Origin: Crocinitomicaceae bacterium
GTDB lineage: Bacteria > Bacteroidota > Bacteroidia > Flavobacteriales_D > Crocinitomicaceae
DNA length: 62,291 bases
Assembly: GCA_022447665.1 (NCBI GenBank)
Contig: JAKVAQ010000030.1
Coordinates: 1-62,291, forward strand
Reading direction: 5' to 3'
The notes under the pieces: model-generated
Told to the model about the DNA's origin: nothing
The model's input: the letters and a program-made list of their open reading frames with translations, nothing else
Databases searched by the model: none
In this document: piece by piece, positions 1-62,291 of the stretch
How the letters are laid out: the number at the start of each line of letters is the position of its first letter
Position numbering within the stretch: position 1 is the first letter of the stretch
Program-made: the position numbers and the translations under genes

Positions 1-1070
1 CGTGGTTCGAATCCTTCGGCCTTAGCTTTAGCGATTCTTTCCTCTTGAATTCGTTTCTTCTCCTTAGCCTCTTCCACTTTTGCATCTGGATTGGTAGTTG
101 GTTGCTCACCATCTTGAAATGGCTTTTTGGTAGTCAATCCAAGTACATTGAACAATTCTTGATCCGCATTAAATTCAGGATTCGGAGTTGTTAACAATTT
201 ATCTCCTGCAAATATTGAAGATGCTCCTGCAAAGAAACATAAAGCTTGTGCTTCCTGTGCCATCGATAATCTTCCTGCAGAAAGACGGATGATCGATTGT
301 GGGAATAAGATTCTTGAAGTTGCCACCATTCTTATCATATCCCAAGTCTGAACTGCTTCTTGTTTTTCAAGTGGAGTTCCATCTACAGGAACTAAAGCGT
401 TAATTGGAATTGATTCCGGCGGTTGTTCCATGTGCACGTAAGTCATCAACATTCCTATACGGTCTTCAACTGTTTCACCCATTCCGATAATACCTCCTGA
501 GCACACAGATATACCCGCTTTTTGTACGTTATCGATAGTCTCTAAACGCTCATTATACTCCCTTGTAGAAATAATGTCTTTATAGAATTCTTTAGATGAA
601 TCTAAATTGTGGTTATAGGCATATAAACCGGCATTTTTTAATCTTTCTGCTTGCTCTTCGTTCAACATACCAAGCGTGCAGCAAACTTCCATTCCCATGG
701 TATTAATCTCCTGCACCATTTCTACTACTTTGTCGAAATCTCTGTTATCTCTAACATTTCTCCATGCAGCTCCCATACAAACGCGCGATGAGCCGTTAGC
801 CTTAGCATTTTTCGCAAGTCCAACTACTTCATCAACTTTCATCATCGGTTTTACCTCAAGCTCAGTATTGTACTTTGCCGATTGAGGACAATAACCACAA
901 TCTTCAGGACAGCCACCAGTTTTAATGGATATCAAAGAGCTCATTTGAACTTCGTTTGGGTTGTGAAATTCACGATGAATTGTAGCTGCTTTGTACAGTA
1001 AATCCATCATTGGCATATTATACAATGCTAATGCGGCTTCTTTGTTGGCGTATTCTCGATTGATTTTCAT
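1..1070 (-). CDS. bioB: biotin synthase BioB (3' end outside window)
   Basis: Radical-SAM enzyme that inserts sulfur into dethiobiotin, the last step of biotin synthesis, in the cytosol. The start ATG is at 1070-1068 and the frame stays open to the window edge (356 codons seen). The radical-SAM [4Fe-4S] motif is C54-PED-C58-GY-C61, followed by the family sequence CPQSAKYN. The core ends near residue 330; beyond it is a highly charged Lys/Glu/Ala-rich tail (after KKPFQDGEQPTTNPDAK) still continuing at the edge, longer than the E. coli enzyme (346 aa). It follows the MORN lipoprotein by 19 bases and probably shares its transcript with obgE and adk. No other bio genes are in the window. Identification is firm; the role of the tail is unknown. 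Confidence 0.95.
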   Translation of the reverse strand, partial: MKINREYANKEAALALYNMPMMDLLYKAATIHREFHNPNEVQMSSLISIKTGGCPEDCGYCPQSAKYNTELEVKPMMKVDEVVGLAKNAKANGSSRVCMGAAWRNVRDNRDFDKVVEMVQEINTMGMEVCCTLGMLNEEQAERLKNAGLYAYNHNLDSSKEFYKDIISTREYNERLETIDNVQKAGISVCSGGIIGMGETVEDRIGMLMTYVHMEQPPESIPINALVPVDGTPLEKQEAVQTWDMIRMVATSRILFPQSIIRLSAGRLSMAQEAQALCFFAGASSIFAGDKLLTTPNPEFNADQELFNVLGLTTKKPFQDGEQPTTNPDAKVEEAKEKKRIQEERIAKAKAEGFEP

Positions 1071-1089
1071 CTAATTCTTCTTTCTGTTT

Positions 1090-1941
1090 CTACTCTACTA
1101 CTTCTCCGTCTTTATATGCGATCTTGATGTCAAGTGATCCATCCTCGTTGTAATATACAAAATCCCCTTGCTCAAGTCCATCTACATATTCTCCTGTAAT
1201 TTCCTTTTGACCATTTTCATAGTACCATGTGAAGGTTCCGTTTTCAACCCCCATATCGTAAGTACCTTCAAATTTCTTTTCACCGTTCTCGTGGTAATCT
1301 TCTGAGTGACCATCTAATTCACCATCTTTCCAGTTCGAAACTTCTTCTAAAGTTCCATCCTCATACCAGAATCTCCATTCACCTGACTGATAATCGTCGA
1401 CGTATTCTCCTTCTGATTGTTTTGTTCCATCTTCATAAAAAGTAACACTTGGACCGTGGAATAATGAATCAACCAATACGGACTCTTCTTCTAACTGACC
1501 GTTCTCGTAATACCACTTCCAAGTACCATCAGACATATCATTATGATAATCGCCTTCAACTTCTATTTGTCCATTTTCATAGTACCATGTCCAATGCCCG
1601 ATCTTCTTGTCCATGTCATACTCCCCTTTTGAGTGCATATTTCCATTTTCATGGTAGTACTCAAAATTTCCATGTACGATATCGTCTTTCCAAACTGAAA
1701 TTTCCTCTATAGTTCCATCAGGATAGTAGAATTTCCATTCTCCTTGAGCCAAATTGTTTTCGTAGTTTCCTTCTGATTCTAATTTTTCATCAGCCGTAAA
1801 AAACTGCCAAAACCCTTCACGACTTTCTCCATCCAATTCACCTATTCCGTATCCACCACCAATAATTGGTTGTCTTTCTTTACTGCCGCAAGAAGCTAGG
1901 AGTAAGACTACTGCAAATGCACTAAATAATTTCATTTTCAT
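1090..1941 (-). CDS. MORN_2-repeat lipoprotein (YwqK-like)
   Basis: A 283-residue predicted lipoprotein: N-terminal signal with lipobox LLASC, acylated Cys about position 18. The rest is roughly ten tandem copies of a 22-24 residue unit of the pattern WYYENGQxExEGxY, characteristic of the MORN_2 repeat (PF07661). Such proteins are often labelled 'YwqK family antitoxin', but nothing here looks like a toxin partner, so that label is not adopted. Repeats of this type form extended beta-hairpin arrays; an envelope scaffold is a guess. It sits between obgE (30 bases upstream) and bioB (19 bases downstream), so is probably cotranscribed. A second MORN_2 protein is at 41487-42452. Real gene and repeat family are certain; function is not known. 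Confidence 0.85.
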   Translation of the reverse strand: MKMKLFSAFAVVLLLASCGSKERQPIIGGGYGIGELDGESREGFWQFFTADEKLESEGNYENNLAQGEWKFYYPDGTIEEISVWKDDIVHGNFEYYHENGNMHSKGEYDMDKKIGHWTWYYENGQIEVEGDYHNDMSDGTWKWYYENGQLEEESVLVDSLFHGPSVTFYEDGTKQSEGEYVDDYQSGEWRFWYEDGTLEEVSNWKDGELDGHSEDYHENGEKKFEGTYDMGVENGTFTWYYENGQKEITGEYVDGLEQGDFVYYNEDGSLDIKIAYKDGEVVE

Positions 1942-1971
1942 ATGGTTTTTAATTTGGTTCTAATTTACTAA

Positions 1972-2958
1972 TTATTCGGTATTGATTTCTTTCCACAATA
2001 AATCTTTAAGTTCCTGCATCCCTTCTTGGGCTACAGATGAAATAAAGAGGTGTGGAATATCGGGTAATGTTGGACTTATCTCGTTTCTCAATTCTTCGTC
2101 CAACATATCTGATTTTGAAATTGCCAATACCCTAGGCTTATCTTGTAATTCTGGATTGTATTGAACAAGTTCATTTACCAGAATATCATATTCTTTTGAT
2201 ATACCATCAGCATCAGCTGGTACCATGAATAAGAGTACTGCATTCCTCTCGATATGTCTTAAAAACCTCAACCCAAGGCCCTTCCCTTCATGAGCTCCTT
2301 CAATAATCCCTGGAATATCGGCCATCACGAAAGATTTATGATCGCGATAAGAAACAATACCAAGGTTAGGTGTTAATGTGGTGAAAGGATAATCAGCGAT
2401 TTCTGGCTTCGCTGCGGACAATACTGATAATAAGGTAGATTTACCAGCATTCGGAAAGCCTACTAGTCCTACATCAGCTAAAATCTTTAGCTCTAGTATG
2501 AACCAACCTTCTATCCCTGGCAATCCAGGCTGTGCATATTTCGGTGCTTGATTTGTAGCCGTTTTAAAATGAGCATTTCCTTTTCCTCCCTTTCCACCTT
2601 TAGCGATGATTACCTCCTGGCCATCTTCCTCAATCTCTCCTATTTGAACTCCTGTTTCGGCATCTTTAATTATGGTACCCAGCGGTGCTTCAATATAGAC
2701 ATCTTCTCCATCAGCTCCTGTAGACAAATTCTTAGAGCCGTGAACTCCATGCTCCGCCTTAATATGCTTTCGATACTTTAGGTGTAGGAGGGTCCACATC
2801 TGTTTATTCCCTCTTAGAATAACATGTCCGCCTCGACCTCCATCACCCCCTGCTGGACCACCTTTAGCAACGTATTTTTCACGATGCATATAATGTGATC
2901 CCTGACCGCCATTACCCGAACGGCAGTGAATCTTTACATAGTCTATAAAATTGGACAT
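1972..2958 (-). CDS. obgE: GTPase ObgE/CgtA
   Basis: Essential ribosome-associated GTPase acting in 50S assembly and stress control. The N-terminal glycine-rich Obg fold (residues 1-158, with runs such as [12 protein letters not shown]) is followed by the G domain: G1 GFPNAGKST (167-175), G2 threonines in PFTT (191-194), G3 DIPG (214-217), and a G4 written SKSD (281-284) instead of NKxD, a variant I associate with Bacteroidota Obg proteins. The C-terminal Obg extension found in E. coli is absent; length 328 fits the short form. adk is 21 bases upstream, the usual pairing in this phylum, and the two are probably one transcript. Confidence 0.96.
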
Positions 2959-2979
2959 AAAAAGGGTTGAAGCGTATAA

Positions 2980-3555
2980 CTAAGCTGTTGCTGCTTCCAA
3001 TGCATCTATTAAACGCTGAGAAATCTCCTCTATGCTTCCGATACCGTTAATTTCAATGTATTTACCTTGAGCTTTATAAAAATCAGCCACTGGCGCTGTC
3101 TGATTGTTATAAACGTCAATTCTATTTTGAATTACAGCTGGATCTGCATCATCAGGTCGTCCACTATCAATAGCTCTTCCTTTTAGTCTTTCTCTTAATA
3201 CATCTTCTTGTACATCTAGTGCAAGCATACAAGTAACGCTCGTTCCTTTAGAGGTGAGAAACTTATCCAATGCTGCAGCTTGAGCAGAGGTTCTAGGAAA
3301 ACCGTCATAGATTACACCTTTAGCATCTGGATATTTAGCAACTTCAGATTCTAAAATTTCAATGGTTATTTCATCAGGAACAAGATTTCCTTTGTCTGAA
3401 TAACTCTTGGCTAATTTAGCAAGCTCAGATTCAGGATCTAATCCACGAAAAACATCTCCTGTTGAAATATGAACTAAACCATACTTCTTTTTCAAAATTG
3501 CACTTTGCGTTCCTTTTCCACTGCCCGGAGGTCCAAATAATACGATGTTCGTCAT
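2980..3555 (-). CDS. adk: adenylate kinase
   Basis: Converts AMP + ATP to two ADP; cytosolic energy homeostasis. 191 residues with P-loop GPPGSGKGT (8-16), the AMP-binding segment STGDVFR, the FPRT motif in DGFPRTSAQA, and a short LID (around GRAIDSGRPDDADP) lacking the four zinc cysteines of long-form kinases. First gene of a probable adk-obgE-MORN-bioB transcript; a TATTTTTG box lies 23 bases upstream of the start on the same strand. Confidence 0.96.
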   Translation of the reverse strand: MTNIVLFGPPGSGKGTQSAILKKKYGLVHISTGDVFRGLDPESELAKLAKSYSDKGNLVPDEITIEILESEVAKYPDAKGVIYDGFPRTSAQAAALDKFLTSKGTSVTCMLALDVQEDVLRERLKGRAIDSGRPDDADPAVIQNRIDVYNNQTAPVADFYKAQGKYIEINGIGSIEEISQRLIDALEAATA

Positions 3556-3578
3556 TTCAATTGTGTTTTACTGAGATG

Positions 3579-3586
3579 CAAAAATA
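3579..3586 (-). promoter_or_regulatory. -7 box of the adk promoter
   Basis: On the minus strand this reads TATTTTTG, a full match to the Bacteroidota primary-sigma -7 consensus TAnnTTTG. It lies 23 bases before the adk ATG. I do not see a TTG -33 box at the usual 17-23 base spacing, so the assignment rests on the -7 element and position alone. Confidence 0.55.
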
Positions 3587-3688
3587 GAGGATTTAATAAG
3601 ATTCATAATGAATAGGAAATGTATTTATGAACAATAATTCCAACGAGGATGTGAGTTACTGTCATTTCGACTTTTAATTCTTAAAAAA

Positions 3689-3705
3689 ACTGTCATTTTT
3701 ACAGT
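3689..3705. promoter_or_regulatory. inverted repeat in adk/clpB divergent region
   Basis: ACTGT-N7-ACAGT, a 5+5 perfect dyad in the 249-base gap between divergently transcribed adk and clpB, 100 bases ahead of clpB. A second partly symmetrical stretch (CAGTTGTTAACAG, 3710-3722) follows at once. Could be an operator for the heat-shock chaperone; no T-tract, so not a terminator. Could also be chance in AT-rich DNA. Confidence 0.25.
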
Positions 3706-3804
3706 AAAAACAGTTGTTAACAGACAAAATATCAGTGTTTTATCGGTTTTTGTTAAATGGTCAAGAAATTGATCGTAATGGAGTGAGCTTATAAAGATTA
3801 AAAA

Positions 3805-6420
3805 ATGAACATAGAAAAATTTACAATTAAGACACAACAAGCGATACAAAAGGCTCAGCAGTTAGTGAGTGATTATGGGCAACAGGCGATCGAACCTGCT
3901 CATATTTTAAGCGGAATATTTTCAACGGAAAATAATGTACTAGCTTTCATTCTTGGCGAATTAAACATTAATCAAGAACTAGTTCAGCGCACAGTGAATA
4001 GTATTGCTCAATCTTACCCAAAAGTAAGTGGTGGTCAACCACATTTATCAAGACATTCAGCAGAACTGATCAACAATGCGGAAAAGCTAAAAAGTACCTT
4101 CAAAGACGATTACCTAACGCAAGAGGTATTGGTCATGGCAATGGCTGATTTAAAAGACAAGTTAGGTGATTTCTTGAGAGATCAAAAAATAAAGAAGAAC
4201 CAAATAAAGGAAGCGATAATGAAACTTAGAAATGGAAATTCGGCAAACTCAGCTTCATCAGAAGATACATATCAAGCATTGGGACGATTTGCTAAAAACC
4301 TTAATGAGTTAGCAAAAGAAGGAAAACTAGACCCTGTAATTGGACGTGATGAGGAAATAAGAAGGGTATTGCAAATATTAACGAGAAGAACCAAAAACAA
4401 CCCCATACTAATTGGTGAGCCAGGGGTAGGTAAAACGGCTATTGCTGAAGGAATTGCCCATAGAATCATTAATGGAGATGTCCCTGAAAACTTACAAACA
4501 CGAAAAGTATTCTCATTAGATATGGGGGCGCTAGTTGCTGGAGCCAAGTATAAAGGCGAGTTTGAAGAGCGTTTAAAGTCTGTTGTTAAGGAAGTAATTG
4601 ATTCTGATGGAGAAATTATCCTCTTTATAGATGAAATACATACGCTAATTGGTGCTGGCGGTGGCGAAGGAGCTATGGATGCTGCTAACATTTTAAAACC
4701 AGCTCTGGCAAGGGGTGAATTAAGAGCAGTTGGAGCCACAACCCTAGCCGAATATCAGAAATACTTTGAAAAAGATAAAGCACTGGTTAGAAGATTCCAG
4801 ACGGTGTTAATTGATGAGCCTTCAGTAGAAGATTCAATATCGATTTTAAGAGGAATTAAAGAGAAGTATGAAACGCATCACCAAGTTTTAATTAAAGATG
4901 AAGCAATTATTGCAGCCGTTGAATTATCTACACGATATATCACGGAAAGACACTTACCAGACAAGGCCATTGATTTAATCGATGAAGCGGCTTCTAAACT
5001 CAGAATGGAGATTAATTCAAAGCCTGAAGAGCTTGATGAAATTGAACGTAAAGTAATGCAGCTTGAAATTGAAAAGGAAGCGATAAAGAGAGAAAAAGAC
5101 GCCTCTAAACTAGGCGCTATTGAAAAAGAACTGGCAGAACTGAATGAAGTCAAAAATGGCTTAATGGCAAAATGGTCAGCTGAAAAGAAAGTTGTTGAGG
5201 GGATTCAAAATGCAAAAGCTGAAATAGAAGACTTAAAACTGCAAGCCGACCAAGCTGAAAGAAATGGTGAGTACGATAAAGTAGCTGAAATACGCTACGG
5301 ACGAATAAAAGAGGTGGAAAATACATTGACGAATTTCAAGCAAGAACTATTGGAAATTCAAGTTGATTCCAAGCTTATTAAGGAAGAAGTAGACGCGAAC
5401 GAAATTGCCGATGTAGTTGCCAAATGGACAGGAATTCCAGTATCAAAAATGTTGGAAAGTGAACGCGCAAAACTATTAAGACTTGAAGATGAGTTGCATA
5501 AACGCGTTGTGGGACAAGAAGAGGCTATCACAGCTGTTTCTGAAGCAATTCGTAGGAGTCGTGCCGGTTTACAAGATGAGAAGAAACCGATTGGATCATT
5601 TATATTTCTTGGAACAACCGGAGTCGGTAAAACAGAGCTTGCTAAGGCATTAGCAGACTATATGTTTAATGATGAAGCTTCGCTCACACGCATTGACATG
5701 AGTGAATATCAGGAAAAGCATGCGGTAAGTCGGCTTGTTGGAGCTCCTCCTGGTTACGTTGGATACGATGAAGGCGGTCAATTAACAGAAGTTGTACGAA
5801 GAAAACCTTATTCTATAATACTGCTTGACGAAATTGAAAAGGCGCATCCAGATGTGTTTAATATTTTGCTTCAAGTGTTAGATGATGGGCGTTTGACTGA
5901 CAATAAAGGTAGAACAGCTAATTTTAAGAATACCATAATCATTATGACCTCTAATATTGGCTCGGATGTTATTCAAGATCAATTGGAGCGCATTAATGAT
6001 GAAAACAAGGATGATGTTCTAGAACGCACTAAACACGATGTTTTAACCATGCTAAAAGCAACGGTACGACCAGAATTCCTGAATAGAATTGACGAAACAA
6101 TTGTATTCCACCCTCTAACTAAAGGTGATATACGAGGCATAGTGGAGATACAACTAGAATCGCTGAAGAAACAAGTGTACAAGTCAGCTAAAATTGAGTT
6201 GGAACCAACTGAAGAGGCCATTGCTTACATAAGTGAAGAAGGATTCGATCCTCAATTTGGAGCGCGACCAGTAAAAAGGGTTATTCAGAAACAAGTCATG
6301 AATATACTTTCAAAGGCTATTCTTTCTGAGAGAATAAAACATGAAAGCAGAGTAATCTTAGATATGCTGGAAGATGAACTTGTGGTTTACGAACCAACGA
6401 AAGATAAAGTAGAAGCATAA
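3805..6420 (+). CDS. clpB: ClpB disaggregase
   Basis: Hsp100 hexameric ATPase that works with DnaK to pull proteins out of aggregates. 871 residues, the full family length. In order: N domain (1-145), AAA1 with Walker A GEPGVGKT (204-211) and Walker B ILFIDEIH, the coiled-coil middle domain (about 400-530, rich in EKE/ELAEL heptads) that distinguishes ClpB from ClpA/C, AAA2 with Walker A GTTGVGKT (603-610) and Walker B ILLDEIEKAH, and the C-terminal small domain. It is transcribed alone and ends in a strong bidirectional hairpin. The start ATG gives the normal N-terminus MNIEKFTIKTQQAI. Confidence 0.98.
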   Translation: MNIEKFTIKTQQAIQKAQQLVSDYGQQAIEPAHILSGIFSTENNVLAFILGELNINQELVQRTVNSIAQSYPKVSGGQPHLSRHSAELINNAEKLKSTFKDDYLTQEVLVMAMADLKDKLGDFLRDQKIKKNQIKEAIMKLRNGNSANSASSEDTYQALGRFAKNLNELAKEGKLDPVIGRDEEIRRVLQILTRRTKNNPILIGEPGVGKTAIAEGIAHRIINGDVPENLQTRKVFSLDMGALVAGAKYKGEFEERLKSVVKEVIDSDGEIILFIDEIHTLIGAGGGEGAMDAANILKPALARGELRAVGATTLAEYQKYFEKDKALVRRFQTVLIDEPSVEDSISILRGIKEKYETHHQVLIKDEAIIAAVELSTRYITERHLPDKAIDLIDEAASKLRMEINSKPEELDEIERKVMQLEIEKEAIKREKDASKLGAIEKELAELNEVKNGLMAKWSAEKKVVEGIQNAKAEIEDLKLQADQAERNGEYDKVAEIRYGRIKEVENTLTNFKQELLEIQVDSKLIKEEVDANEIADVVAKWTGIPVSKMLESERAKLLRLEDELHKRVVGQEEAITAVSEAIRRSRAGLQDEKKPIGSFIFLGTTGVGKTELAKALADYMFNDEASLTRIDMSEYQEKHAVSRLVGAPPGYVGYDEGGQLTEVVRRKPYSIILLDEIEKAHPDVFNILLQVLDDGRLTDNKGRTANFKNTIIIMTSNIGSDVIQDQLERINDENKDDVLERTKHDVLTMLKATVRPEFLNRIDETIVFHPLTKGDIRGIVEIQLESLKKQVYKSAKIELEPTEEAIAYISEEGFDPQFGARPVKRVIQKQVMNILSKAILSERIKHESRVILDMLEDELVVYEPTKDKVEA

Positions 6421-6446
6421 AAAAAGGGGGCAATAGCCCCCTTTTT
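6421..6446. terminator. bidirectional intrinsic terminator
   Basis: Perfect 11-bp stem AAAAAGGGGGC / GCCCCCTTTTT with a 4-base loop, directly after the clpB stop. It has a T-run on both strands, so it can end clpB and the convergent mini-lipoprotein gene at 6452-6634. Confidence 0.9.
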
Positions 6447-6451
6447 AATTT

Positions 6452-6634
6452 TCAATCGTTTTTATTTTTCTCAGCTGATTCAGTTTTTTCAACTTCAATC
6501 ACCTTTTGAGTTTTTTCTGCTTTGTATTTGGTGTAATCAGCTTGATGAAAGGCATCACAAAGATGGTCTCCTCCACAGCTTGACATTCCAATAACGAAAA
6601 CGGCCATTAGGCCTCCAACTAATACTTTTTTCAT
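6452..6634 (-). CDS. mini-lipoprotein, paralogue 1
   Basis: A 60-residue predicted lipoprotein with signal MKKVLVGGLMAVFVIGMSSC (acylated Cys 20), then GGDHLCDAF and a short charged tail with the signature DYTKYKAEK...KTESAEK. It is clearly paralogous to the gene at 6830-7006: the Cys-Gly-Gly start, HxCDA, DYTKYK and EKTESAE segments align without gaps over most of the length. A second cysteine (HLCDA) is conserved in both and may form a disulfide. Too small for a domain assignment; plausible abundant envelope peptide, function unknown. It has its own promoter-like element (6702-6733). Confidence 0.75.
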   Translation of the reverse strand: MKKVLVGGLMAVFVIGMSSCGGDHLCDAFHQADYTKYKAEKTQKVIEVEKTESAEKNKND

Positions 6635-6701
6635 TGCTTTGATTTTTTGGTTTATTATGGTTTACTTGCTTGCACCTTTGGTGTCGGTAATTCTTCGAAA
6701 A

Positions 6702-6733
6702 CGAAAATATTGAGAAATTATTGTAAAAGCAAA
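6702..6733 (-). promoter_or_regulatory. promoter of mini-lipoprotein 1
   Basis: On the minus strand: TTTG at 6733-6730, 20 bases, then TATTTTCG at 6709-6702 (one base off TAnnTTTG), 68 bases before the start codon. The paralogue carries the same two boxes at nearly the same distances (7106-7076), which supports both. Confidence 0.55.
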
Positions 6734-6787
6734 TAAAGTTTTACATCCAAAGGATAAATTATCAAAACATTAGAAAAATTTGTACAC

Positions 6788-6818
6788 AAAAAAAGGGGGC
6801 AAAGCCCCCTTTTTTTTT
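6788..6818 (-). terminator. intrinsic terminator of mini-lipoprotein 2
   Basis: Stem AAAAAAAGGGGGC / GCCCCCTTTTTTT around a 3-base loop, just past the stop of the 6830-7006 gene; its core is nearly identical to the hairpin at 6421-6446. It separates the transcripts of the two paralogues. Confidence 0.88.
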
Positions 6819-6829
6819 CCGTCCGGAAA

Positions 6830-7006
6830 TTATCTTTGTTCAGCAGATTCTGTTTTTTCAACTTTGTCAGTTGTTCTTTCTGCTTTCTCAGTTTTATACT
6901 TTGTATAATCAGATGTGCGGTATGCATCACAAGTATGCCCTCCACCACAGCTAGCTGCTCCTAGAACAAATACTCCTAATACTCCTGCTATTAATAATTT
7001 TTTCAT
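6830..7006 (-). CDS. mini-lipoprotein, paralogue 2
   Basis: A 58-residue predicted lipoprotein, signal MKKLLIAGVLGVFVLGAASC (Cys 20) followed by GGGHTCDAYRTSDYTKYK and a Lys/Glu-rich end KVEKTESAEQR. The frame is open for 33 codons further upstream, but the ATG at 7006 gives a perfect lipoprotein signal and the upstream part overlaps the promoter, so the short form is chosen. Paralogue of 6452-6634 by sequence, size, leader (both have AAACCAAAAAA just before CAATGAAAAAA) and promoter. Function unknown. Confidence 0.75.
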   Translation of the reverse strand: MKKLLIAGVLGVFVLGAASCGGGHTCDAYRTSDYTKYKTEKAERTTDKVEKTESAEQR

Positions 7007-7075
7007 TGTTTGGTTTTTTTGGTTTAATCTATCGTTTCCTTGCTGCGCACAATCTGGTTTGCCCTCAGGACTATA

Positions 7076-7106
7076 CGAAAATATGGATAAATTGTGATTC
7101 AGCAAA
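7076..7106 (-). promoter_or_regulatory. promoter of mini-lipoprotein 2
   Basis: On the minus strand: TTTG at 7106-7103, 19 bases, TATTTTCG at 7083-7076, 70 bases ahead of the start codon. Matches the arrangement in front of the paralogue. Confidence 0.55.
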
Positions 7107-7213
7107 ACATTCTTTTCATTTCTATTAACGCATTATTTTTGAAAACCTTACATAATTTTCTAAAAATCTTAAGAATAATCTACGATGTGGATAGAACAGT
7201 AATTGTTAATAAG

Positions 7214-8176
7214 TCATTTTAATGCACCAGTATTTAACGCATTTTTAACTTTTTCTAATAACACATCACTAAGCTTTCTGTAAGACTCTACTGTCCAGCC
7301 TCCAACATGTGGGGAAAGTATTACTTTATTCGATTTCAAAAGGAATTTAAAGTCTTCAGGCAATTCGGTAGATGAATCAAAGAAATTCTCAAAAGAAGTT
7401 TTTTCGTATTCCAAAACATCCAGTCCTGCTCCAAGTATTTTACCCGATTTAAGCCCCTCTGTCACTGCAGAAGTCTCAACCACCTTGCCACGAGACAAGT
7501 TTAACAGATAGAAAGCTTTTTTCATTCCATTCAGGAAATCTTGATTGAACATGCCCATTGTTTCCTCAGTTTGGGGAATATGAAAGCTAATTACATCGGA
7601 CCTTTCCTTCAGTTCTTCTAAAGTTACCTCTTGAACATATTCGTTACCAAATCCGGATTTATATTTATCGTAAGCTAATATTTCACATCCAAATCCACTT
7701 AACACTCGACCTGTCGCTCCGCCATTATTGCCAAACCCAATAAGTCCAACAGTACGTTCTGATAGCTCTACTCCTCTATTCCCTTCTCTATCCCATTTAC
7801 CAGACTTCACCTCTTCATTACCAATAACAAGTCTATTCATTAAAGTAAGCAACATACCTAATGCATGTTCAGCAACCGCTTGTCTATTTCCCTCTGGGGC
7901 GTTAAAAAGTTGAATATTCTGCGCTTCACAATATTTGGTGTCGATATTTTCCATACCTGCTCCGCTTCGTGCAATAAATTGAAGATTGGTAGCATGTTGA
8001 AGAAAACAAGCGTCTAATGTAAATCGACTTCGAATAACGATTCCGTTAGCATCGGGCAATATTTTAGCAACTTTGAGAAAGTCTAGTCCAGTGCCATCAA
8101 TACATTCCCAACCGAGATCATTGAAGCCCTTTTCAAGGTTTTCATGAACAGTATCTAAGAATAATATCTTTTTCAT
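7214..8176 (-). CDS. D-isomer-specific 2-hydroxyacid dehydrogenase
   Basis: NAD-dependent oxidoreductase of the SerA/LdhA superfamily, 320 residues. The Rossmann motif is GFGNNGGATG (147-156), and the catalytic Arg, Glu and His are at R229 (NLSRG), about E258 (VLEYE) and H290 (SPHVGG). It lacks the C-terminal ACT domain of classical SerA, so it could be short-form phosphoglycerate dehydrogenase or a hydroxypyruvate/glyoxylate-type enzyme; the sequence does not decide. Its start is 1 base from the mgtE stop, so the two are probably cotranscribed. Confidence 0.88.
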   Translation of the reverse strand: MKKILFLDTVHENLEKGFNDLGWECIDGTGLDFLKVAKILPDANGIVIRSRFTLDACFLQHATNLQFIARSGAGMENIDTKYCEAQNIQLFNAPEGNRQAVAEHALGMLLTLMNRLVIGNEEVKSGKWDREGNRGVELSERTVGLIGFGNNGGATGRVLSGFGCEILAYDKYKSGFGNEYVQEVTLEELKERSDVISFHIPQTEETMGMFNQDFLNGMKKAFYLLNLSRGKVVETSAVTEGLKSGKILGAGLDVLEYEKTSFENFFDSSTELPEDFKFLLKSNKVILSPHVGGWTVESYRKLSDVLLEKVKNALNTGALK

Positions 8177-8177
8177 A

Positions 8178-9530
8178 TTACATGTAAACGAAGTACGCCA
8201 CTATGAAATAAACAGTTAACCCGATGATATCGTTCGCTGTTGTTATGAAGGGACCCGTAGCCAAAGCAGGGTCAATTTTCATTCTATCGAGAATCAAAGG
8301 AATCGAGGCGCCTAAAATGGCTGCGATTAGAATAACAAGCAGAAGTGTTATACTAATTGTGATTCCTAATTGCAGATCCCCCGCAAGTAAAAAGTTTAAT
8401 CCGAAAATGATAATTGCGCAAGAGAGCCCTACAATTACCCCTACCTTTGTTTCCTTCCAAATCAAACTTAAAAGATTCTTTACCTGGAAATCTTTCGAAG
8501 CCAAACCTTGTACAATAATTGCAGAAGATTGGACGCCAACATTACCTGCTGTCGCCACCACTAAAGGAATAAAGAAAGCCAAAGCAGGATTAATATCAAT
8601 TTGATTTTCGTACCCACGAATAATCTGAGAACTGGCCACACCTCCGACTAATCCTATAAGGATCCAAGGAATTCTAGATCGCGTATTTTGCCAAACTGTT
8701 GACGAAGTTTCTACATTGTCAGAAATACCTGATGCCAATTGATAATCTTTCTCCGCCTCTTCACGAATTACATCTACGACATCATCAATTGTAATTCTAC
8801 CAACAAGTTTTTCTTGTCGATCTACAACTGGAATAGTCACCAAATCATACTTTTCCATGGCCGCTGCAACGTCTTCTTTACTGTCATGTGTTTTGACCGA
8901 CTTAATATTATCGTCAATCAAAATATCTTTAATAAGGGTCTCGTTCTGAGCAAAAAGCAACCTCTTTAAAGGAAGAATCCCCATCAACCGTTCCTCATCA
9001 TCAACTACATAAATGGTGTAGACTTTCTCCACCTCCTCTGCCTGACGACGAAGCTCAATTATACAGCGATTTACCGGCCACTTTGCCTTCGCTTCGATGT
9101 ATTCAGTTTGCATCAAAGCACCGGCGGTATCTTCATCATAATCTAAAAGTGAAGCAACGTCTGCAGCGTGCTCTTTATCCTCGAGTTTTGCTATTACATC
9201 GTCCTTCTCTTGTTCTGAAAGTTCATTTAGGATATCGGCGGCATCATCCGTATCAAGCAAATCTACCTGACTTGCGATTTCTTTGGGCGTAAAGAACTTG
9301 AGTAATTCTGTTCTCGCCCCATCTTCCATTTCAGCCAAGGCATCGGCTGCTACATCTTCGTCAACAAGGTCGTAACAGAGCTTCGCATCTGCCGCATCTA
9401 AATTTTCAAAAATATCGGCGATATCTGCAAAATGTATCCCTTCCAAGGTCTGCGCTATTGCAGTTTGGTCAAGTGAGTCAATTTTCACTTGCAGCTCATC
9501 AAGAAATTCTTGTGTTAACTCGAACGCCAT
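8178..9530 (-). CDS. mgtE: magnesium transporter MgtE
   Basis: Inner-membrane Mg2+ channel of 450 residues. Three parts are visible: the acidic helical N domain (1-130, with DxxDAAD/ADALAEM superhelix repeats), a CBS pair (about 130-255, with VVDDEERLMGILPL and VVDRQEKLVGRITIDDV) that senses cytosolic Mg2+, and five membrane segments (about 285-450) including the pore-helix motif PLVVATAGNVGVQSS. Preceded by a TATTTTTG promoter box; followed immediately by the hydroxyacid dehydrogenase gene. Confidence 0.96.
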   Translation of the reverse strand: MAFELTQEFLDELQVKIDSLDQTAIAQTLEGIHFADIADIFENLDAADAKLCYDLVDEDVAADALAEMEDGARTELLKFFTPKEIASQVDLLDTDDAADILNELSEQEKDDVIAKLEDKEHAADVASLLDYDEDTAGALMQTEYIEAKAKWPVNRCIIELRRQAEEVEKVYTIYVVDDEERLMGILPLKRLLFAQNETLIKDILIDDNIKSVKTHDSKEDVAAAMEKYDLVTIPVVDRQEKLVGRITIDDVVDVIREEAEKDYQLASGISDNVETSSTVWQNTRSRIPWILIGLVGGVASSQIIRGYENQIDINPALAFFIPLVVATAGNVGVQSSAIIVQGLASKDFQVKNLLSLIWKETKVGVIVGLSCAIIIFGLNFLLAGDLQLGITISITLLLVILIAAILGASIPLILDRMKIDPALATGPFITTANDIIGLTVYFIVAYFVYM

Positions 9531-9546
9531 TCACCGATTTTTACGG

Positions 9547-9554
9547 CAAAAATA
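9547..9554 (-). promoter_or_regulatory. -7 box of the mgtE promoter
   Basis: Minus-strand TATTTTTG, a full match to TAnnTTTG, 16 bases before the mgtE ATG. No well-spaced -33 element is obvious. Confidence 0.5.
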
Positions 9555-9653
9555 GAGATTGGTTGTGAGTTTTGAGTATCAAGAAAAAAATAAGACCTCA
9601 AAATTTATTGAAGCCTTAATATAAAACACGATAAACCGCTAGTTAATAGTGTT

Positions 9654-11060
9654 TTAAGAATTTTCACAAACATTCTCACAATGTGAAATGTTCGGGTTTA
9701 CCTTAATTGCACCGTATCCCCCTGCAATATCAATAACATTATGGATTCCCTTTGACTTTAAAATTGATTCAAAAATCACTGATCGATAACCGCCTGCACA
9801 ATGGATATAGTAGGTTTTATCTTTATCCCATTCGTATACGGAGTCGATATTTAAATCTAAAGGCCTGTTCTCAACATCTGTGATATGGCTACTATTATAT
9901 TCTCCCGGCTTACGAACATCAATCACTTGAGCATTCTCATCCACTAAAGCCTTTTCTAAAACAGCATTGTTCTGAACGGAAATACTTTCTGTAGGATTCC
10001 CTTTTGACTTCCATGTTTCAATTCCTCCTGCTAAATAACCCCTTGAATTGTCATAACCAATACGAGCTAAACGCATTGCTGCTTCTTCCTCTTTACCTTC
10101 AGGTACCAGAAGAACGATTTTTTGATTGATATCCTTTATTAAAGCCCCAACCCATGGCGCAAATTGACCATTTAAACCAATAAAAATAGAACCTGGAATG
10201 TGTTCTTCAGTGAAATCTTTTTGATGACGCACATCCAATACTAAAGCTCCATCTTCTTTGAAAGCCATAAAGTCTGTGTACGATAACGGAGTACTTCCTC
10301 TTTCCATGATTTTATCAATATCAAGGTTCTCCGTTTTATTCATCATCACATTCAATGGAAAGTACTGAGGTGGAGCGCTAAGCCCATCTAGTACAGCATC
10401 AACAAACTCTTGCTCCGTCATATCAGCTCTTAAAGCGTAGTTTGTTTTCTTTTGGTTTCCGATTGAATCGAAGGTTTCTTTACTCATGTTTTTCCCACAT
10501 GCAGAACCAGCCCCGTGAGCAGGATATACGATAACATCGTCACTTAAGGTCATGATTCTATTTCGTAGTGAATGGTATAGATGTTTTGCTAGATCTTCCT
10601 CTGTTAAGGTTCCTTGTTTTACTGCTAAATCAGGACGACCAACATCCCCAATAAATAGTGTATCTCCGGTAAAAACAGCATGTTCTTTTCCTTCTTCATC
10701 CAACAATAAATAAGAGCTAGACTCTAAAGTATGTCCTGGAGTATGCAGAAGTTGAATTCTAAGTTTTCCTAACTCAAAAACTTCATTGTCTTTCCCTTCA
10801 TGAATACTATATTCAGTTTTGGCTCCTGGTCCAAAAACAATAGTAGCTCCAGTCTTCTTTGCCAAATCAACTTGACCTGAAACAAAATCTGCATGAAAGT
10901 GAGTTAAAAAGATGTACTTTATTGCTGCACCATCTTCTTTTGCCATTTGTAAATACGGATCAGTCTCTCTCAGTGGATCAATCACCGCAGCGACTCCTTC
11001 CGATTCTAAATAATATGCCCCTTGGGCTAAACACTTTGTATATAGTTGTTCTACTTTCAT
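9654..11060 (-). CDS. persulfide dioxygenase-like MBL hydrolase fused to two rhodanese domains
   Basis: 468 residues. The N-terminal metallo-beta-lactamase fold (1-240) carries THFHADFVSG (metal ligands H54, H56, D58), GHTLESSSY, DTLFIGDVGRPDL and YPAHGAGSACG, the set seen in ETHE1/CstB persulfide dioxygenases. Two rhodanese domains follow: the first (about 260-355) has Pro-Glu (LVPEG) where the active Cys should be, so is probably inactive; the second (about 370-460) keeps the Cys in YYIHCAGGYRS. This is the CstB-like layout, oxidising glutathione- or low-molecular-weight persulfides to sulfite/thiosulfate. It lies 53 bases after a SulP transporter, fitting removal or exchange of the sulfur oxyanion. 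Confidence 0.9.
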   Translation of the reverse strand: MKVEQLYTKCLAQGAYYLESEGVAAVIDPLRETDPYLQMAKEDGAAIKYIFLTHFHADFVSGQVDLAKKTGATIVFGPGAKTEYSIHEGKDNEVFELGKLRIQLLHTPGHTLESSSYLLLDEEGKEHAVFTGDTLFIGDVGRPDLAVKQGTLTEEDLAKHLYHSLRNRIMTLSDDVIVYPAHGAGSACGKNMSKETFDSIGNQKKTNYALRADMTEQEFVDAVLDGLSAPPQYFPLNVMMNKTENLDIDKIMERGSTPLSYTDFMAFKEDGALVLDVRHQKDFTEEHIPGSIFIGLNGQFAPWVGALIKDINQKIVLLVPEGKEEEAAMRLARIGYDNSRGYLAGGIETWKSKGNPTESISVQNNAVLEKALVDENAQVIDVRKPGEYNSSHITDVENRPLDLNIDSVYEWDKDKTYYIHCAGGYRSVIFESILKSKGIHNVIDIAGGYGAIKVNPNISHCENVCENS

Positions 11061-11113
11061 AATTCTTTTCCTAAAGCAAATTTAAATCAATCTCACAGCA
11101 TTTCCAAGACCAT

Positions 11114-12838
11114 TTACACGTCTGATTGAAAGGCTATTTCGTTCGTTCTTTCGTAATTCGGGTTATTAATAAACTCCAAAGCCTCTCCTATATTGATAAA
11201 GAACGCTTCTTTCCCAAATTGTCGGTAAACTCCTTCGCTTTTAAACAAATCTCTTACAGGGCCTTTTAAACTGACAAAAATGAGTTTGATGCCTCGCTTT
11301 TTATAAGATAGATGCAATCTTCTTAAGGCATGTAAAGCTGTTGCATCGACCGAATTAATTCCAGAACAATCTATTACCACATATTCGACCTGTCCATTTC
11401 GCTGATGTTCCTGTTCAGCTATCTTATCTCTAAAATAATCAATGTTGGCATAGAAAAGTCTTGCATCAAATCTTACGATTAGCACTTTTGGAACGATGTT
11501 CAATTTCTCAAAACGGTTCACATTTCTAAACACTCCTTTTTTACCAACCACCTCTCCCATGACTGCCATATGAGGGGCTGAGATTGTATAGAGTAATACC
11601 AATAATGAAATTCCAATCCCTACTGCCAAACCTGCTTGTATACCGATAAAGAGCGTTGCCAATAGAGTAAACGCGTACATGATAAAGTCTTTTTTAGTTG
11701 ACTTCCATAATGACTTGGGCGCTTTTAAATCAATTAATCTAAGAACACTCAAGAAAATAATTACCCCTAAAACTACTCTTGGCAGGTAATAGAATAATGG
11801 CGTAAGAAACAGAATGGTCGATAATACTACAAACGCACTGACAATACCTACTATTGGAGTCTTACCTCCTGATTGATCATTAATTGCAGATCTTGAAAAA
11901 CTCGCCGTAGAAACATAAGCAGAGAAGAAAGAAGAAATAATATTCACTAGACCTAATGCTATAGACTCTTGGTTAGGCCTTATTCTATAGTAATCATGCC
12001 TTTCCTCAATCACTTTACCAATTGAAATGGCCTCCATAAAACCAAGCAGAGCAAGAGCCGCTGCAAAAGGAAGCAGCTTTATGATAAGGTCAATGTCAAA
12101 ATTATGGAATGTAAATTCTGGTAATCCCGATGGAATATCTCCTACCAACTCAATTCCATAAGACTCAAAACCAATAAAATAAGCCGAAATCAATGAAATA
12201 AAGACTAGGATAAGGGCTGAGGGAAATTTGGGGTAGATTTTTTTCCATAATAGACTTATCCCTATTAAAACTAAACCGATTAGAATCGTAATAAGATGCA
12301 CCGAATCAAACCCTGTTAATATATTGGAGAAAAGTTCTTGCAAACTGGCTCCTCTTAACATGTTTGCTCCAGTCATATGCTTAACTTGATTAAGTGCAAT
12401 TATTATGGCCGCAGCCGAAGTGAATCCTATGATTACTGGACGGGCTAGAAAATTGACAAGAAATCCCAATCTTAGAAGGCCAAAGGCAAATTGAATTACC
12501 CCAACCATAAACGTAAGTAATAAGGCGATTAAGACGAAATTCTCTGTCCCTTCTTGTGCTTGAAGACTAACAACTGAAGCAACGAAAAGTGAATCTAGCG
12601 CCACTGTTCCTACATGAATGTGTCTAGAAGTACCAAAAAAAGCATAAATAGCACTTGGAAAGAGCGCCGTATACAATCCATACACAGGAGGTAATCCAGC
12701 AATCATAGCATAAGCCATACCTTGTGGAATAAGGATCACTCCTAGAGTTAATCCAGCGATTAAGTCGGCTTTAAACCAGGCTTTGGAATAAGACTTTATC
12801 CAGTCCGTACTCGGAACTATTTTTTGGATAAAGTTCAT
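11114..12838 (-). CDS. SulP-family anion transporter with STAS domain
   Basis: 574-residue SLC26/SulP permease: about 12-14 membrane segments (to about residue 420) with the family motifs IPQGMAYAMIAGLPPVYGLY and FSRSAINDQSGGKTP, then a cytosolic STAS domain (about 435-555; VIDCSGINSVDATALH). SulP proteins carry sulfate, bicarbonate or other anions. Sitting between a lipoprotein (10 bases upstream) and a persulfide dioxygenase (downstream, same strand), sulfate or sulfite handling is the best guess here, but bicarbonate cannot be excluded. Confidence 0.9.
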   Translation of the reverse strand: MNFIQKIVPSTDWIKSYSKAWFKADLIAGLTLGVILIPQGMAYAMIAGLPPVYGLYTALFPSAIYAFFGTSRHIHVGTVALDSLFVASVVSLQAQEGTENFVLIALLLTFMVGVIQFAFGLLRLGFLVNFLARPVIIGFTSAAAIIIALNQVKHMTGANMLRGASLQELFSNILTGFDSVHLITILIGLVLIGISLLWKKIYPKFPSALILVFISLISAYFIGFESYGIELVGDIPSGLPEFTFHNFDIDLIIKLLPFAAALALLGFMEAISIGKVIEERHDYYRIRPNQESIALGLVNIISSFFSAYVSTASFSRSAINDQSGGKTPIVGIVSAFVVLSTILFLTPLFYYLPRVVLGVIIFLSVLRLIDLKAPKSLWKSTKKDFIMYAFTLLATLFIGIQAGLAVGIGISLLVLLYTISAPHMAVMGEVVGKKGVFRNVNRFEKLNIVPKVLIVRFDARLFYANIDYFRDKIAEQEHQRNGQVEYVVIDCSGINSVDATALHALRRLHLSYKKRGIKLIFVSLKGPVRDLFKSEGVYRQFGKEAFFINIGEALEFINNPNYERTNEIAFQSDV

Positions 12839-12848
12839 GAAATACTTC

Positions 12849-13718
12849 TTAGTCTACAACAACAACCAAGTACTTGGAAACTTTCCAGAATGATTGATGA
12901 TCATTAATACTTATTGTGTGTTTGTCACCTTCACTAGTAACTGTGTAGGAAGTCGATGGGTGATCTGTGATAAAATTCACCTCTTTCCCATAGATGTCGA
13001 TAGTATTGGTGCCTGATTTAGATATTTCTGTGAAGTAGTCTTCATTAAAATCAGATTTCAACGTATTCTTCTTGGCGATACCTAAGAAGCCTCCTTCTTT
13101 AACAATCACACCATTTTTAATTAACTCTTCCGTGGAGCCGTAAACGTAATAAACAGTATTCAGTTCTTGTAAAACCTCCGCTGTAATTTCTGTTTGCTCT
13201 TGGTATGCCTCTAGTAACTCAACATATTCTCTATCTAAATCTGCTAACTCAACACGAAGCATTTCAATCTCTTCCTCCTGTACCTCAATTTTATTCATTA
13301 AGTTGCTTACAAGTGTCTGGAATTCTTCAATTTGAAGATTCTTATCTTCCAATGTTTTATTCAGTTCTTTTACTTTCTTTTGATTGGCTTCACGTAAGTA
13401 GTTGATATTCTGAATCTCTTGTAACACCCATTGCTTTCCATCTTCTTCTAATTCAATGTCATGTGTTCTGAATCTAATTTCATCCTCCTTCAAATCAATC
13501 ATTGCTAAATTTTGCTCGATTTCATTGAACAACATAAACGATTCATTAATCACAGAATCCTTAACCTCTAACTTATTCTTAAGCTCTCTGTTTTCTGATC
13601 TAAGCTTTGCTAATTCTTCGCTTTCTCCAGTACTATCGTTTGAAGTGGTTTCACCCTCTGAAGTGTTACAGGCAAACCCAATAAAAACTAAAGAAATAAG
13701 GATGGCAATTTTTTTCAT
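12849..13718 (-). CDS. coiled-coil lipoprotein, unknown function
   Basis: 289 residues. Lipobox FAC at Cys 17 after MKKIAILISLVFIGFA. Residues about 34-185 are a long heptad-rich coiled coil (ELAKLRSENRELKNKLE, LNKTLEDKNLQIEEFQ, EIEMLRVELADLDREY). A compact C-terminal domain (about 195-289) holds GVIVKEGGFLGIAKKNTLKSDFN and a lysine-free beta-rich end; this part I recall from uncharacterised Bacteroidota proteins. It is 10 bases upstream of the SulP gene and is the first gene of the apparent lipoprotein-SulP-dioxygenase unit. Envelope-attached spacer or sensor is only a guess. Confidence 0.7.
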   Translation of the reverse strand: MKKIAILISLVFIGFACNTSEGETTSNDSTGESEELAKLRSENRELKNKLEVKDSVINESFMLFNEIEQNLAMIDLKEDEIRFRTHDIELEEDGKQWVLQEIQNINYLREANQKKVKELNKTLEDKNLQIEEFQTLVSNLMNKIEVQEEEIEMLRVELADLDREYVELLEAYQEQTEITAEVLQELNTVYYVYGSTEELIKNGVIVKEGGFLGIAKKNTLKSDFNEDYFTEISKSGTNTIDIYGKEVNFITDHPSTSYTVTSEGDKHTISINDHQSFWKVSKYLVVVVD

Positions 13719-13848
13719 AATCTTTTCTTCTTTCCTAGTAACAATGCTAACCTAGAGGATTAATGGCATCTAGTTTTAACACGTAAACTATACACGCAAA
13801 ACTAAACAATATTCTCTACTCGTTGCCATGCATGCGTTTTAAATTGTT

Positions 13849-13856
13849 TACTTTTG
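13849..13856 (+). promoter_or_regulatory. -7 box upstream of the M61 peptidase gene
   Basis: TACTTTTG matches TAnnTTTG; a TTG lies 23 bases upstream (in CGTTGCC). The box overlaps an alternative TTG start codon at 13854, which argues that translation begins at the ATG at 13872. Confidence 0.6.
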
Positions 13857-13871
13857 ATCAAAATACCTCAC

Positions 13872-15647
13872 ATGCAAAAATTACTCCTTTTTATTGCCTT
13901 TGCGATCACAGTGATGTCGCGATCCCTTGCCATGCAAGTTGACTATCAATTAAGTATGACTAAACCAAATAGTCATTATTTCGAAGTTGAAATGACCATT
14001 ACTGACTTTAAAGATAAATATGTTGATGTTAAGATGCCTGTTTGGGCTCCGGGCTCGTATTTAGTGCGTGAATTCTCGAAGAGCATAGGTATTGTTGAGG
14101 CTGAGAATGGTTCTGGTGAAGCACTTGACGTAAAGAAAATCACCAAGAACACTTGGAGAATTGAAACGAAAGGTATTAAAACCTTAAAAGTTAAATATGA
14201 AGTTTATGCATTTGAGCTTTCGGTAAGAACAAGTTTCTTGGATGATTCTCATGGATATGTGAACGGGACAAGTATGTTTATGTACGTATCTGGTAACAAG
14301 GATGCTACGGGCACCTTAAAAGTAATACCTCACGAGTCTTTTTCAAAAATAGCCACTGCCCTGCCTAGTAAGGGTAATAATGAATTTGGTTATGAAGACT
14401 ACGATCAACTTGTAGATTGCCCAATTGAAATCGGAAATCATACAACCTTTACATTTGATGCTGCTGGAGTTAAGCATACTGTGGCCATGTACGGAGAAAG
14501 TAATGCAGATGTAGAAATGCTTAAACGAGATATGGCAAAAATCGTGGAGGCTGAAACAAAGATTTTTGGCGAGAACCCTAATGATGAGTACCTTTTTATA
14601 GTGCACAATATAACCATTCCTTCTGGAGGACTCGAGCATAAAACCAGTACCACATTACAAGTTAATCGATGGACCTACACAGGCGATGATTATTTAGGCT
14701 TTTTAAGTTTAGTGGCTCACGAGTATTTTCATTTATGGAATGTGAAACGAATTCGTCCAAAAGCTCTTGGGCCATTCAACTATGACGAAGAAAATTATAC
14801 CGACTTGCTCTGGGTGATGGAAGGGTTTACTTCTTATTATGATGAGTTAGCGTTAAGACGCGCTGGTTTCTATTCTGAAGATGATTACATCAATGTACTT
14901 CTTGGTACCATGAATTATGTCGAAAACTCTCCAGGTAACCGAGTTCAACCTACTGCCCATGCAAGTTTTGACGCTTGGATTAAGGCTTATAGACCAAATG
15001 AAAACAGTGTTAACACAACAATGTCATATTACTCTAAAGGAGCAATTTGCGCTGCAATGTTAGATTTATACATCATTGGAAAGTACAAAGGAGAAAAAGG
15101 ACTAGATCACTTCATGCAAATGCTATGGAAGGATTATTACTTAGCGAAAGACGTGGGGTTTACGGAAGAAGAATTTCAGACCTCTCTTGAAAAATTCCTA
15201 GGAGAAAATATGGACTGGTTCTTTTCTAAATATGTTTACGGAACTGAACTGGTGAACTATGAAAAATTCTTCAATAATGTTGGATTGAAGGTGACTGACC
15301 TTGCAAATAAACCAACACCTTACCTAGGAATTAGAACCAGTCAATCAGGAGGAAAGCTCATGATCGATAATGTTTATCGAAACTCTGCAGCTGAAACAGG
15401 AGGGCTAAGCACGAACGATGAAATTATTGCAATTAACGGTTATAGAATGAGTCAGCGTGATTACAACGAGTTCATTGGCACATTGGCAATAGGTGATTCT
15501 TTCGAAATAATGGTTTCAAGAGACAATATCATCAAGAATTATACGATTACTATGGGCTCTCGAGATAGATTTAAATTCACTGTTGAACCAGCTTTAGATC
15601 CTGAGACACAGAAAAACTTTAACTACTGGTTAAGGGTGGACGTATAA
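13872..15647 (+). CDS. M61-family metallopeptidase with PDZ domain
   Basis: 591-residue secreted/periplasmic peptidase of the glycyl aminopeptidase family. Signal peptide MQKLLLFIAFAITVMSRSLA, an N-terminal beta domain, then the gluzincin motif HEYFHLWNVKR (H283, E284, H287), a helical domain and a C-terminal PDZ domain (about 465-545; YLGIRTSQSGGKLMIDNV). An in-frame TTG six codons earlier lies inside the promoter -7 box, so the ATG is taken as the start. It leads a plus-strand run with the LtaS-like and diacylglycerol kinase genes. M61 enzymes cleave N-terminal Gly/Ala; substrate here unknown. Confidence 0.9.
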   Translation: MQKLLLFIAFAITVMSRSLAMQVDYQLSMTKPNSHYFEVEMTITDFKDKYVDVKMPVWAPGSYLVREFSKSIGIVEAENGSGEALDVKKITKNTWRIETKGIKTLKVKYEVYAFELSVRTSFLDDSHGYVNGTSMFMYVSGNKDATGTLKVIPHESFSKIATALPSKGNNEFGYEDYDQLVDCPIEIGNHTTFTFDAAGVKHTVAMYGESNADVEMLKRDMAKIVEAETKIFGENPNDEYLFIVHNITIPSGGLEHKTSTTLQVNRWTYTGDDYLGFLSLVAHEYFHLWNVKRIRPKALGPFNYDEENYTDLLWVMEGFTSYYDELALRRAGFYSEDDYINVLLGTMNYVENSPGNRVQPTAHASFDAWIKAYRPNENSVNTTMSYYSKGAICAAMLDLYIIGKYKGEKGLDHFMQMLWKDYYLAKDVGFTEEEFQTSLEKFLGENMDWFFSKYVYGTELVNYEKFFNNVGLKVTDLANKPTPYLGIRTSQSGGKLMIDNVYRNSAAETGGLSTNDEIIAINGYRMSQRDYNEFIGTLAIGDSFEIMVSRDNIIKNYTITMGSRDRFKFTVEPALDPETQKNFNYWLRVDV

Positions 15648-15652
15648 AGTGA

Positions 15653-17599
15653 ATGAAAAAAGTACTTCAGTACATACCAAATTATACTTTAAAATTCTTG
15701 TTAAAAATGGGCGCCCTTGTGCTCATTTTTTCATTGTGTAGAGTTTTATTTCTTCTCTTTAATTGGGGTTTATTCAACGATGTCGGTATTATCGACTTCC
15801 TTGCTGGGGTTTGGTTTGATCTTGTTACTGTTGCCATAGTATTTTTACCCTTAGGCGTTTTGGAAATGCTTCCGAATAAATGGCGCGACGGACGTTTTTT
15901 TAAAGGGCTCTTTTTTATTTTATTTCAGATTATAGTCTTCTTAAGTGTATTGATGAATTTCATTGACATAGGCTATTTTAAACATACAAGCTCACGATTA
16001 AAAGCATCTTTGCTAGACACGCTAAGCGGAGAAAGAGATGCAGGAGCGCAAGTTGTTGGGTACATTGGAGAATATTGGTATTTATTAATATTTCTGGCCA
16101 TAATTGTTTGGTTGAGTATATTCTTGTACAAGCGTATTGATCGTATTGACGGAGAAAGTAAAGAAACTTCGTGGTGGTTACAATTTCTTATTTATCCTTT
16201 AATGCTTGCCTTATTAGTATTTATTGGAAGAGGAGGATTAAGGCTTCGTCCTGTTCAGCCTTCAAGTGCAGCAAAATATACTACAAGTCAGAATATGCCC
16301 TTAGTTTTAAATTCAGCCTTCACTTTTATTAAATCATGGGGAGCCGAGCGTTTAGAAGAGAAAAACTATTTCGATAAAGAAGAACTACTCACCTATTTCA
16401 ATCCATTAAAACAGTACGACTCAGAAGCCGAGATCAATAAAGACAATGTTGTACTGATCATTTTAGAAAGCTTTTCTCCTGAGTATATTGGCGCCATGCA
16501 ACTTCGCTCTGACTCCACTCTTGGCTATCAAAAAGGGTTTAGGTCCTCTACTCCATTTTTTGATCAATTGGCTGATAAATCTTTACTCTGCTATCAAACC
16601 TTCGCCAACGGAAAGAAATCTGTGGATGCCATGCCGTCGATTATATCCTCTATTCCAAAACTAATGGACCAAGAGTATTTAAACTCCATGTATTCTGCGA
16701 ACGATGTGGAATCTCTTCCCAAAGCTCTTAAAACACTCGGCTACAATAGTAGTTTTTTCCATGGGGCATCTAACGGATCAATGAACTTTGATGTTTTTTG
16801 TGACTTGGCTCAATTTGATAATTATTATGGAAGAGATGAATATGACAATGAGGAACATTTTGATGGTCGTTGGGGAATTTTTGATCATCATTTCCTCCCG
16901 TATTGTATAGATGAAATCAACGAAAAGCCCCAACCTTTTTTCTCCACTATTTTTACCATCTCATCTCACGATCCTTATACCATTCCTGAGGAATATAAGG
17001 ATAGATTCAACAAAGGCCCTAGCCCTAACCACAACGCTATTGAATACATGGACTTTGCTCTGTCCGAATTTTTTAGGATAGCAGCTGAACAACCTTGGTT
17101 CAATAACACACTTTTTGTAATTACTGCCGATCATACTCCAGCTAGTGGAGTTCCAGAGTACTTCACTGAGATCGGAAAAATGCGTGTACCCCTTCTTTTC
17201 TATCACCCCAACAATGATATGTTTAAAGGCCATGTAAACTATGTGACGAGTCAAAATGATATTATGCCTACCATTCTTGATCTTGTTGGATATGAAGAAG
17301 CTTTCTTCGCCTTTGGTGAGTCTATATTCAAGAAAAGCACTGGAGTTTCAGCAAGTCAAATTGGTGAAGCTATGCTTATCTTTAAAGATGTTGACTCTAG
17401 TCAGTATGTGGGTATGATGTACGAAGAGGAATTCACACATATTTATGATATTAAAGATCAATTTCAAACGAAGAATATTTTTTATGGTGACACTGAAGCA
17501 CTTCGAAAGCAGTTAGAAAATAACCTAAAGGCGCTAATACAGGTGTATCATACGGCACTGTCTAAAAATCAAATGAAGGCGAGTAATTTTGAATTCTAA
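15653..17599 (+). CDS. LTA synthase-family phosphoglycerol transferase/sulfatase
   Basis: 648 residues: five N-terminal membrane segments (to about residue 205), then an alkaline-phosphatase-superfamily domain exposed to the periplasm. Visible are the metal-binding LESFSPEYIG, the nucleophile region NGKKSVDAMPSI (S323 probable nucleophile in place of the LtaS Thr), FFHGASNGSMNFDVF, SSHDPYTIPEEY and ADHTPAS. Gram-positive LtaS moves glycerol-phosphate from phosphatidylglycerol to an acceptor and leaves diacylglycerol; in Bacteroidota the acceptor is not known. Starts 5 bases after the M61 gene and overlaps the next, a lipid kinase, by 11 bases. Confidence 0.88.
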   Translation: MKKVLQYIPNYTLKFLLKMGALVLIFSLCRVLFLLFNWGLFNDVGIIDFLAGVWFDLVTVAIVFLPLGVLEMLPNKWRDGRFFKGLFFILFQIIVFLSVLMNFIDIGYFKHTSSRLKASLLDTLSGERDAGAQVVGYIGEYWYLLIFLAIIVWLSIFLYKRIDRIDGESKETSWWLQFLIYPLMLALLVFIGRGGLRLRPVQPSSAAKYTTSQNMPLVLNSAFTFIKSWGAERLEEKNYFDKEELLTYFNPLKQYDSEAEINKDNVVLIILESFSPEYIGAMQLRSDSTLGYQKGFRSSTPFFDQLADKSLLCYQTFANGKKSVDAMPSIISSIPKLMDQEYLNSMYSANDVESLPKALKTLGYNSSFFHGASNGSMNFDVFCDLAQFDNYYGRDEYDNEEHFDGRWGIFDHHFLPYCIDEINEKPQPFFSTIFTISSHDPYTIPEEYKDRFNKGPSPNHNAIEYMDFALSEFFRIAAEQPWFNNTLFVITADHTPASGVPEYFTEIGKMRVPLLFYHPNNDMFKGHVNYVTSQNDIMPTILDLVGYEEAFFAFGESIFKKSTGVSASQIGEAMLIFKDVDSSQYVGMMYEEEFTHIYDIKDQFQTKNIFYGDTEALRKQLENNLKALIQVYHTALSKNQMKASNFEF

Positions 17600-18473
17600 G
17601 CGAGAAATACTGTTTATCATCAACCCTATCTCCGGAATAGGCAAGAAGAATAAATTGCCTGAAATAATTGAGAAAAACATTGATTCCGAATTATTTAATA
17701 TTGAAATTTCATACACGGAATACCCCGGTCATGGGCATGAAATAGCAGAAGAAAAATCAAAGGAAAAAGATTTAATCGTTGCTGTTGGAGGGGATGGTTC
17801 ACTAAATGAAATTGGAAGCGCATTAGTGGGTAAAAATTGTGCCTTGGGAATTATTCCATGCGGCAGCGGAAATGGGTTTGCGCGTCATCACAACATCCCC
17901 TTAAAATCGAGATTCGCAGTAAATATCATTAATAATTGGAAGATTATAAAAGTAGATTCTGGTACTATTAATGGGAATGTTTTTCTCGGTAATTGTGGGG
18001 CTGGATTTGATGCTCATATTGCCAAAAGATTTAATGAAGAAGGAAAACGCGGATTTACAAATTATGCCAGACTAGTATGGAAAGAGTTTAAGAACTTTGA
18101 GGAATTCCCCGTAAAATTTAAAATTGATAGTGAAAACGTTGTCGAAGAGTCTACAATACTGATCAATGTCTCCAATGGTTCTCAATTCGGGAATAACTTT
18201 TACATTTCCCCAAACTCCAGAACTAATGATGGTAAAATGGAACTAATTCTATTAAAGAAATTTCCTCTTTCCAAATCAATTGCCATGGGCTATAAATTCT
18301 TTAGAAAAGTCATTCAGAATTCCATCTATTATAAGACTATTCACGTCCATGAGAATGTTGAGATCGAACTACCTAAAGGCACACCAGTTCAGATTGACGG
18401 AGACTATAAAGAATTGCCCCATTCACTAAAGATTTCCATACTTCCACAGAGTTTAAATCTTCTTATCCCATAA
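17589..18473 (+). CDS. diacylglycerol kinase-family lipid kinase (YegS/DgkB type)
   Basis: 294-residue soluble DAGK_cat protein. Nucleotide-binding motifs GGDGSLNE (67-74) and GSGNGFAR (92-99), then the beta-sandwich C-terminal domain ending VQIDGDYKE. The frame has no ATG: translation seems to begin at TTG 17589, eleven bases inside the LtaS-like gene, consistent with translational coupling. The enzyme would phosphorylate diacylglycerol (or a related lipid such as a long-chain base). Diacylglycerol is the by-product expected from the upstream enzyme, so a recycling role is attractive. Confidence 0.87.
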   Translation: MNSKREILFIINPISGIGKKNKLPEIIEKNIDSELFNIEISYTEYPGHGHEIAEEKSKEKDLIVAVGGDGSLNEIGSALVGKNCALGIIPCGSGNGFARHHNIPLKSRFAVNIINNWKIIKVDSGTINGNVFLGNCGAGFDAHIAKRFNEEGKRGFTNYARLVWKEFKNFEEFPVKFKIDSENVVEESTILINVSNGSQFGNNFYISPNSRTNDGKMELILLKKFPLSKSIAMGYKFFRKVIQNSIYYKTIHVHENVEIELPKGTPVQIDGDYKELPHSLKISILPQSLNLLIP

Positions 18474-18495
18474 AAATCTTATCTTCATTTTTTAT

Positions 18496-18831
18496 ATGGC
18501 GTTTTTGCTGATTTATGTATTTGGACTTGCTGGCATAATCCTTAGTATCATTGGACAAAGAACAAAAAACAAAACATTAATCTACGTAAGCATTGCTCCC
18601 GTAGCCTTTTGCTTATTGTTTTTAGTAGTGTACCGAGACATGTTTATATCCATGATTAGTAACGGAGAAATTGAAGGTTTTATACTAGCATCATTTATAG
18701 TGATTCCAGCAATTTTTTGGGTAATGTTTCTGCAAAAGATTGACATTAAGCAAGGAGCTCCAGTAACGAATGATTATTTAGATGAGATTATTAATTCCGA
18801 AGATGAATTTGAAGAAGAAGAATACGATTAA
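18496..18831 (+). CDS. small three-pass membrane protein, paralogue A
   Basis: 111 residues with about three hydrophobic segments (LLIYVFGLAGIILSIIG, LIYVSIAPVAFCLLFLVVY, FILASFIVIPAIFWVMFL) and an acidic cytosolic tail APVTNDYLDEIINSEDEFEEEE. The tail resembles that of the next protein, and both carry LSIIG/FSIIG in a similar place, so the two are probably ancient duplicates. No family recognised. It is 22 bases downstream of the lipid kinase and likely cotranscribed. Confidence 0.65.
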   Translation: MAFLLIYVFGLAGIILSIIGQRTKNKTLIYVSIAPVAFCLLFLVVYRDMFISMISNGEIEGFILASFIVIPAIFWVMFLQKIDIKQGAPVTNDYLDEIINSEDEFEEEEYD

Positions 18832-19279
18832 GAAGATTGCAATTGTATTATTTATAGTCGCTGTCGCGTTAACCCTTGAAAGCTGTAGAAATAGCTATCG
18901 AAATAGTGAATTTGATCGTGCGCTTAATGTGTTTTTTATCACAATATCACAGATTACCAATATTGTGATTTTGGGAACGCTATCTCTTGTGTTTAGCATC
19001 ATTGGATCAACCAGTCCAAAACACGGTTATAGAGTTGTAGGATCTATCTGTACTGGTATATTTGGATTTTTTACATTGATATCATTTCAAGGAGTGATTG
19101 GGTTCCATGCGACAAATATGATGGTTTACCTCATCTTTTTAATTGAGTTCGCCATGTTAGGCATTGCCATTTATTTCTCTGTTAAAAAGAGAATCCCAAG
19201 AAATTCTGGAGCAACTCCCGTTACAAACAACACGCAAACACTTGATGATATTATTAACGAGGAAGATGAGATAGTTTAA
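18803..19279 (+). CDS. small membrane protein, paralogue B
   Basis: About 158 residues from the ATG at 18803 (MNLKKKNTIKK), overlapping the previous gene by 29 bases; an earlier in-frame ATG at 18782 adds seven residues. The first hydrophobic segment ends ALTLESC, a poor lipobox (Glu at -2), so lipoprotein status is uncertain. Two or three further membrane segments follow, then a tail TPVTNNTQTLDDIINEEDEIV that matches the PVTN...LDEIINSEDE tail of paralogue A. Ends in a 4-base convergent overlap with the MutS-like gene. Function unknown. Confidence 0.6.
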   Translation: MNLKKKNTIKKIAIVLFIVAVALTLESCRNSYRNSEFDRALNVFFITISQITNIVILGTLSLVFSIIGSTSPKHGYRVVGSICTGIFGFFTLISFQGVIGFHATNMMVYLIFLIEFAMLGIAIYFSVKKRIPRNSGATPVTNNTQTLDDIINEEDEIV

Positions 19280-21045
19280 TCTTGAACTAAGCCCATTTTC
19301 TTGAGCAAGAACGAGGCGTTCATATTTTGACAGATACCAGGTTTAAATTTATAGTCAAAAGTAAGCTCGTCATTTTCTATTTGCGCTTCAAAACAATAAT
19401 TGCTTATTTCTTTATGACTATTGGCCATTTCACAGAGACTTAAGTCGTGCGTTGCTATTATTCCTGTTGCTTTTGAGGTCAATAAAGTCGCAATATACTT
19501 TTGTGAACCTTCTGCCTTATCTTTTGAATTTGTGCCTTTTAATATCTCATCAAGGATAACAAAGCATTCCTCTTCTTTAATTGAATTATTAATGAACTGG
19601 AGTCGCTGTAATTCTGCAAAAAAGTACGATTCGTTGTCTTGTAACGAATCTTCTGTACGCATACTTGAAATCACTTTAATTGGAGTGTAGCTGAAAGACT
19701 TAGCTCTTATCCTTAATCCTAAATTGGCCATTACTATCGATGTTCCAACTGTTCTAAGAAAAGTACTTTTACCCGCCATATTTGCTCCAGTAATAATGAA
19801 AAAGTCACCTTTGTTGATCATATAGGAGTTTGACACCGCTTGTTTTGCATCCATGAGCGGGTGGACGATATTCTCTGCCTCGTATTTGCCCTGCACGTTA
19901 AGCGTTGGTTGTACATAGTCGGCATTCAGGTAATTGTAATGCGCGAGGGCATAATACGCATCAAAAAAAGCAATTTCTTCGAAAAGTGTTCCAACGGTAG
20001 AACTTTGATCTTTAATCCAACGTTCTATTTTCAGCATTTGCTGAATATCCCATAATAATAAGCCTGCACCGATTAAGGCAAAAACCATATTCTGGCGTTG
20101 ATCTAATGCATTCAAATACTCGTGAAGCCTTCTTAATTTGATAGAATATGTTCCTCCATCATTTTTAAACACAGCATGGTGTTTTCTTAAGATTTCTGAT
20201 TCGTAATCTTGACTTTCTAAGTGTTCAATTAGTTTTGCATAGGTTTGAAAGATATAGCGTGCTTTATCTAGTTTCTGTTGTACATCAGTTACACGTTTAA
20301 AATAAATTGCTGTTATACCACAGCCCAAAAAGAACCAGTAGAGCAAATAAACATATGGCAAAACTCCAACAGCAGAAAGTACCGATAAAGCTAAAGATCC
20401 TAGAACAAAAATTGGTGTTACTATCCTCCAAAATCTTGGTATGAAGGGCTTATACTCAGAGAAGTATTCATAGATTTCTTGTGGTGTAGATTCTTTTTTG
20501 ACTGCTTTGGCCTGGGCATGGAAATGTAATCTACTCTCCGGTGAATCTTTAAGCTCTTCCAGCGCCTTTTGTTTCGCTTCTATTTTATCCGCAACGTTTT
20601 CGTTTATGAAATGGGCTAAAAGCTCCTCACCCTCCTCGGTAGCTGCCCTATTCAACAATTGAAAAATGCTACGCTCGCCAAAAATGTCTAAATCGTTTGC
20701 AAAATCATGTTGAGAAATTTGATAATCCTCTCCCCCATTATGCTTTGAGTAATCGCCATTTAATGCGGACAGCTCAGATTCGATGATCTCCAATCGATTC
20801 TTTTGATAGCTCAACTGTTCTTGACAACTCGCCGAACGACGAACTAAGAATAGAAAAAGTATTATTAAAACAACCGTTCCAGAAAATAGTAGAACCGACT
20901 GTGGAATTAAGAAATAAATCCAAATGGGTATCGCCAAAAAAGAGCTCAAACGACCCATAGAAAGTGTTAAGGCCGTTTTCTTTAAGGCTTTTACCGTGAC
21001 TTCACTCTTTTCTTTTTCCTTTAAATAGAATTCTTTTGGACTCAT
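19276..21045 (-). CDS. membrane-anchored MutS-like ATPase
   Basis: 589 residues. The C-terminal third is a MutS domain V ATPase: Walker A GANMAGKST (420-428), NESYFFAELQRL, Walker B ECFVILDEILKGTNS, and ATHDLSLC. The mismatch-recognition and connector domains are missing. Instead, residues about 31-68 form two membrane segments and about 205-250 hold another one or two. This is the architecture of MutS-related proteins common in Bacteroidota, not of the mismatch-repair enzyme. A role at the membrane with DNA is inference. It overlaps the SDR start codon region by one base. Confidence 0.85.
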   Translation of the reverse strand: MSPKEFYLKEKEKSEVTVKALKKTALTLSMGRLSSFLAIPIWIYFLIPQSVLLFSGTVVLIILFLFLVRRSASCQEQLSYQKNRLEIIESELSALNGDYSKHNGGEDYQISQHDFANDLDIFGERSIFQLLNRAATEEGEELLAHFINENVADKIEAKQKALEELKDSPESRLHFHAQAKAVKKESTPQEIYEYFSEYKPFIPRFWRIVTPIFVLGSLALSVLSAVGVLPYVYLLYWFFLGCGITAIYFKRVTDVQQKLDKARYIFQTYAKLIEHLESQDYESEILRKHHAVFKNDGGTYSIKLRRLHEYLNALDQRQNMVFALIGAGLLLWDIQQMLKIERWIKDQSSTVGTLFEEIAFFDAYYALAHYNYLNADYVQPTLNVQGKYEAENIVHPLMDAKQAVSNSYMINKGDFFIITGANMAGKSTFLRTVGTSIVMANLGLRIRAKSFSYTPIKVISSMRTEDSLQDNESYFFAELQRLQFINNSIKEEECFVILDEILKGTNSKDKAEGSQKYIATLLTSKATGIIATHDLSLCEMANSHKEISNYCFEAQIENDELTFDYKFKPGICQNMNASFLLKKMGLVQD

Positions 21046-21842
21046 TAAACTGGACTTTGTTTTTTAATTATTCTCCAGAACAATCCTGGTGAGAATCTTT
21101 TAATATGTACTGCCCAAATTTCTTTATTACCAATTAAAACAGCTTTCTTTTTCTTTGATACCGCTTTTAGAAGCTTTTGAACACATACATCCACCGGCAT
21201 TCCTGTTTTCTGATTGTGGTCCATTTCTCCGTGTTTCTCTCCGCTTGAGTTCAAGGCAGACTCTGAAATTGGTGTATTTATTTTTCCTGGATAGGCCAGG
21301 GTAACATTAATGTTGTTTTTTGCTTCTTCTAACAGTACACTTTCATAAAACCCTTGAAGGGCATGTTTTGATGCAGCATAGGCGGACCTCCAATAAAAGC
21401 CAAATTTGCCCGCAATAGAAGAAATCACAACAATATGTCCTTCTTTAGCCTCTCGAAATTTCGGCAGCAATGCTTTGCATAACTTTATGTTTCCGAAATA
21501 ATTGATCTCCATTATTTTCCTGTCCACATCAATACCGGTATCTATTGCTTCACCTCTCTGACTCAAACCTCCATTATTAAAGAGTATGTGCAGTTTCCCA
21601 TATTTATCGTAAATGGTCTTTACCAGTTCATCAGCATTATCAAAGTTTCCTAAATCAAAAGGCAGCACTAAATGCTCCTGTGAGTTAGTTAAGTCCTTCT
21701 TTAAAGCATTAAGCTTCTCTTCATTTCGAGCCGAAAGGACAAGTTTAGCACCAATGGCACTAAGTTGTTTCGCTAGCTCTGAGCCTATGCCTGATGAGGC
21801 GCCGGTAATCCAAATGACTTTATTCTGAAAATATCCTTCCAT
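21045..21842 (-). CDS. short-chain dehydrogenase/reductase
   Basis: 265-residue classical SDR: cofactor motif TGASSGIG (13-20), NNGG (89-92), and catalytic S141/S142, Y155 and K159 (SAYAASKHAL). The Dhb-like family (DHRS7-type) is suggested by the C-terminus with KKKAVLIGNKE and a basic end. The start ATG at 21842 is preferred over an in-frame TTG four codons earlier because MEGYFQNKVIWITG is the usual length before the Rossmann motif. Substrate unknown. Confidence 0.87.
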   Translation of the reverse strand: MEGYFQNKVIWITGASSGIGSELAKQLSAIGAKLVLSARNEEKLNALKKDLTNSQEHLVLPFDLGNFDNADELVKTIYDKYGKLHILFNNGGLSQRGEAIDTGIDVDRKIMEINYFGNIKLCKALLPKFREAKEGHIVVISSIAGKFGFYWRSAYAASKHALQGFYESVLLEEAKNNINVTLAYPGKINTPISESALNSSGEKHGEMDHNQKTGMPVDVCVQKLLKAVSKKKKAVLIGNKEIWAVHIKRFSPGLFWRIIKKQSPV

Positions 21843-21863
21843 TATATGCTGCAAAGATAGGTT

Positions 21864-22544
21864 TTACCCTAAGAGTTCAAGATATCTTTTCTTAATTAAT
21901 GCACTGTCTTCTCCATTTTTATACATCTTAAAGGCAACATAATTTGCTCTACTTACCTTTAACCAAGATCTGCCTTTGTATTTTCTTGTACAAATTCTGG
22001 TTTTAGACTTAAAGAGTTTAAAGTGTCTTCTTTTTATTAATGCCTCGATTAAAGGATATTCCTCCATCACGGTCATTTTTTCATTGTACGCACCTAATTC
22101 AAAAAACACTGCCTTTTTTATAAAAAGACTTTGATCTCCTCCTCTTGCTATTAGCAAGTTGAAGCGCGTAAAGAAAGCATTTAAGTTTAGCATTACCGGA
22201 CCGTTTTCAAATTTTGAACGGTAGGTTCCTGCCTCAAATTCATTCTCGATTAAATAATCAAAATCTATTGGCCAAGAATCAGGAGGAACTGTATCTGCAT
22301 GAACAAAATAAAGCCATTCTGTATTCGCTTCTTTGGCCGCTCGGTTCATTTGAATTGCTCTTGAAGGCTCTTCAGTGAGAATTCTGACCCCCTTTTCATA
22401 AACGATTTGAAAGGTTTGATCAGTGCTTCCTCCATCCACAACCATTATATTTTCTTTGGGTATTTTTGTTGTAAGCAATTTATCAAGTAATCGACCGATA
22501 TATAGTTCCTCATTTAAAGTTGGTATGATTACTGTGAGATTCAA
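21864..22544 (-). CDS. family 2 glycosyltransferase
   Basis: 226-residue GT-A enzyme with IIPTLNEE (7-14), VVDGGSTDQT (35-44) and FVHADTVPP carrying the DxD-like site; resembles the TIGR04283 subgroup in size and in the MxExPLIE/RRH end. There is no ATG at the expected place; MNLTVIIP begins at TTG 22544, only 12 bases from the divergent DUF547 start codon. Sugar and acceptor are unknown. Confidence 0.85.
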   Translation of the reverse strand: MNLTVIIPTLNEELYIGRLLDKLLTTKIPKENIMVVDGGSTDQTFQIVYEKGVRILTEEPSRAIQMNRAAKEANTEWLYFVHADTVPPDSWPIDFDYLIENEFEAGTYRSKFENGPVMLNLNAFFTRFNLLIARGGDQSLFIKKAVFFELGAYNEKMTVMEEYPLIEALIKRRHFKLFKSKTRICTRKYKGRSWLKVSRANYVAFKMYKNGEDSALIKKRYLELLG

Positions 22545-22556
22545 GAGAATTCTTTT

Positions 22557-23294
22557 ATGATAGGAAAGATAGCATTAATATTATTCATTTTGGTTGGAAT
22601 TTCTTACCAAGGAAAGGCTCAAGAACACTTAACTCATTCTATTTGGAATGAACTCCTGGCCCAATATGTCACAGAAGAAGGAAAAGTAAATTACAAAGGT
22701 TTCGTTAAAGATGAAGTATTACTCAATCAATATCTAGATTCGCTTAGTGCTCATCACCCAGATGAATCATGGAATAAAGATGATCGTCTTGCATTTTGGA
22801 TAAATGCTTATAACGCGTTCACCGTAAAACTCATTGTAATGAATTATCCTGTAAAAACAATTAAGGAATTAGGGGGATCTATTTATAAGGTAAATACTCC
22901 TTGGGATATCAAATTCATAACAATTGGAAATGAAACATACGACCTTAACAATATTGAACATGGCATAATCCGAAAAAAGTTTGAAGAGCCTAGAATTCAT
23001 TTTGCGGTTAACTGCGCTAGTATTTCGTGCCCTAGATTGAGAAACGAAGCTTTTATTGGTGAAAGATTAAATGAACAATTAGATGATCAGGCGCGTTATT
23101 TCATTAACAATCCTGACAAAAATAAAATAGGTAAGAAAAAAGCCTATTTAAGCAAGATTTTTAAATGGTTTGCGGGGGATTTCAAAACCAAATATGGAAG
23201 CGTAAATGACTTCATTAATATTTACTCTGTAACAAATGTTACAAAAAAATTTGAAGTTTATTTCCTAGATTATGATTGGAATCTCAACGAATAA
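22557..23294 (+). CDS. DUF547 protein, secreted
   Basis: 245 residues with signal peptide MIGKIALILFILVGISYQGKA. Contains the DUF547 hallmarks FWINAYNAFTVKLI, the central HGIIRKKFEEPRIHFAVNC and CASISCPRL. DUF547 is distantly like the papain/transglutaminase fold; its conserved His and Cys here would suit that, but the biochemical role is not established. Single gene on its strand; a small-RNA-like element follows within 16 bases. Confidence 0.85.
   Translation: MIGKIALILFILVGISYQGKAQEHLTHSIWNELLAQYVTEEGKVNYKGFVKDEVLLNQYLDSLSAHHPDESWNKDDRLAFWINAYNAFTVKLIVMNYPVKTIKELGGSIYKVNTPWDIKFITIGNETYDLNNIEHGIIRKKFEEPRIHFAVNCASISCPRLRNEAFIGERLNEQLDDQARYFINNPDKNKIGKKKAYLSKIFKWFAGDFKTKYGSVNDFINIYSVTNVTKKFEVYFLDYDWNLNE
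23228..23243. promoter_or_regulatory. perfect 16-base palindrome
   Basis: TGTAACA-AA-TGTTACA inside the 3' end of the DUF547 gene. Its centre is about 74 bases upstream of the predicted start of the small RNA at about 23310, a spacing used by CRP/FNR-type activators. It could equally be chance codon usage (S-V-T-N-V-T). Confidence 0.3.
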
Positions 23295-23305
23295 ACGTAA
23301 CTTTG
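23276..23305 (+). promoter_or_regulatory. promoter of small-RNA candidate 1
   Basis: TTG at 23276-23278, exactly 19 bases, then TAACTTTG at 23298-23305: a full match to the Bacteroidota TTG-N19-TAnnTTTG promoter. It sits at the end of and just beyond the DUF547 gene, where no plus-strand protein gene follows for 4.5 kb. Confidence 0.65.
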
Positions 23306-23309
23306 ATTT

Positions 23310-23381
23310 GGCGTTCCGGGCGTGTTCTTTTTTCATAGGTTTTGGGTTAATGAATGATCTACACCTCGGAGCGCTTTTTTT
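23310..23381 (+). ncRNA. small-RNA candidate 1 (about 70 nt)
   Basis: Between a consensus promoter and a T7 tract lies a two-part hairpin. The outer stem pairs 23311-23324 (GCGTTCCGGGCGTG) with 23362-23374 (CACCTCGGAGCGC): 13 pairs, two of them G-U, one bulged C. Inside it, TTCAT (23332-23336) pairs with ATGAA (23350-23354). The 5' and 3' ends thus pair and run straight into TTTTTTT, the layout of a self-contained terminated RNA. It might instead be merely the DUF547 terminator, but that would not explain the promoter or the 37-base apical region. Family not recognised. Confidence 0.5.
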
Positions 23382-24120
23382 AATCCCTTTGGATTTCTTC
23401 CCAATTCCCTTTTTTGGCAATATTTAAATCAACGTTGTGACCTATACCGTCTACCGTTCCACGATCTGTAAATTGCCATATTTGTGCATAATCTGCACGA
23501 TCAAATTCAAATTCATTGTTGTAATTTGCAATCCATATTAATTGCTCATAATCCAAATCAGATTTCAAATTCTCTTCGTAAAAATTATGGTAGGTATACA
23601 GAATAATTGGCGTACGTAGCTCCTCTTGTACTGCAATAATGAAAGTATTGATGCTATCCACGAGCTCATTGCTAGATAAATCTCCAATGGTTTCTACATC
23701 AATGACTGGTTTTAAAGTAGCATTGAGTTCTTGCGTATTGTCTATGAAGTGGTAGGCCTGCTCTTTTGCAGAAACATCAGGTCTGTAAAAGTGGTAAAAA
23801 CCAAATTTCAGATCTGTTTCTTGAACTCCTTCTGCATTGATAGCAAGCATAGGATCTATTAAATCAATTCCTTCAGTAGCTTTGATAAAAACAAAGGAAA
23901 CTGAGTCTCCATAATGGTTAACGGAATCCACTTCTTCCCAATTAATCTCACCTTGATAATGGGAAACATCTATACCCAAATAATTCTCCCCAACAGCTAC
24001 ATTTGAGCTAAAGTTTAAATATTGGTAATGTGATTTACTGGGCGATAAATAGACTAGAACACCTAATGAAATGACAAGTCCCAGTGAGATTACTATCAAT
24101 ACATTTCTTAAGAACTTCAT
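23380..24120 (-). CDS. GH25-family lysozyme-like protein, membrane anchored
   Basis: 246 residues: one N-terminal membrane segment (MKFLRNVLIVISLGLVISLG), then a GH25 muramidase barrel with GIDVSHYQGEINW, IKATEG, FGFYHFYRP and the acidic pair in PVIDVE, ending QIWQFTDRG. The catalytic Asp/Glu residues are kept, so it probably cuts peptidoglycan in the periplasm. Its start overlaps the PhnP-like gene by 4 bases (ATGA), so the two are translated from one message. The stop lies in the T-tract of small-RNA candidate 1. Confidence 0.87.
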   Translation of the reverse strand: MKFLRNVLIVISLGLVISLGVLVYLSPSKSHYQYLNFSSNVAVGENYLGIDVSHYQGEINWEEVDSVNHYGDSVSFVFIKATEGIDLIDPMLAINAEGVQETDLKFGFYHFYRPDVSAKEQAYHFIDNTQELNATLKPVIDVETIGDLSSNELVDSINTFIIAVQEELRTPIILYTYHNFYEENLKSDLDYEQLIWIANYNNEFEFDRADYAQIWQFTDRGTVDGIGHNVDLNIAKKGNWEEIQRD

Positions 24121-24890
24121 GCTATATCAATGGTTAAACCATCATAGGCAATTTCAACGTGGTCAGGTAAACCATGATCCTCTGCATGCCGACCGAATAA
24201 ATGAGAAATATGTGTTAAATACGCTTTTTTTGGTTTGAGTTCGTAAATTAATTCAAGTGCTTCTTCTAAAGTAAGATGACTCATGTGAGGTTCTTTCCTT
24301 AAAGCGTTAAGCACTAGTATGTCCAAGTCTTTCATTTTTAACTTTTCCTCTTCAGGAATAGTCTTCGCATCAGTGATATAGGCGAAATTTCTTACTCTAA
24401 ACCCTAAGACAGGAAGCTTATAATGATAAACAAGAATAGGGATAATTTCCTCCCCTAGCAATTCAAATGAATTGGTTGTTATCGTATTTAAGTTAACTCT
24501 GGGTACACCTGGATAACGAACAGCCTCAAAAACATAATGGAATTCTCGTTTGAGTGCCTTTTGAACATTTTCGGTGGCGTACACTTCCATGTCCTTCTTC
24601 ATTTTAAAATTGAAAGCTCTCACATCATCCATTCCAGCAACGTGATCTTTATGTTCATGTGTGTATAAAATAGCATCCAAACGCTTGACCTCATTGGAAA
24701 GCATTTGCTGCCTAAAATCTGGACCTGTATCGATGACAACATTGCCTGCTGGTAATTCAAGTAAAAAAGAAGACCTTAGGCGTTTGTCCTTGGCGTCAGG
24801 TGAAGTACATACATGGCAATCACAAGCAATCACTGGTATTCCCTGTGAAGTACCTGTTCCTAAAAAAATCCCTCGTATTTCTGGCATCAA
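24117..24890 (-). CDS. PhnP-like metallo-beta-lactamase hydrolase
   Basis: 257-residue soluble MBL-fold enzyme. Opens FLGTGTSQGIPVIACDCHVC, with the cysteine cluster typical of PhnP/RNase Z-related phosphodiesterases, followed by YTHEHKDHVAGMDD (metal ligands), AYITDAKTIPEEE and LTHISHLFG. PhnP hydrolyses cyclic ribose phosphates; in organisms without a phn cluster the substrate is open (cyclic nucleotides or RNA ends possible). No phn genes lie nearby. Overlaps the lysozyme gene by 4 bases. Confidence 0.85.
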   Translation of the reverse strand: MMPEIRGIFLGTGTSQGIPVIACDCHVCTSPDAKDKRLRSSFLLELPAGNVVIDTGPDFRQQMLSNEVKRLDAILYTHEHKDHVAGMDDVRAFNFKMKKDMEVYATENVQKALKREFHYVFEAVRYPGVPRVNLNTITTNSFELLGEEIIPILVYHYKLPVLGFRVRNFAYITDAKTIPEEEKLKMKDLDILVLNALRKEPHMSHLTLEEALELIYELKPKKAYLTHISHLFGRHAEDHGLPDHVEIAYDGLTIDIA

Positions 24891-24900
24891 ATAAAAATAA

Positions 24901-25533
24901 CTAGAATTGTAACATCCAGCGCGTACCGTCGCGTTGTTTCATTTGTATTAGGCCATAGGTTTTATTGTAAAAAACTAATGCATTGTTGATAGGACTATCT
25001 TTGTCGGCGTCTGTACCCACCAATTCTTGAATCTCAAAAACATCATAAAATTCAATTGCGTTTAATACAATAGTGTCGTGAAAAGTCACAATATCTTGAA
25101 AAAAGCTCGTTTCGATTCCTTCAGAACTTACAGGAACTTCAAATAAATTTTGTCTCAATATACCACCATTATCATAATATGGAAAATACATGGCTAGGGT
25201 TTTCTGCGATACATCTGATTGTAAATACCTTAAACGTAGCTCAAGTTCTAAGGTTGGATCGTCTCCGTATTGAAAAAAGGTTTGATCCCAGGCAAAGTAA
25301 TCTTCAGACCTAAGACGCTCTTTAAATACTAGAGTTAGGGAAGAATCCAAGTCTGGTAACGTGGCAAAATTTCTATTCCCTGAATTATAAGGTACGAACT
25401 GAATGTCTTCTTCGGTGTATGGTTCTGCCCCATCGGGTAATGTGGAAGCAGATCCTGAACTCGGCTCTTCTTTATTACAGCTGATAACTAGCAAGAAAGA
25501 AAATAAAAGGAATATGTAAGGCCTGAATTTCAT
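24901..25533 (-). CDS. lipoprotein, unknown function
   Basis: 210 residues with a lipobox (LVISC, Cys 19), then a Ser/Gly-rich linker and a mostly beta-predicted domain ending GLIQMKQRDGTRWMLQF. No family recognised. Ten bases upstream of the PhnP-like gene and 48 bases after the outer-membrane protein gene, so probably part of the long minus-strand run from 27806. Confidence 0.65.
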   Translation of the reverse strand: MKFRPYIFLLFSFLLVISCNKEEPSSGSASTLPDGAEPYTEEDIQFVPYNSGNRNFATLPDLDSSLTLVFKERLRSEDYFAWDQTFFQYGDDPTLELELRLRYLQSDVSQKTLAMYFPYYDNGGILRQNLFEVPVSSEGIETSFFQDIVTFHDTIVLNAIEFYDVFEIQELVGTDADKDSPINNALVFYNKTYGLIQMKQRDGTRWMLQF

Positions 25534-25581
25534 TTAATTTAAATACGTGCTAACCCTATAAAAAGTTGACAAATAGAGGGA

Positions 25582-26232
25582 TTATTTTCGACCTAGATAA
25601 TAGCGATATCCAAATCCAATAGAGAAAAACCTTGAAATCCCCTCGTAATGTTCGGGAACCGAGTTTGGAATTACATCTGTACATATAAATTCAGGCCCGA
25701 ACTCAAATCCATAAAAAGCATAACCCACAACTAAACTGAATCCATTTGGAGAGGCTTTTTCTGTGAGTAAGACCATTTCAATTTGTGGCTCTACGAACCA
25801 GCTACTAACGGTATACGGACCATCTAGCTTTATTCTACACGAATCATTTGCTGAAATATTCATTGAATACCCTACCCTTACACTGGGCGTAAACGAAACG
25901 CGATCAGTCGTAAATCTTTCGTAACCCAATTTTCCATAAACTGCGGGCATATGTAAACCTCCTCCAATCGCTGCATTATTTAATGCGAACGTGTTGATAT
26001 TGAAATAGGAATATTTTAAACCAGCCCCTAAAGTGAGTCCACCAAAAACATTGTACTGGTAAGTTCCTCCTCCGTTAAATAAACCTTCCATTACCCTTCC
26101 AAAAGAAACATTCTGATTTCTGGTTGGTATTCCTACATCTATACTAAAACTACCTTTTGGTTTGAACGTCTTTTCTTGTGAAAATCCAACGCAAGAAATG
26201 AATACAAGTAATATTAGGACTGCTCTTTTTAT
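25582..26232 (-). CDS. outer-membrane beta-barrel-like protein with apparent ATA start
   Basis: The first in-frame ATG (26091) would skip the signal peptide. Reading the same frame upstream gives 47 more residues, IKRAVLILLVFISCVGFSQ (a clean signal peptide) then EKTFKPKGSFSIDVGIP, up to an in-frame TAG. The only plausible initiators are ATA (26232-26230, overlapping the previous gene's stop as TCATAA) or ATC just before it. The 216-residue product alternates Gly/aromatic beta strands (YKYSYFNINTF, FSIGFGYRYYLG) and ends in Tyr-rich strands like small OMPs. Function unknown. A mutation or sequencing error in an ATG is the alternative. Confidence 0.65.
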   Translation of the reverse strand: MKRAVLILLVFISCVGFSQEKTFKPKGSFSIDVGIPTRNQNVSFGRVMEGLFNGGGTYQYNVFGGLTLGAGLKYSYFNINTFALNNAAIGGGLHMPAVYGKLGYERFTTDRVSFTPSVRVGYSMNISANDSCRIKLDGPYTVSSWFVEPQIEMVLLTEKASPNGFSLVVGYAFYGFEFGPEFICTDVIPNSVPEHYEGISRFFSIGFGYRYYLGRK

Positions 26233-26660
26233 GATATTCTAATTTTTCTGAAAATGTTCGTACTCGTTGAAGATAATGATAAATAATAACTTCCTGGCTT
26301 GTAGTTACTCACAACAAAAGGTACCCTCACCTCTTTGGTTAAAATTTCCTCATCAAAGAGAACCTCAATTTCTTCCTCTTTATCATTTAAAATAGAAAGC
26401 TTAACGGCTTCAACTTCTGGCGAAGAAATAAGAAACTCTGTATCCTGCGTATAATTATCATCGCGGTTAGAAGTTAGTGTGATGTTGTTCACAGCGGCAA
26501 GTCTTCCTCTCATTTTGCGCTTTTTGTACATCACGTATGCTGTTAGCAATAGAAAAACTCCTGCTGTAATGTAGAGTGCTACAATCCAAAGGCTTTTTTT
26601 CGCTTCATGCTCGTCAAGCGCTATTTGATCTAATACTTCTTGTGTAATTTCCGGATCCAT
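26229..26660 (-). CDS. single-pass membrane protein with sorting-domain-like tail
   Basis: 143 residues. One membrane segment (about 22-44, WIVALYITAGVFLLLTAYVMY) with a basic stop-transfer (KKRKMRGR). The last 60 residues (KLSILNDKEEEIEVL ... VPFVVSNYKPGSYYLSLSS ... FRKIRIS) have the strand pattern and PGSYYLxLxS...KIxI ending of T9SS type A sorting domains, yet the protein has no cleavable signal peptide. It is 3 bases after the DUF493 gene and its stop overlaps the start of the outer-membrane protein. Function unknown. Confidence 0.6.
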   Translation of the reverse strand: MDPEITQEVLDQIALDEHEAKKSLWIVALYITAGVFLLLTAYVMYKKRKMRGRLAAVNNITLTSNRDDNYTQDTEFLISSPEVEAVKLSILNDKEEEIEVLFDEEILTKEVRVPFVVSNYKPGSYYLSLSSTSTNIFRKIRIS

Positions 26661-26663
26661 AAA

Positions 26664-26930
26664 CTAAAGGGCAATAACGTTATCAAATTTTTGAACCAGC
26701 TTATAACGATCTATGATATCCTCGGTAGATAACATCATTTGTTTAATCGATAGGCTTATCCAATTTCCATTTCGAGAAGGATGCTTTTCAAATTCTGCAG
26801 TTTCATCAAAACAGTTTTTTAAACCAATCATAAATTCAAAATCCTTCTTCACTATAAACTTGAACAAATAAGGAGAAGGATAAGTTTGGTCCTTCAGCAA
26901 ATCTCTCAGTTTATCAAATCCATCATCCAT
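26664..26930 (-). CDS. DUF493/YbeD-like protein
   Basis: 88 residues, the normal length of PF04359. Pattern YPSPYLFKFIVKK, then HPSRNGNWISLSIKQMMLS and a closing VQKFDNVIAL; this follows E. coli YbeD (FPTPFTYKVMG, SSKGNYHSVSIT, YEELGKIDIVRMVL) well. YbeD has a ferredoxin-like fold resembling allosteric regulatory domains; the biochemical role is unsettled. Overlaps the preceding helical-protein gene by 8 bases. Confidence 0.8.
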   Translation of the reverse strand: MDDGFDKLRDLLKDQTYPSPYLFKFIVKKDFEFMIGLKNCFDETAEFEKHPSRNGNWISLSIKQMMLSTEDIIDRYKLVQKFDNVIAL

Positions 26931-27435
26931 CTATAATCAATTTTGCTCTTAGAATATTCTCTAATAAAACTGCAAATTTCGGGTTTTCTTTTGAATATGA
27001 GAGACTCTCTTCTTTAGATTCTAAAATCACCTCCACATTATCTATCTCTGCTAGCGTTTTGCTTATCTCATAAAATGGTATCGGTTGCGATATTTTGAAT
27101 TCACTGGGTTTTTCAAATCCTTTATCCTTAAGCGCGAATGAGACCATCACAATTAATAACTCATTTAAATAATCAACTAGTGCTTTTTGTAATTCAGATG
27201 AATTTGGAGCATTGGCTACAGCTAACTTCAAATTTCCTTCTAAACTCAGAAAATTTTGAATTGAATTATATAAATTTTGATTCGTCTGTTTACTCTTTGC
27301 GAGAAGAACTATATCCTCAAAAATAATTTTCTTCTCACCTAAATCGTTGATATACTTGAGAAATACTTTGGGGTGAGGAATCTGCATTAAAAACTTCTGC
27401 TTAATCCTAAATAAATCGTCTACACTATAATCCAT
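26923..27435 (-). CDS. helical protein of unknown function
   Basis: 170 residues from the ATG at 27435, which overlaps the previous stop as TAATG; a longer frame would start at TTG 27453, but the coupled ATG is preferred. Predicted mostly alpha-helical and soluble, with no signal, membrane segment or motif I know. Overlaps the DUF493 gene by 8 bases, so it belongs to the same coupled set. Confidence 0.6.
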   Translation of the reverse strand: MDYSVDDLFRIKQKFLMQIPHPKVFLKYINDLGEKKIIFEDIVLLAKSKQTNQNLYNSIQNFLSLEGNLKLAVANAPNSSELQKALVDYLNELLIVMVSFALKDKGFEKPSEFKISQPIPFYEISKTLAEIDNVEVILESKEESLSYSKENPKFAVLLENILRAKLIIDG

Positions 27436-27806
27436 TACTGCTGAAGTAGCCAAGCTTGTGCCTCTTTTTCGTTATTAAATATTTTTATGGGGTGTCGAAA
27501 TCCTGAAATCTTCTTACCTACCTGAACAAACACCTTAAAAATCGGAGAGATGATCACATAAGCTTCTGCTTTTCTATACGTTGGATTTAGCTTATGTTTT
27601 ATAAAATCAATTGGATTTTTTTCAATTGTAAATCCCTCTTGAAGCACTATCAAGAATTTATATTTTTCTACTCCGGGAAGTAATTCTTTATAGATGTTGT
27701 TGAGCGTTTCATATTCGCTATACCTCATTTTTACATTGGGTTTTGAAACAATTTTAAGTGTCTCTTCATCGATTACTGAAATAAAAAAAGAATCGGATTC
27801 TCTCAT
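27435..27806 (-). CDS. SpoIIAA/STAS-like protein
   Basis: 123 residues. The C-terminal half reads KAEAYVIISPIFKVFVQVG then GFRHPIKIFNNEKEAQAWLLQQ, the pattern of the STAS/SpoIIAA-like proteins frequent in Flavobacteria (a NSxxxK-type helix, then P-x-K-x-FxxxxEAxxWL). No phosphorylatable Ser/Thr is evident at the usual loop. First gene of a coupled run (TAATG junction) leading to DUF493, a membrane protein and envelope proteins. Function unknown. Confidence 0.65.
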   Translation of the reverse strand: MRESDSFFISVIDEETLKIVSKPNVKMRYSEYETLNNIYKELLPGVEKYKFLIVLQEGFTIEKNPIDFIKHKLNPTYRKAEAYVIISPIFKVFVQVGKKISGFRHPIKIFNNEKEAQAWLLQQ

Positions 27807-27842
27807 ACCTAGAACTAAAGTTATTTAATTTTAGGAATTAGA

Positions 27843-28475
27843 ATGGAGTTTTATTCAATTTTAGAGAAGGAACTAAATAATTTACCGGGAGAGGCTGCAC
27901 ACCTGGCTATGTTCCCGAAGAGAGCTCCAGCTAGTGCAATTAGAACGCAAAAAAATGACTATCGTGAGGCGGGTGTAATGGTTTTATTTCATGCTGATGA
28001 AAACAAAAAGTGGATTACCCTTACTCAGCGCCATAATTACAAAGGTGCACATGGAGGGCAGGTTAGTTTTCCTGGAGGAAAAATTGAGCCGATAGACGAG
28101 GATATTTTGGCTGCAGCAAGACGTGAGACGAGAGAAGAAGTTGGTGTAGATGTTCCGTATATACTCGGTGAGTTAACTTCACTTTATATTCCAGTAAGCA
28201 ATTTTATGGTTTATCCTTTTGTGGGGTACATAGATCATCGTCCTGTTTACATTAAAGAGGAGAAAGAAGTATTAGAAATCTTCAATATGGACGCAAGCGC
28301 TCTTCTTGATGAATCTATTTTAACACTGAATGATGTTAAGACTGGCAATAATGTTGTTTTGAAGAGAGTCCCTAGCTTTCTCTACAATGAAAAGATAATA
28401 TGGGGAGCAACAGCCCTCATATTGAATGAATTAAAAGAAATACTAAAGCGTGATTCTTTTAGAAACGCACTCTAG
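27843..28475 (+). CDS. NUDIX hydrolase, CoA pyrophosphatase type
   Basis: 210 residues. Contains GGQVSFPGGKIEPID, the Nudix helix AARRETREEVGV, and the upstream FPKRAPASAIR and LTQRHNYKGAHGGQ segments seen in NudL/YeaB-type CoA diphosphatases, which split CoA or acyl-CoA into phosphopantetheine and 3',5'-ADP. Transcribed alone, divergent from the SpoIIAA-like gene; its 3' end overlaps the convergent DUF5723 gene by 17 bases. Confidence 0.85.
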   Translation: MEFYSILEKELNNLPGEAAHLAMFPKRAPASAIRTQKNDYREAGVMVLFHADENKKWITLTQRHNYKGAHGGQVSFPGGKIEPIDEDILAAARRETREEVGVDVPYILGELTSLYIPVSNFMVYPFVGYIDHRPVYIKEEKEVLEIFNMDASALLDESILTLNDVKTGNNVVLKRVPSFLYNEKIIWGATALILNELKEILKRDSFRNAL

Positions 28476-29931
28476 CAAATCCAAAGGCTGTACTTAAGGT
28501 CGGTTTATTTTGTGTAAAGAAGGTAACAGCATCTCTTGAAGCAATTCCGCACTCGTAAGATCCTCCTCCAAAAACAAAATTTACCCCTAGTGGTAATTGG
28601 AAATCGTATCCTCCACCACCAGTAAGTCCTGACATTAAATGAACTTTACCTCCAAAGAGTCTGAAATTTCCTCCAAGTCCCCATGCAAACTCATTTATTG
28701 AACCTGGTACATTATTAAACGGTGCTACAATTTCTCCCCCTATGTGAGCATATTTACCTAATTCTAAGCTTGCACCCATTCTGAAGGTTCCCGGTAAACT
28801 CACTGTGCGGCTTTCCGTACCTGTTAACTTCAAAATTCCGTTTTCTTCAATTAACTCTGAAATTGAGTTAGTTACGTTAACATCTTCCATTCCTGAACTG
28901 CTAAACTTCACTAACGCAGTATCTACAGCCTCATAAACATTACCTGTGTAGGTCATTTGCCCGATATTTGTTACTGAAGCTGCTAAATGAAGATTATTGA
29001 ATAAAGTAACATTAACTCCTGCATCGAAGCCCCATCCTTCTCCAACTTTAGATCTAAATAAGTTTTGAACTTGGCCTGGAATTGCCGAAGGGTTACCAAT
29101 ATCTGCATAGTTTAAATCAAATCCTGGAGAGAATGCCGAGTACATTTGGAACTCACCATCTTGACTATACAAATCCATCATGGCAATTCCCTGGATGTAA
29201 CGAGCACCAACACCAGCAAACACTTCAAAAGTACTATCAATGCTAAATAGTTTTCTTCCATATCCTACGTGAAACTCTCTATTCATAGATAATCTCAAAC
29301 TTGAACCATCAATTAATTCACTCGTGTTCAAAGGAATTGAAGCTTGTCCACCCACAACGTTTACAGCTGAGTCTGCACGCATTTCTCCATAGTTACCAAT
29401 CATAACAGTATCAGTACCATTATTGTAGCAAAGAGAATCGAAATACGCATCAAATTTTCCCTGAAATAAAAGGCTTGAAAAGTCAGCAGAAAAAGAAGAA
29501 TTCCATGTAGCTCTGGAACGAATTGAAAATGCGATTCCTCCAAACTTCTCATTTTGGTAAGAAAAGCCAAACATATTGTAATCGTAATTGAATGCAAAAT
29601 CGTCAGCGAATCCTTGTGCCGCTGCTACTTTATCATCGTATGATAAACTATCCAAGGTTTTATTTGATATTGCACTCCAAATGTTGTCCCTTAACTCTTG
29701 TTTTGATAAAGCTTGAGAGTGAAGAGAAAAGCCAAACTCAGAAGAACCTGTTGTAAATGATTTTTTGTCGTATGCCTGCCAACCTAGATTTGCCGGGTTA
29801 ACACCCAAACAATGATAATCTGTAACAAAGGTTGAAGAAACACCCATACCTGTAGCTGGGTAAGCAATGTATTCATTCTGTGCGAAAGTAACCGAAGCTG
29901 ATAAGCTCAGTAATAGTAGGATTCTTTTCAT
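28459..29931 (-). CDS. DUF5723 outer-membrane protein
   Basis: 490 residues from ATG 29931 (MKRILLLLSLSASVTFAQ, signal peptide); an upstream in-frame ATG adds six residues but breaks the signal. The segment SSTFVTDYHCLGVNPANLGW is typical of DUF5723, and the remainder is repetitive Gly/aromatic beta strands ending FGFARVRF, an outer-membrane barrel terminus. Role unknown; relatives of the FadL/PorV fold share the NPANLG motif. Follows fabI after a terminator. Confidence 0.8.
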   Translation of the reverse strand: MKRILLLLSLSASVTFAQNEYIAYPATGMGVSSTFVTDYHCLGVNPANLGWQAYDKKSFTTGSSEFGFSLHSQALSKQELRDNIWSAISNKTLDSLSYDDKVAAAQGFADDFAFNYDYNMFGFSYQNEKFGGIAFSIRSRATWNSSFSADFSSLLFQGKFDAYFDSLCYNNGTDTVMIGNYGEMRADSAVNVVGGQASIPLNTSELIDGSSLRLSMNREFHVGYGRKLFSIDSTFEVFAGVGARYIQGIAMMDLYSQDGEFQMYSAFSPGFDLNYADIGNPSAIPGQVQNLFRSKVGEGWGFDAGVNVTLFNNLHLAASVTNIGQMTYTGNVYEAVDTALVKFSSSGMEDVNVTNSISELIEENGILKLTGTESRTVSLPGTFRMGASLELGKYAHIGGEIVAPFNNVPGSINEFAWGLGGNFRLFGGKVHLMSGLTGGGGYDFQLPLGVNFVFGGGSYECGIASRDAVTFFTQNKPTLSTAFGFARVRF

Positions 29932-29970
29932 CGGGATAAAGTTTAACACTGCAATTTAAGTTAAAAACAC

Positions 29971-30001
29971 AAAAAAACCGTCCCATAAAAGGAACGGTTT
30001 T
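29971..30001 (-). terminator. intrinsic terminator of fabI
   Basis: Stem AACCGT-CC / GG-ACGGTT (one mismatch) with an AT loop, followed on the minus strand by TTTTTTTG. It lies 24 bases past the fabI stop and separates it from the DUF5723 gene. Confidence 0.8.
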
Positions 30002-30024
30002 CAATAATTAATATAAATCTGGTA

Positions 30025-30837
30025 TTATTTACCGAATTTCTCAATCACAGCTTGTGTTACTCCAGTATTCGAGAATCCTCCGTCATGAAACAAGTTCTGC
30101 ATTGTTACATATTTAGTTAAATCGGAGAACATGCTAATACAATAGTTCGCACAATCCATCGCTGAAGCATTTCCTAATGGAGACATTTGTTCTGAAAACG
30201 AAATAAACTCGTCAAAACCTTTAACGCCACTACCAGCAGTTGTCATAGTTGGAGACTGCGAAATAGTGTTCACGCGCACTTTCTTTTGCTCACCAAAATG
30301 GTAACCAAAACTTCTTGCAATGGATTCTAACATGGACTTATTATCTGCCATATCATTATAATCTGGGAAAACACGTTGAGCAGCGATGTAAGACAAAGCA
30401 AGAATTGAACCCCATTCATTTATAGCATCCTTCTTCATTACGCATTTCATTACTTTATGAAAAGACAGCGCTGAAACGTCAATTCCTTTCATCGTCCAAT
30501 CATAATTTGAATCAGTGTAGTGTCTATTCTTTCTTACATTAACTGACATACCAATAGAATGAAGAACAAAATCAAATTTCCCTCCAAATATTTCCATTGA
30601 TTTATCAATCAGGTTATTGATATCATCTTCACTAGTTGCATCTGCTGGAATCACCTGAGAATTTGTTTTTTCAGCAAGATTATTAATCTCACCCATTCTC
30701 ATTGCTATCGGAGCATTAGTAAGTACTATTTCTGCACCCTCTTCATGCGCTCTTTCAGCAACTTTCCAAGCAATTGACTGATCGTTCAATGCTCCAAAAA
30801 TAATTCCTTTCTTTCCTTTTAGAAGATTATTTCCCAT
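30025..30837 (-). CDS. fabI: enoyl-ACP reductase FabI
   Basis: NADH-dependent reductase of the last step of fatty-acid elongation; 270 residues. The nucleotide site opens GALNDQSIAWKVA, and the catalytic Y150, Y160 and K167 (SYIAAQRVFPDYNDMADNK) have the FabI spacing Y-x9-Y-x6-K. Typical of SDR-type FabI of the triclosan-sensitive class by motif. Own promoter (30859-30866) and own terminator. Confidence 0.95.
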   Translation of the reverse strand: MGNNLLKGKKGIIFGALNDQSIAWKVAERAHEEGAEIVLTNAPIAMRMGEINNLAEKTNSQVIPADATSEDDINNLIDKSMEIFGGKFDFVLHSIGMSVNVRKNRHYTDSNYDWTMKGIDVSALSFHKVMKCVMKKDAINEWGSILALSYIAAQRVFPDYNDMADNKSMLESIARSFGYHFGEQKKVRVNTISQSPTMTTAGSGVKGFDEFISFSEQMSPLGNASAMDCANYCISMFSDLTKYVTMQNLFHDGGFSNTGVTQAVIEKFGK

Positions 30838-30858
30838 TGTGTAATTTTAAATTTTCAG

Positions 30859-30866
30859 CAAAGTTA
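30859..30866 (-). promoter_or_regulatory. -7 box of the fabI promoter
   Basis: Minus-strand TAACTTTG, a perfect TAnnTTTG, with TTG 22 bases upstream of it. It lies 22 bases before the fabI start and just past the GIDE-protein stop. Confidence 0.65.
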
Positions 30867-30877
30867 GAAATACTTCA

Positions 30878-31699
30878 TTACATAGCTCCAACGAGCTTCA
30901 AGATTCCAACAACAACTAGAATTCCTCCTACACCCCACGCTGCAAATGCTCCTATTTTGAAGCCTTTAACGGCAGATCCTAATCCACTCATTAATTCATC
31001 TTCTGATTTCGTTGAAACGATAAATGGTTGCTTCTTATCTATTGGTTTAGAAACGATTAGGTTCCCGTCTCTATCATTAGCATCTCCTAATACGTAAAGG
31101 TTCGATCCAACCTTTATTCCTTCTTCTGAATAACGGTATCCGATAGTTTTATAATCATTATTACCGCCTATACCTAATGAGAAGTTACCAATTTTTACAT
31201 TTAAACCACCATTTGAACCAGGCTCTCCTTGTTCAAAATTTGAGAACAATTGCTCTGTATGTATTTCACTTTTAGCAGCGTTTACTGCAATAAATCCAGT
31301 ATCATCCTTTACTCCCCAACCATTTGCCCACTGCGAGTTTTCAGATACAGTTTCAGATTTGTTAACCCATTTTGTTTGGTAGTTACCATTTGAGTCTTTT
31401 CTTCTTTCTTTTACCTTATACTCGTGTACCACTTTTGAGCTGAAATAAACACATTCTGCTTCTGCAAGGTCTGACTTTAAAGGATCGTCAGCATGGGCTT
31501 GTCCTTTTACTTCACAAAAATGCGTAAAGCTATTTGGCCCCATTGAATTTAATGTGCTCTGATAGTTCTCATTTACATCAGTAACTCTAGAAGTATCTGT
31601 AAGATCAAGAACTGCTGCTTTTCCAGCTCTTTTTCCCATTACAATCCACAAAATAACTCCAACGACTGCAACTACCAGTCCTCCAATTATAAGTCCCAT
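30878..31699 (-). CDS. GIDE-domain membrane protein
   Basis: 273 residues with a membrane segment at each end (about 2-20 and 248-270). The part between resembles the GIDE domain (PF12483) of the mitochondrial ubiquitin ligase MUL1: CVYFSSKVVHEYK, TVSENSQWANGWGVKDDTGFIAVN, KVGSNLYVLGDA, KPIDKKQPFIVSTKSEDEL. The RING domain of the eukaryotic protein is absent. Bacterial GIDE proteins are widespread and uncharacterised. It is 40 bases upstream of fabI but fabI has its own promoter. Confidence 0.75.
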   Translation of the reverse strand: MGLIIGGLVVAVVGVILWIVMGKRAGKAAVLDLTDTSRVTDVNENYQSTLNSMGPNSFTHFCEVKGQAHADDPLKSDLAEAECVYFSSKVVHEYKVKERRKDSNGNYQTKWVNKSETVSENSQWANGWGVKDDTGFIAVNAAKSEIHTEQLFSNFEQGEPGSNGGLNVKIGNFSLGIGGNNDYKTIGYRYSEEGIKVGSNLYVLGDANDRDGNLIVSKPIDKKQPFIVSTKSEDELMSGLGSAVKGFKIGAFAAWGVGGILVVVGILKLVGAM

Positions 31700-31794
31700 A
31701 ATTTTTTGATTTTTTTAGTTAGCATCGTGAATTTATCAATTTTTCTCTCCTTTCCTTAAAATTATCTAAGTTTTTTAGAGAACATAAGATTACG

Positions 31795-31802
31795 TAACTT
31801 TG
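31795..31802 (+). promoter_or_regulatory. -7 box of the DUF2452 gene promoter
   Basis: TAACTTTG, a perfect TAnnTTTG, 11 bases before the ATG at 31814, with TTT 18 bases upstream. The transcript would have almost no leader. Confidence 0.55.
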
Positions 31803-31813
31803 TTAATAGAGCG

Positions 31814-32293
31814 ATGAGTGAAAAAGAAGAAAAAAAAGAATTCATAAATCCAATTGATCCTGATAAGATCACTGAGAATCCCCATACTCTGGAATATGGG
31901 CATAACGTTGGTAGTGCTGTCATCAAACCAGAGGACATTGGAAAGATTAAGGGAAGATCCTTATCCGCTATGGCGCATCAAACGGATCAGCAACTTGGTC
32001 AAATCTATGAGCAAATGAAATTGCTTGCTGAACAAGCGAAAAAAATCGAAACGAGAAAAACCATTTCTGCACGTATTTATAAAGCTGAATATAGATTTGA
32101 ACCTATCATCAACCATACTTATCACTTGTATGAGGATGAAAACGCTCAAGAACTCCTTTCAATAATTGGTCCCAATCAGTGGGGACGCACAAGGAAAAAT
32201 AAGTACACTTTTTTAGCTACAGTTAAACTCTTGGCTGACCATACTTGGGAAATCCTTGAATTACCTGAAAATCCAGACGATGAGTCTGAGTAA
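31814..32293 (+). CDS. DUF2452 protein
   Basis: 159 residues, soluble. NPIDPDKITENPHTLEYGHNVGSAVIKPEDIGKIKG and the AEQAKKIETRKTISARIYKAEYRFEP core match DUF2452 (PF10504) as I know it, including the closing YxLYEDExxxxLLSIIGPxxWG. Function unknown. Its stop lies 14 bases inside the next gene, which is therefore probably coupled. Confidence 0.8.
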   Translation: MSEKEEKKEFINPIDPDKITENPHTLEYGHNVGSAVIKPEDIGKIKGRSLSAMAHQTDQQLGQIYEQMKLLAEQAKKIETRKTISARIYKAEYRFEPIINHTYHLYEDENAQELLSIIGPNQWGRTRKNKYTFLATVKLLADHTWEILELPENPDDESE

Positions 32294-32996
32294 ATTTGCA
32301 GTACTATTTCTTACCACTGTTCTTTTTGGATGTTCGGAATCGAATCAGGAAAACGACCACCTTGCTCCCCTAAGCCCAAGCGACCCTTCGATAACTACGT
32401 TAGACATTTCTAATGAAATTACCCTAATCGATTCATTCGACCTAAGGTTAAAATCAGACATTGAAAATTGGTTTGATTTGGCAAGCATGAAAGAAGAGAT
32501 TGGTTTCTTAGAAATGGGAAGAAATATTCCTTCTAATTTCAGACCTAAAATGGACAGCGGGTACTATAATTATAATTTCGGTGCTGTAGGTGGTCTTGTT
32601 TTAAAACGAGATATTCCTGTGGCAATAGGATTTGATAAGATTCGCGAAATGACCAAGAAATTTATAAGTATCAGTACTTACAAACCATGGACAACGAGAG
32701 AGGAGAAGTACTACGATACTAATAATGAAATAATTGTGGGTATTGAAACCCTAATCAACTATGAACGATTAGGCAAGATGAACTTTGTAGGTAGGTCAAA
32801 ATCAGCGATCGAAAATTCCTATGGTGATCCGGATACAATTAAAGGAAGTACCGTTGCATATTTTGTTCACAATCGCGTTCTAATTCTTTCTTATTCAGAA
32901 GAAAAAGTTGAATGGTTTAAATGTTATTTATTGAACCAAGAATCCTTCGAGAATAAGGATTTACCTGAAAATATTTTTCAATGGAACTTGAATTAG
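32280..32996 (+). CDS. lipoprotein, unknown function
   Basis: 238 residues from ATG 32280 (overlapping the DUF2452 stop by 14 bases); an earlier TTG gives no better signal. Signal and lipobox LFGC at Cys 18, a Pro/Ser-rich linker, then a mixed alpha/beta domain with NFGAVGGLVLKRDIP and repeated charged segments. Not recognised. It is 68 bases upstream of gcvT, and the gap holds no visible terminator. Confidence 0.6.
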   Translation: MSLSKFAVLFLTTVLFGCSESNQENDHLAPLSPSDPSITTLDISNEITLIDSFDLRLKSDIENWFDLASMKEEIGFLEMGRNIPSNFRPKMDSGYYNYNFGAVGGLVLKRDIPVAIGFDKIREMTKKFISISTYKPWTTREEKYYDTNNEIIVGIETLINYERLGKMNFVGRSKSAIENSYGDPDTIKGSTVAYFVHNRVLILSYSEEKVEWFKCYLLNQESFENKDLPENIFQWNLN

Positions 32997-33064
32997 TGAA
33001 ATAATTAAATCTCTACTCAAAACCTCAATATATTTCCTAATTTTAACCGCATCAAAATTTTACT

Positions 33065-34147
33065 ATGAAAAACACAGCATTGACAAAAATACATGAAGAC
33101 CTAGGCGCTAAAATGGTTCCATTTGCAGGCTATAATATGCCCGTTTCATACGAGGGCGTGAACGCAGAACATGAATGTGTACGAAATGGCGTTGGAGTAT
33201 TTGATGTTTCTCACATGGGAGAGTTTCTACTTAAAGGTGAAAAAGCTCTTGATTTAATTCAAAAAGTATCGTCAAATGACGCATCAAAGATGGTAGATAA
33301 TCAAGCTCAGTATTCTTGTATGCCAAATGCTGATGGAGGAATTGTAGATGATTTGATCATTTACAAGAAATCAGATACAGAATACTTTCTAGTTGTGAAT
33401 GCTTCGAATATTCAAAAGGATTGGGACTGGATTTCAAAACACAATGATTTTGGAGTTGAAATGACGAACCTTTCAGAAGATTATTCTCTCTTGGCGGTTC
33501 AAGGTCCTAAAGCAGCTGAAGCGATGCAAAGCTTAACGCATTTAGATTTACAAAATATCAAGTACTATACTTTCGACGAAGGCACTTTTGCCGGAATAGA
33601 TAATGTGATTGTTTCCGCTACTGGTTATACTGGTTCTGGAGGATTTGAATTATATATCAAAAACGAAGACGCTGAAAAAGTTTGGAATGCTGTGTTTGAA
33701 GCAGGTAAGGATTGGGGAATAAAACCAATTGGTTTAGCTGCAAGAGATACTTTAAGATTAGAAATGGGATACTGTTTGTACGGTAATGATATAGACGATA
33801 CTACCTCACCACTCGAAGCAGGTTTAGGTTGGGTGACAAAGTTTACCAAAGATTTCGTGAATTCTGAAGCATTAAAAGCTCAAAAGGAAGCAGGAGTAAC
33901 AAGAAAATTAGTTGGTTTTGAACTTCTTGATCGTGGAATTCCAAGACATGATTACCCAATTGTTGATGCTGATGGAAATGAAATTGGTAAAGTAACCTCT
34001 GGTACAATGTCTCCTTCTACAGGTAAAGCAATTGGACTAGGATATGTCCCTAAAGAATTAAGCGCTCCAGGCAGTGATATTTATGTTCAAGTTAGAAAAA
34101 AACAGTTAAAGGCTCAAGTAGTTAAACCTCCATTTTACAAGAAATAA
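33065..34147 (+). CDS. gcvT: aminomethyltransferase GcvT
   Basis: T-protein of the glycine cleavage system: releases ammonia from the aminomethyl-lipoyl H-protein and passes the one-carbon unit to tetrahydrofolate. 360 residues, full length; motifs [60 protein letters not shown] and [17 protein letters not shown] are all in place. gcvH and gcvP are not near. The 68-base leader is too short for a glycine riboswitch. The stop and the rpe start share one base (TAATG). Confidence 0.95.
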
Positions 34148-34794
34148 TGCCAATTATATCTCCTTCAGTACTTTCGTGCGATTTTGCAAACGTTCAACGC
34201 GACGTTGAAATGATTAACGCCTCAGAAGCCGATTGGTTTCATATTGACATCATGGATGGTGTTTTTGTACCGAATATATCATTTGGTTTTCCGGTGTTAA
34301 AAGCTATAGCTAAACACGCTAATAAACCACTAGATTGTCATTTGATGATCGAGAATGTAGATCCTTATATTACTGAATTCGCGAATGCGGGTGCAGATAT
34401 TTTGACAGTACATTATGAGGCTTGTACACATTTGCATCGAACAATCCAAGCTATTAAGGCCGCAGGAATGCAGGCTGGTGTTGCGCTGAATCCTCATACA
34501 TCGGTTAATGTTCTTGAGGAAATACTGCCGGATTTAGATCTTGTTTTAATCATGTCAGTAAATCCAGGTTTTGGAGGTCAGAAATTTATAGATTCTGCAG
34601 TAGAGAAGGTTGCGAAACTTGCAGCGTTGAAAGCCAAGCTAAATCCTTCTTTAGTAATTGAAGTAGATGGCGGCGTAAACTTAGATACTGGCGACAAGCT
34701 TGTAAACGCTGGTGCAAACGCCTTAGTTGCAGGCAGTTTTGTATTCAAATCAGAAAAACCTACACAAACTATTTCAGATTTAAAGAAGCTGTAA
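34147..34794 (+). CDS. rpe: ribulose-phosphate 3-epimerase
   Basis: Interconverts ribulose-5-P and xylulose-5-P in the pentose phosphate pathway. 215-residue TIM barrel with SPSVLSCDFAN, FHIDIMDGVFVPN, DCHLMI, MSVNPGFGGQKF and EVDGGVN. Translation is coupled to gcvT by TAATG; the pairing with a folate enzyme looks accidental in function but is tight. Confidence 0.96.
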   Translation: MPIISPSVLSCDFANVQRDVEMINASEADWFHIDIMDGVFVPNISFGFPVLKAIAKHANKPLDCHLMIENVDPYITEFANAGADILTVHYEACTHLHRTIQAIKAAGMQAGVALNPHTSVNVLEEILPDLDLVLIMSVNPGFGGQKFIDSAVEKVAKLAALKAKLNPSLVIEVDGGVNLDTGDKLVNAGANALVAGSFVFKSEKPTQTISDLKKL

Positions 34795-34849
34795 TTATGG
34801 AATCCTAAAGGATCCTGCATCGAATTTAAGAACCATTAAATTTCGATGT

Positions 34850-35542
34850 ATGAACTCAAGATTTTACCTTTTCGCTTTTCTTTTCTTTTCAACTCCTTCC
34901 TTTTCACAAGATTCGGATGAACATTCGCCATTGACTAAAGTCGAAGGTTTTGGAAAAATACTTGAATCTCCAGCACTTTCCCTTAAGCCGTTTCAAACCT
35001 ATAATATCTCAGAAAATGAGTCTATTTTAGAGGAAGAGACGTTAGAATACCTAGTACCCGCTTTAGATCCAGACGAAGGGATGCATCAATCCGAATATGT
35101 TCCTAGCGAGAGCGAAATATCAAGAGAACTAAACCCAGTAGATATTGTTGCCTACCCCGTTTGGATTTGCAGGAGAAATTGTGGATGCTCCGGATGTTCT
35201 TTCGGAATTACTGAGCAACGCATCATCGCGGCAGACTCTATTAACGAATCCTTATTGCCTGAGCCGATTCTTAATGATCCGTATAAATTTGAACCAATCG
35301 TATTTCCTAATCCAGCAAATGATTATGCCAAGTTAGCTTTTGAGGTAGAAAAAGAACAAATCTTTAGTATTTACCTTTTTAACTCATCAGGCCAACTTGT
35401 AGAGACAGTTCATAGTGGTATACTAAACAAAGGTAGACACTTATTCGAACTAGATTTAACTGAATACCAGAGTGGTACATCTATTGTTCAAGTAATTGGT
35501 GAAGAACAAAAGGAGACTTTGAAACTAATAAAGGTAAATTAA
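34850..35542 (+). CDS. T9SS type A cargo, small, Cys-cluster
   Basis: 230 residues: signal peptide MNSRFYLFAFLFFSTPSFSQ, an acidic low-complexity region, a tight cysteine cluster CRRNCGCSGC (C107, C111, C113, C116), then a T9SS type A sorting domain (about 148-230) starting IVFPNPANDYAKLAF and ending ETLKLIKVN. The sorting domain is close to those of the next two proteins (SGQLVETVHSGILNKGRHLFELDL), pointing to local duplication. Cargo would be moved across the outer membrane and processed; function of the cysteine cluster is unknown. Confidence 0.75.
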   Translation: MNSRFYLFAFLFFSTPSFSQDSDEHSPLTKVEGFGKILESPALSLKPFQTYNISENESILEEETLEYLVPALDPDEGMHQSEYVPSESEISRELNPVDIVAYPVWICRRNCGCSGCSFGITEQRIIAADSINESLLPEPILNDPYKFEPIVFPNPANDYAKLAFEVEKEQIFSIYLFNSSGQLVETVHSGILNKGRHLFELDLTEYQSGTSIVQVIGEEQKETLKLIKVN

Positions 35543-35545
35543 TCT

Positions 35546-35570
35546 GAACCTTTTGATATAGGTGTTGTAC
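35546..35570 (+). promoter_or_regulatory. two-box promoter-like element, copy 1
   Basis: GAACCTTTT (35546-35554) and GTTGTAC (35564-35570) with 13 bases between GAACC and GTTGTAC, 20 bases before the ATG at 35591. The next gene has the same boxes at the same spacing. A -35 of GAACC type plus a -10 containing GTAC suggests an ECF sigma factor, not the TAnnTTTG primary promoter. Confidence 0.55.
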
Positions 35571-35590
35571 CCTTCTCAAACTAACGCATT

Positions 35591-36505
35591 ATGATCGCAA
35601 TTCCAGACCCTTGTAATGAGGATTTCTCAAAAATGAATAAAACTGAAAGGGGTGCTTTCTGCAGTAAATGTAGCACTGACACCTTTGATTTCAGAAAACT
35701 CAGCAACCCGGAAATTTTAAGGCTTATAGCTAAGAACAAAGGCGAAAAAATGTGTGGTCAATTCACTAGTCGGCAACTCTATGAATTAAACTTAGGTTTT
35801 GAAGAATGGAGAAAGCAGACTCCACGTACCTTTCGTAGCAAATTTATTTTCGCTGTTTTAATTGGGTTTGGTTTGACCTTATTTAGTTGCACGCAAGAAC
35901 GAGATTTAGTTGAACAAGAATTAAGTGCAATTGAAGAAATTGTAGAAGTAATTCCTAAAATCAATTATATCAACCAAGAAACTAGTGTATCGGAACTGGA
36001 TCTTACCAATTATGTTGACTCTATGCATTTACCCCCGATTCCAGAATTTGAAGTTAATGGTGGTTTAGAATTATATGAATTAGGGGGTGATATGATCATT
36101 GAAGAGGTTTATGAGCACCCTAGGGATTGGGTTACTGGAGGTATTCCTGCTATTTCTCATGAATTTATTGAATACGCAGAGATAATAACGGTTGAAATGA
36201 AAGATACCATTGAAGAAACGATTCTGCCAGAACCTATTCAAGCAATAGAGTTTACGAGCAAAGTATATCCGAATCCTTCTAAAGGACTATCAACGCTTGA
36301 AATTGAGATTAAAGAGGCTGATGAATTTCAAATAGATATCTACAATGCAAACGGCTCGTTTGTACAAAACATCTATTCTGGAGAGTTGAACGAAGGAAGA
36401 CAACGATTTGAAATCGACTTGAGTTATGCTAATTCTGGCATGTATTTGGTTCGTCTTAGTTCAAGCTCCCAAAGCGAGACGTTGAAACTTCAGCGTGTGA
36501 ACTAA
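35591..36505 (+). CDS. four-Cys domain protein with internal signal and T9SS tail, paralogue 1
   Basis: 304 residues. An N-terminal domain without signal peptide has C8, C24, C27 and C55 (C-x15-C-x2-C-x27-C; GAFCSKCSTD), the look of a zinc- or disulfide-stabilised domain. Then an Arg/Lys-flanked hydrophobic segment (84-100) ending FSC, which resembles a lipobox. A long acidic region follows, and the last 80 residues form a T9SS type A sorting domain (KVYPNPSKGLSTL, ending ETLKLQRVN). The order, Cys domain before the export signal, is odd for secreted cargo. The next gene is a clear paralogue. Function unknown. Confidence 0.7.
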   Translation: MIAIPDPCNEDFSKMNKTERGAFCSKCSTDTFDFRKLSNPEILRLIAKNKGEKMCGQFTSRQLYELNLGFEEWRKQTPRTFRSKFIFAVLIGFGLTLFSCTQERDLVEQELSAIEEIVEVIPKINYINQETSVSELDLTNYVDSMHLPPIPEFEVNGGLELYELGGDMIIEEVYEHPRDWVTGGIPAISHEFIEYAEIITVEMKDTIEETILPEPIQAIEFTSKVYPNPSKGLSTLEIEIKEADEFQIDIYNANGSFVQNIYSGELNEGRQRFEIDLSYANSGMYLVRLSSSSQSETLKLQRVN

Positions 36506-36509
36506 AAAT

Positions 36510-36534
36510 GAACCTTTCAAAATTAAGGTTGTAC
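36510..36534 (+). promoter_or_regulatory. two-box promoter-like element, copy 2
   Basis: GAACCTTT (36510-36517) and GTTGTAC (36528-36534), again with 13 bases between GAACC and GTTGTAC and 19 bases before the ATG at 36554. The intervening bases differ from copy 1, so only the two boxes are conserved. Confidence 0.55.
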
Positions 36535-36553
36535 AGAAACAAAAAACAAAGCT

Positions 36554-37513
36554 ATGCATACTGTTAAGATTCCTGAGCCATGCCATGAAAATTGGAACGA
36601 GATGACACCAACCCAAAAAGGAGCATTTTGCCAAAAATGCGCTATTGATGTCGTTGATTTCAGTAAAATGTCCAACGAAGAAGTGAAGAGAACGCTCTCA
36701 GAAAAGAAAGGACAGCATTTGTGCGGAAGATTCGAGAATGATCAACTAAATGATTATAACGCAGAACAACGCTGGATGAAAAACGGCTCATGGAAAGTGT
36801 ATTTAAGCAAATTTGTAGCTGCTCTAGTGTTAGGTTTTGGTATGTCACTATTCAATGGTTTAAATGCTCAAGAACATGAAAACTATAAATACAGAACATT
36901 AGGCATGGTGGTTCATATTGAAGAACCTGTTGAAGAAGATTCAATTTTTGTGGAGGACATTAAGATTGTAGAAGACAGCATATACGAAAAAGTTTGTGAA
37001 AAAGACGAAGAGTTAATTCATAAAAAGGGTAAAGTAAAAGTCGTAGAAGCTGAGCCAGAGGAAGAAATTCATACCAAGGGTGAAATATTAATTGTTGACA
37101 CGAGCGCCGTAGAGGAAATAGAAGAGCCAGTAGAACTTGAAAAACCTACTGAAATAATTGCTCCACGATATAGGATTGGTGATAGAGCAAATACTACGAA
37201 AAAGCCAATGAAAACTGTGAAGTTGGAAATGAATCCAACACCAATATCCAATGCTCAGTATACATCTACAATATTTCCTAACCCAACCAGCAACTCATCT
37301 GAATTAGTTGTTAGTACTGATATTAATCAAAATTTTGATATAGTTTTATTCGGATCAAATGGACAAATCATTTCTGAAATCTTCTCAGGAGAAATTTTAG
37401 CCGGTGAACAACGTTTCACAATCGACTTAAATACCTTTGCTACAGGAATTTACTTTGTGCAGCTAGTGTCTGCGAAAGGCTCAGAAATCATAAAGATTCA
37501 AAAAGTGGATTAG
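36554..37513 (+). CDS. four-Cys domain protein with internal signal and T9SS tail, paralogue 2
   Basis: 319 residues. The N-terminal domain has C10, C26, C29 and C57, the same C-x15-C-x2-C-x27-C spacing as paralogue 1, with IPEPCHENWNEM, GAFCQKC and VDFSKMSNEEVKRTL. The hydrophobic segment (86-100, SKFVAALVLGFGMSLF) ends NGLNA-Q, a good signal peptidase I site. A Glu/Lys-rich region and a type A sorting domain (TIFPNPTSNSSEL, ending EIIKIQKVD) complete it. I recall this Cys domain in other Flavobacteriia proteins without assigned function. Confidence 0.7.
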   Translation: MHTVKIPEPCHENWNEMTPTQKGAFCQKCAIDVVDFSKMSNEEVKRTLSEKKGQHLCGRFENDQLNDYNAEQRWMKNGSWKVYLSKFVAALVLGFGMSLFNGLNAQEHENYKYRTLGMVVHIEEPVEEDSIFVEDIKIVEDSIYEKVCEKDEELIHKKGKVKVVEAEPEEEIHTKGEILIVDTSAVEEIEEPVELEKPTEIIAPRYRIGDRANTTKKPMKTVKLEMNPTPISNAQYTSTIFPNPTSNSSELVVSTDINQNFDIVLFGSNGQIISEIFSGEILAGEQRFTIDLNTFATGIYFVQLVSAKGSEIIKIQKVD

Positions 37514-37563
37514 AAAACAATCCTTTTCTTTTTTTTTGCGTAATAGTAGATAAGAGATTACTT

Positions 37564-39438
37564 GTGCTACGATTACCAAAACATAATACCCCAAGAGGGT
37601 TCGTATTACTTGCCGATGTTTTCATCGTTATTTTCGCTTTGCTATTCGCTTATTTAGTGAGGTTCGATAGTTCTGCAATTCCCTTTGAAGAAGAGCTAGA
37701 AATATTTAAAACTGGACTTCCTTTCTTTATTGCGTTTAGAATTGCTGGCTTTCTAATATTTCGCTCGTATCAGGGCATAATAAGACACACAAGTTACGAG
37801 GATGTAAAAAGGGTCTTCCTTGCTTTGTCAACAGGTAGTGTGCTTCTTGGAATCACTTCTTTCATAAAATACATTTGGTTTGATGATTTCTTCCTTTTCC
37901 CCAATTCGATATTGGCAGTGGAGTTTATCATGTCAATCTTTCTTTTATTGATGTTTCGATTCACCATTAAGATTATCTATGTGGAGAATTCAAAGGTTAG
38001 AAAGAATCAAGCACCTACATTAATATACGGTTCCGGTACTTATGGTTTAATTACAAAGCATACGCTTGAAAAAGAACTTGGATTAGGAAACAAAATTTTT
38101 GGTTTCATTGATGATGATAAACGAAAAGCAGGTAAGCTGCTTGAAGGGGTAAAGATTTATCATCCTGATTCACTCGAAAAACTAATCAAGCATAAAAACA
38201 TAAAAAAACTCATTGTTGCTATAAAAAATCCATCCAAGGGAAACAAAAGAGCTGTCGTAAATATATGTCTTGAAAATAATGTTGAAGTACTCAATGTTCC
38301 ATCACCCGATGAATGGATTAATGGTGAGTTTTCTTCGAAACAAATTAAACCTGTTCGAATTGAAGATCTATTGGGAAGAGAAGTGATCGATATACATCAT
38401 GATGGTATTACAGAAGAATTCAACAATAAAGTAATTCTTGTAACAGGTGCAGCAGGAAGTATTGGTAGTGAATTGGTCAAACAACTTATAGAGCACAGCC
38501 CTAGAAAAGTTATTATGCTAGATCAGGCGGAATCGCCACTTTATGATTTGCAAGTTAAACTGAGGGAGAATAAAACATTATCAGGAACCGAGACTGTGAT
38601 TGCTGATATTTCCAATTACCAGCGGATGAAAAACGTTTTCAAAACGTTCAATCCTGACATCGTATTCCACGCTGCTGCGTACAAACACGTGCCTTTGATG
38701 GAGGACAACCCTTCGGAAGCTTTACAGACCAATGTAAATGGCACAAAGAACCTTGTAGACCTTTCAATTGATTATAAAGTTGAGAAGTTTATTATGGTCT
38801 CTACTGATAAAGCCGTGAACCCTACCAATGTAATGGGATGCTCTAAGCGTATTGCTGAAATCTACGCACAAAGTTCAAATGCCTTTGGAAGAACTAAGTT
38901 TATTACAACGAGATTTGGAAATGTACTCGGATCAAATGGATCTGTTATTCCATTATTCAAAAGTCAAATTGAAGCAGGCGGGCCACTGACAGTTACGCAC
39001 AGAGAAATCACACGTTATTTTATGACCATACCAGAAGCTTGCCAATTAGTATTGGAAGCTGGTATCATGGGACAAGGTGGAGAAATATTTGTTTTTGATA
39101 TGGGCGAGTCAGTTAAGATTTATGACTTGGCTGTAAAAATGATTGGCTTAAGTGGTTTAAAACTTGGCGAAGACATTAATATTAAAATAACGGGGTTAAG
39201 ACCTGGCGAAAAATTATACGAAGAACTACTTACAACAGAAGAAAACACCTTGCCTACTCACCATCCACAAATCATGATTGCAAAGGTAAAAGAGTATGAT
39301 TATGGTGATATTACTTCTCAGATTGAAGGCCTTACTGAACTTTATGATGCTCAAAATAATACCAAGATTGTTCAATGCATGAAGAGTATTGTACCTGAAT
39401 ACAAGAGTAATAATTCAGTCTTCGAAAAACTCGATTAA
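37564..39438 (+). CDS. CapD/FlaA1-type membrane nucleoside-diphosphate-sugar 4,6-dehydratase
   Basis: 624 residues: four N-terminal membrane segments (to about 150), a Rossmann-like CoA-binding domain (YGSGTYGL, FGFIDDD), then the SDR dehydratase domain with GAAGSIGSEL (295-304) and catalytic D415, K416, M424 and K428 (STDKAVNPTNVMGCSK). The Met in the Tyr position is normal for the PglF/WbpM/FlaA1 subgroup, which makes UDP-4-keto-6-deoxy-GlcNAc for surface glycans. Starts at GTG. Alone here; no polysaccharide cluster adjoins. The thioesterase overlaps its stop by one base. Confidence 0.9.
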   Translation: MLRLPKHNTPRGFVLLADVFIVIFALLFAYLVRFDSSAIPFEEELEIFKTGLPFFIAFRIAGFLIFRSYQGIIRHTSYEDVKRVFLALSTGSVLLGITSFIKYIWFDDFFLFPNSILAVEFIMSIFLLLMFRFTIKIIYVENSKVRKNQAPTLIYGSGTYGLITKHTLEKELGLGNKIFGFIDDDKRKAGKLLEGVKIYHPDSLEKLIKHKNIKKLIVAIKNPSKGNKRAVVNICLENNVEVLNVPSPDEWINGEFSSKQIKPVRIEDLLGREVIDIHHDGITEEFNNKVILVTGAAGSIGSELVKQLIEHSPRKVIMLDQAESPLYDLQVKLRENKTLSGTETVIADISNYQRMKNVFKTFNPDIVFHAAAYKHVPLMEDNPSEALQTNVNGTKNLVDLSIDYKVEKFIMVSTDKAVNPTNVMGCSKRIAEIYAQSSNAFGRTKFITTRFGNVLGSNGSVIPLFKSQIEAGGPLTVTHREITRYFMTIPEACQLVLEAGIMGQGGEIFVFDMGESVKIYDLAVKMIGLSGLKLGEDINIKITGLRPGEKLYEELLTTEENTLPTHHPQIMIAKVKEYDYGDITSQIEGLTELYDAQNNTKIVQCMKSIVPEYKSNNSVFEKLD

Positions 39439-39842
39439 TGATATCTACCCCTATTCAAATTAGATTTGCTGATTGTGATATGGCGAGTCATGTCCATAAT
39501 GCGGCTTATCTCCATTATTTTGAGCAAGCTCGTATGAATTTCTTCGTTTCTGAGCTAAAAGACGAATGGGATTGGAAAAGAACAGGTTTTATCCTCAAAA
39601 AAAATATTGTTGAGTACCACTCTCCTACTCGATTAGAAGATGCAATCCATGTTGAAACATATTGCAGTCATATAGGGAATAAAAGCTTCACTTTAAGTTA
39701 CTCATTAAGAGACAGCAAGGGAAACTTGAAGGCATCAGGTGAAAGCATAGTGGTATGTTTTGATTACCTCAGTAACAACACTATTGAAATACCAGAGACA
39801 TTATTGGGAATTCTTCAAAAACACCCGCTACAAAACTCTTAA
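39438..39842 (+). CDS. acyl-CoA thioesterase, 4HBT/hotdog fold
   Basis: 134 residues, single hotdog domain. The opening IQIRFADCDMASHVHNAAYLHYFEQARMNFF has the DxxxHxHNxxYxxYFEQAR signature of YbgC/FadM-type thioesterases, with the catalytic Asp in CDM. Hydrolyses an acyl-CoA; substrate unknown. Start overlaps the stop of the sugar dehydratase (TAATG); its 3' end overlaps the convergent gene by 4 bases. Confidence 0.85.
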   Translation: MISTPIQIRFADCDMASHVHNAAYLHYFEQARMNFFVSELKDEWDWKRTGFILKKNIVEYHSPTRLEDAIHVETYCSHIGNKSFTLSYSLRDSKGNLKASGESIVVCFDYLSNNTIEIPETLLGILQKHPLQNS

Positions 39843-41401
39843 AGCTTAACTACACCAATTTTCTCCTTCTTCTTTGAACGAGCATAAAAATATAGCTCCT
39901 TTGAATCAAATGCAGCGAAATGAGCTTTAGGTACAACTAACATAGCAATATCCTTACCCGAAAATAATTTGGCTTTCTTTTTATCTCCTCTCAAGTATTC
40001 GATTTTCACGATTGACACAACATTTTTCTTTCCTTTGGTAAAGCTCGTTTTAAATGTTTCTCCACCAACTACATTACCCTTAGTATAGTTCTTAAGATTA
40101 TCATTGAACATGATGTAAAGTGCATCATCATCTGGATAAAAAGCATAAGAAGAATAGTAACCTCCATCATTTGTTGAAGCCTGTTCTTTCTGAACTTTAG
40201 TATTCCATAAAATCTCCCCTTTTGCATCCACACGCACCACTATAACATGGTTATAATTATAAATATCCTTAGTTTGAATATTTCCATTTTGGTCAGTATA
40301 CGTGACAGTGGTAATATAAAACTGTTCGGCTATTAGTATGCTCGAATTGTCTGGAAGTGTAACGAGGTTTCTAATTTCATAATCCTCCAATATCGGATCC
40401 TTACCTTTATCTTTTTTACGGTCTGCTTTATTCTTTTCTCGATTCGACCAGCCGTCAGTAATAAAATCTGAATCAAAAGGTTTATAGCTTTCTTTTACCC
40501 ATTCTTTTGTTGTGACATCCAACCTAGCATAAAAGGAGCCTAGCACTCCTCTACCCTTCTCATCACCATATAAACCTGCACAGATTAATTGATTCTTTTC
40601 ATTCGATATGAACGTATAGTCAACTATTCGCTTGCCAGGAAGCTTAAATTTATTCTTGATTAAACTGCCATCAGGCATTACCTGAAAAAAGAGCTGATCA
40701 AAATCTTTAGCTCCTCCCAACATTCCTCTTTCAGTGACTTGTCTGGCAGATAAAAAAAGATCTCCATTATCCGATAAATGTTTATTCAATAATTCGATAT
40801 CACGATCAGTTTCTTGCAGCTGATAATCTTTTTGGTTTATCTTTTTTAGGTCTTTATCGAATATAGCTGCTGCAAACTTTTCTGGTTCGTTTCTTTCATA
40901 CGGTAAATTATAAAATACAGCAAAGTATTCTTGATCTTGAGATTCAATAAACTCAAAATTACCCGAGCTAGAAAACAGTTTCTTCTCTCTCTGAAAGCTA
41001 GCAATATCGACCTTCATTTTTGAATACTCTAAATCCTTAGTAATCGTCTGAAAATAATAACTAGTAATGCCTGATTTCCTGTCCGTGTCATTAATAAAGA
41101 CAAGAATTTGATCATTGATGAAAGCGATTCGACTAATTGAAGCATTTCCGTCTAGTACTTCGATTTCCTTTTGAATTGATAAATCATCGCGATTTACCAT
41201 TAGAATATAAGGTTGCAAGCCTTTTCCGAAGGTAAATTTCTCTTTGAAATAATAGAGCTTATCGTCAATTACTCCTAGAAATTCAACCAGAATTCTTTTT
41301 TTCGTTTTTTCTTCTTCTCCAAACTTAACTTTATATCCGCTTACTTGAGCAGATGCATTTGTTACTAGAAATAGAACAAGAATTGATAATACTGTTTTCA
41401 T
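39839..41401 (-). CDS. secreted protein, unknown function
   Basis: 520 residues from ATG 41401 (MKTVLSILVLFLVTNASAQ, signal peptide with ASA-Q site); the frame runs 15 codons further upstream without a signal. The body is repeating beta strands with charged linkers (DRKKDKGKDPILEDYEIR) and phrases such as DDALYIMFNDNLKNY, suggestive of a beta-propeller-like, non-enzymatic fold. No known family identified. Transcribed alone between convergent and divergent neighbours. Confidence 0.65.
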   Translation of the reverse strand: MKTVLSILVLFLVTNASAQVSGYKVKFGEEEKTKKRILVEFLGVIDDKLYYFKEKFTFGKGLQPYILMVNRDDLSIQKEIEVLDGNASISRIAFINDQILVFINDTDRKSGITSYYFQTITKDLEYSKMKVDIASFQREKKLFSSSGNFEFIESQDQEYFAVFYNLPYERNEPEKFAAAIFDKDLKKINQKDYQLQETDRDIELLNKHLSDNGDLFLSARQVTERGMLGGAKDFDQLFFQVMPDGSLIKNKFKLPGKRIVDYTFISNEKNQLICAGLYGDEKGRGVLGSFYARLDVTTKEWVKESYKPFDSDFITDGWSNREKNKADRKKDKGKDPILEDYEIRNLVTLPDNSSILIAEQFYITTVTYTDQNGNIQTKDIYNYNHVIVVRVDAKGEILWNTKVQKEQASTNDGGYYSSYAFYPDDDALYIMFNDNLKNYTKGNVVGGETFKTSFTKGKKNVVSIVKIEYLRGDKKKAKLFSGKDIAMLVVPKAHFAAFDSKELYFYARSKKKEKIGVVKL

Positions 41402-41486
41402 AGGTTTTGTTTGATTAAGATAGTTATAAAACATCGGCATAATCATTGTAAAAGATTATTTATATCTTCAAATTTCAATAGAAATT

Positions 41487-42452
41487 ATGCGCATTTTACT
41501 CTTAACCATCCTAATGTTATCTGGATTAGCTTTCGGACAATCTGGTATACAAACAATTAATAAAGAAAAAGAACAAAAAAAGCCAGCTGCGCCCGTTTGC
41601 AGATCAGCTCGATTTAGAATGATTTCTGATTGTGCTGACTTGGTATATTATGATGAAGATGCTGATGCTGTATTTACCCAGAAAGGGCAGCCATTTAGCG
41701 GTGCATGTAAAACCTGTCATTTTAATGGAAACTTAGAAATGTTCTTGACTTTTGTGAACGGAAAACCTATTGGAACTGACACTATCTATTACCAAAACGG
41801 TCAAATTAATTTGATTAGGAGTCACGATACGGAGGGTTATGGCAAAGAAAATGGTAAATGGATGCTTTACCGTGAAGATGGAAGCTTAAAATGGGAAAAG
41901 AACTTTGTTATGGGAGCGGCTACCGGAGAATTCCGTTTCTATTTTAAAGATTCAACCATCCAAAAAATTGAAGGATGGAAGAACAACCAAATGCACGGCA
42001 AAAAACAAGAATTTTACCCGAACGGTAACATAAAAAAAGAAGTGAACTACAAAAATGGTGTTTGGGATGGAGCATTCAGAACTTATTTCCGAGATGGTAA
42101 AATCGAATCTGAACAGATTTACGCTAATGGTAAAAAAGAAGGTCCTTCAACATATTATTTCAAGGATGGAACTATATTTTACACAGAAAACCATGAAAAT
42201 GGAGAGCTAGAAGGGACTTGTAAGAGATTCTACAATAACGGAAGAAGATGGACCGTAGAAAATTATAAGAAAGGAATGCGTCACGGTCATTTTGAAGAAT
42301 TCTATGATTCGGAAAAGAATACCATTAAGTATGAAGCTGAGTACAAAAAGGATAAGCTAATCGAAGAACACTATTACGACGAGTTTGGCGATGAGACAAC
42401 TGCTCCAGGCGGTTCAGTGGCTGATGAAGACGAAGAAGAAGAGGAAGAATAA
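41487..42452 (+). CDS. MORN_2-repeat protein with signal peptide and acidic tail
   Basis: 321 residues: signal MRILLLTILMLSGLAFGQ, a Cys-containing N-terminal part (VCRSARFRMISDC and CKTCHFNGN), then about eight MORN_2 units (FYPNGNIKKEVNYKNG, TYYFKDGTIFY, FYNNGRRW) and an acidic tail of ten or so Glu/Asp. Unlike 1090-1941 it has no lipobox. Again usually called YwqK antitoxin; no toxin partner is present, so the function is left open. Confidence 0.8.
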   Translation: MRILLLTILMLSGLAFGQSGIQTINKEKEQKKPAAPVCRSARFRMISDCADLVYYDEDADAVFTQKGQPFSGACKTCHFNGNLEMFLTFVNGKPIGTDTIYYQNGQINLIRSHDTEGYGKENGKWMLYREDGSLKWEKNFVMGAATGEFRFYFKDSTIQKIEGWKNNQMHGKKQEFYPNGNIKKEVNYKNGVWDGAFRTYFRDGKIESEQIYANGKKEGPSTYYFKDGTIFYTENHENGELEGTCKRFYNNGRRWTVENYKKGMRHGHFEEFYDSEKNTIKYEAEYKKDKLIEEHYYDEFGDETTAPGGSVADEDEEEEEE

Positions 42453-43148
42453 TTAAGGTGTAGATACCGAAACAGGAATTGTTTTTCCGTTGATATACTT
42501 GTTAGCATTTAATGCAAAGTCACCAATAAAATTGGCCATCTCACCTGCTGAAAGAGGTGCTTTATAACCGGGAAATGCTTCTTCCAACATTTCAGTCTGA
42601 GCTGCACCTATCGCTAAACAATTCACCTGAATATTCAAATCGGCTGTTTCAGCAGCTAAACACTCAGAAAAGCCAGCTACAGCTGACTTACTTGCACTGT
42701 AAACACTTAACCCAGGAAACTTAACGCTTCCTTGAAATCCTCCCATGGAACCTATATTCACAATGTGGCCTCCATCCTTCATTGCCGGTATTACGGCCTT
42801 ACAGGAAGCCATTAAACCAAGCACATTCGTTTGAAAAACTGCTAGCATTTCAGCATCACTAGTTTCAGTCAATGGCTTATTTACCAAATACCCTGCACAG
42901 TTAATAAGGACGTCAACGCTGGAGAAATACTGACTTAATATATTTTCCAATACTTCTCCATAGTTTGGAACTGTTACATCCGCAGCGGCAATATTAATGG
43001 GATGATTAGTTTCTGTATTTTCAAGCGCTCTCAGTTTCTCAATGTTCCTAGAGATAGCCAAAACGTTATGGCTTTCGCTTAACTGAATAGAAATTTCGCG
43101 TCCAATACCTCTACTGGCACCAACTACGACTATATTCTTGGGATTCAT
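42453..43148 (-). CDS. short-chain dehydrogenase/reductase
   Basis: 231-residue SDR with VVGASRGIG (8-16), NCAG, IVNIGSMGG and YSASKSA (catalytic Ser, Tyr, Lys present). Adjoins the PaaE-type reductase without a gap, the start following the latter's stop directly, so the two are probably cotranslated. Substrate unknown. The 3' end directly abuts the MORN gene in convergent orientation. Confidence 0.85.
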   Translation of the reverse strand: MNPKNIVVVGASRGIGREISIQLSESHNVLAISRNIEKLRALENTETNHPINIAAADVTVPNYGEVLENILSQYFSSVDVLINCAGYLVNKPLTETSDAEMLAVFQTNVLGLMASCKAVIPAMKDGGHIVNIGSMGGFQGSVKFPGLSVYSASKSAVAGFSECLAAETADLNIQVNCLAIGAAQTEMLEEAFPGYKAPLSAGEMANFIGDFALNANKYINGKTIPVSVSTP

Positions 43149-44210
43149 TTAGTACTCGTCGAATGATACTACCAATGTCTCAGAAGTCGGGTGCGCTTGA
43201 CACGTTAAAATGAATCCTTCTTCCACTTCTGATTCTTCCAATGCAAAATTTAGATCCATTTTAGCAGTACCTTCTAATATTTTTGCTCTACACGTGCAGC
43301 AAACACCACCTTTACATGAAAAAGGTACATCTGCGCCCATATCCTGAGCCGCTTGCAACACATCTTTATCCTCAGTATTTAATAAGAACTCATATTCTTC
43401 ATCATCAATAATAACTGTTACGTTACTATTTACATTAATACCTTCATCAGCTCCACCTTTCGATTCTTCCGTAGCAGCAGTAGGTGTTGTGAAGAGCTCG
43501 AAATGAATTTGATTCGCTTCTAATGTTGACAAAGAAAAATAGTCTTTAGCATTATTGATCATTTCTTCTGGTCCGCATAAATAAAGACCATCGATCGGAG
43601 CATCTTTTAAAATGTAATTTTTAAGATCAGCACATTTCGCCCTATCGATTCTTCCGTTTAAGACTGCATTTCCTGAATCTTCTCTCGAGTACACATAGTG
43701 CACTGTAACATTTGTGTTAGCCGTGTTTAAAGCATCAATCTCTTCTTTAAAAATAGTATCAGCTGCAGTTTTGTTTCCATAAATTAATGTTGCTGTTCCG
43801 TTTCCACTTTCTGCAATATCTTTAATCATTGAGAGTATTGGAGTGATCCCTGATCCTGCAGCCATGAATAAATGATTGTTTACTTTTTCATCAAGTACAA
43901 ACCCTCCCATTGGAGCCATAACATCCATCACATCTCCTTCTTTCAAATTATCATAGGCGTAGTTCGAAAACTTACCATTCTCAATGGCTTTAACCGCCAC
44001 AGTTAAATCACCAGAATTTGGAGAAGAACAAATTGAATATGATCTTCTTACATCTTCACCATTAATATCTGCTCTTAAGGTTAAATACTGACCTGACTTA
44101 AATTTGAAGTCTCCTTCAAGTTCTGCTGGAACATCAAAAGTAATAGCCACTGTTTTAGCAGCTTCGCGAGTAATTTTAGAGATACTTAACTTGTGAAAAT
44201 TCGTGCTCAT
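43149..44210 (-). CDS. PaaE-like ferredoxin/flavin oxidoreductase
   Basis: 353 residues: an FAD-binding domain (RRSYSICSS, R55-S63), an NAD(P)H domain (AAGSGITPIL, YGNKTAADTIF, LCGPEEM), and a C-terminal plant-type [2Fe-2S] ferredoxin with C299-x4-C304-x2-C307 and C337. This is the arrangement of PaaE, the reductase of the phenylacetyl-CoA epoxidase, but paaABCD are not here, so it may serve another oxygenase or desaturase. It has its own TATTTTTG promoter box. The name follows architecture, not proven role. Confidence 0.85.
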   Translation of the reverse strand: MSTNFHKLSISKITREAAKTVAITFDVPAELEGDFKFKSGQYLTLRADINGEDVRRSYSICSSPNSGDLTVAVKAIENGKFSNYAYDNLKEGDVMDVMAPMGGFVLDEKVNNHLFMAAGSGITPILSMIKDIAESGNGTATLIYGNKTAADTIFKEEIDALNTANTNVTVHYVYSREDSGNAVLNGRIDRAKCADLKNYILKDAPIDGLYLCGPEEMINNAKDYFSLSTLEANQIHFELFTTPTAATEESKGGADEGINVNSNVTVIIDDEEYEFLLNTEDKDVLQAAQDMGADVPFSCKGGVCCTCRAKILEGTAKMDLNFALEESEVEEGFILTCQAHPTSETLVVSFDEY

Positions 44211-44228
44211 TATGTTTCAATTTTGGTA

Positions 44229-44236
44229 CAAAAATA
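44229..44236 (-). promoter_or_regulatory. -7 box of the PaaE-like gene promoter
   Basis: Minus-strand TATTTTTG, full match to TAnnTTTG, 18 bases before the start codon. Confidence 0.55.
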
Positions 44237-44332
44237 GTGTTCTTATTTAAATGAAATGTTTTTGGCCTAATTCATTATCTTTAAGCCAAAGCTGTTAAAA
44301 GCTAACCGCCCAAAACATCAAAAGTTGCATTA

Positions 44333-46306
44333 ATGAATCATTCTTTTTTTAAAATAAGTCTTACAACGCTTGCCATAATAACTATACCCTATTTTGGAAT
44401 GGCACAAAAAACAGGTAAAGGAGACGATGACAATCAAATTGAAAAATATCAAAAATTATTTCCTTCAAGTGCTGGGGTAATTTTGAACCACAAGCAAACA
44501 GTAAATATTTCAGTCAACAAAACGGGAGAATTAGATATTTACGAAACGGATTATGAAGAGATTCTCTATATCAACGAGTCTTGCAAATATTATAACGATC
44601 AAAGTATCACTACTTCAGACTTTTTTGAGGATATCACAGCTATTTCTGCCATGGTGATAAGGCCTAATGGTAAAAAAATAAAACTAAAAAAAGACGCCTA
44701 TCGAAAAATTGATGCCGCAAGAGATAGTTGGGTATTTCATGATGAAAACAAGGAAATCTACTTTGATTTAGGCGATATCGAAATTGGGACAAAAACCATC
44801 ATCTCGTATACTAGAAAAATCAAAATTCCAGAGTTTTTTGATGTGTTCCATTTCATTTCAAGTTTTCCCGGATATAACTCGGAAATTGACATTACTTATC
44901 CAGCAAACATGGACTTAGCCTTTTACGAGCAATCTTTTGAAAAATTTGACATCAAAAAAACAGAAACTATTGGCAAAAAGGGGATGAAAAACATTCAATG
45001 GAAGTTAAACGAAGTTCCTGGCTATAGAGTTGAAGATGGAGCCATAAGTACGCGATACACTATTCCGCACGTGGTGGCTCAAATTAAATCCTATGAGTTT
45101 AATGGAACGACTAAAGAAGTTATTCCGGACATTAAAGGACTGCACAATTATTTCCAAGAGTTTCTTTTAGCAAAAGGTGATGAATCTAATAGATCAGAAC
45201 TCAACTCTATTGTAAGAAAGGTCATTAAAGATAAAGAGACCCAGAAAGAAAAAATGGATACCATATTTAATTGGGTTCAAGACAACATTAAATACATCGC
45301 TTTTGAAGATGGAATCAACGGTTATGTTCCGCGTTCGTGCAGCCAAGTCATGAAAAATCGATTTGGTGATTGTAAAGACATGGGGAATTTGTTAGTGGAG
45401 ATGCTGACATTTGCAGGTGTTGAAGGAGCATACGTTGCATGGGTAGGTACAAGAGACATCCCTTACAAAATGGGAGACATTCCTGTACCTTTTGCTTGCA
45501 ATCATGTTATTTGCGTTGTAGAGAAACCTGAGGGTGGATATTACTACCTAGATGCTACTAATTCTGAAGGCTCTTATTATTTACCAACTGAAGGAATTCA
45601 ATCAAAAGATTTATTAATTCACAAGGGAAAAGACCAATTCGAACTTCATGACATAGCCCCAGTGGAGGCTGAAATAAACTACTTTAAAAGTATAATCAAC
45701 TTCACGTTTATTGATGGCGATTCCCTACGTGGAAGCGGTACAGATTATTATGGTGGTTACGAAAGAGAAGATAGAGCTTATTACCTTGAAAATACAGATG
45801 AAGAAGATAGAAGAGATTATGTAAAAGACCTCGCATTAAACGGAGAAAATAAATACACCTTAAACGATTACTCAATCAAGAACTTAACGGAAAAGAACCA
45901 GGAACTTATCATTAACTATGATTTTGCGGCAAGTGGTTTATTAATAGCCTTTAAAAATGATTACATACTAAACCCTACACTGTTTAAACCAGGGGTGAGT
46001 CGTTACAATCCAGAGGACCATACCCAACCGCGCAAAAAAGCGCACCACAGAACTGTTGAATACATTTTCAACTTTACTGTTCCAAGTAATTACAAGGTTA
46101 AAGAGGTTCCTGAAGCCATTTCTTATGCCCATGATCTTTTTACCTACAATGCCGATTTTAGTTTAAAGGATGGTGTATTTTCTGTAAAGCACCGCTACCA
46201 ATACAAGCTATTACAGATCACTCCAGATTTATTCCCAGCATGGAATGAGTTCTCAAGAGCCATTCAACTTGCTGTAACCCAAAACATCATTTTAGAAAAA
46301 AATTAA
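44333..46306 (+). CDS. DUF3857 protein with active-looking transglutaminase domain
   Basis: 657 residues, signal peptide (MNHSFFKISLTTLAIITIPYFGMAQ), an N-terminal DUF3857 beta domain (about 50-250), then a transglutaminase-like domain whose Cys-His-Asp triad is visible: C347 in RFGDCKDMGNLL, His in CNHVICVV, Asp in YYLDATN. A beta-rich C-terminal region follows. Such proteins are frequent in Bacteroidota envelopes; substrate unknown. It is followed after 12 bases by a second protein of the same family whose triad is degraded. Confidence 0.85.
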   Translation: MNHSFFKISLTTLAIITIPYFGMAQKTGKGDDDNQIEKYQKLFPSSAGVILNHKQTVNISVNKTGELDIYETDYEEILYINESCKYYNDQSITTSDFFEDITAISAMVIRPNGKKIKLKKDAYRKIDAARDSWVFHDENKEIYFDLGDIEIGTKTIISYTRKIKIPEFFDVFHFISSFPGYNSEIDITYPANMDLAFYEQSFEKFDIKKTETIGKKGMKNIQWKLNEVPGYRVEDGAISTRYTIPHVVAQIKSYEFNGTTKEVIPDIKGLHNYFQEFLLAKGDESNRSELNSIVRKVIKDKETQKEKMDTIFNWVQDNIKYIAFEDGINGYVPRSCSQVMKNRFGDCKDMGNLLVEMLTFAGVEGAYVAWVGTRDIPYKMGDIPVPFACNHVICVVEKPEGGYYYLDATNSEGSYYLPTEGIQSKDLLIHKGKDQFELHDIAPVEAEINYFKSIINFTFIDGDSLRGSGTDYYGGYEREDRAYYLENTDEEDRRDYVKDLALNGENKYTLNDYSIKNLTEKNQELIINYDFAASGLLIAFKNDYILNPTLFKPGVSRYNPEDHTQPRKKAHHRTVEYIFNFTVPSNYKVKEVPEAISYAHDLFTYNADFSLKDGVFSVKHRYQYKLLQITPDLFPAWNEFSRAIQLAVTQNIILEKN

Positions 46307-46318
46307 TAGACCTGAACT

Positions 46319-48259
46319 ATGAAAAATTTAGTCTTAATAGTATTTCTTATTAGTGCGGGTCTTTTAAATGCCCAACAATATCCCTTTTGGGAACACTATG
46401 AACTTCCAAAGAATCAAAAACAGTCTGACTATAATCATCCCGATGAGATTTATTATTATACAAAATTCTTAACCGCCGTTGAATACGAATACGATTACAC
46501 TTACAATCAATATTACAAATACTATACAGAGCATTACAGGGTGAAGCTCCAAACTGATTTAGCGATTGAGGAGTTCAATAAGGTATATATTTCTTTAGAG
46601 GATGTTGTTGCCGTAAAACGTGTGGAAGCTAGAATTATAAAGGAAGATAAAGTTGTTGAATTAAAACCTGAAATAGAAGAATTTTTTAGTGATGACGAAA
46701 GTGAACAATATCAGTATTTTCCGGTAAGTGGCTTAGAATTAGGCGATGAATTGGAAATTGTTTACACGGTGAAGATGGAACCGGAATACGACGGTGATCA
46801 GCATTATTTTCAAGGAGAGATTCCTATTTATGATTTTGATTTTTATCTGATTTCTGGTATCGACTCAAAGTTCGCTTTTAAAGCCCATAATGGATTCAAA
46901 GAACCAGAGAAAATAGATACAATACTCCACAGGAACCAATGGTATTGCCATATGGATACTATTCCAGCCGTAAGAAGCGAATACTTCTCTGAATATGCCA
47001 ACAACATAATGAAACTGGATGTGGCACTTACAGCGGTTGTTTCAGGAACTGAAGAGGATTATTCACCTTTTCAAAACTTCGCTGATCTACTAAATTGGGT
47101 ATATAATGTACCACAATCAAGTAAGGTTATTAAAAAAGTACACGCTCTAAATGATCGAATTGGTGTAAACAATACTCGAAATACTCGTGAAAGAATTCGC
47201 TTGATTGAAGATTACATGAAAACGGAATTCAATATGTATGGTGCGAATCCAGGCGATGATTTTGCCGAGATGATAGAAAATGAAAAAGGAGGGGTAGTTG
47301 ACGCTATTTTACTTTACATGTGTATGTTCGATGATGCCGGAATAGCTTACGAATATGGTTTTATTACAAACCGCTATGAAACTACCTTTGAAGATGATAT
47401 AGAGTCGCAATTTTTCATGCAGAATTACTTCTTTTTCTTCCCTGATGTAAAAGAATACCTAGCTCCAATAGACTTTTCTTCACGCATGGGATATTTAGAT
47501 GCAGAATGGATTCCAAACAATGCTTTCCATGTTACTCAATTGACCTATCCGCGAACTTCAAGTTTTGAGGTTAAACCAGTACCTGCAGTTGAAGCAAAAG
47601 ATAACACAGACAGCACAGTTATTCATATTAAGCTCGCAGACAACATGCTGGATGTCGAGATTTCAGTAGAACGCTATTTGATGGGATACAAAGCCGGTGA
47701 ATCCCAACTATACTACCAGATTTACAGAGAACAGCGTCAAAAAGAAGTTGAACAAGACTTATTAAATTTCTTAAACGATCGCTCTCAATACAAGCTATCA
47801 ACACTTGAAAACATATCGCCAGAAGTTGCTTTTCTCAAACCTATTATAGCAAAGGGCACGGTTACAGATTTAGCCACACCTTTAATAGAAAAAGCTGGGG
47901 ATCTAACCATCTTTAAATTGGGTGAGATATTTGGTGAATACGTTAGTCTTGATGAAATTAGAAAAAAGCAGTTTGATTTCGTCTTTAGCAAAGCTTCCTT
48001 TAACTCAACCACTATTCATTTAGAGCTACCTGAAGGGGTAGAAGTACAAAATCCAGAATCGATTGAAGTAGCAGATAACATTTCTTCTGAAGACAATGTT
48101 ATTATTCGCCCAAGCCTTACAATCAAAGGTAATATGGTGACTTATGAATTAAAGGAAAGATGGTTTGATACACGTTATAGTATAGATCAAAAAGAGGATC
48201 TAATGAAGGTGTTCGCTTTTTACGCCAACTTATCAAAAATGAACTTGATCTTGAAGTAG
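46319..48259 (+). CDS. DUF3857-family protein with degenerate transglutaminase domain
   Basis: 646 residues with signal peptide MKNLVLIVFLISAGLLNA, same architecture as the preceding protein (DUF3857 part with GLELGDELEIVYTVK, helical middle). Where the first protein has GDCKD, this one has GGVVD (KGGVVDAILLYMCMF), so the nucleophile Cys is gone, and the His and Asp motifs are also not recognisable. It is therefore likely a pseudoenzyme, perhaps a partner of the first protein. Not a truncated gene: length and frame are intact. Confidence 0.75.
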   Translation: MKNLVLIVFLISAGLLNAQQYPFWEHYELPKNQKQSDYNHPDEIYYYTKFLTAVEYEYDYTYNQYYKYYTEHYRVKLQTDLAIEEFNKVYISLEDVVAVKRVEARIIKEDKVVELKPEIEEFFSDDESEQYQYFPVSGLELGDELEIVYTVKMEPEYDGDQHYFQGEIPIYDFDFYLISGIDSKFAFKAHNGFKEPEKIDTILHRNQWYCHMDTIPAVRSEYFSEYANNIMKLDVALTAVVSGTEEDYSPFQNFADLLNWVYNVPQSSKVIKKVHALNDRIGVNNTRNTRERIRLIEDYMKTEFNMYGANPGDDFAEMIENEKGGVVDAILLYMCMFDDAGIAYEYGFITNRYETTFEDDIESQFFMQNYFFFFPDVKEYLAPIDFSSRMGYLDAEWIPNNAFHVTQLTYPRTSSFEVKPVPAVEAKDNTDSTVIHIKLADNMLDVEISVERYLMGYKAGESQLYYQIYREQRQKEVEQDLLNFLNDRSQYKLSTLENISPEVAFLKPIIAKGTVTDLATPLIEKAGDLTIFKLGEIFGEYVSLDEIRKKQFDFVFSKASFNSTTIHLELPEGVEVQNPESIEVADNISSEDNVIIRPSLTIKGNMVTYELKERWFDTRYSIDQKEDLMKVFAFYANLSKMNLILK

Positions 48260-48333
48260 TTTTCTTTCGGGCCAAAACCACTCACATAGGATTTCAAACA
48301 TTTTAATAAATTCTTTGTTCCATTTATAACTGT

Positions 48334-48369
48334 TATGAAGTATTAGAAGCGTTTCTTCGTAACTTCATA
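48334..48369. repeat. nested inverted repeat upstream of the subtilase gene
   Basis: TATGAAGT (48334-48341) pairs with ACTTCATA (48362-48369), and inside it GAAG pairs with CTTC. No T-tract follows, so not a terminator. It is in the 5' region of the subtilase gene, 54 bases before its start. Regulatory dyad or mRNA leader structure; chance not excluded. Confidence 0.35.
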
Positions 48370-48422
48370 GAGTAAGATTAGTGAGACTATATTGTCGTAC
48401 AGCTAATTGAACAAATCACCCC

Positions 48423-51400
48423 ATGAAGAAACTGCTACTACTTATTACAAGTATTGGTCTTACTTTGGTATCATCTCAAACTGCCAACGCTCAAGAAAAA
48501 CAAGACTTGTTATTATTAAAATCTGGTTCGTACAAACTTCCATTAAACACAAAATCATTTATTGCCGAACCAGGGTATGAATCATCTGAACTTGTTAACG
48601 GTCATTATTACCGTATTCTGCAATTTTCAGAAATACCAAAATCCGCGGACAAAGCCGAATTAGAAGATAAGGGAATAAAACTCTTCGACTATCTTCCCGA
48701 CATGGCGTTTTATGCCTCAATCGATAAAGATGCTGACTTAACTGTCCTTTCAGAGAAGAACGTGATCGCAGTATCACCAATTAAAAGAGAATATAAACTA
48801 ATCCCAGAACTAGTTGAAGGCAAAATCGCAGATTGGGCACTTAAACCGAATAACCAGGTAGGAATCAATTTCACATTCTTCGATGATGTACAATTAGCAA
48901 CGGTTCAAAAAGATGTTCAAGCCTTAGGTGCAACGATTACTTTCGATCTATTTCCGCAAGTAATGACCATCATTATAGATATTGATCAATTAGAAACATT
49001 ATACATGTTGCCTTATGTTTATTATTTCGAATTCATGGATCCTCCAGAAGAGCCAGAAGGTTGGGAAGACGTTTCTAATCATAGATCTAACTACCTTCAT
49101 AATCCACTAGGTGCGGGCACTCCTTACACTGGCGATGGTGTTACAATAATGATGCATGATGACGGCCCAATTGGCCCTCATATTGACTACCAAGGAAGAA
49201 CAACAACTGCTACCAGCGCTAATTATGGCGATCACGGAGATCATTGTGCCGGCATAATTATGGGAGCTGGAAATATTAATCAGGATGCTATCGGGAACGC
49301 TCCTGGTGCGCATTTATACGTGTATGGTTCTGGAAATGGAAACTACACAAGAGTAGAAACCTTGGTAGACACCGCTAATCTTGTAATCACTTCTAAAAGT
49401 TATGGCGATGGTAACAATGCCGGATACACTAACCTAACAAGAATATTAGATGATCAATGTTGGGACTACGATCAGCTTGTTCATGTATTCTCAGCAGGAA
49501 ATTCTGGAACATCAAATTTCGGATACGGCGCAGGTGCAGGCTGGGGAAATATCACTGGCGGACACAAACAAGGTAAAAATGTCCTAGCCGTAGGTAACTT
49601 ATCGGATAGAGATGTTTTAAACAACAGCAGCAGCCGTGGACCGGCAGCAGATGGTAGAATTAAGCCAGACATTTGCGCCGTAGGTACTGATGTTCTTTCA
49701 ACAATAGATGTAAATACGTACGATTATAAAACTGGAACTTCAATGGCTTGCCCTGCAGTGGCTGGATCATTAGCATTATTATACGAAGCGTACAGAGCGA
49801 TGCACGATGATCAAAACCCATCGGCAGCGCTAATTAATGGTGCTGTTTTAAATACTGCAGATGATTTAGGTAATCCTGGACCTGATTTTAGATTTGGCTG
49901 GGGTAGAATAAACGTACGAAGAGCCTACAATCTTATTGAAGCTGAAAATTATCAAAATGGGATAATTGAAGAAGACCAAATGAACAATCACACCATAAAC
50001 GTTCCTTCGAACACAAAGCAGCTTCGCGTTATGGTATATTGGACTGATTACAGAGGAACTCCTTCTGCCTCAAAAGCATTGGTAAATGATCTTAATATGA
50101 CCATGTCAGGTCCTGATGGATCAAGCTACCTTCCATTGGTACTTAACCCATCTCCTAGCCCAAGTTTATTGGATGCTGATGCTGAGCCTGGAATTGATGA
50201 TCTCAACAATGTAGAGCAAATAGTTATTGACAATCCTGCTGCTGGAAACTTTGCTATCAATATTGAAGGATATAACATTCCACAAGGACCACAACCTTAT
50301 TATATTGTTTACGAAGTAATTCAGAACGACTTAGCTGTTACTTGGCCATTTGGTGGTGAAAGTGTAACTCCCGGAACTGTTGAGTTAGTGCGTTGGGATG
50401 CGATTGGAACAAGTGAATCATTTACTGTTGAATACACCATCGATGACGGTGTTACTTGGGAAGAAATTGGTTCTTCTGCTGCCGGACATAGAAGATTTCA
50501 AGTATGGAATGTTCCAGATGAAATAATTTCAGGAACTTGTAGAATAAGAGTAACGCGTGGATCGGACGTGGTGGAAGGACAGAATTTCAGTATTATAGGT
50601 CGTCCGGACGACTTAGACGTTGAGTGGGCTTGTCCTAATTCCTTTAACTTTTCTTGGGATCCTGTAGATGGTGCCGTCGCCTATGAAGTTTATTTATTGG
50701 GTGAGAAGTACATGGATTCTGCTGGATATGTTACCACAACCAATGCTACAGTGTATGCTAGCTCATCTGAAGAGCAATGGGTAAGTGTTAGGGCAATTGG
50801 TGCAGACGGCGCAAGAGGTAAGCGAGCTATTGCTCTAAGAAAAGCTCCAGGTACTTCGGGTTGTGACCTAGAAGATCCTATTGGTAATTTCATTGCAGAA
50901 TGTACACAAGTAGGTCCAAATTCTTGTGTTCAGTTTACAGACCTTTCAATTAATGCTGGTCAAGGAGCCGCTTGGGAATGGTTCTTCCCTGGAGGTTCTC
51001 CAGAAACCTCAATCTATGAAAATCCGGTAGTATGTTATGATACTGAAGGAATTTACGATGTTCAACTTATCGTTAAAAACGGGGTTGGAGAAGATACTGT
51101 ATTCATGTCACAATACATTCAGGTAACCCCTTCAACAGCATTACCAATTAAAGAAGACTTTGAAGCAACTGTATTGCCAATGGATTGGGCTACTAGTACT
51201 TCGGGCGTTGGATATGCTGGCATTGTTTCGAATGTTTCGGCTTATGGAAAAGGGTCTTCAAGTTATTTCTTTGATAATTTCTACAGTGAAAATGGATCAG
51301 TTAGTATGATCACCACACAGCACTTAGACTTCACCTCAGAAACCCTATATGAATTACAGTTTGATGTGGCATACGCACAGCGTGGAACCTCTTCTGACTC

Positions 51401-51908
51401 ATTGAAAGTATTTGTTCAAAACGGATGCGGAGGAACGATGCAATTAATCTACTCTAGTGGTGGAAATGCGTTGTCTACTGCAGATGCAACTGACGCAGTT
51501 TTTGTGCCGACTATAGACCAATGGAGAAATGAACATATTCCGCTTAGCCCTTATATTGGAGCACAATCGTTGAACATTGTTTTTGTCAATTACTCAGCAA
51601 ACGGAAACAATATTTATGTGGACAATATCAATGTTCTCGTTTCAGAAGAAAACTTTGAAGAAATTGCCATTACCTTATTCCCTAACCCTGTAACAGATGA
51701 ACTGAATATTGCGGGTATGGTTGAGGGTGAAGAAACAACAATTAGAATTTACGCTGCAGACGGAAAGGTGATTTTTGAGAACAAATTCATTGCACCAGGA
51801 GGAACCGCTGTGCTCAATACAGGATATTTAGCTAATGGTATGTATGTGATTGAAATTGAATCTGCTTCAAAATCACATAAAGAGAAATTGATAAAAGGAG
51901 ATATTTAG
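48423..51908 (+). CDS. S8 (subtilisin-like) peptidase, T9SS type A cargo
   Basis: 1161 residues. Signal peptide (to about 23), N-terminal propeptide-like domain (to about 215), peptidase S8 domain with catalytic Asp about 246 (MMHDDGP), H271 (GDHGDHCAG) and S440 (GTSMACPAVAG), an Ig-like domain (VTWPFGGESV), a fibronectin-like domain, a PKD-like domain (WEWFFPGGSPETS), a jellyroll region (about 920-1070), and a T9SS type A sorting domain (ITLFPNPVTDEL, ending SHKEKLIKGDI). A secreted or cell-surface protease. Ends 2 bases from convergent mpl. Confidence 0.92.
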   Translation: MKKLLLLITSIGLTLVSSQTANAQEKQDLLLLKSGSYKLPLNTKSFIAEPGYESSELVNGHYYRILQFSEIPKSADKAELEDKGIKLFDYLPDMAFYASIDKDADLTVLSEKNVIAVSPIKREYKLIPELVEGKIADWALKPNNQVGINFTFFDDVQLATVQKDVQALGATITFDLFPQVMTIIIDIDQLETLYMLPYVYYFEFMDPPEEPEGWEDVSNHRSNYLHNPLGAGTPYTGDGVTIMMHDDGPIGPHIDYQGRTTTATSANYGDHGDHCAGIIMGAGNINQDAIGNAPGAHLYVYGSGNGNYTRVETLVDTANLVITSKSYGDGNNAGYTNLTRILDDQCWDYDQLVHVFSAGNSGTSNFGYGAGAGWGNITGGHKQGKNVLAVGNLSDRDVLNNSSSRGPAADGRIKPDICAVGTDVLSTIDVNTYDYKTGTSMACPAVAGSLALLYEAYRAMHDDQNPSAALINGAVLNTADDLGNPGPDFRFGWGRINVRRAYNLIEAENYQNGIIEEDQMNNHTINVPSNTKQLRVMVYWTDYRGTPSASKALVNDLNMTMSGPDGSSYLPLVLNPSPSPSLLDADAEPGIDDLNNVEQIVIDNPAAGNFAINIEGYNIPQGPQPYYIVYEVIQNDLAVTWPFGGESVTPGTVELVRWDAIGTSESFTVEYTIDDGVTWEEIGSSAAGHRRFQVWNVPDEIISGTCRIRVTRGSDVVEGQNFSIIGRPDDLDVEWACPNSFNFSWDPVDGAVAYEVYLLGEKYMDSAGYVTTTNATVYASSSEEQWVSVRAIGADGARGKRAIALRKAPGTSGCDLEDPIGNFIAECTQVGPNSCVQFTDLSINAGQGAAWEWFFPGGSPETSIYENPVVCYDTEGIYDVQLIVKNGVGEDTVFMSQYIQVTPSTALPIKEDFEATVLPMDWATSTSGVGYAGIVSNVSAYGKGSSSYFFDNFYSENGSVSMITTQHLDFTSETLYELQFDVAYAQRGTSSDSLKVFVQNGCGGTMQLIYSSGGNALSTADATDAVFVPTIDQWRNEHIPLSPYIGAQSLNIVFVNYSANGNNIYVDNINVLVSEENFEEIAITLFPNPVTDELNIAGMVEGEETTIRIYAADGKVIFENKFIAPGGTAVLNTGYLANGMYVIEIESASKSHKEKLIKGDI

Positions 51909-51910
51909 TT

Positions 51911-53263
51911 TTAGCTAAGTAACTCCTTTGCAAACTCATTTAAATTAATACCTCCAAAGTTACCTGAGCTCATTAGGAGCATTGAGGCGTTCTTCCACTC
52001 GGTATTTTTTAATACTCCCTCCACCTCTTGGCGAGCGTTTAGGATTTTAACATTATCTGTGGCGAAACATTCTTTTACAAACTCCTTTGTAATAGGTTCT
52101 AATTTCTTGTGCTCTATTACATGAGGATCAAAGTACACATAAGCCTCATCGGCTTTTGCCAGGCAATTCTCGTATTGTGGCAAGAAGTCCTTTTTTAATG
52201 AAGAAAATGTATGCAATTCCATACATGCTACAAGCTTTCTATCAGGAAACTGTTCTTTAACAGCGTTTACGGTTGCTTTGAGCTTAGAAGGGGAATGTGC
52301 GAAGTCTTTATACGCCTTACAAGAGTCATTTTCTGCTATCAACTCTAAACGCTTCGCTGCTCCCTTAAAGCTTTGTATAGCCGTATAAAACTCATCATCT
52401 GAAACCCCTATTTGATTCAAAACATTCTTGGCGCCATATAGATTGGATAAGTTATGGCGCCCAAAAATCTGGAGTTCATATTCCTTTCCTTCACTTTTCA
52501 AGGTCGTTTTCCCCTCTCCTACTTCATATTCTGGCACATCATAAGGGAACTGTTTAACATTTGGATATTTCGCCGCAATATTTCGTAAATGCTCATCTGG
52601 TTCAAAATAAACCAAACTTCCACCATCCTCTATACCCTGTACGAATATTTCAAACTGTTCTACATAATTTTCGAAAGTTGGGAATACATTTATATGATCC
52701 CAAGCCACTCCACTTAACAAGGCTACATCGGGTTTATACCAATGAAACTTTGGTCGGCGATCTATTGGGGACGATAAGTACTCGTCTCCCTCTAAAACCA
52801 TTACAGGAGCATCCGTCAGTTTAACCATACAATCAAAACCTTCCAATTGAGCCCCAACCATATAATCAGTTTCAATATTGAGTTCATTCATTACATGAAG
52901 AATCATTGAGGTTATAGTTGTCTTACCATGACTCCCTCCTATTACGATTCTTTTTTTATCCTTACTCTGAGCGTATAAAAACTCTGGATAAGAATAAATC
53001 TCTAACCCCAGTTCTTGTGCCTTCTTGAGTTCAGGATTATCCACTCTAGCATGCATTCCTAAAATTACAGCATCAAGTTCATTATGAATTAAATCAGTAT
53101 CCCAACCTATTTGAGTGGGAAGGATTCCTTTGCGATCTAATCGTGATTTAGAGGGCTCAAAGATCTCATCATCCGAACCTGTAACTTCATATCCTTTATC
53201 TTTCAAAGCGATGGCTAAGTTATGCATCGCGCTGCCTCCTATTGCTATAAAATGAACCTTCAT
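51911..53263 (-). CDS. mpl: Mpl murein tripeptide ligase
   Basis: Ligates recycled L-Ala-gamma-D-Glu-meso-DAP to UDP-MurNAc, feeding muropeptides back into peptidoglycan synthesis. 450 residues of the Mur-ligase fold: MKVHFIAIGGSAMHNLAIAL, ATP loop GGSHGKTT (109-116), EGDEYLSS, and HTFSS in the C-terminal domain. Distinguished from MurC by the SAMHNLA start and FAHSPSKLKATVNAVK. Transcribed alone. A probable small RNA gene lies on the other strand just upstream. Confidence 0.93.
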   Translation of the reverse strand: MKVHFIAIGGSAMHNLAIALKDKGYEVTGSDDEIFEPSKSRLDRKGILPTQIGWDTDLIHNELDAVILGMHARVDNPELKKAQELGLEIYSYPEFLYAQSKDKKRIVIGGSHGKTTITSMILHVMNELNIETDYMVGAQLEGFDCMVKLTDAPVMVLEGDEYLSSPIDRRPKFHWYKPDVALLSGVAWDHINVFPTFENYVEQFEIFVQGIEDGGSLVYFEPDEHLRNIAAKYPNVKQFPYDVPEYEVGEGKTTLKSEGKEYELQIFGRHNLSNLYGAKNVLNQIGVSDDEFYTAIQSFKGAAKRLELIAENDSCKAYKDFAHSPSKLKATVNAVKEQFPDRKLVACMELHTFSSLKKDFLPQYENCLAKADEAYVYFDPHVIEHKKLEPITKEFVKECFATDNVKILNARQEVEGVLKNTEWKNASMLLMSSGNFGGINLNEFAKELLS

Positions 53264-53431
53264 AATACTAAATTCATTAATTATCGCTTTTGAATTGATT
53301 ATAAGCGGAATTACTTATTTACAAGCACATGTTATTACCCTTTTAAGCGATTCTTTTCAATCATCCATCGACGGAAGTCTGAAATACGTCTTAAAAACGG
53401 TTTAATAGACCTTTAAACTAGATTTAACCCT

Positions 53432-53439
53432 TAAATTTG
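53432..53439 (+). promoter_or_regulatory. -7 box of small-RNA candidate 2
   Basis: TAAATTTG, a full match to TAnnTTTG. No TTG at good spacing upstream (only TTT at 17 bases), so a weaker promoter than that of candidate 1. No plus-strand protein gene follows for 2.9 kb. Confidence 0.5.
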
Positions 53440-53443
53440 TAGT

Positions 53444-53530
53444 GAGGTTTGGCTGGGGAGCCAACTTCGGGTTTTATGGTTTTTGCAAGAAAAGGAGATT
53501 GTTTTTAAGAACGGTTTCCTTTTCTTTTTT
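53444..53530 (+). ncRNA. small-RNA candidate 2 (about 85 nt)
   Basis: Starts 5 bases after a -7 box with a 5' stem-loop: TTGGCT (53449-53454), loop GGGG, AGCCAA (53459-53464), extended by four outer pairs (53444-53447 with 53465-53468, one bulge). A U-rich linker follows (TTTTATGGTTTTTGCAA), then a terminator hairpin GAAAAGGA (53489-53496) / TCCTTTTC (53517-53524) with T6. Two hairpins separated by a single-stranded linker and closed by a T-tract is a classic sRNA design. No matching family recognised; it is not SRP RNA, 6S RNA or a preQ1 riboswitch by motif. Confidence 0.5.
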
Positions 53531-53535
53531 AACAA

Positions 53536-53562
53536 AAAAGGGCTCCAAATTGGAGCCCTTTT
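53536..53562. terminator. bidirectional intrinsic terminator
   Basis: Perfect 13-bp stem AAAAGGGCTCCAA / TTGGAGCCCTTTT around one base, with T-rich flanks on both sides. It lies 21 bases past the stop of the BNR-repeat gene and can end it on the minus strand. Confidence 0.88.
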
Positions 53563-53582
53563 GTTTTGTCCGAATTCTGTAT

Positions 53583-56087
53583 TTATTCCACGTTCAATTT
53601 CTGAGTAGAAATAAGTAATTCTCCGTCATATATATTGACTAGATAATTACCTGGAATAATCCCATCTACATTCAATTCAATTTCATTAGCGTTATTCACC
53701 GTAAAAGGTACCTCTACCATTCTACCGGTAACATCGTTCACTTGAATAGTACAATTTGTAAAGTCTTCCTTGCTTGACTGAATCTTAACGAAATCAACAG
53801 CAGGGTTAGGATACATAGTAATATTGTCCGAAACATTGTCTTCTATTCCAGCAGTCGAAGGGTTTAATGCATCTAATGAAGCCTCAAAAATTCCGCGTCC
53901 ATGTGTACCTGCATAAATCTTATTCGTGAAGTACTGAATTTCAATATCGTTAACTCCAGTAGTTGGTAAACATCCAAACTTTCTCCAGTCTGTCGTAGTA
54001 TTATCTAGGTAATAAACCGCTCCGATAGTACCTACAAAAATGGCTCCGTCAACATCATGATACAACTCAAGAGATGTATATGGAAGATTTGGTAAGTTCT
54101 CTGTTATATTAGTCCAATTTTCGCCTCCATCGGTTGATTTAAAAACTTTGTTTCCATCACTATAACCGGCGTAACAGATATAAACTGTATTCTCATCCAA
54201 AGGATCTACTTCAAGATCTGTTACTTCTTGCCCTGAAGGTAAGCTATATTCAGACCAAGCATCAACTCCTGGAGATTTAACATAAATATCATCGTTTTGA
54301 ATAGCGTATATTTTATCTCCATTAGAAGGCGCGATTGCCAATTGTTCAAGATCAGGCCCACCTGTTACATCATCTCCTACTTGCGTCCAAGAATCCCCGT
54401 TATCAAATGATTCATAAACTACAGCATAACCAATAACTAAACGATCACTATTACTAGGGTCTAATTTAAAAGGTGCCTCCCACTCTCCATTACCGTCCTC
54501 ACCTGGAGGAGCTATGTTGGAGTTAGAACCTGATTCCCATCTACGAATTGATCCATACTGATAACTCCAATATCTCACATTAGCATCTGTAGGATCAATA
54601 TCTTGCCCCATACCATCACCGGTTTGGGCATAAGCGCCCCAACTTCCATCATCTTCTCTGAAAATGTTTCCATTGTCTTGAGATCCTCCTCCAAGCACTA
54701 ATTCTTCAGTTTGAGAAACAGCGATATCATAATATTGAGTGATATACATGTCAGCAGATAAATTCGCAAATTCATCGGCATCATTATCGTATCTAAATAT
54801 TCCTCCATCATTACAGAAATATACATAATCGTCCTGCAAAGGATTTACAAATACATTACGTTGATCAACATGAATAAACGGTAAACCTCCATCTGCATAC
54901 CAATGCGTCAGAACAGTAAATGAAGCGCCAAAATCATTTGACCTGTAGACTTCAAAATTCCCAATGTTTAAAACCGTCTGAGAACCTGGTTCAAATTCAA
55001 TCACCATGTTAGATTCAGGTAATGATTCTGTTGTGAAAGTTAAGCCATCATCTGTTGATTTGTACAGTGTAGAACCACAAGTCGCAACGATTCTTGAAGA
55101 TCCAGGCATTGTAGAGACAGCAATGCGCACATCATTTGACCCCATATCTGTTACCAAAGAGAAATTATCGCCTCCATCTGTACTTCTGTAGAATTGCCCA
55201 TTATTACCACCAGCAAAAACAATATTTGGGTCGTTTTGGCTATACTTCACAGAACGCATATTCCCGTTCTTTACAAGATCATGGGTCGCAAAAAAGTCAT
55301 CCGTTTTGTAAATTCCTGCAGAAGTCGCTACACAAATACTGTTAGGATCCGTAGGGTCCTGATCCATGTAATAGATTTTTCTGTTGATTGTAAGTTCCCA
55401 CGATAAACTTGAAGGGGTGAAGGTCGTTCCTCCATCAGTTGAAACATATACGCCAATTCCTCTCGGACCGTACCAAACAATATCACTTAAACCTATAGCA
55501 ATATGATCAGGATCCGTCGGATCAATAATAATTCCAGCTACTGCAGAAAGCGGGAGATTATCATTTACCAAAGTTTGTGTAACTCCCCCATCTGTTGTTT
55601 TCCATAAACCACCGAAAGCGGCACCGATGTAATAGGTGTTCGGGTCTGTTGGATGAAATGCCATGGAGCTTGTTCTTCCTTGATCAATTTGCCACCCCAT
55701 GTTTGTCGCGTAGTTCACATTGTTCCATGATGCATCAAATTCATAATCCGAGCAATCAGCGCCGCGACTATTACCAGAAGTCAATTGATTTGCATTCTGA
55801 GTAATATCTCCTAAAGTCCCATCATCGTTTAAATGATTTTTCCAAAAGGCCTTCCAACGTTGATATTTTACGAATTTACCATCGCGATGTTCACCTTGTG
55901 TTAATTCAAAATTTGAAATCCCAGGATATTTAGCTGCGAAAAACGCATCTGCTTGTGCAGTGATCTCTTCGTAAGTCTGGTTTGAGTTAAATAATTCCTC
56001 TAAGTATTCTTCTGTAGTTTGATTTACTTGACCCATTAATTGGAATCCAGTAAACAGAAGAACTGATAAAAAGAGTTTTTTCTTCAT
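53583..56087 (-). CDS. BNR/VPS10-type repeat protein, T9SS type A cargo
   Basis: 834 residues. Signal peptide MKKKLFLSVLLFTGFQLMGQ, a variable N-terminal region, then a long series of BNR/sialidase-like Asp-box repeats (GGLWKTTDGGVTQ, YVSTDGGTTF, YRSTDGGDNF, YKSTDDGLTF, YRSNDFGASF, FKSTDGGENW) forming one or two beta-propellers of the sortilin/xyloglucanase type. A type A sorting domain closes it (about 765-834; TMYPNPAVDFVKI). Enzymatic residues are not obvious, so adhesion or glycan binding is more likely than sialidase activity. Single gene with its own terminator. Confidence 0.88.
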   Translation of the reverse strand: MKKKLFLSVLLFTGFQLMGQVNQTTEEYLEELFNSNQTYEEITAQADAFFAAKYPGISNFELTQGEHRDGKFVKYQRWKAFWKNHLNDDGTLGDITQNANQLTSGNSRGADCSDYEFDASWNNVNYATNMGWQIDQGRTSSMAFHPTDPNTYYIGAAFGGLWKTTDGGVTQTLVNDNLPLSAVAGIIIDPTDPDHIAIGLSDIVWYGPRGIGVYVSTDGGTTFTPSSLSWELTINRKIYYMDQDPTDPNSICVATSAGIYKTDDFFATHDLVKNGNMRSVKYSQNDPNIVFAGGNNGQFYRSTDGGDNFSLVTDMGSNDVRIAVSTMPGSSRIVATCGSTLYKSTDDGLTFTTESLPESNMVIEFEPGSQTVLNIGNFEVYRSNDFGASFTVLTHWYADGGLPFIHVDQRNVFVNPLQDDYVYFCNDGGIFRYDNDADEFANLSADMYITQYYDIAVSQTEELVLGGGSQDNGNIFREDDGSWGAYAQTGDGMGQDIDPTDANVRYWSYQYGSIRRWESGSNSNIAPPGEDGNGEWEAPFKLDPSNSDRLVIGYAVVYESFDNGDSWTQVGDDVTGGPDLEQLAIAPSNGDKIYAIQNDDIYVKSPGVDAWSEYSLPSGQEVTDLEVDPLDENTVYICYAGYSDGNKVFKSTDGGENWTNITENLPNLPYTSLELYHDVDGAIFVGTIGAVYYLDNTTTDWRKFGCLPTTGVNDIEIQYFTNKIYAGTHGRGIFEASLDALNPSTAGIEDNVSDNITMYPNPAVDFVKIQSSKEDFTNCTIQVNDVTGRMVEVPFTVNNANEIELNVDGIIPGNYLVNIYDGELLISTQKLNVE

Positions 56088-56357
56088 GTTTAAGGTTGTT
56101 TTTTTGAGTATTTTAAAGTTAGGTCATTTCTGCGAGTATTCCATACATTTTTTCGATTCCTAATAGCAATCCTAACAAATCATTGATTAAACTGTTTTCG
56201 AACGAATTTTAAAGTATCGTAAAAAAATGGTAAAAAAGGTTAAACCACCTCTTAAACCGATTTAGAACCGTATATATTTACTTCACTTTTGGTTGTTCAA
56301 AGAATACGTAACCGATACGCCAAACTAAGATATATCATCAAGACCTTTGTATAAATT

Positions 56358-57599
56358 ATGAATAATTATGGAAAGTTCATACTATTATTTTTATTGACAT
56401 TTTTCACTGTGAATTCGAATGCACAGGACACAACGTCAAACGATCACTTAAATATCTTTTTGGATTGTAATTTTTGTGATCGGCAATATTTACGACAAAA
56501 TCTGGGGGAAGTGAATTTTGTGCGTGATAGAATGGTCGCAGACGTCCACCTTTTATTTACACGTCAAAATACAGGAAGCAATGGGAAGTCAACACATATA
56601 CAATTTATTGGTTTAAACGAATTTGAGCACATTGCTGATACCGTTTCATATACTACGGATTTTAATATGAGCTCTGATGAAATTCGCCAACGTCAACTTA
56701 AGTATATACAGTTAGGTCTGGTTCCTTATTGGTTAAAAAATGGGCAAGCAGAGAGTATTACACTTGATGTACCAAGGGACCATAGCGTTATTGAGGAAAC
56801 GGAAGATGAATGGAGAAATTGGGTATTCAATATGGGCGTAAATGGTTGGTTTAACGGTCAAGAATTAAGAAGGTCAGCAAGTGTAAATGGAAACCTTTCG
56901 GCGCGTCAAGTAAAGGAAAATAATAAGTTTGGAATATGGATGGGAATGAACAATAGTTTAAGCACCTTCATATTCGAAGACACCGTTTATAAAAACCGAC
57001 AACAAAGTTTTTGGTCAAATATTGAGAATGTCTTTACAATAAACAATCATTGGTCTTACGGACTTTTTGGTTCTTTCGGAAATTCAATATTTAGTAATTA
57101 TGATTTTTATGGAGAGGTCTCGAACGGAATTGAGTATAATTTCTTTGATTACGAAGAAGCTTATTCAAAGCAGCTTATTATTAATTATCAAATAGGTGCA
57201 AGATACAACGACTATATTGACACTACAGTCTTTAATAAAACAGAAGAGCTTGTCCCATATCACCGCATGATTTTTGGAGGTACGTCTCGCCAACAGTGGG
57301 GAAATCTTGGCGGCACAATCACTTATAATAGCTTTTTACATGATTTAAATCTTTATTCCGTTCGCTTTGGTGCGAATATGAATGTTCGGCTAGTAAAGGG
57401 ATTAACTATGCGTTTTAACGGCTCTTTTTCATTGATCCGAAACCAATTGAATATTGAAAAACAAGGCGTGTCAGTTGAAGAGTTATTGTTACAGCAACAA
57501 CAACTAGGAACTGGTTACAGCTATTGGTTTAATGCCGGAATTAACTATGCTTTTGGTTCTATCTATAATACAATCGTAAATCCACGATTTGATATTTAA
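56358..57599 (+). CDS. outer-membrane-like protein, unknown function
   Basis: 413 residues. Signal peptide MNNYGKFILLFLLTFFTVNSNA, a small Cys pair (FLDCNFCDRQY) followed by a soluble part (about 25-150), then beta strands rich in Tyr/Phe/Asn through the C-terminus (ARYNDYIDTTVF, MRFNGSFSLIR, GYSYWFNAGINYAFG) ending VNPRFDI, a plausible outer-membrane strand. No family recognised. 20 bases upstream of the metal permease gene, which has its own promoter box. Confidence 0.65.
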   Translation: MNNYGKFILLFLLTFFTVNSNAQDTTSNDHLNIFLDCNFCDRQYLRQNLGEVNFVRDRMVADVHLLFTRQNTGSNGKSTHIQFIGLNEFEHIADTVSYTTDFNMSSDEIRQRQLKYIQLGLVPYWLKNGQAESITLDVPRDHSVIEETEDEWRNWVFNMGVNGWFNGQELRRSASVNGNLSARQVKENNKFGIWMGMNNSLSTFIFEDTVYKNRQQSFWSNIENVFTINNHWSYGLFGSFGNSIFSNYDFYGEVSNGIEYNFFDYEEAYSKQLIINYQIGARYNDYIDTTVFNKTEELVPYHRMIFGGTSRQQWGNLGGTITYNSFLHDLNLYSVRFGANMNVRLVKGLTMRFNGSFSLIRNQLNIEKQGVSVEELLLQQQQLGTGYSYWFNAGINYAFGSIYNTIVNPRFDI

Positions 57600-57615
57600 A
57601 CCATTCTTATCTTTG
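57589..57615 (+). promoter_or_regulatory. promoter of the metal ABC permease gene
   Basis: TTG at 57589-57591, 16 bases, TATCTTTG at 57608-57615. The start codon (GTG 57620) is only 5 bases beyond the box, so transcription would begin at or next to the start codon: a leaderless message. Confidence 0.5.
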
Positions 57616-57619
57616 TACC

Positions 57620-58492
57620 GTGAATGATTTTTGGATCATATTGACGGCGACGCTTGTAGCTATTAACGCTTCAATTTTGGGTTGTTTTCTAGTATTAAGA
57701 AAAATGGCCATGGTTGGTGATGCGATTTCTCATGCTGTATTGCCTGGTATTGTTATTGCCTATTTTCTTAGTCGTTCGCGTGTCAGCATTGCATTGTTGA
57801 TTGGAGCTACAGTTACGGGGGTGTTTGCATCATTTTTAATAGAGTTATTTGCAAAGCGCGCTCGAATTCAAAGCGATGCAGCTATTGGGATTACATACAC
57901 TCTATTATTCGCTATTGGTATTATTTTAATTCAAGGATACTCGGGAGGTAACGTAGACATTGATTTAGATTGTGTACTATACGGAGATATCGCCCTTATA
58001 AACCTTGATAAAATAATTGTTGATGGAAATCTATACTTGGGACCTAGAGCGTTTTATACGGAACTCCTAGCCACAATAATTGTTCTTGGCTTTGTCCTCA
58101 TCGGATACAAAGGGTTAAAGCTTCTCTCATTTAATGAAGATTATGCAAAATCATTGGGAGTTAAAACGAATAGATGGCATTATGCCCTTATGACTGTTGT
58201 ATCGCTTGTAACCGTTCTTTCTTTTGAAGTGGTAGGAGCAGTATTAGTGGTAGGATTTCTAGTTATTCCTCCTGCTACGGCTCTTTTAATCACGAATAAG
58301 TTAAAGCGATTAATTGCATTGTCTTGCGCGTTCGGCCTCCTTTCCGTTATTATAGGTTATTTCGGAGCGGTTCAGCTTGAAGCAAGCATAACCGGGATGA
58401 TGATAGTCGCTTCCGGTGTCATTTTCCTGGCTACATTAATAGGGAATAACCTAATAATGCGAGTGAAAACAAAAAGAATTGTAGAATCTTAA
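57620..58492 (+). CDS. metal ABC transporter permease (ZnuB/MntB family)
   Basis: 290-residue inner-membrane permease of the zinc/manganese/iron family with about eight membrane segments; family motifs MAMVGDAISHAVLPGIVIAY and EVVGAVLVVGFLVIPPATALL. Starts at GTG. The usual ATPase and metal-binding protein genes are absent from the neighbourhood, so the partners must be elsewhere. Metal specificity cannot be read from sequence. Four-base convergent overlap with the UMF1 gene. Confidence 0.87.
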   Translation: MNDFWIILTATLVAINASILGCFLVLRKMAMVGDAISHAVLPGIVIAYFLSRSRVSIALLIGATVTGVFASFLIELFAKRARIQSDAAIGITYTLLFAIGIILIQGYSGGNVDIDLDCVLYGDIALINLDKIIVDGNLYLGPRAFYTELLATIIVLGFVLIGYKGLKLLSFNEDYAKSLGVKTNRWHYALMTVVSLVTVLSFEVVGAVLVVGFLVIPPATALLITNKLKRLIALSCAFGLLSVIIGYFGAVQLEASITGMMIVASGVIFLATLIGNNLIMRVKTKRIVES

Positions 58493-59802
58493 GCCTCGCT
58501 TTCCTCAGTCTCTTTTTCCTTTGATGGAATAAAGAATAAGGCAAAGAATCCTAATACAAAAAATGCAATCAATGCTAGTACACTGGCTCTCATGCTGCCA
58601 AAAGTAGTTTCCATTACACCCACAGCAATCATTCCAATGACAATCCCGATCTTTTCTGTGATATCATAAAAGCTAAAAAACGACGCTGTATCATTGGTTT
58701 CAGGTAAATATTTTGAATAGGTAGATCGTGAAAGTGATTGCGTCCCTCCCATTACAAATCCTACGACTGCAGCGAGAATGTAAAAGTTTAATTCATCATA
58801 AACGAAAAGATAAGCGTAGACGCAGCAAATACTCCAGATGAAGAGCGCAATTCCTAAGGTCTTTATATTCCCAATTTTCTTCGCTGCCGAACTAAAAGCA
58901 TATGCGCCTGGTATAGCAATAAACTGAATGATTAAAACAGCAATAATCAACCCGGCATCATTGGCATTCGGACCATTAAAAACTTCTTTTTTCGCGAATA
59001 AAACTGCAATTAGCATAACGGTTTGAACCCCCATACTGAATAAAAAAAAGGAGATCAAATAACGTTTTAATTTTACGGTAGTACGAATGTATTTCCCAAC
59101 TTTTCTAAGCTCCCTAAATCCATCTCCTAATATTCTTTTGGTAATCTTATTCTTTGATTGGGAGTTAGGCAAAACTGTATAAGTTATTTGGCTAAAACCT
59201 ATCCACCAAAGCCCTGTAAGAATAAACGCCAAAGGTGTTAAATGTTTTCCGATACCCATGATCATTGATAGACAGATGATCAACAAAATTGAAGCCCCAG
59301 CATACCCCAAAGAAAACCCTTTTGCGCTTAATTTATCTTGTTGATGGGGATGAGCAACCTCAGGTAAATAAGCATTGTAAAACACTAAACTATTCCAAAA
59401 GCCCAAACTAGCTAAAAATAAAGCGAGCATACTCAGTTCTAGATGATCAGTATTAAAGAAAAAAAGCATTGCTGTAGAACCAGCCCCTAAATAACAAAAG
59501 AACTGCAAAAATCGCTTTTTACTTCCACTGTAATCCGCTACACCAGAAAGCAATGGCGAAAGAATACACACCATTAAAAAAGAGGCGGCGACAACGTACT
59601 CATAGACTACTGTATTTGGTAGTTCATAGCCGAAAAAAGTAACTATATCGGATATAACTTCCTTATTGGAATCCTTTAAAGTTGTTTTATCAGCGTAAAA
59701 AACTGGAAAAATTGCTGTTGAAATCACGAGAGGGTAAACCGAATTGGCCCAATCGTAGAAGGCCCAGCGGTTCATTGTTTTCTTGTCTCCTTTTTGTATC
59801 AT
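58489..59802 (-). CDS. MFS transporter, UMF1/ATG22-like
   Basis: 437 residues, about twelve membrane segments. The opening NRWAFYDWANSVYPLVISTAIFPVFYADKT is characteristic of the UMF1 (Vacuole effluxer Atg22-like, PF11700) family; later GGTQSLSRSTYSKYLP also fits. Eukaryotic Atg22 exports amino acids from the vacuole; bacterial substrates are unknown. Preceded by the ompA terminator and so transcribed separately, though no clear promoter is seen. Confidence 0.85.
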   Translation of the reverse strand: MIQKGDKKTMNRWAFYDWANSVYPLVISTAIFPVFYADKTTLKDSNKEVISDIVTFFGYELPNTVVYEYVVAASFLMVCILSPLLSGVADYSGSKKRFLQFFCYLGAGSTAMLFFFNTDHLELSMLALFLASLGFWNSLVFYNAYLPEVAHPHQQDKLSAKGFSLGYAGASILLIICLSMIMGIGKHLTPLAFILTGLWWIGFSQITYTVLPNSQSKNKITKRILGDGFRELRKVGKYIRTTVKLKRYLISFFLFSMGVQTVMLIAVLFAKKEVFNGPNANDAGLIIAVLIIQFIAIPGAYAFSSAAKKIGNIKTLGIALFIWSICCVYAYLFVYDELNFYILAAVVGFVMGGTQSLSRSTYSKYLPETNDTASFFSFYDITEKIGIVIGMIAVGVMETTFGSMRASVLALIAFFVLGFFALFFIPSKEKETEESEA

Positions 59803-59817
59803 GGATAAAATAAAAAA

Positions 59818-59840
59818 GCCCGAACGCTCAGCGTTCGGGC
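59818..59840 (-). terminator. intrinsic terminator of the OmpA-family gene
   Basis: Perfect 10-bp stem GCCCGAACGC / GCGTTCGGGC with a 3-base loop, followed on the minus strand by TTTTTTATTTT. It lies 23 bases after the OmpA-family stop, on the side of the UMF1 gene. Confidence 0.88.
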
Positions 59841-59863
59841 TTCAAAATACTAATTTCTTTTCG

Positions 59864-60997
59864 TTATTTAATCAAGGTAAACGAAACTCTACGGTTCTTA
59901 GCGTTTCCGATATCCGTACCAGATGCATCAGCAGGCATATCATTCTTCTTATTCTCAACCATAATTCTGTTTCCATCAATTCCTTGAGAAACTAAATAAT
60001 CTTTTGCTTCTTCAGCTCTTAACAATCCAATTCCTGGATCTTTTTCAGCTTCTTCAGAATCACAGTGACCAGTTAACATGATTTTATTTGAACCATCTTT
60101 TACTGCATTCACAACGATATCTAAATGTTGGTAATCAGATTCTGTTAAAATGTGCTTATCAACCCCAAAGTAAACATTTGTGAACTGTAAAATTTGTGAT
60201 GCGTTTAATCCTTCAGTATTGATTGGAGCAACCTCATAAACAATATTTACTTCCTCAAATTGAGAATCTATTTCACACTCACATTCCGACTCTTCATCAA
60301 TTTGTACTACTGATACATCATCAATAAAATAGTAAGCAGAGATTACTACAGAGCCCATGAATGACTTAGGCTTCTTCATTCTTTCGTTAGTTGTTTCTCC
60401 ATTCGCAGTGAAGTTTCCGATTGTGATAAACTTCTCACCACCTTCAGCCGTGTATACACCACAAATCTCATCCCATCCGTGGTATCCATTAAATGCAGGA
60501 TTGTTTAAGTGAGCTAAGTGCGTTTCCGAAATAATACTTCTGTCTTCATCGATATTGTATTGCTTTTTAGAGAAGTTCACACCAATGTTATTGGCTGCAT
60601 ATTTAGACCCTTCTGCAAGAGACACATAGAATTTAACGCAGTATTTCATACCTTTCTTTAAAGGCATTTTAAGTTTTGAAGATATATAGTTTCTAGGCTC
60701 TTTATCACCATAACTAAATGCTCTAAAACCAGCATAGTTCTTTCCACCATGTGGCTCTTCAACTCCTAAATCATTTGAAGGAGTACCGAAACCAGTTTTC
60801 CCGTATTTCTCAGCAAATAAATCTGCAGGCGCACCAGTAGGAGAAATCCAACCAACAGCAACGTCAATGCATCCTGCTTTTTTAACTTTTCCAACTGTTT
60901 GCTCAAAACCTGGATTTTCTACCAAGTTATTCATGTCTTGGGCGTGTAGTAAAAAGCCTAAACCTAGACCTAATACAGATAATGCTACCTTTTTCAT
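59864..60997 (-). CDS. OmpA-family protein with N-terminal carbohydrate-binding-like domain
   Basis: 377 residues: signal peptide MKKVALSVLGLGLGFLLHAQ, a jellyroll-like domain starting NLVENPGFEQTVG (about 25-240), a Cys/Glu-rich linker (ESECECEID), and a C-terminal OmpA peptidoglycan-binding domain (about 270-377; TGHCDSEE, RAEEAKDYLVSQG, NRRVSFTL). Attaches to the outer membrane or murein. 11 bases downstream of hemE, so probably on the same transcript as hemE and ung, then terminated. Confidence 0.87.
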   Translation of the reverse strand: MKKVALSVLGLGLGFLLHAQDMNNLVENPGFEQTVGKVKKAGCIDVAVGWISPTGAPADLFAEKYGKTGFGTPSNDLGVEEPHGGKNYAGFRAFSYGDKEPRNYISSKLKMPLKKGMKYCVKFYVSLAEGSKYAANNIGVNFSKKQYNIDEDRSIISETHLAHLNNPAFNGYHGWDEICGVYTAEGGEKFITIGNFTANGETTNERMKKPKSFMGSVVISAYYFIDDVSVVQIDEESECECEIDSQFEEVNIVYEVAPINTEGLNASQILQFTNVYFGVDKHILTESDYQHLDIVVNAVKDGSNKIMLTGHCDSEEAEKDPGIGLLRAEEAKDYLVSQGIDGNRIMVENKKNDMPADASGTDIGNAKNRRVSFTLIK

Positions 60998-61008
60998 TTT
61001 CTCTTTTT

Positions 61009-62046
61009 TTAATTTTTTTCGAACCCTTTCACGGTCTCAATAAAGCACTTCACTTTTTCAGGGTTGATATCGGGGTAAACACCGTGCCCTAAATTAGCAA
61101 TATGCCTCTGATTAGCGAAAGAATTCAACATATTTTTTGTTTTTTCTTCTATCGTCTGGAAGCTTCCGTAAAGCGCGCAGGGATCTAAGTTTCCTTGAAT
61201 TGTTTTATTAGGTCCTATCAATTCCCTACTCTCTTTCACATCCATATTCCAATCAATGCCTATTGTTTCGCAATTAAGATTGGCAAGCTCTTTCCTTGCG
61301 TAATACGCTCCTTTTGCAAAAACAGTTACAGGAGCTTCATTAATTGCGTCACATATCTTACTTACATATTTCGTTCCAAACTCTGAATACATTGAAGGAG
61401 AGAGGATTCCAGCCCATGAGTCGAATAACTGAACTATGTTGGCTCCAGCTGCAATTTGCGCCTTTAAATAAGTAATTGTGGCATCTGTAATCTTGCTTAA
61501 CAAGGCATGTGAGAATTCAGGATCAGCGTATAAAAGACGCTTTGCCTTAGAAAAGGTTTTTGAACCTTGTCCTTCAGTCATGTAGCAGAAGATAGTCCAT
61601 GGTGCCCCTGCAAAACCAATTAATGGCACTCTTCCATTCAGTTCCCTTTTAGTGATCTTGATCGCTTCAATTACATACCACAAACGTTCTTGAATATCGA
61701 TCTCCTTATCTAAAGCATTCAGCTCTTCCATTGACGATATTGTCTTGGGAAAGAACGGACCTTTCTTCTCAATCATTTCATAATCCAGACCAAGCGCCTC
61801 AGGAATCACCAAAATATCCGAAAATATTATAGCGGCATCTACGCCCAATAAATCAACAGGTTGTATAGTAACCTCAGCTGCCAACTCAGGTGTTGTAACT
61901 AGTTCAATGAATCCACTTAGCTTGGATCTTACAGCTCTATATTCTGGCAATATTCTACCAGCTTGACGCATTAACCATACAGGATAACGTTCTGTCGATT
62001 CGCCGTTAACCATTCTTAACAAAAGGTCATTTTGTAAGTTTTCCAT
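61009..62046 (-). CDS. hemE: uroporphyrinogen decarboxylase HemE
   Basis: Removes four carboxyl groups from uroporphyrinogen III to give coproporphyrinogen III in haem synthesis; cytosolic. 345 residues with [16 protein letters not shown] (22-37), [36 protein letters not shown] and [15 protein letters not shown]. One base separates it from ung, and the OmpA gene follows after 11 bases; the three form one minus-strand run. Confidence 0.96.
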
Positions 62047-62047
62047 A

Positions 62048-62291
62048 TTACCAATTAATAGGTTCTAAATTATGTTCTTTTAATATTTCATTGGTTTTGA
62101 TAAAGTGATTGTTCCCAAACCAAAACCCTCTATTTGCGCTTAACGGAGAAGGATGTCCTGCAGTTAGGACGTGATGTTTATTGGCATCTATTTTCCTTCC
62201 TTTCTTTTTAGCAAATCCTCCCCACAGCAAAAATACTAGGCCTTCTCGTTTCTTCGACAATGATTCTATCACTGCATCTGTAAATTCTTCC
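62048..62291 (-). CDS. ung: uracil-DNA glycosylase (5' end outside window)
   Basis: C-terminal 80 residues of family 1 [33 protein letters not shown], and the DNA-intercalation loop [11 protein letters not shown] with [11 protein letters not shown]. The frame is open to the right edge, so the start lies outside the window. Repairs uracil in DNA. Immediately upstream of hemE (1 base). Confidence 0.93.

Follow-up and report, generated by a model that had tools for sequence, protein, structure and literature searches.

Signal peptides are commonly seen as short N-terminal tags, and zinc-binding anti-sigma factors combine a small cytosolic cysteine domain with one membrane helix and an extracytoplasmic part. 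Cargo of the T9SS usually carries a Sec signal at the N-terminus and, in the type A class, a C-terminal sorting domain (PF18962, TIGR04183). Signals that are extended at their N-terminus are known from type 5 secretion, where the ESPR, a conserved extension of about 25 residues ahead of a canonical cleavable signal, is proposed to slow export and to hold the passenger transiently at the inner membrane (PMC8151025); long autotransporter signals are also described (PMC2805444). For most proteins that signal peptidase I cuts in Bacteroidetes, the exposed residue is a Gln, which is turned into pyroglutamate, the Q-rule (PMC5837995), and surface lipoproteins with an N-terminal export signal occur in Bacteroidota (PMC11885536).

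The window considered here is the whole analysed stretch of 62,291 nucleotides from a Crocinitomicaceae bacterium (assembly GCA_022447665.1, contig JAKVAQ010000030.1, positions 1 to 62,291, forward strand). It contains two adjacent open reading frames, P1 and P2, whose parts are listed in Table 1. An earlier note on this DNA, made from the sequence alone, had described in both a domain with four cysteines, followed by an internal export signal and a T9SS tail, and the cysteine positions and the spacing C-x15-C-x2-C-x27-C, identical in the two proteins, were found to be exact. The fifth cysteine of P1, Cys100, closes the hydrophobic segment; in P2 the fifth is Cys148. The two proteins are paralogues over nearly their full length (29% over 320 columns). 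Neither has the N-terminal Sec signal usual for T9SS cargo, as the note had stated: a signal-like segment begins only at about residue 85 (roughly 84-100 in P1 and 87-103 in P2), behind the basic stretches TFRSK and VYLSK, respectively. The type A sorting domain at both C-termini was borne out as well, as it scores above the curated Pfam and NCBIfam cut-offs. P1 and P2 thus resemble type A cargo in the sequence and predicted fold of their tails and differ from it in that the signal is internal, behind the four-cysteine domain. The neighbouring P3 has a tail similar to that of P1 (40% over 102 residues) and lacks the N-terminal module, and so offers a natural comparison. Scanning for promoters and terminators gave results near chance level.

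Table 1. Features of the P1-P2 locus; positions refer to the window.
Feature	Positions	Strand	Basis
P3, 230 aa: P1-like tail, ordinary N-terminal signal peptide ending FSQ	34850..35542	+	ORF, Pfam, pairwise comparison
P1, 304 aa: four-Cys domain, putative internal signal (LFSC), acidic spacer, T9SS type A tail	35591..36505	+	ORF, Pfam, NCBIfam
P1 four-Cys N-domain, residues 1-72; Cys 8, 24, 27, 55	35591..35806	+	family alignment, Cys positions
P1 internal hydrophobic segment to LFSC; Cys100 codon 35888-35890	35840..35890	+	segment analysis
P1 T9SS type A sorting domain, residues 225-304	36263..36502	+	PF18962 E=2.5e-13; TIGR04183 E=9.7e-12
P2, 319 aa: four-Cys domain, putative internal signal (NGLNA-Q), acidic spacer, T9SS type A tail	36554..37513	+	ORF, Pfam, NCBIfam, AlphaFold2
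P2 four-Cys N-domain, residues 1-74; Cys 10, 26, 29, 57	36554..36775	+	alignment, AlphaFold2, Cys positions
P2 internal hydrophobic segment to predicted signal peptidase I site; Gln106 codon 36869-36871	36812..36868	+	segment analysis; Q-rule PMC5837995
P2 T9SS type A sorting domain, residues 240-319	37271..37510	+	Pfam, NCBIfam; fold match to solved CTDs

An AlphaFold2 model of P2, computed with 109 aligned rows, predicts a folded N-domain (pLDDT 84-94 over the first seven blocks of ten residues), a helix at 80-102, an acidic spacer of low confidence and a beta-sandwich tail at pLDDT of about 97. The tail matches the solved T9SS CTDs of mirolase (Z 10.9), PorU (Z 10.6), NucA (Z 10.3) and also PorZ, and it fits many other beta-sandwich chains too, some of them ranked higher, up to Z 11.2.

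Is this layout peculiar to one locus? In the source genome the N-domain of P2 finds four places and a profile search adds a fifth, which contains two tandem divergent copies with C-x11/12-C-x2-C spacing (one with a masked letter), each with an internal segment that ends in NAQ or FAQ, so that the genome encodes at least six family members. Of 395 genomes sampled from the class, 126 have domain matches at E 1e-3, and in a sample of the phylum 54 of 395 genomes match, five of these outside the class. A scan of GTDB species genomes, with patterns that held Cys1 or Cys2, yielded at least 546 relatives, and the 79 loci kept are Bacteroidota by name. Plasmid records gave three matches at E 1e-3, Bacteroidota by name; none of seven pattern matches in viral contigs was confirmed and phage records gave no match. 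For closer analysis 139 proteins, P1 and P2 included, were assembled: one scan contributed its 79 best loci, another its top 30, and the source genome a single stretch (L005). Being drawn from best loci, the set is biased towards the P1/P2 kind. The 148 domain hits reduced to 142 without identical or contained copies, and two incomplete proteins and one without the cysteine pattern were then removed; 109 or 110 of the 139 were used for the full-length alignment and for Pfam and NCBIfam scans. The four-cysteine domain followed by an internal segment recurs throughout the 139 proteins, an outcome that the earlier note had named as support for its reading, and this recurrence rules out a chance or one-off arrangement in P1 and P2. 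The invariant columns are the four cysteines only (109 aligned of the 139; a loose cysteine pattern was preselected and failed by one of 142), and a consistent lack of the cysteines, which would have spoken against the note, was not seen. A second sample was picked by hand, 40 lower-ranked loci of the class and six from outside it, and here 44 of 45 readable proteins keep the four cysteines and the internal segment; L229 is cut by a contig end, L213 is without the fourth cysteine and the segment, L230 has an uncertain end, and L204 duplicates a protein already in the first set.

No Pfam or NCBIfam model covers the domain, as far as P1, P2 and 16 or 110 members were scanned. Weak Pfam rows for Maf, HMG box and FmdE treble clef were taken as chance, as were, by their row E-values, those for DUF1289 in two of 110 members (best E 0.044); a few of the 110 members also give weak zinc-finger rows. 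In sequence searches of the PDB, phmmer returned a single row (E 0.2) and profiles returned rows of E 0.03 or above, mostly HMG boxes, and in a fold search with the domain only, the best Foldseek E was 3.5 and none of 55 chains reached a VIA Z of 2, which does not imply a new fold. In titles and abstract openings of open-licence PMC papers neither the domain nor the layout was found described, which is no proof of absence. As judged from its sequences, the four-cysteine N-domain with its predicted internal signal is an uncatalogued family, and the N-domain is probably metal-binding, putatively via the four cysteines.

The position of the hydrophobic segment is narrowly confined: its peak lies 20-39 residues past Cys4 in 137 of 139 proteins, and at 29 or 30 in 68. 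The two exceptions are L099 5760, a truncated copy of 80 residues next to a full one, and L104, where the script misplaced the peak; among the 137, several peaks are weak, down to 0.95 in L101. Segment ends were sorted by the same simple rules in the family and in two controls. In the family (n=139) 72 ends are lipobox-like, 46 A/G/S-Q, 11 AxA and 10 none of these; ordinary N-terminal signals of the same loci (n=109) gave 32, 52, 13 and 12, and internal N-in helices (n=97) gave 3, 6, 34 and 54. Lipobox-like or A/G/S-Q ends are thus found in 84 of 109 ordinary signals versus 9 of 97 internal helices, and the family differs from the internal helices with a Fisher p of about 2e-33, the rows being related and the counts therefore not independent. 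The 45 proteins of the second sample show the same kinds of ends (21 A/G/S-Q, 16 lipobox-like, 8 AxA). The internal segments therefore appear to end like cleavable signals. Since the Q-rule holds for most signal peptidase I substrates in Bacteroidetes, it is telling that 46 of the 67 members without a lipobox-like end have A/G/S-Q.

The cleavage sites proposed in the earlier note held up to different degrees. The NGLNA-Q of P2 meets the Q-rule, with a small residue and then Gln directly past the hydrophobic core, whereas LFSC of P1 has Phe at -2 and fits only the wide lipobox rule applied here, not the classical consensus [LVI]-[ASTVI]-[GAS]-C (excerpt of PMC8151025). Segment ends with a small residue followed by Cys are clearly over-represented in the family. 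The classical form is found in six of the 72 lipobox-like members, P1 not among them, and in 14 of 29 control N-terminal words listed; the word LFSC makes up 45 of the 72 lipobox words and occurs also in two of the 32 ordinary lipobox-like signals. As so few are classical and 13 of the 72 contain a later A/G/S-Q as well, which makes the class partly ambiguous, cleavage by signal peptidase II is less certain than cleavage by signal peptidase I, and topology and cleavage appear firmer for the A-Q class of P2 than for the LFSC class of P1. A quick tree of the N-modules can be explained by about 10 switches from one end type to the other, and it offers two independent pairs on well supported branches.

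What follows the segment is far more variable than what precedes it. By BLAST the N-modules match each other in 99.6% of pairs (139 proteins) and the passengers in 14.5% (137 proteins; 24 single-linkage groups, one of them holding 93), and of 3763 pairs whose domains share at least 50% identity, 3762 show greater likeness in the domain than in the passenger. The homologues fused to other C-terminal domains that the earlier note had suggested looking for do exist: Pfam assigns CarbopepD_reg_2 to 45, Por_Secre_tail to 39 and TonB_C to 8 of 109 scanned members, and local profiles find a T9SS tail in 56 of the 139 and a CarboxypepD domain in 45, none of these 45 with a lipobox-like end. The layout is therefore family-wide and independent of the T9SS, and the commonest passengers are, judging by their domains, of exported kinds. 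Two Aureibacter TonB_C genes with the N-module, whose segments end in EAQ, lie next to a third TonB_C gene that has an ordinary signal instead. Since passengers of the same kinds have a plain signal next door, in this case as in that of P3, the N-module looks like a separable export module.

On which side of the membrane does the domain work? The earlier note had placed it in the cytosol, and charge bias, passenger kinds and a soluble relative are all consistent with that side. Mean net charge is +2.3 before and -0.65 after the segment, and it is higher before than after in 122 of 139 proteins, which fits an N-in/C-out orientation. Outside the class a domain relative is found in L230 (54.7 bits), and another is a 107-residue plasmid protein of Calothrix (45.1 bits; reversed sequences reach at most 0.7 for both). 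The Calothrix protein has, by eye, no hydrophobic segment, and a soluble relative without a membrane segment fits a domain working in the cytosol. Proteins with a CVRFYRR-DGT motif in other phyla are presumably similar and provide a lead.

From a family with conserved cysteines, a narrow spacing, signal-like ends and export-type passengers, all of which were found by computation, we infer topology, cleavage, metal binding and retention as follows, a reading we favour and hold to be rather probable. P1 and P2 would be export precursors in which about 70 residues, folded into the four-cysteine domain, stand ahead of the Sec signal. This domain would fold at the cytosolic side, the four cysteines probably holding one zinc or other metal, while the hydrophobic segment enters the translocon N-in/C-out and is cleaved behind its end by signal peptidase I (P2, LNA-Q) or, less surely, II (P1, LFS-C). 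The acidic, T9SS-tagged remainder would continue to the surface, and the N-module, domain and signal together comprising about 100 residues, would be retained at the inner membrane. In its simplest form this is a cleavable Sec signal in which a folded cytosolic domain replaces the short n-region. The N-module may perhaps pace or gate translocation, a speculative role modelled on the extended signal peptides of type 5 secretion, and by the same analogy the four-cysteine domain could slow export in a metal- or redox-dependent way. The ESPR appears to be the closest known kind, sharing with the family a conserved N-terminal extension ahead of a canonical signal of the cleavable type. In contrast to the ESPR, the extension of the family comprises about 80 residues, is predicted to be folded and has four conserved cysteines, and it occurs with segment ends of the signal peptidase I-like as well as the II-like kind and ahead of T9SS, CarboxypepD_reg and TonB_C passengers. 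The ESPR profile PF13018 gave no row up to E 1 for P1 or P2 and is not among the best 25 of 38 families listed for 110 members.

The same topology would also result if the proteins were never cut, that is, if they were type II membrane proteins with a signal anchor, a cytosolic four-cysteine sensor and a periplasmic remainder acting in a TonB-like or sensory manner. The TonB_C passengers, the RefSeq name energy transducer TonB for two relatives, and P1-type ends that mostly miss the classical lipobox all agree with such proteins. However, the segment ends match those of cleavable signals and not those of internal helices, the T9SS tails imply release from the inner membrane, and the Aureibacter pair ends in EAQ beside a TonB_C gene with an ordinary signal, so that we consider uncut proteins unlikely. 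P1 and P2 also differ from energy transducer TonB in having no TonB_C. It could also be imagined that the module left behind is the active product and reports successful export to the cytosol, similar to signalling by zinc anti-sigma factors and regulated proteolysis. A domain that is better conserved than its passenger, as if it were the selected part, and that is also found as a soluble protein, argues for this idea, and the family shares with those anti-sigma factors the small cysteine domain, the single membrane helix and the extracytoplasmic part. It lacks a linked sigma gene as a rule, though, and differs from them by its signal-like ends and T9SS tails; the cysteine spacing, too, departs from the zinc anti-sigma motif. 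A sigma-70 region 2 gene lies directly upstream in 3 of 72 related loci, and none of the four scanned neighbours in the window is a sigma factor. P1 and P2 are surrounded by GCV_T (glycine cleavage T protein), Ribul_P_3_epim, P3, Polysacc_synt_2 and 4HBT_2 (thioesterase) genes, no widely shared partner is found among the best 25 of 85 downstream and the best 25 of 74 upstream families, and synteny is lineage-specific only. With no constant partner gene, we give little credence to the N-module as the product. Very improbable is an artefact of start codon choice, in which translation would begin later, at an ordinary signal peptide, and the four-cysteine reading would not be translated with the proteins. 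Met75 just ahead of the segment makes a short ordinary signal peptide imaginable for P2, a Met lies up to 14 residues before the segment in 28 of 139 proteins and some ATG, GTG or TTG in 59, and one of four annotated Aureibacter relatives (L186 3822) is called from inside the domain. On the other side, a later start codon is lacking for most family members (80 of 139 have none of the three codons there), so that the later Met which the earlier note had named as an objection is not the rule. P1 has no Met between 54 and 145, the domain keeps its frame and its conservation in different lineages, 146 of 148 domain hits have an ATG 3-11 residues ahead of the profile and the other two have one at the profile, the annotated CDS begins at the domain for three of the four Aureibacter relatives, and an upstream ATG of L186 3822 would take it in.

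Members like P1 raise a narrower question, since 36 of the 56 T9SS-tailed proteins, P1 included, have a lipobox-like end. Such an end ahead of a T9SS tail is odd because, among 29 readable N-terminal signals of ordinary T9SS cargo from the source genome (40 loci hand-picked from 150 places, those unread being without a start or a clear segment), 23 are A/G/S-Q, one AxA, four none and one lipobox-like, and this one also has AYAQ; the A-Q end of P2 resembles this ordinary cargo. Such tailed members may be either lipidated T9SS cargo, or cut by signal peptidase I or uncut at LFSC, or one of their two tags may be unused. In P1-like members the T9SS tail could be a relic or half of a dual tag, the protein being lipidated and brought to the surface by an acidic lipoprotein export signal. 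Surface lipoproteins of this kind do occur in the phylum. Acidic residues at +2 to +6 after the Cys are indeed more frequent in tailed than in untailed lipobox-like members (means 2.0 vs 0.75, 36 each, p 0.00025). This resembles the acidic consensus of the lipoprotein export signal. For P1-like members this route appears possible but rather unlikely, as the tail of P1 scores well against its profile (E=2.5e-13) and does not look decayed, only TQERD follows Cys100 in P1 itself, and LFSC is not a classical lipobox.

To return to the cleaved and retained N-module, a more far-reaching version can be put forward tentatively, and we would not count it as likely. The folded four-cysteine metal domain and the cleavable Sec signal would then form a new class of signal sequence, making export of many unrelated passengers dependent on metal or redox state. 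The domain would stay tethered to the membrane after cleavage; with soluble relatives elsewhere, it would have been recruited to export in Bacteroidota.

Signal predictors look near the N-terminus, and cargo of this type may therefore go unnoticed or be taken for a membrane protein. Of the genomes sampled from this large class, about a third have a whole conserved domain ahead of what looks like an export tag. Moreover, the lipobox-like end before a T9SS tail raises the question of how two routes to the surface meet. If the domain gates export by its metal or redox state, it would give Bacteroidota a means of controlling their surface proteins from the cytosol.

The genome that carries the paralogues P1 and P2 (G000) encodes further proteins in which a four-cysteine domain precedes an internal hydrophobic segment. 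Two members of 154 and 178 amino acids, without T9SS tails, are found on contig C15 (L002, L003 and L005), and contig C3 (L184) holds a tandem pair of divergent members with the spacing C-x11/12-C-x2-C, of which the one member scanned has a CarboxypepD_reg-like passenger. Each of the two C15 members sits after the end of another open reading frame, and these ends read like a large protein that we take to be T9SS type B cargo with a gliding C-terminus. In the window P1 is directly preceded by P3, with which it has a common tail (Table).

Four loci (L043, L039, L082 and L096) each carry an array of four to six members, and some of the proteins at L038, L039 and L043 have PC-x-RI instead of CG at the fourth cysteine. 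Relatives occur on plasmids: the Calothrix protein has one further, C-terminal cysteine, and the annotated start of the Aureibacter coding sequence falls within the four-cysteine domain, all of which an in-frame upstream ATG would take in.

Table. Coordinates of P3 and of the plasmid-borne relatives
Feature	Sequence	Position	Description
P3	window	34850-35542	small protein, T9SS tail, ordinary signal peptide, CRRNCGCSGC motif
Stand-alone soluble relative of the four-cysteine domain	Calothrix brevissima plasmid (L233)	2447-2770	
Annotated CDS, family relative	Aureibacter plasmid (L186)	3822-4439	

Synteny around the family loci is lineage-specific. Among the families listed, the genes downstream include a 1-deoxyxylulose-5-phosphate synthase in 8 of 75 loci and, as in the window, a Polysacc_synt_2 gene in 7 of 75; on the upstream side, 8 of 72 loci have a cytidine-deaminase-like gene. 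In addition, Por_Secre_tail has at least 150 matches in G000 at an E-value of 1e-3 (150 of 193 candidates scored), and the T9SS cargo set is large for a genome of 4.06 Mb.
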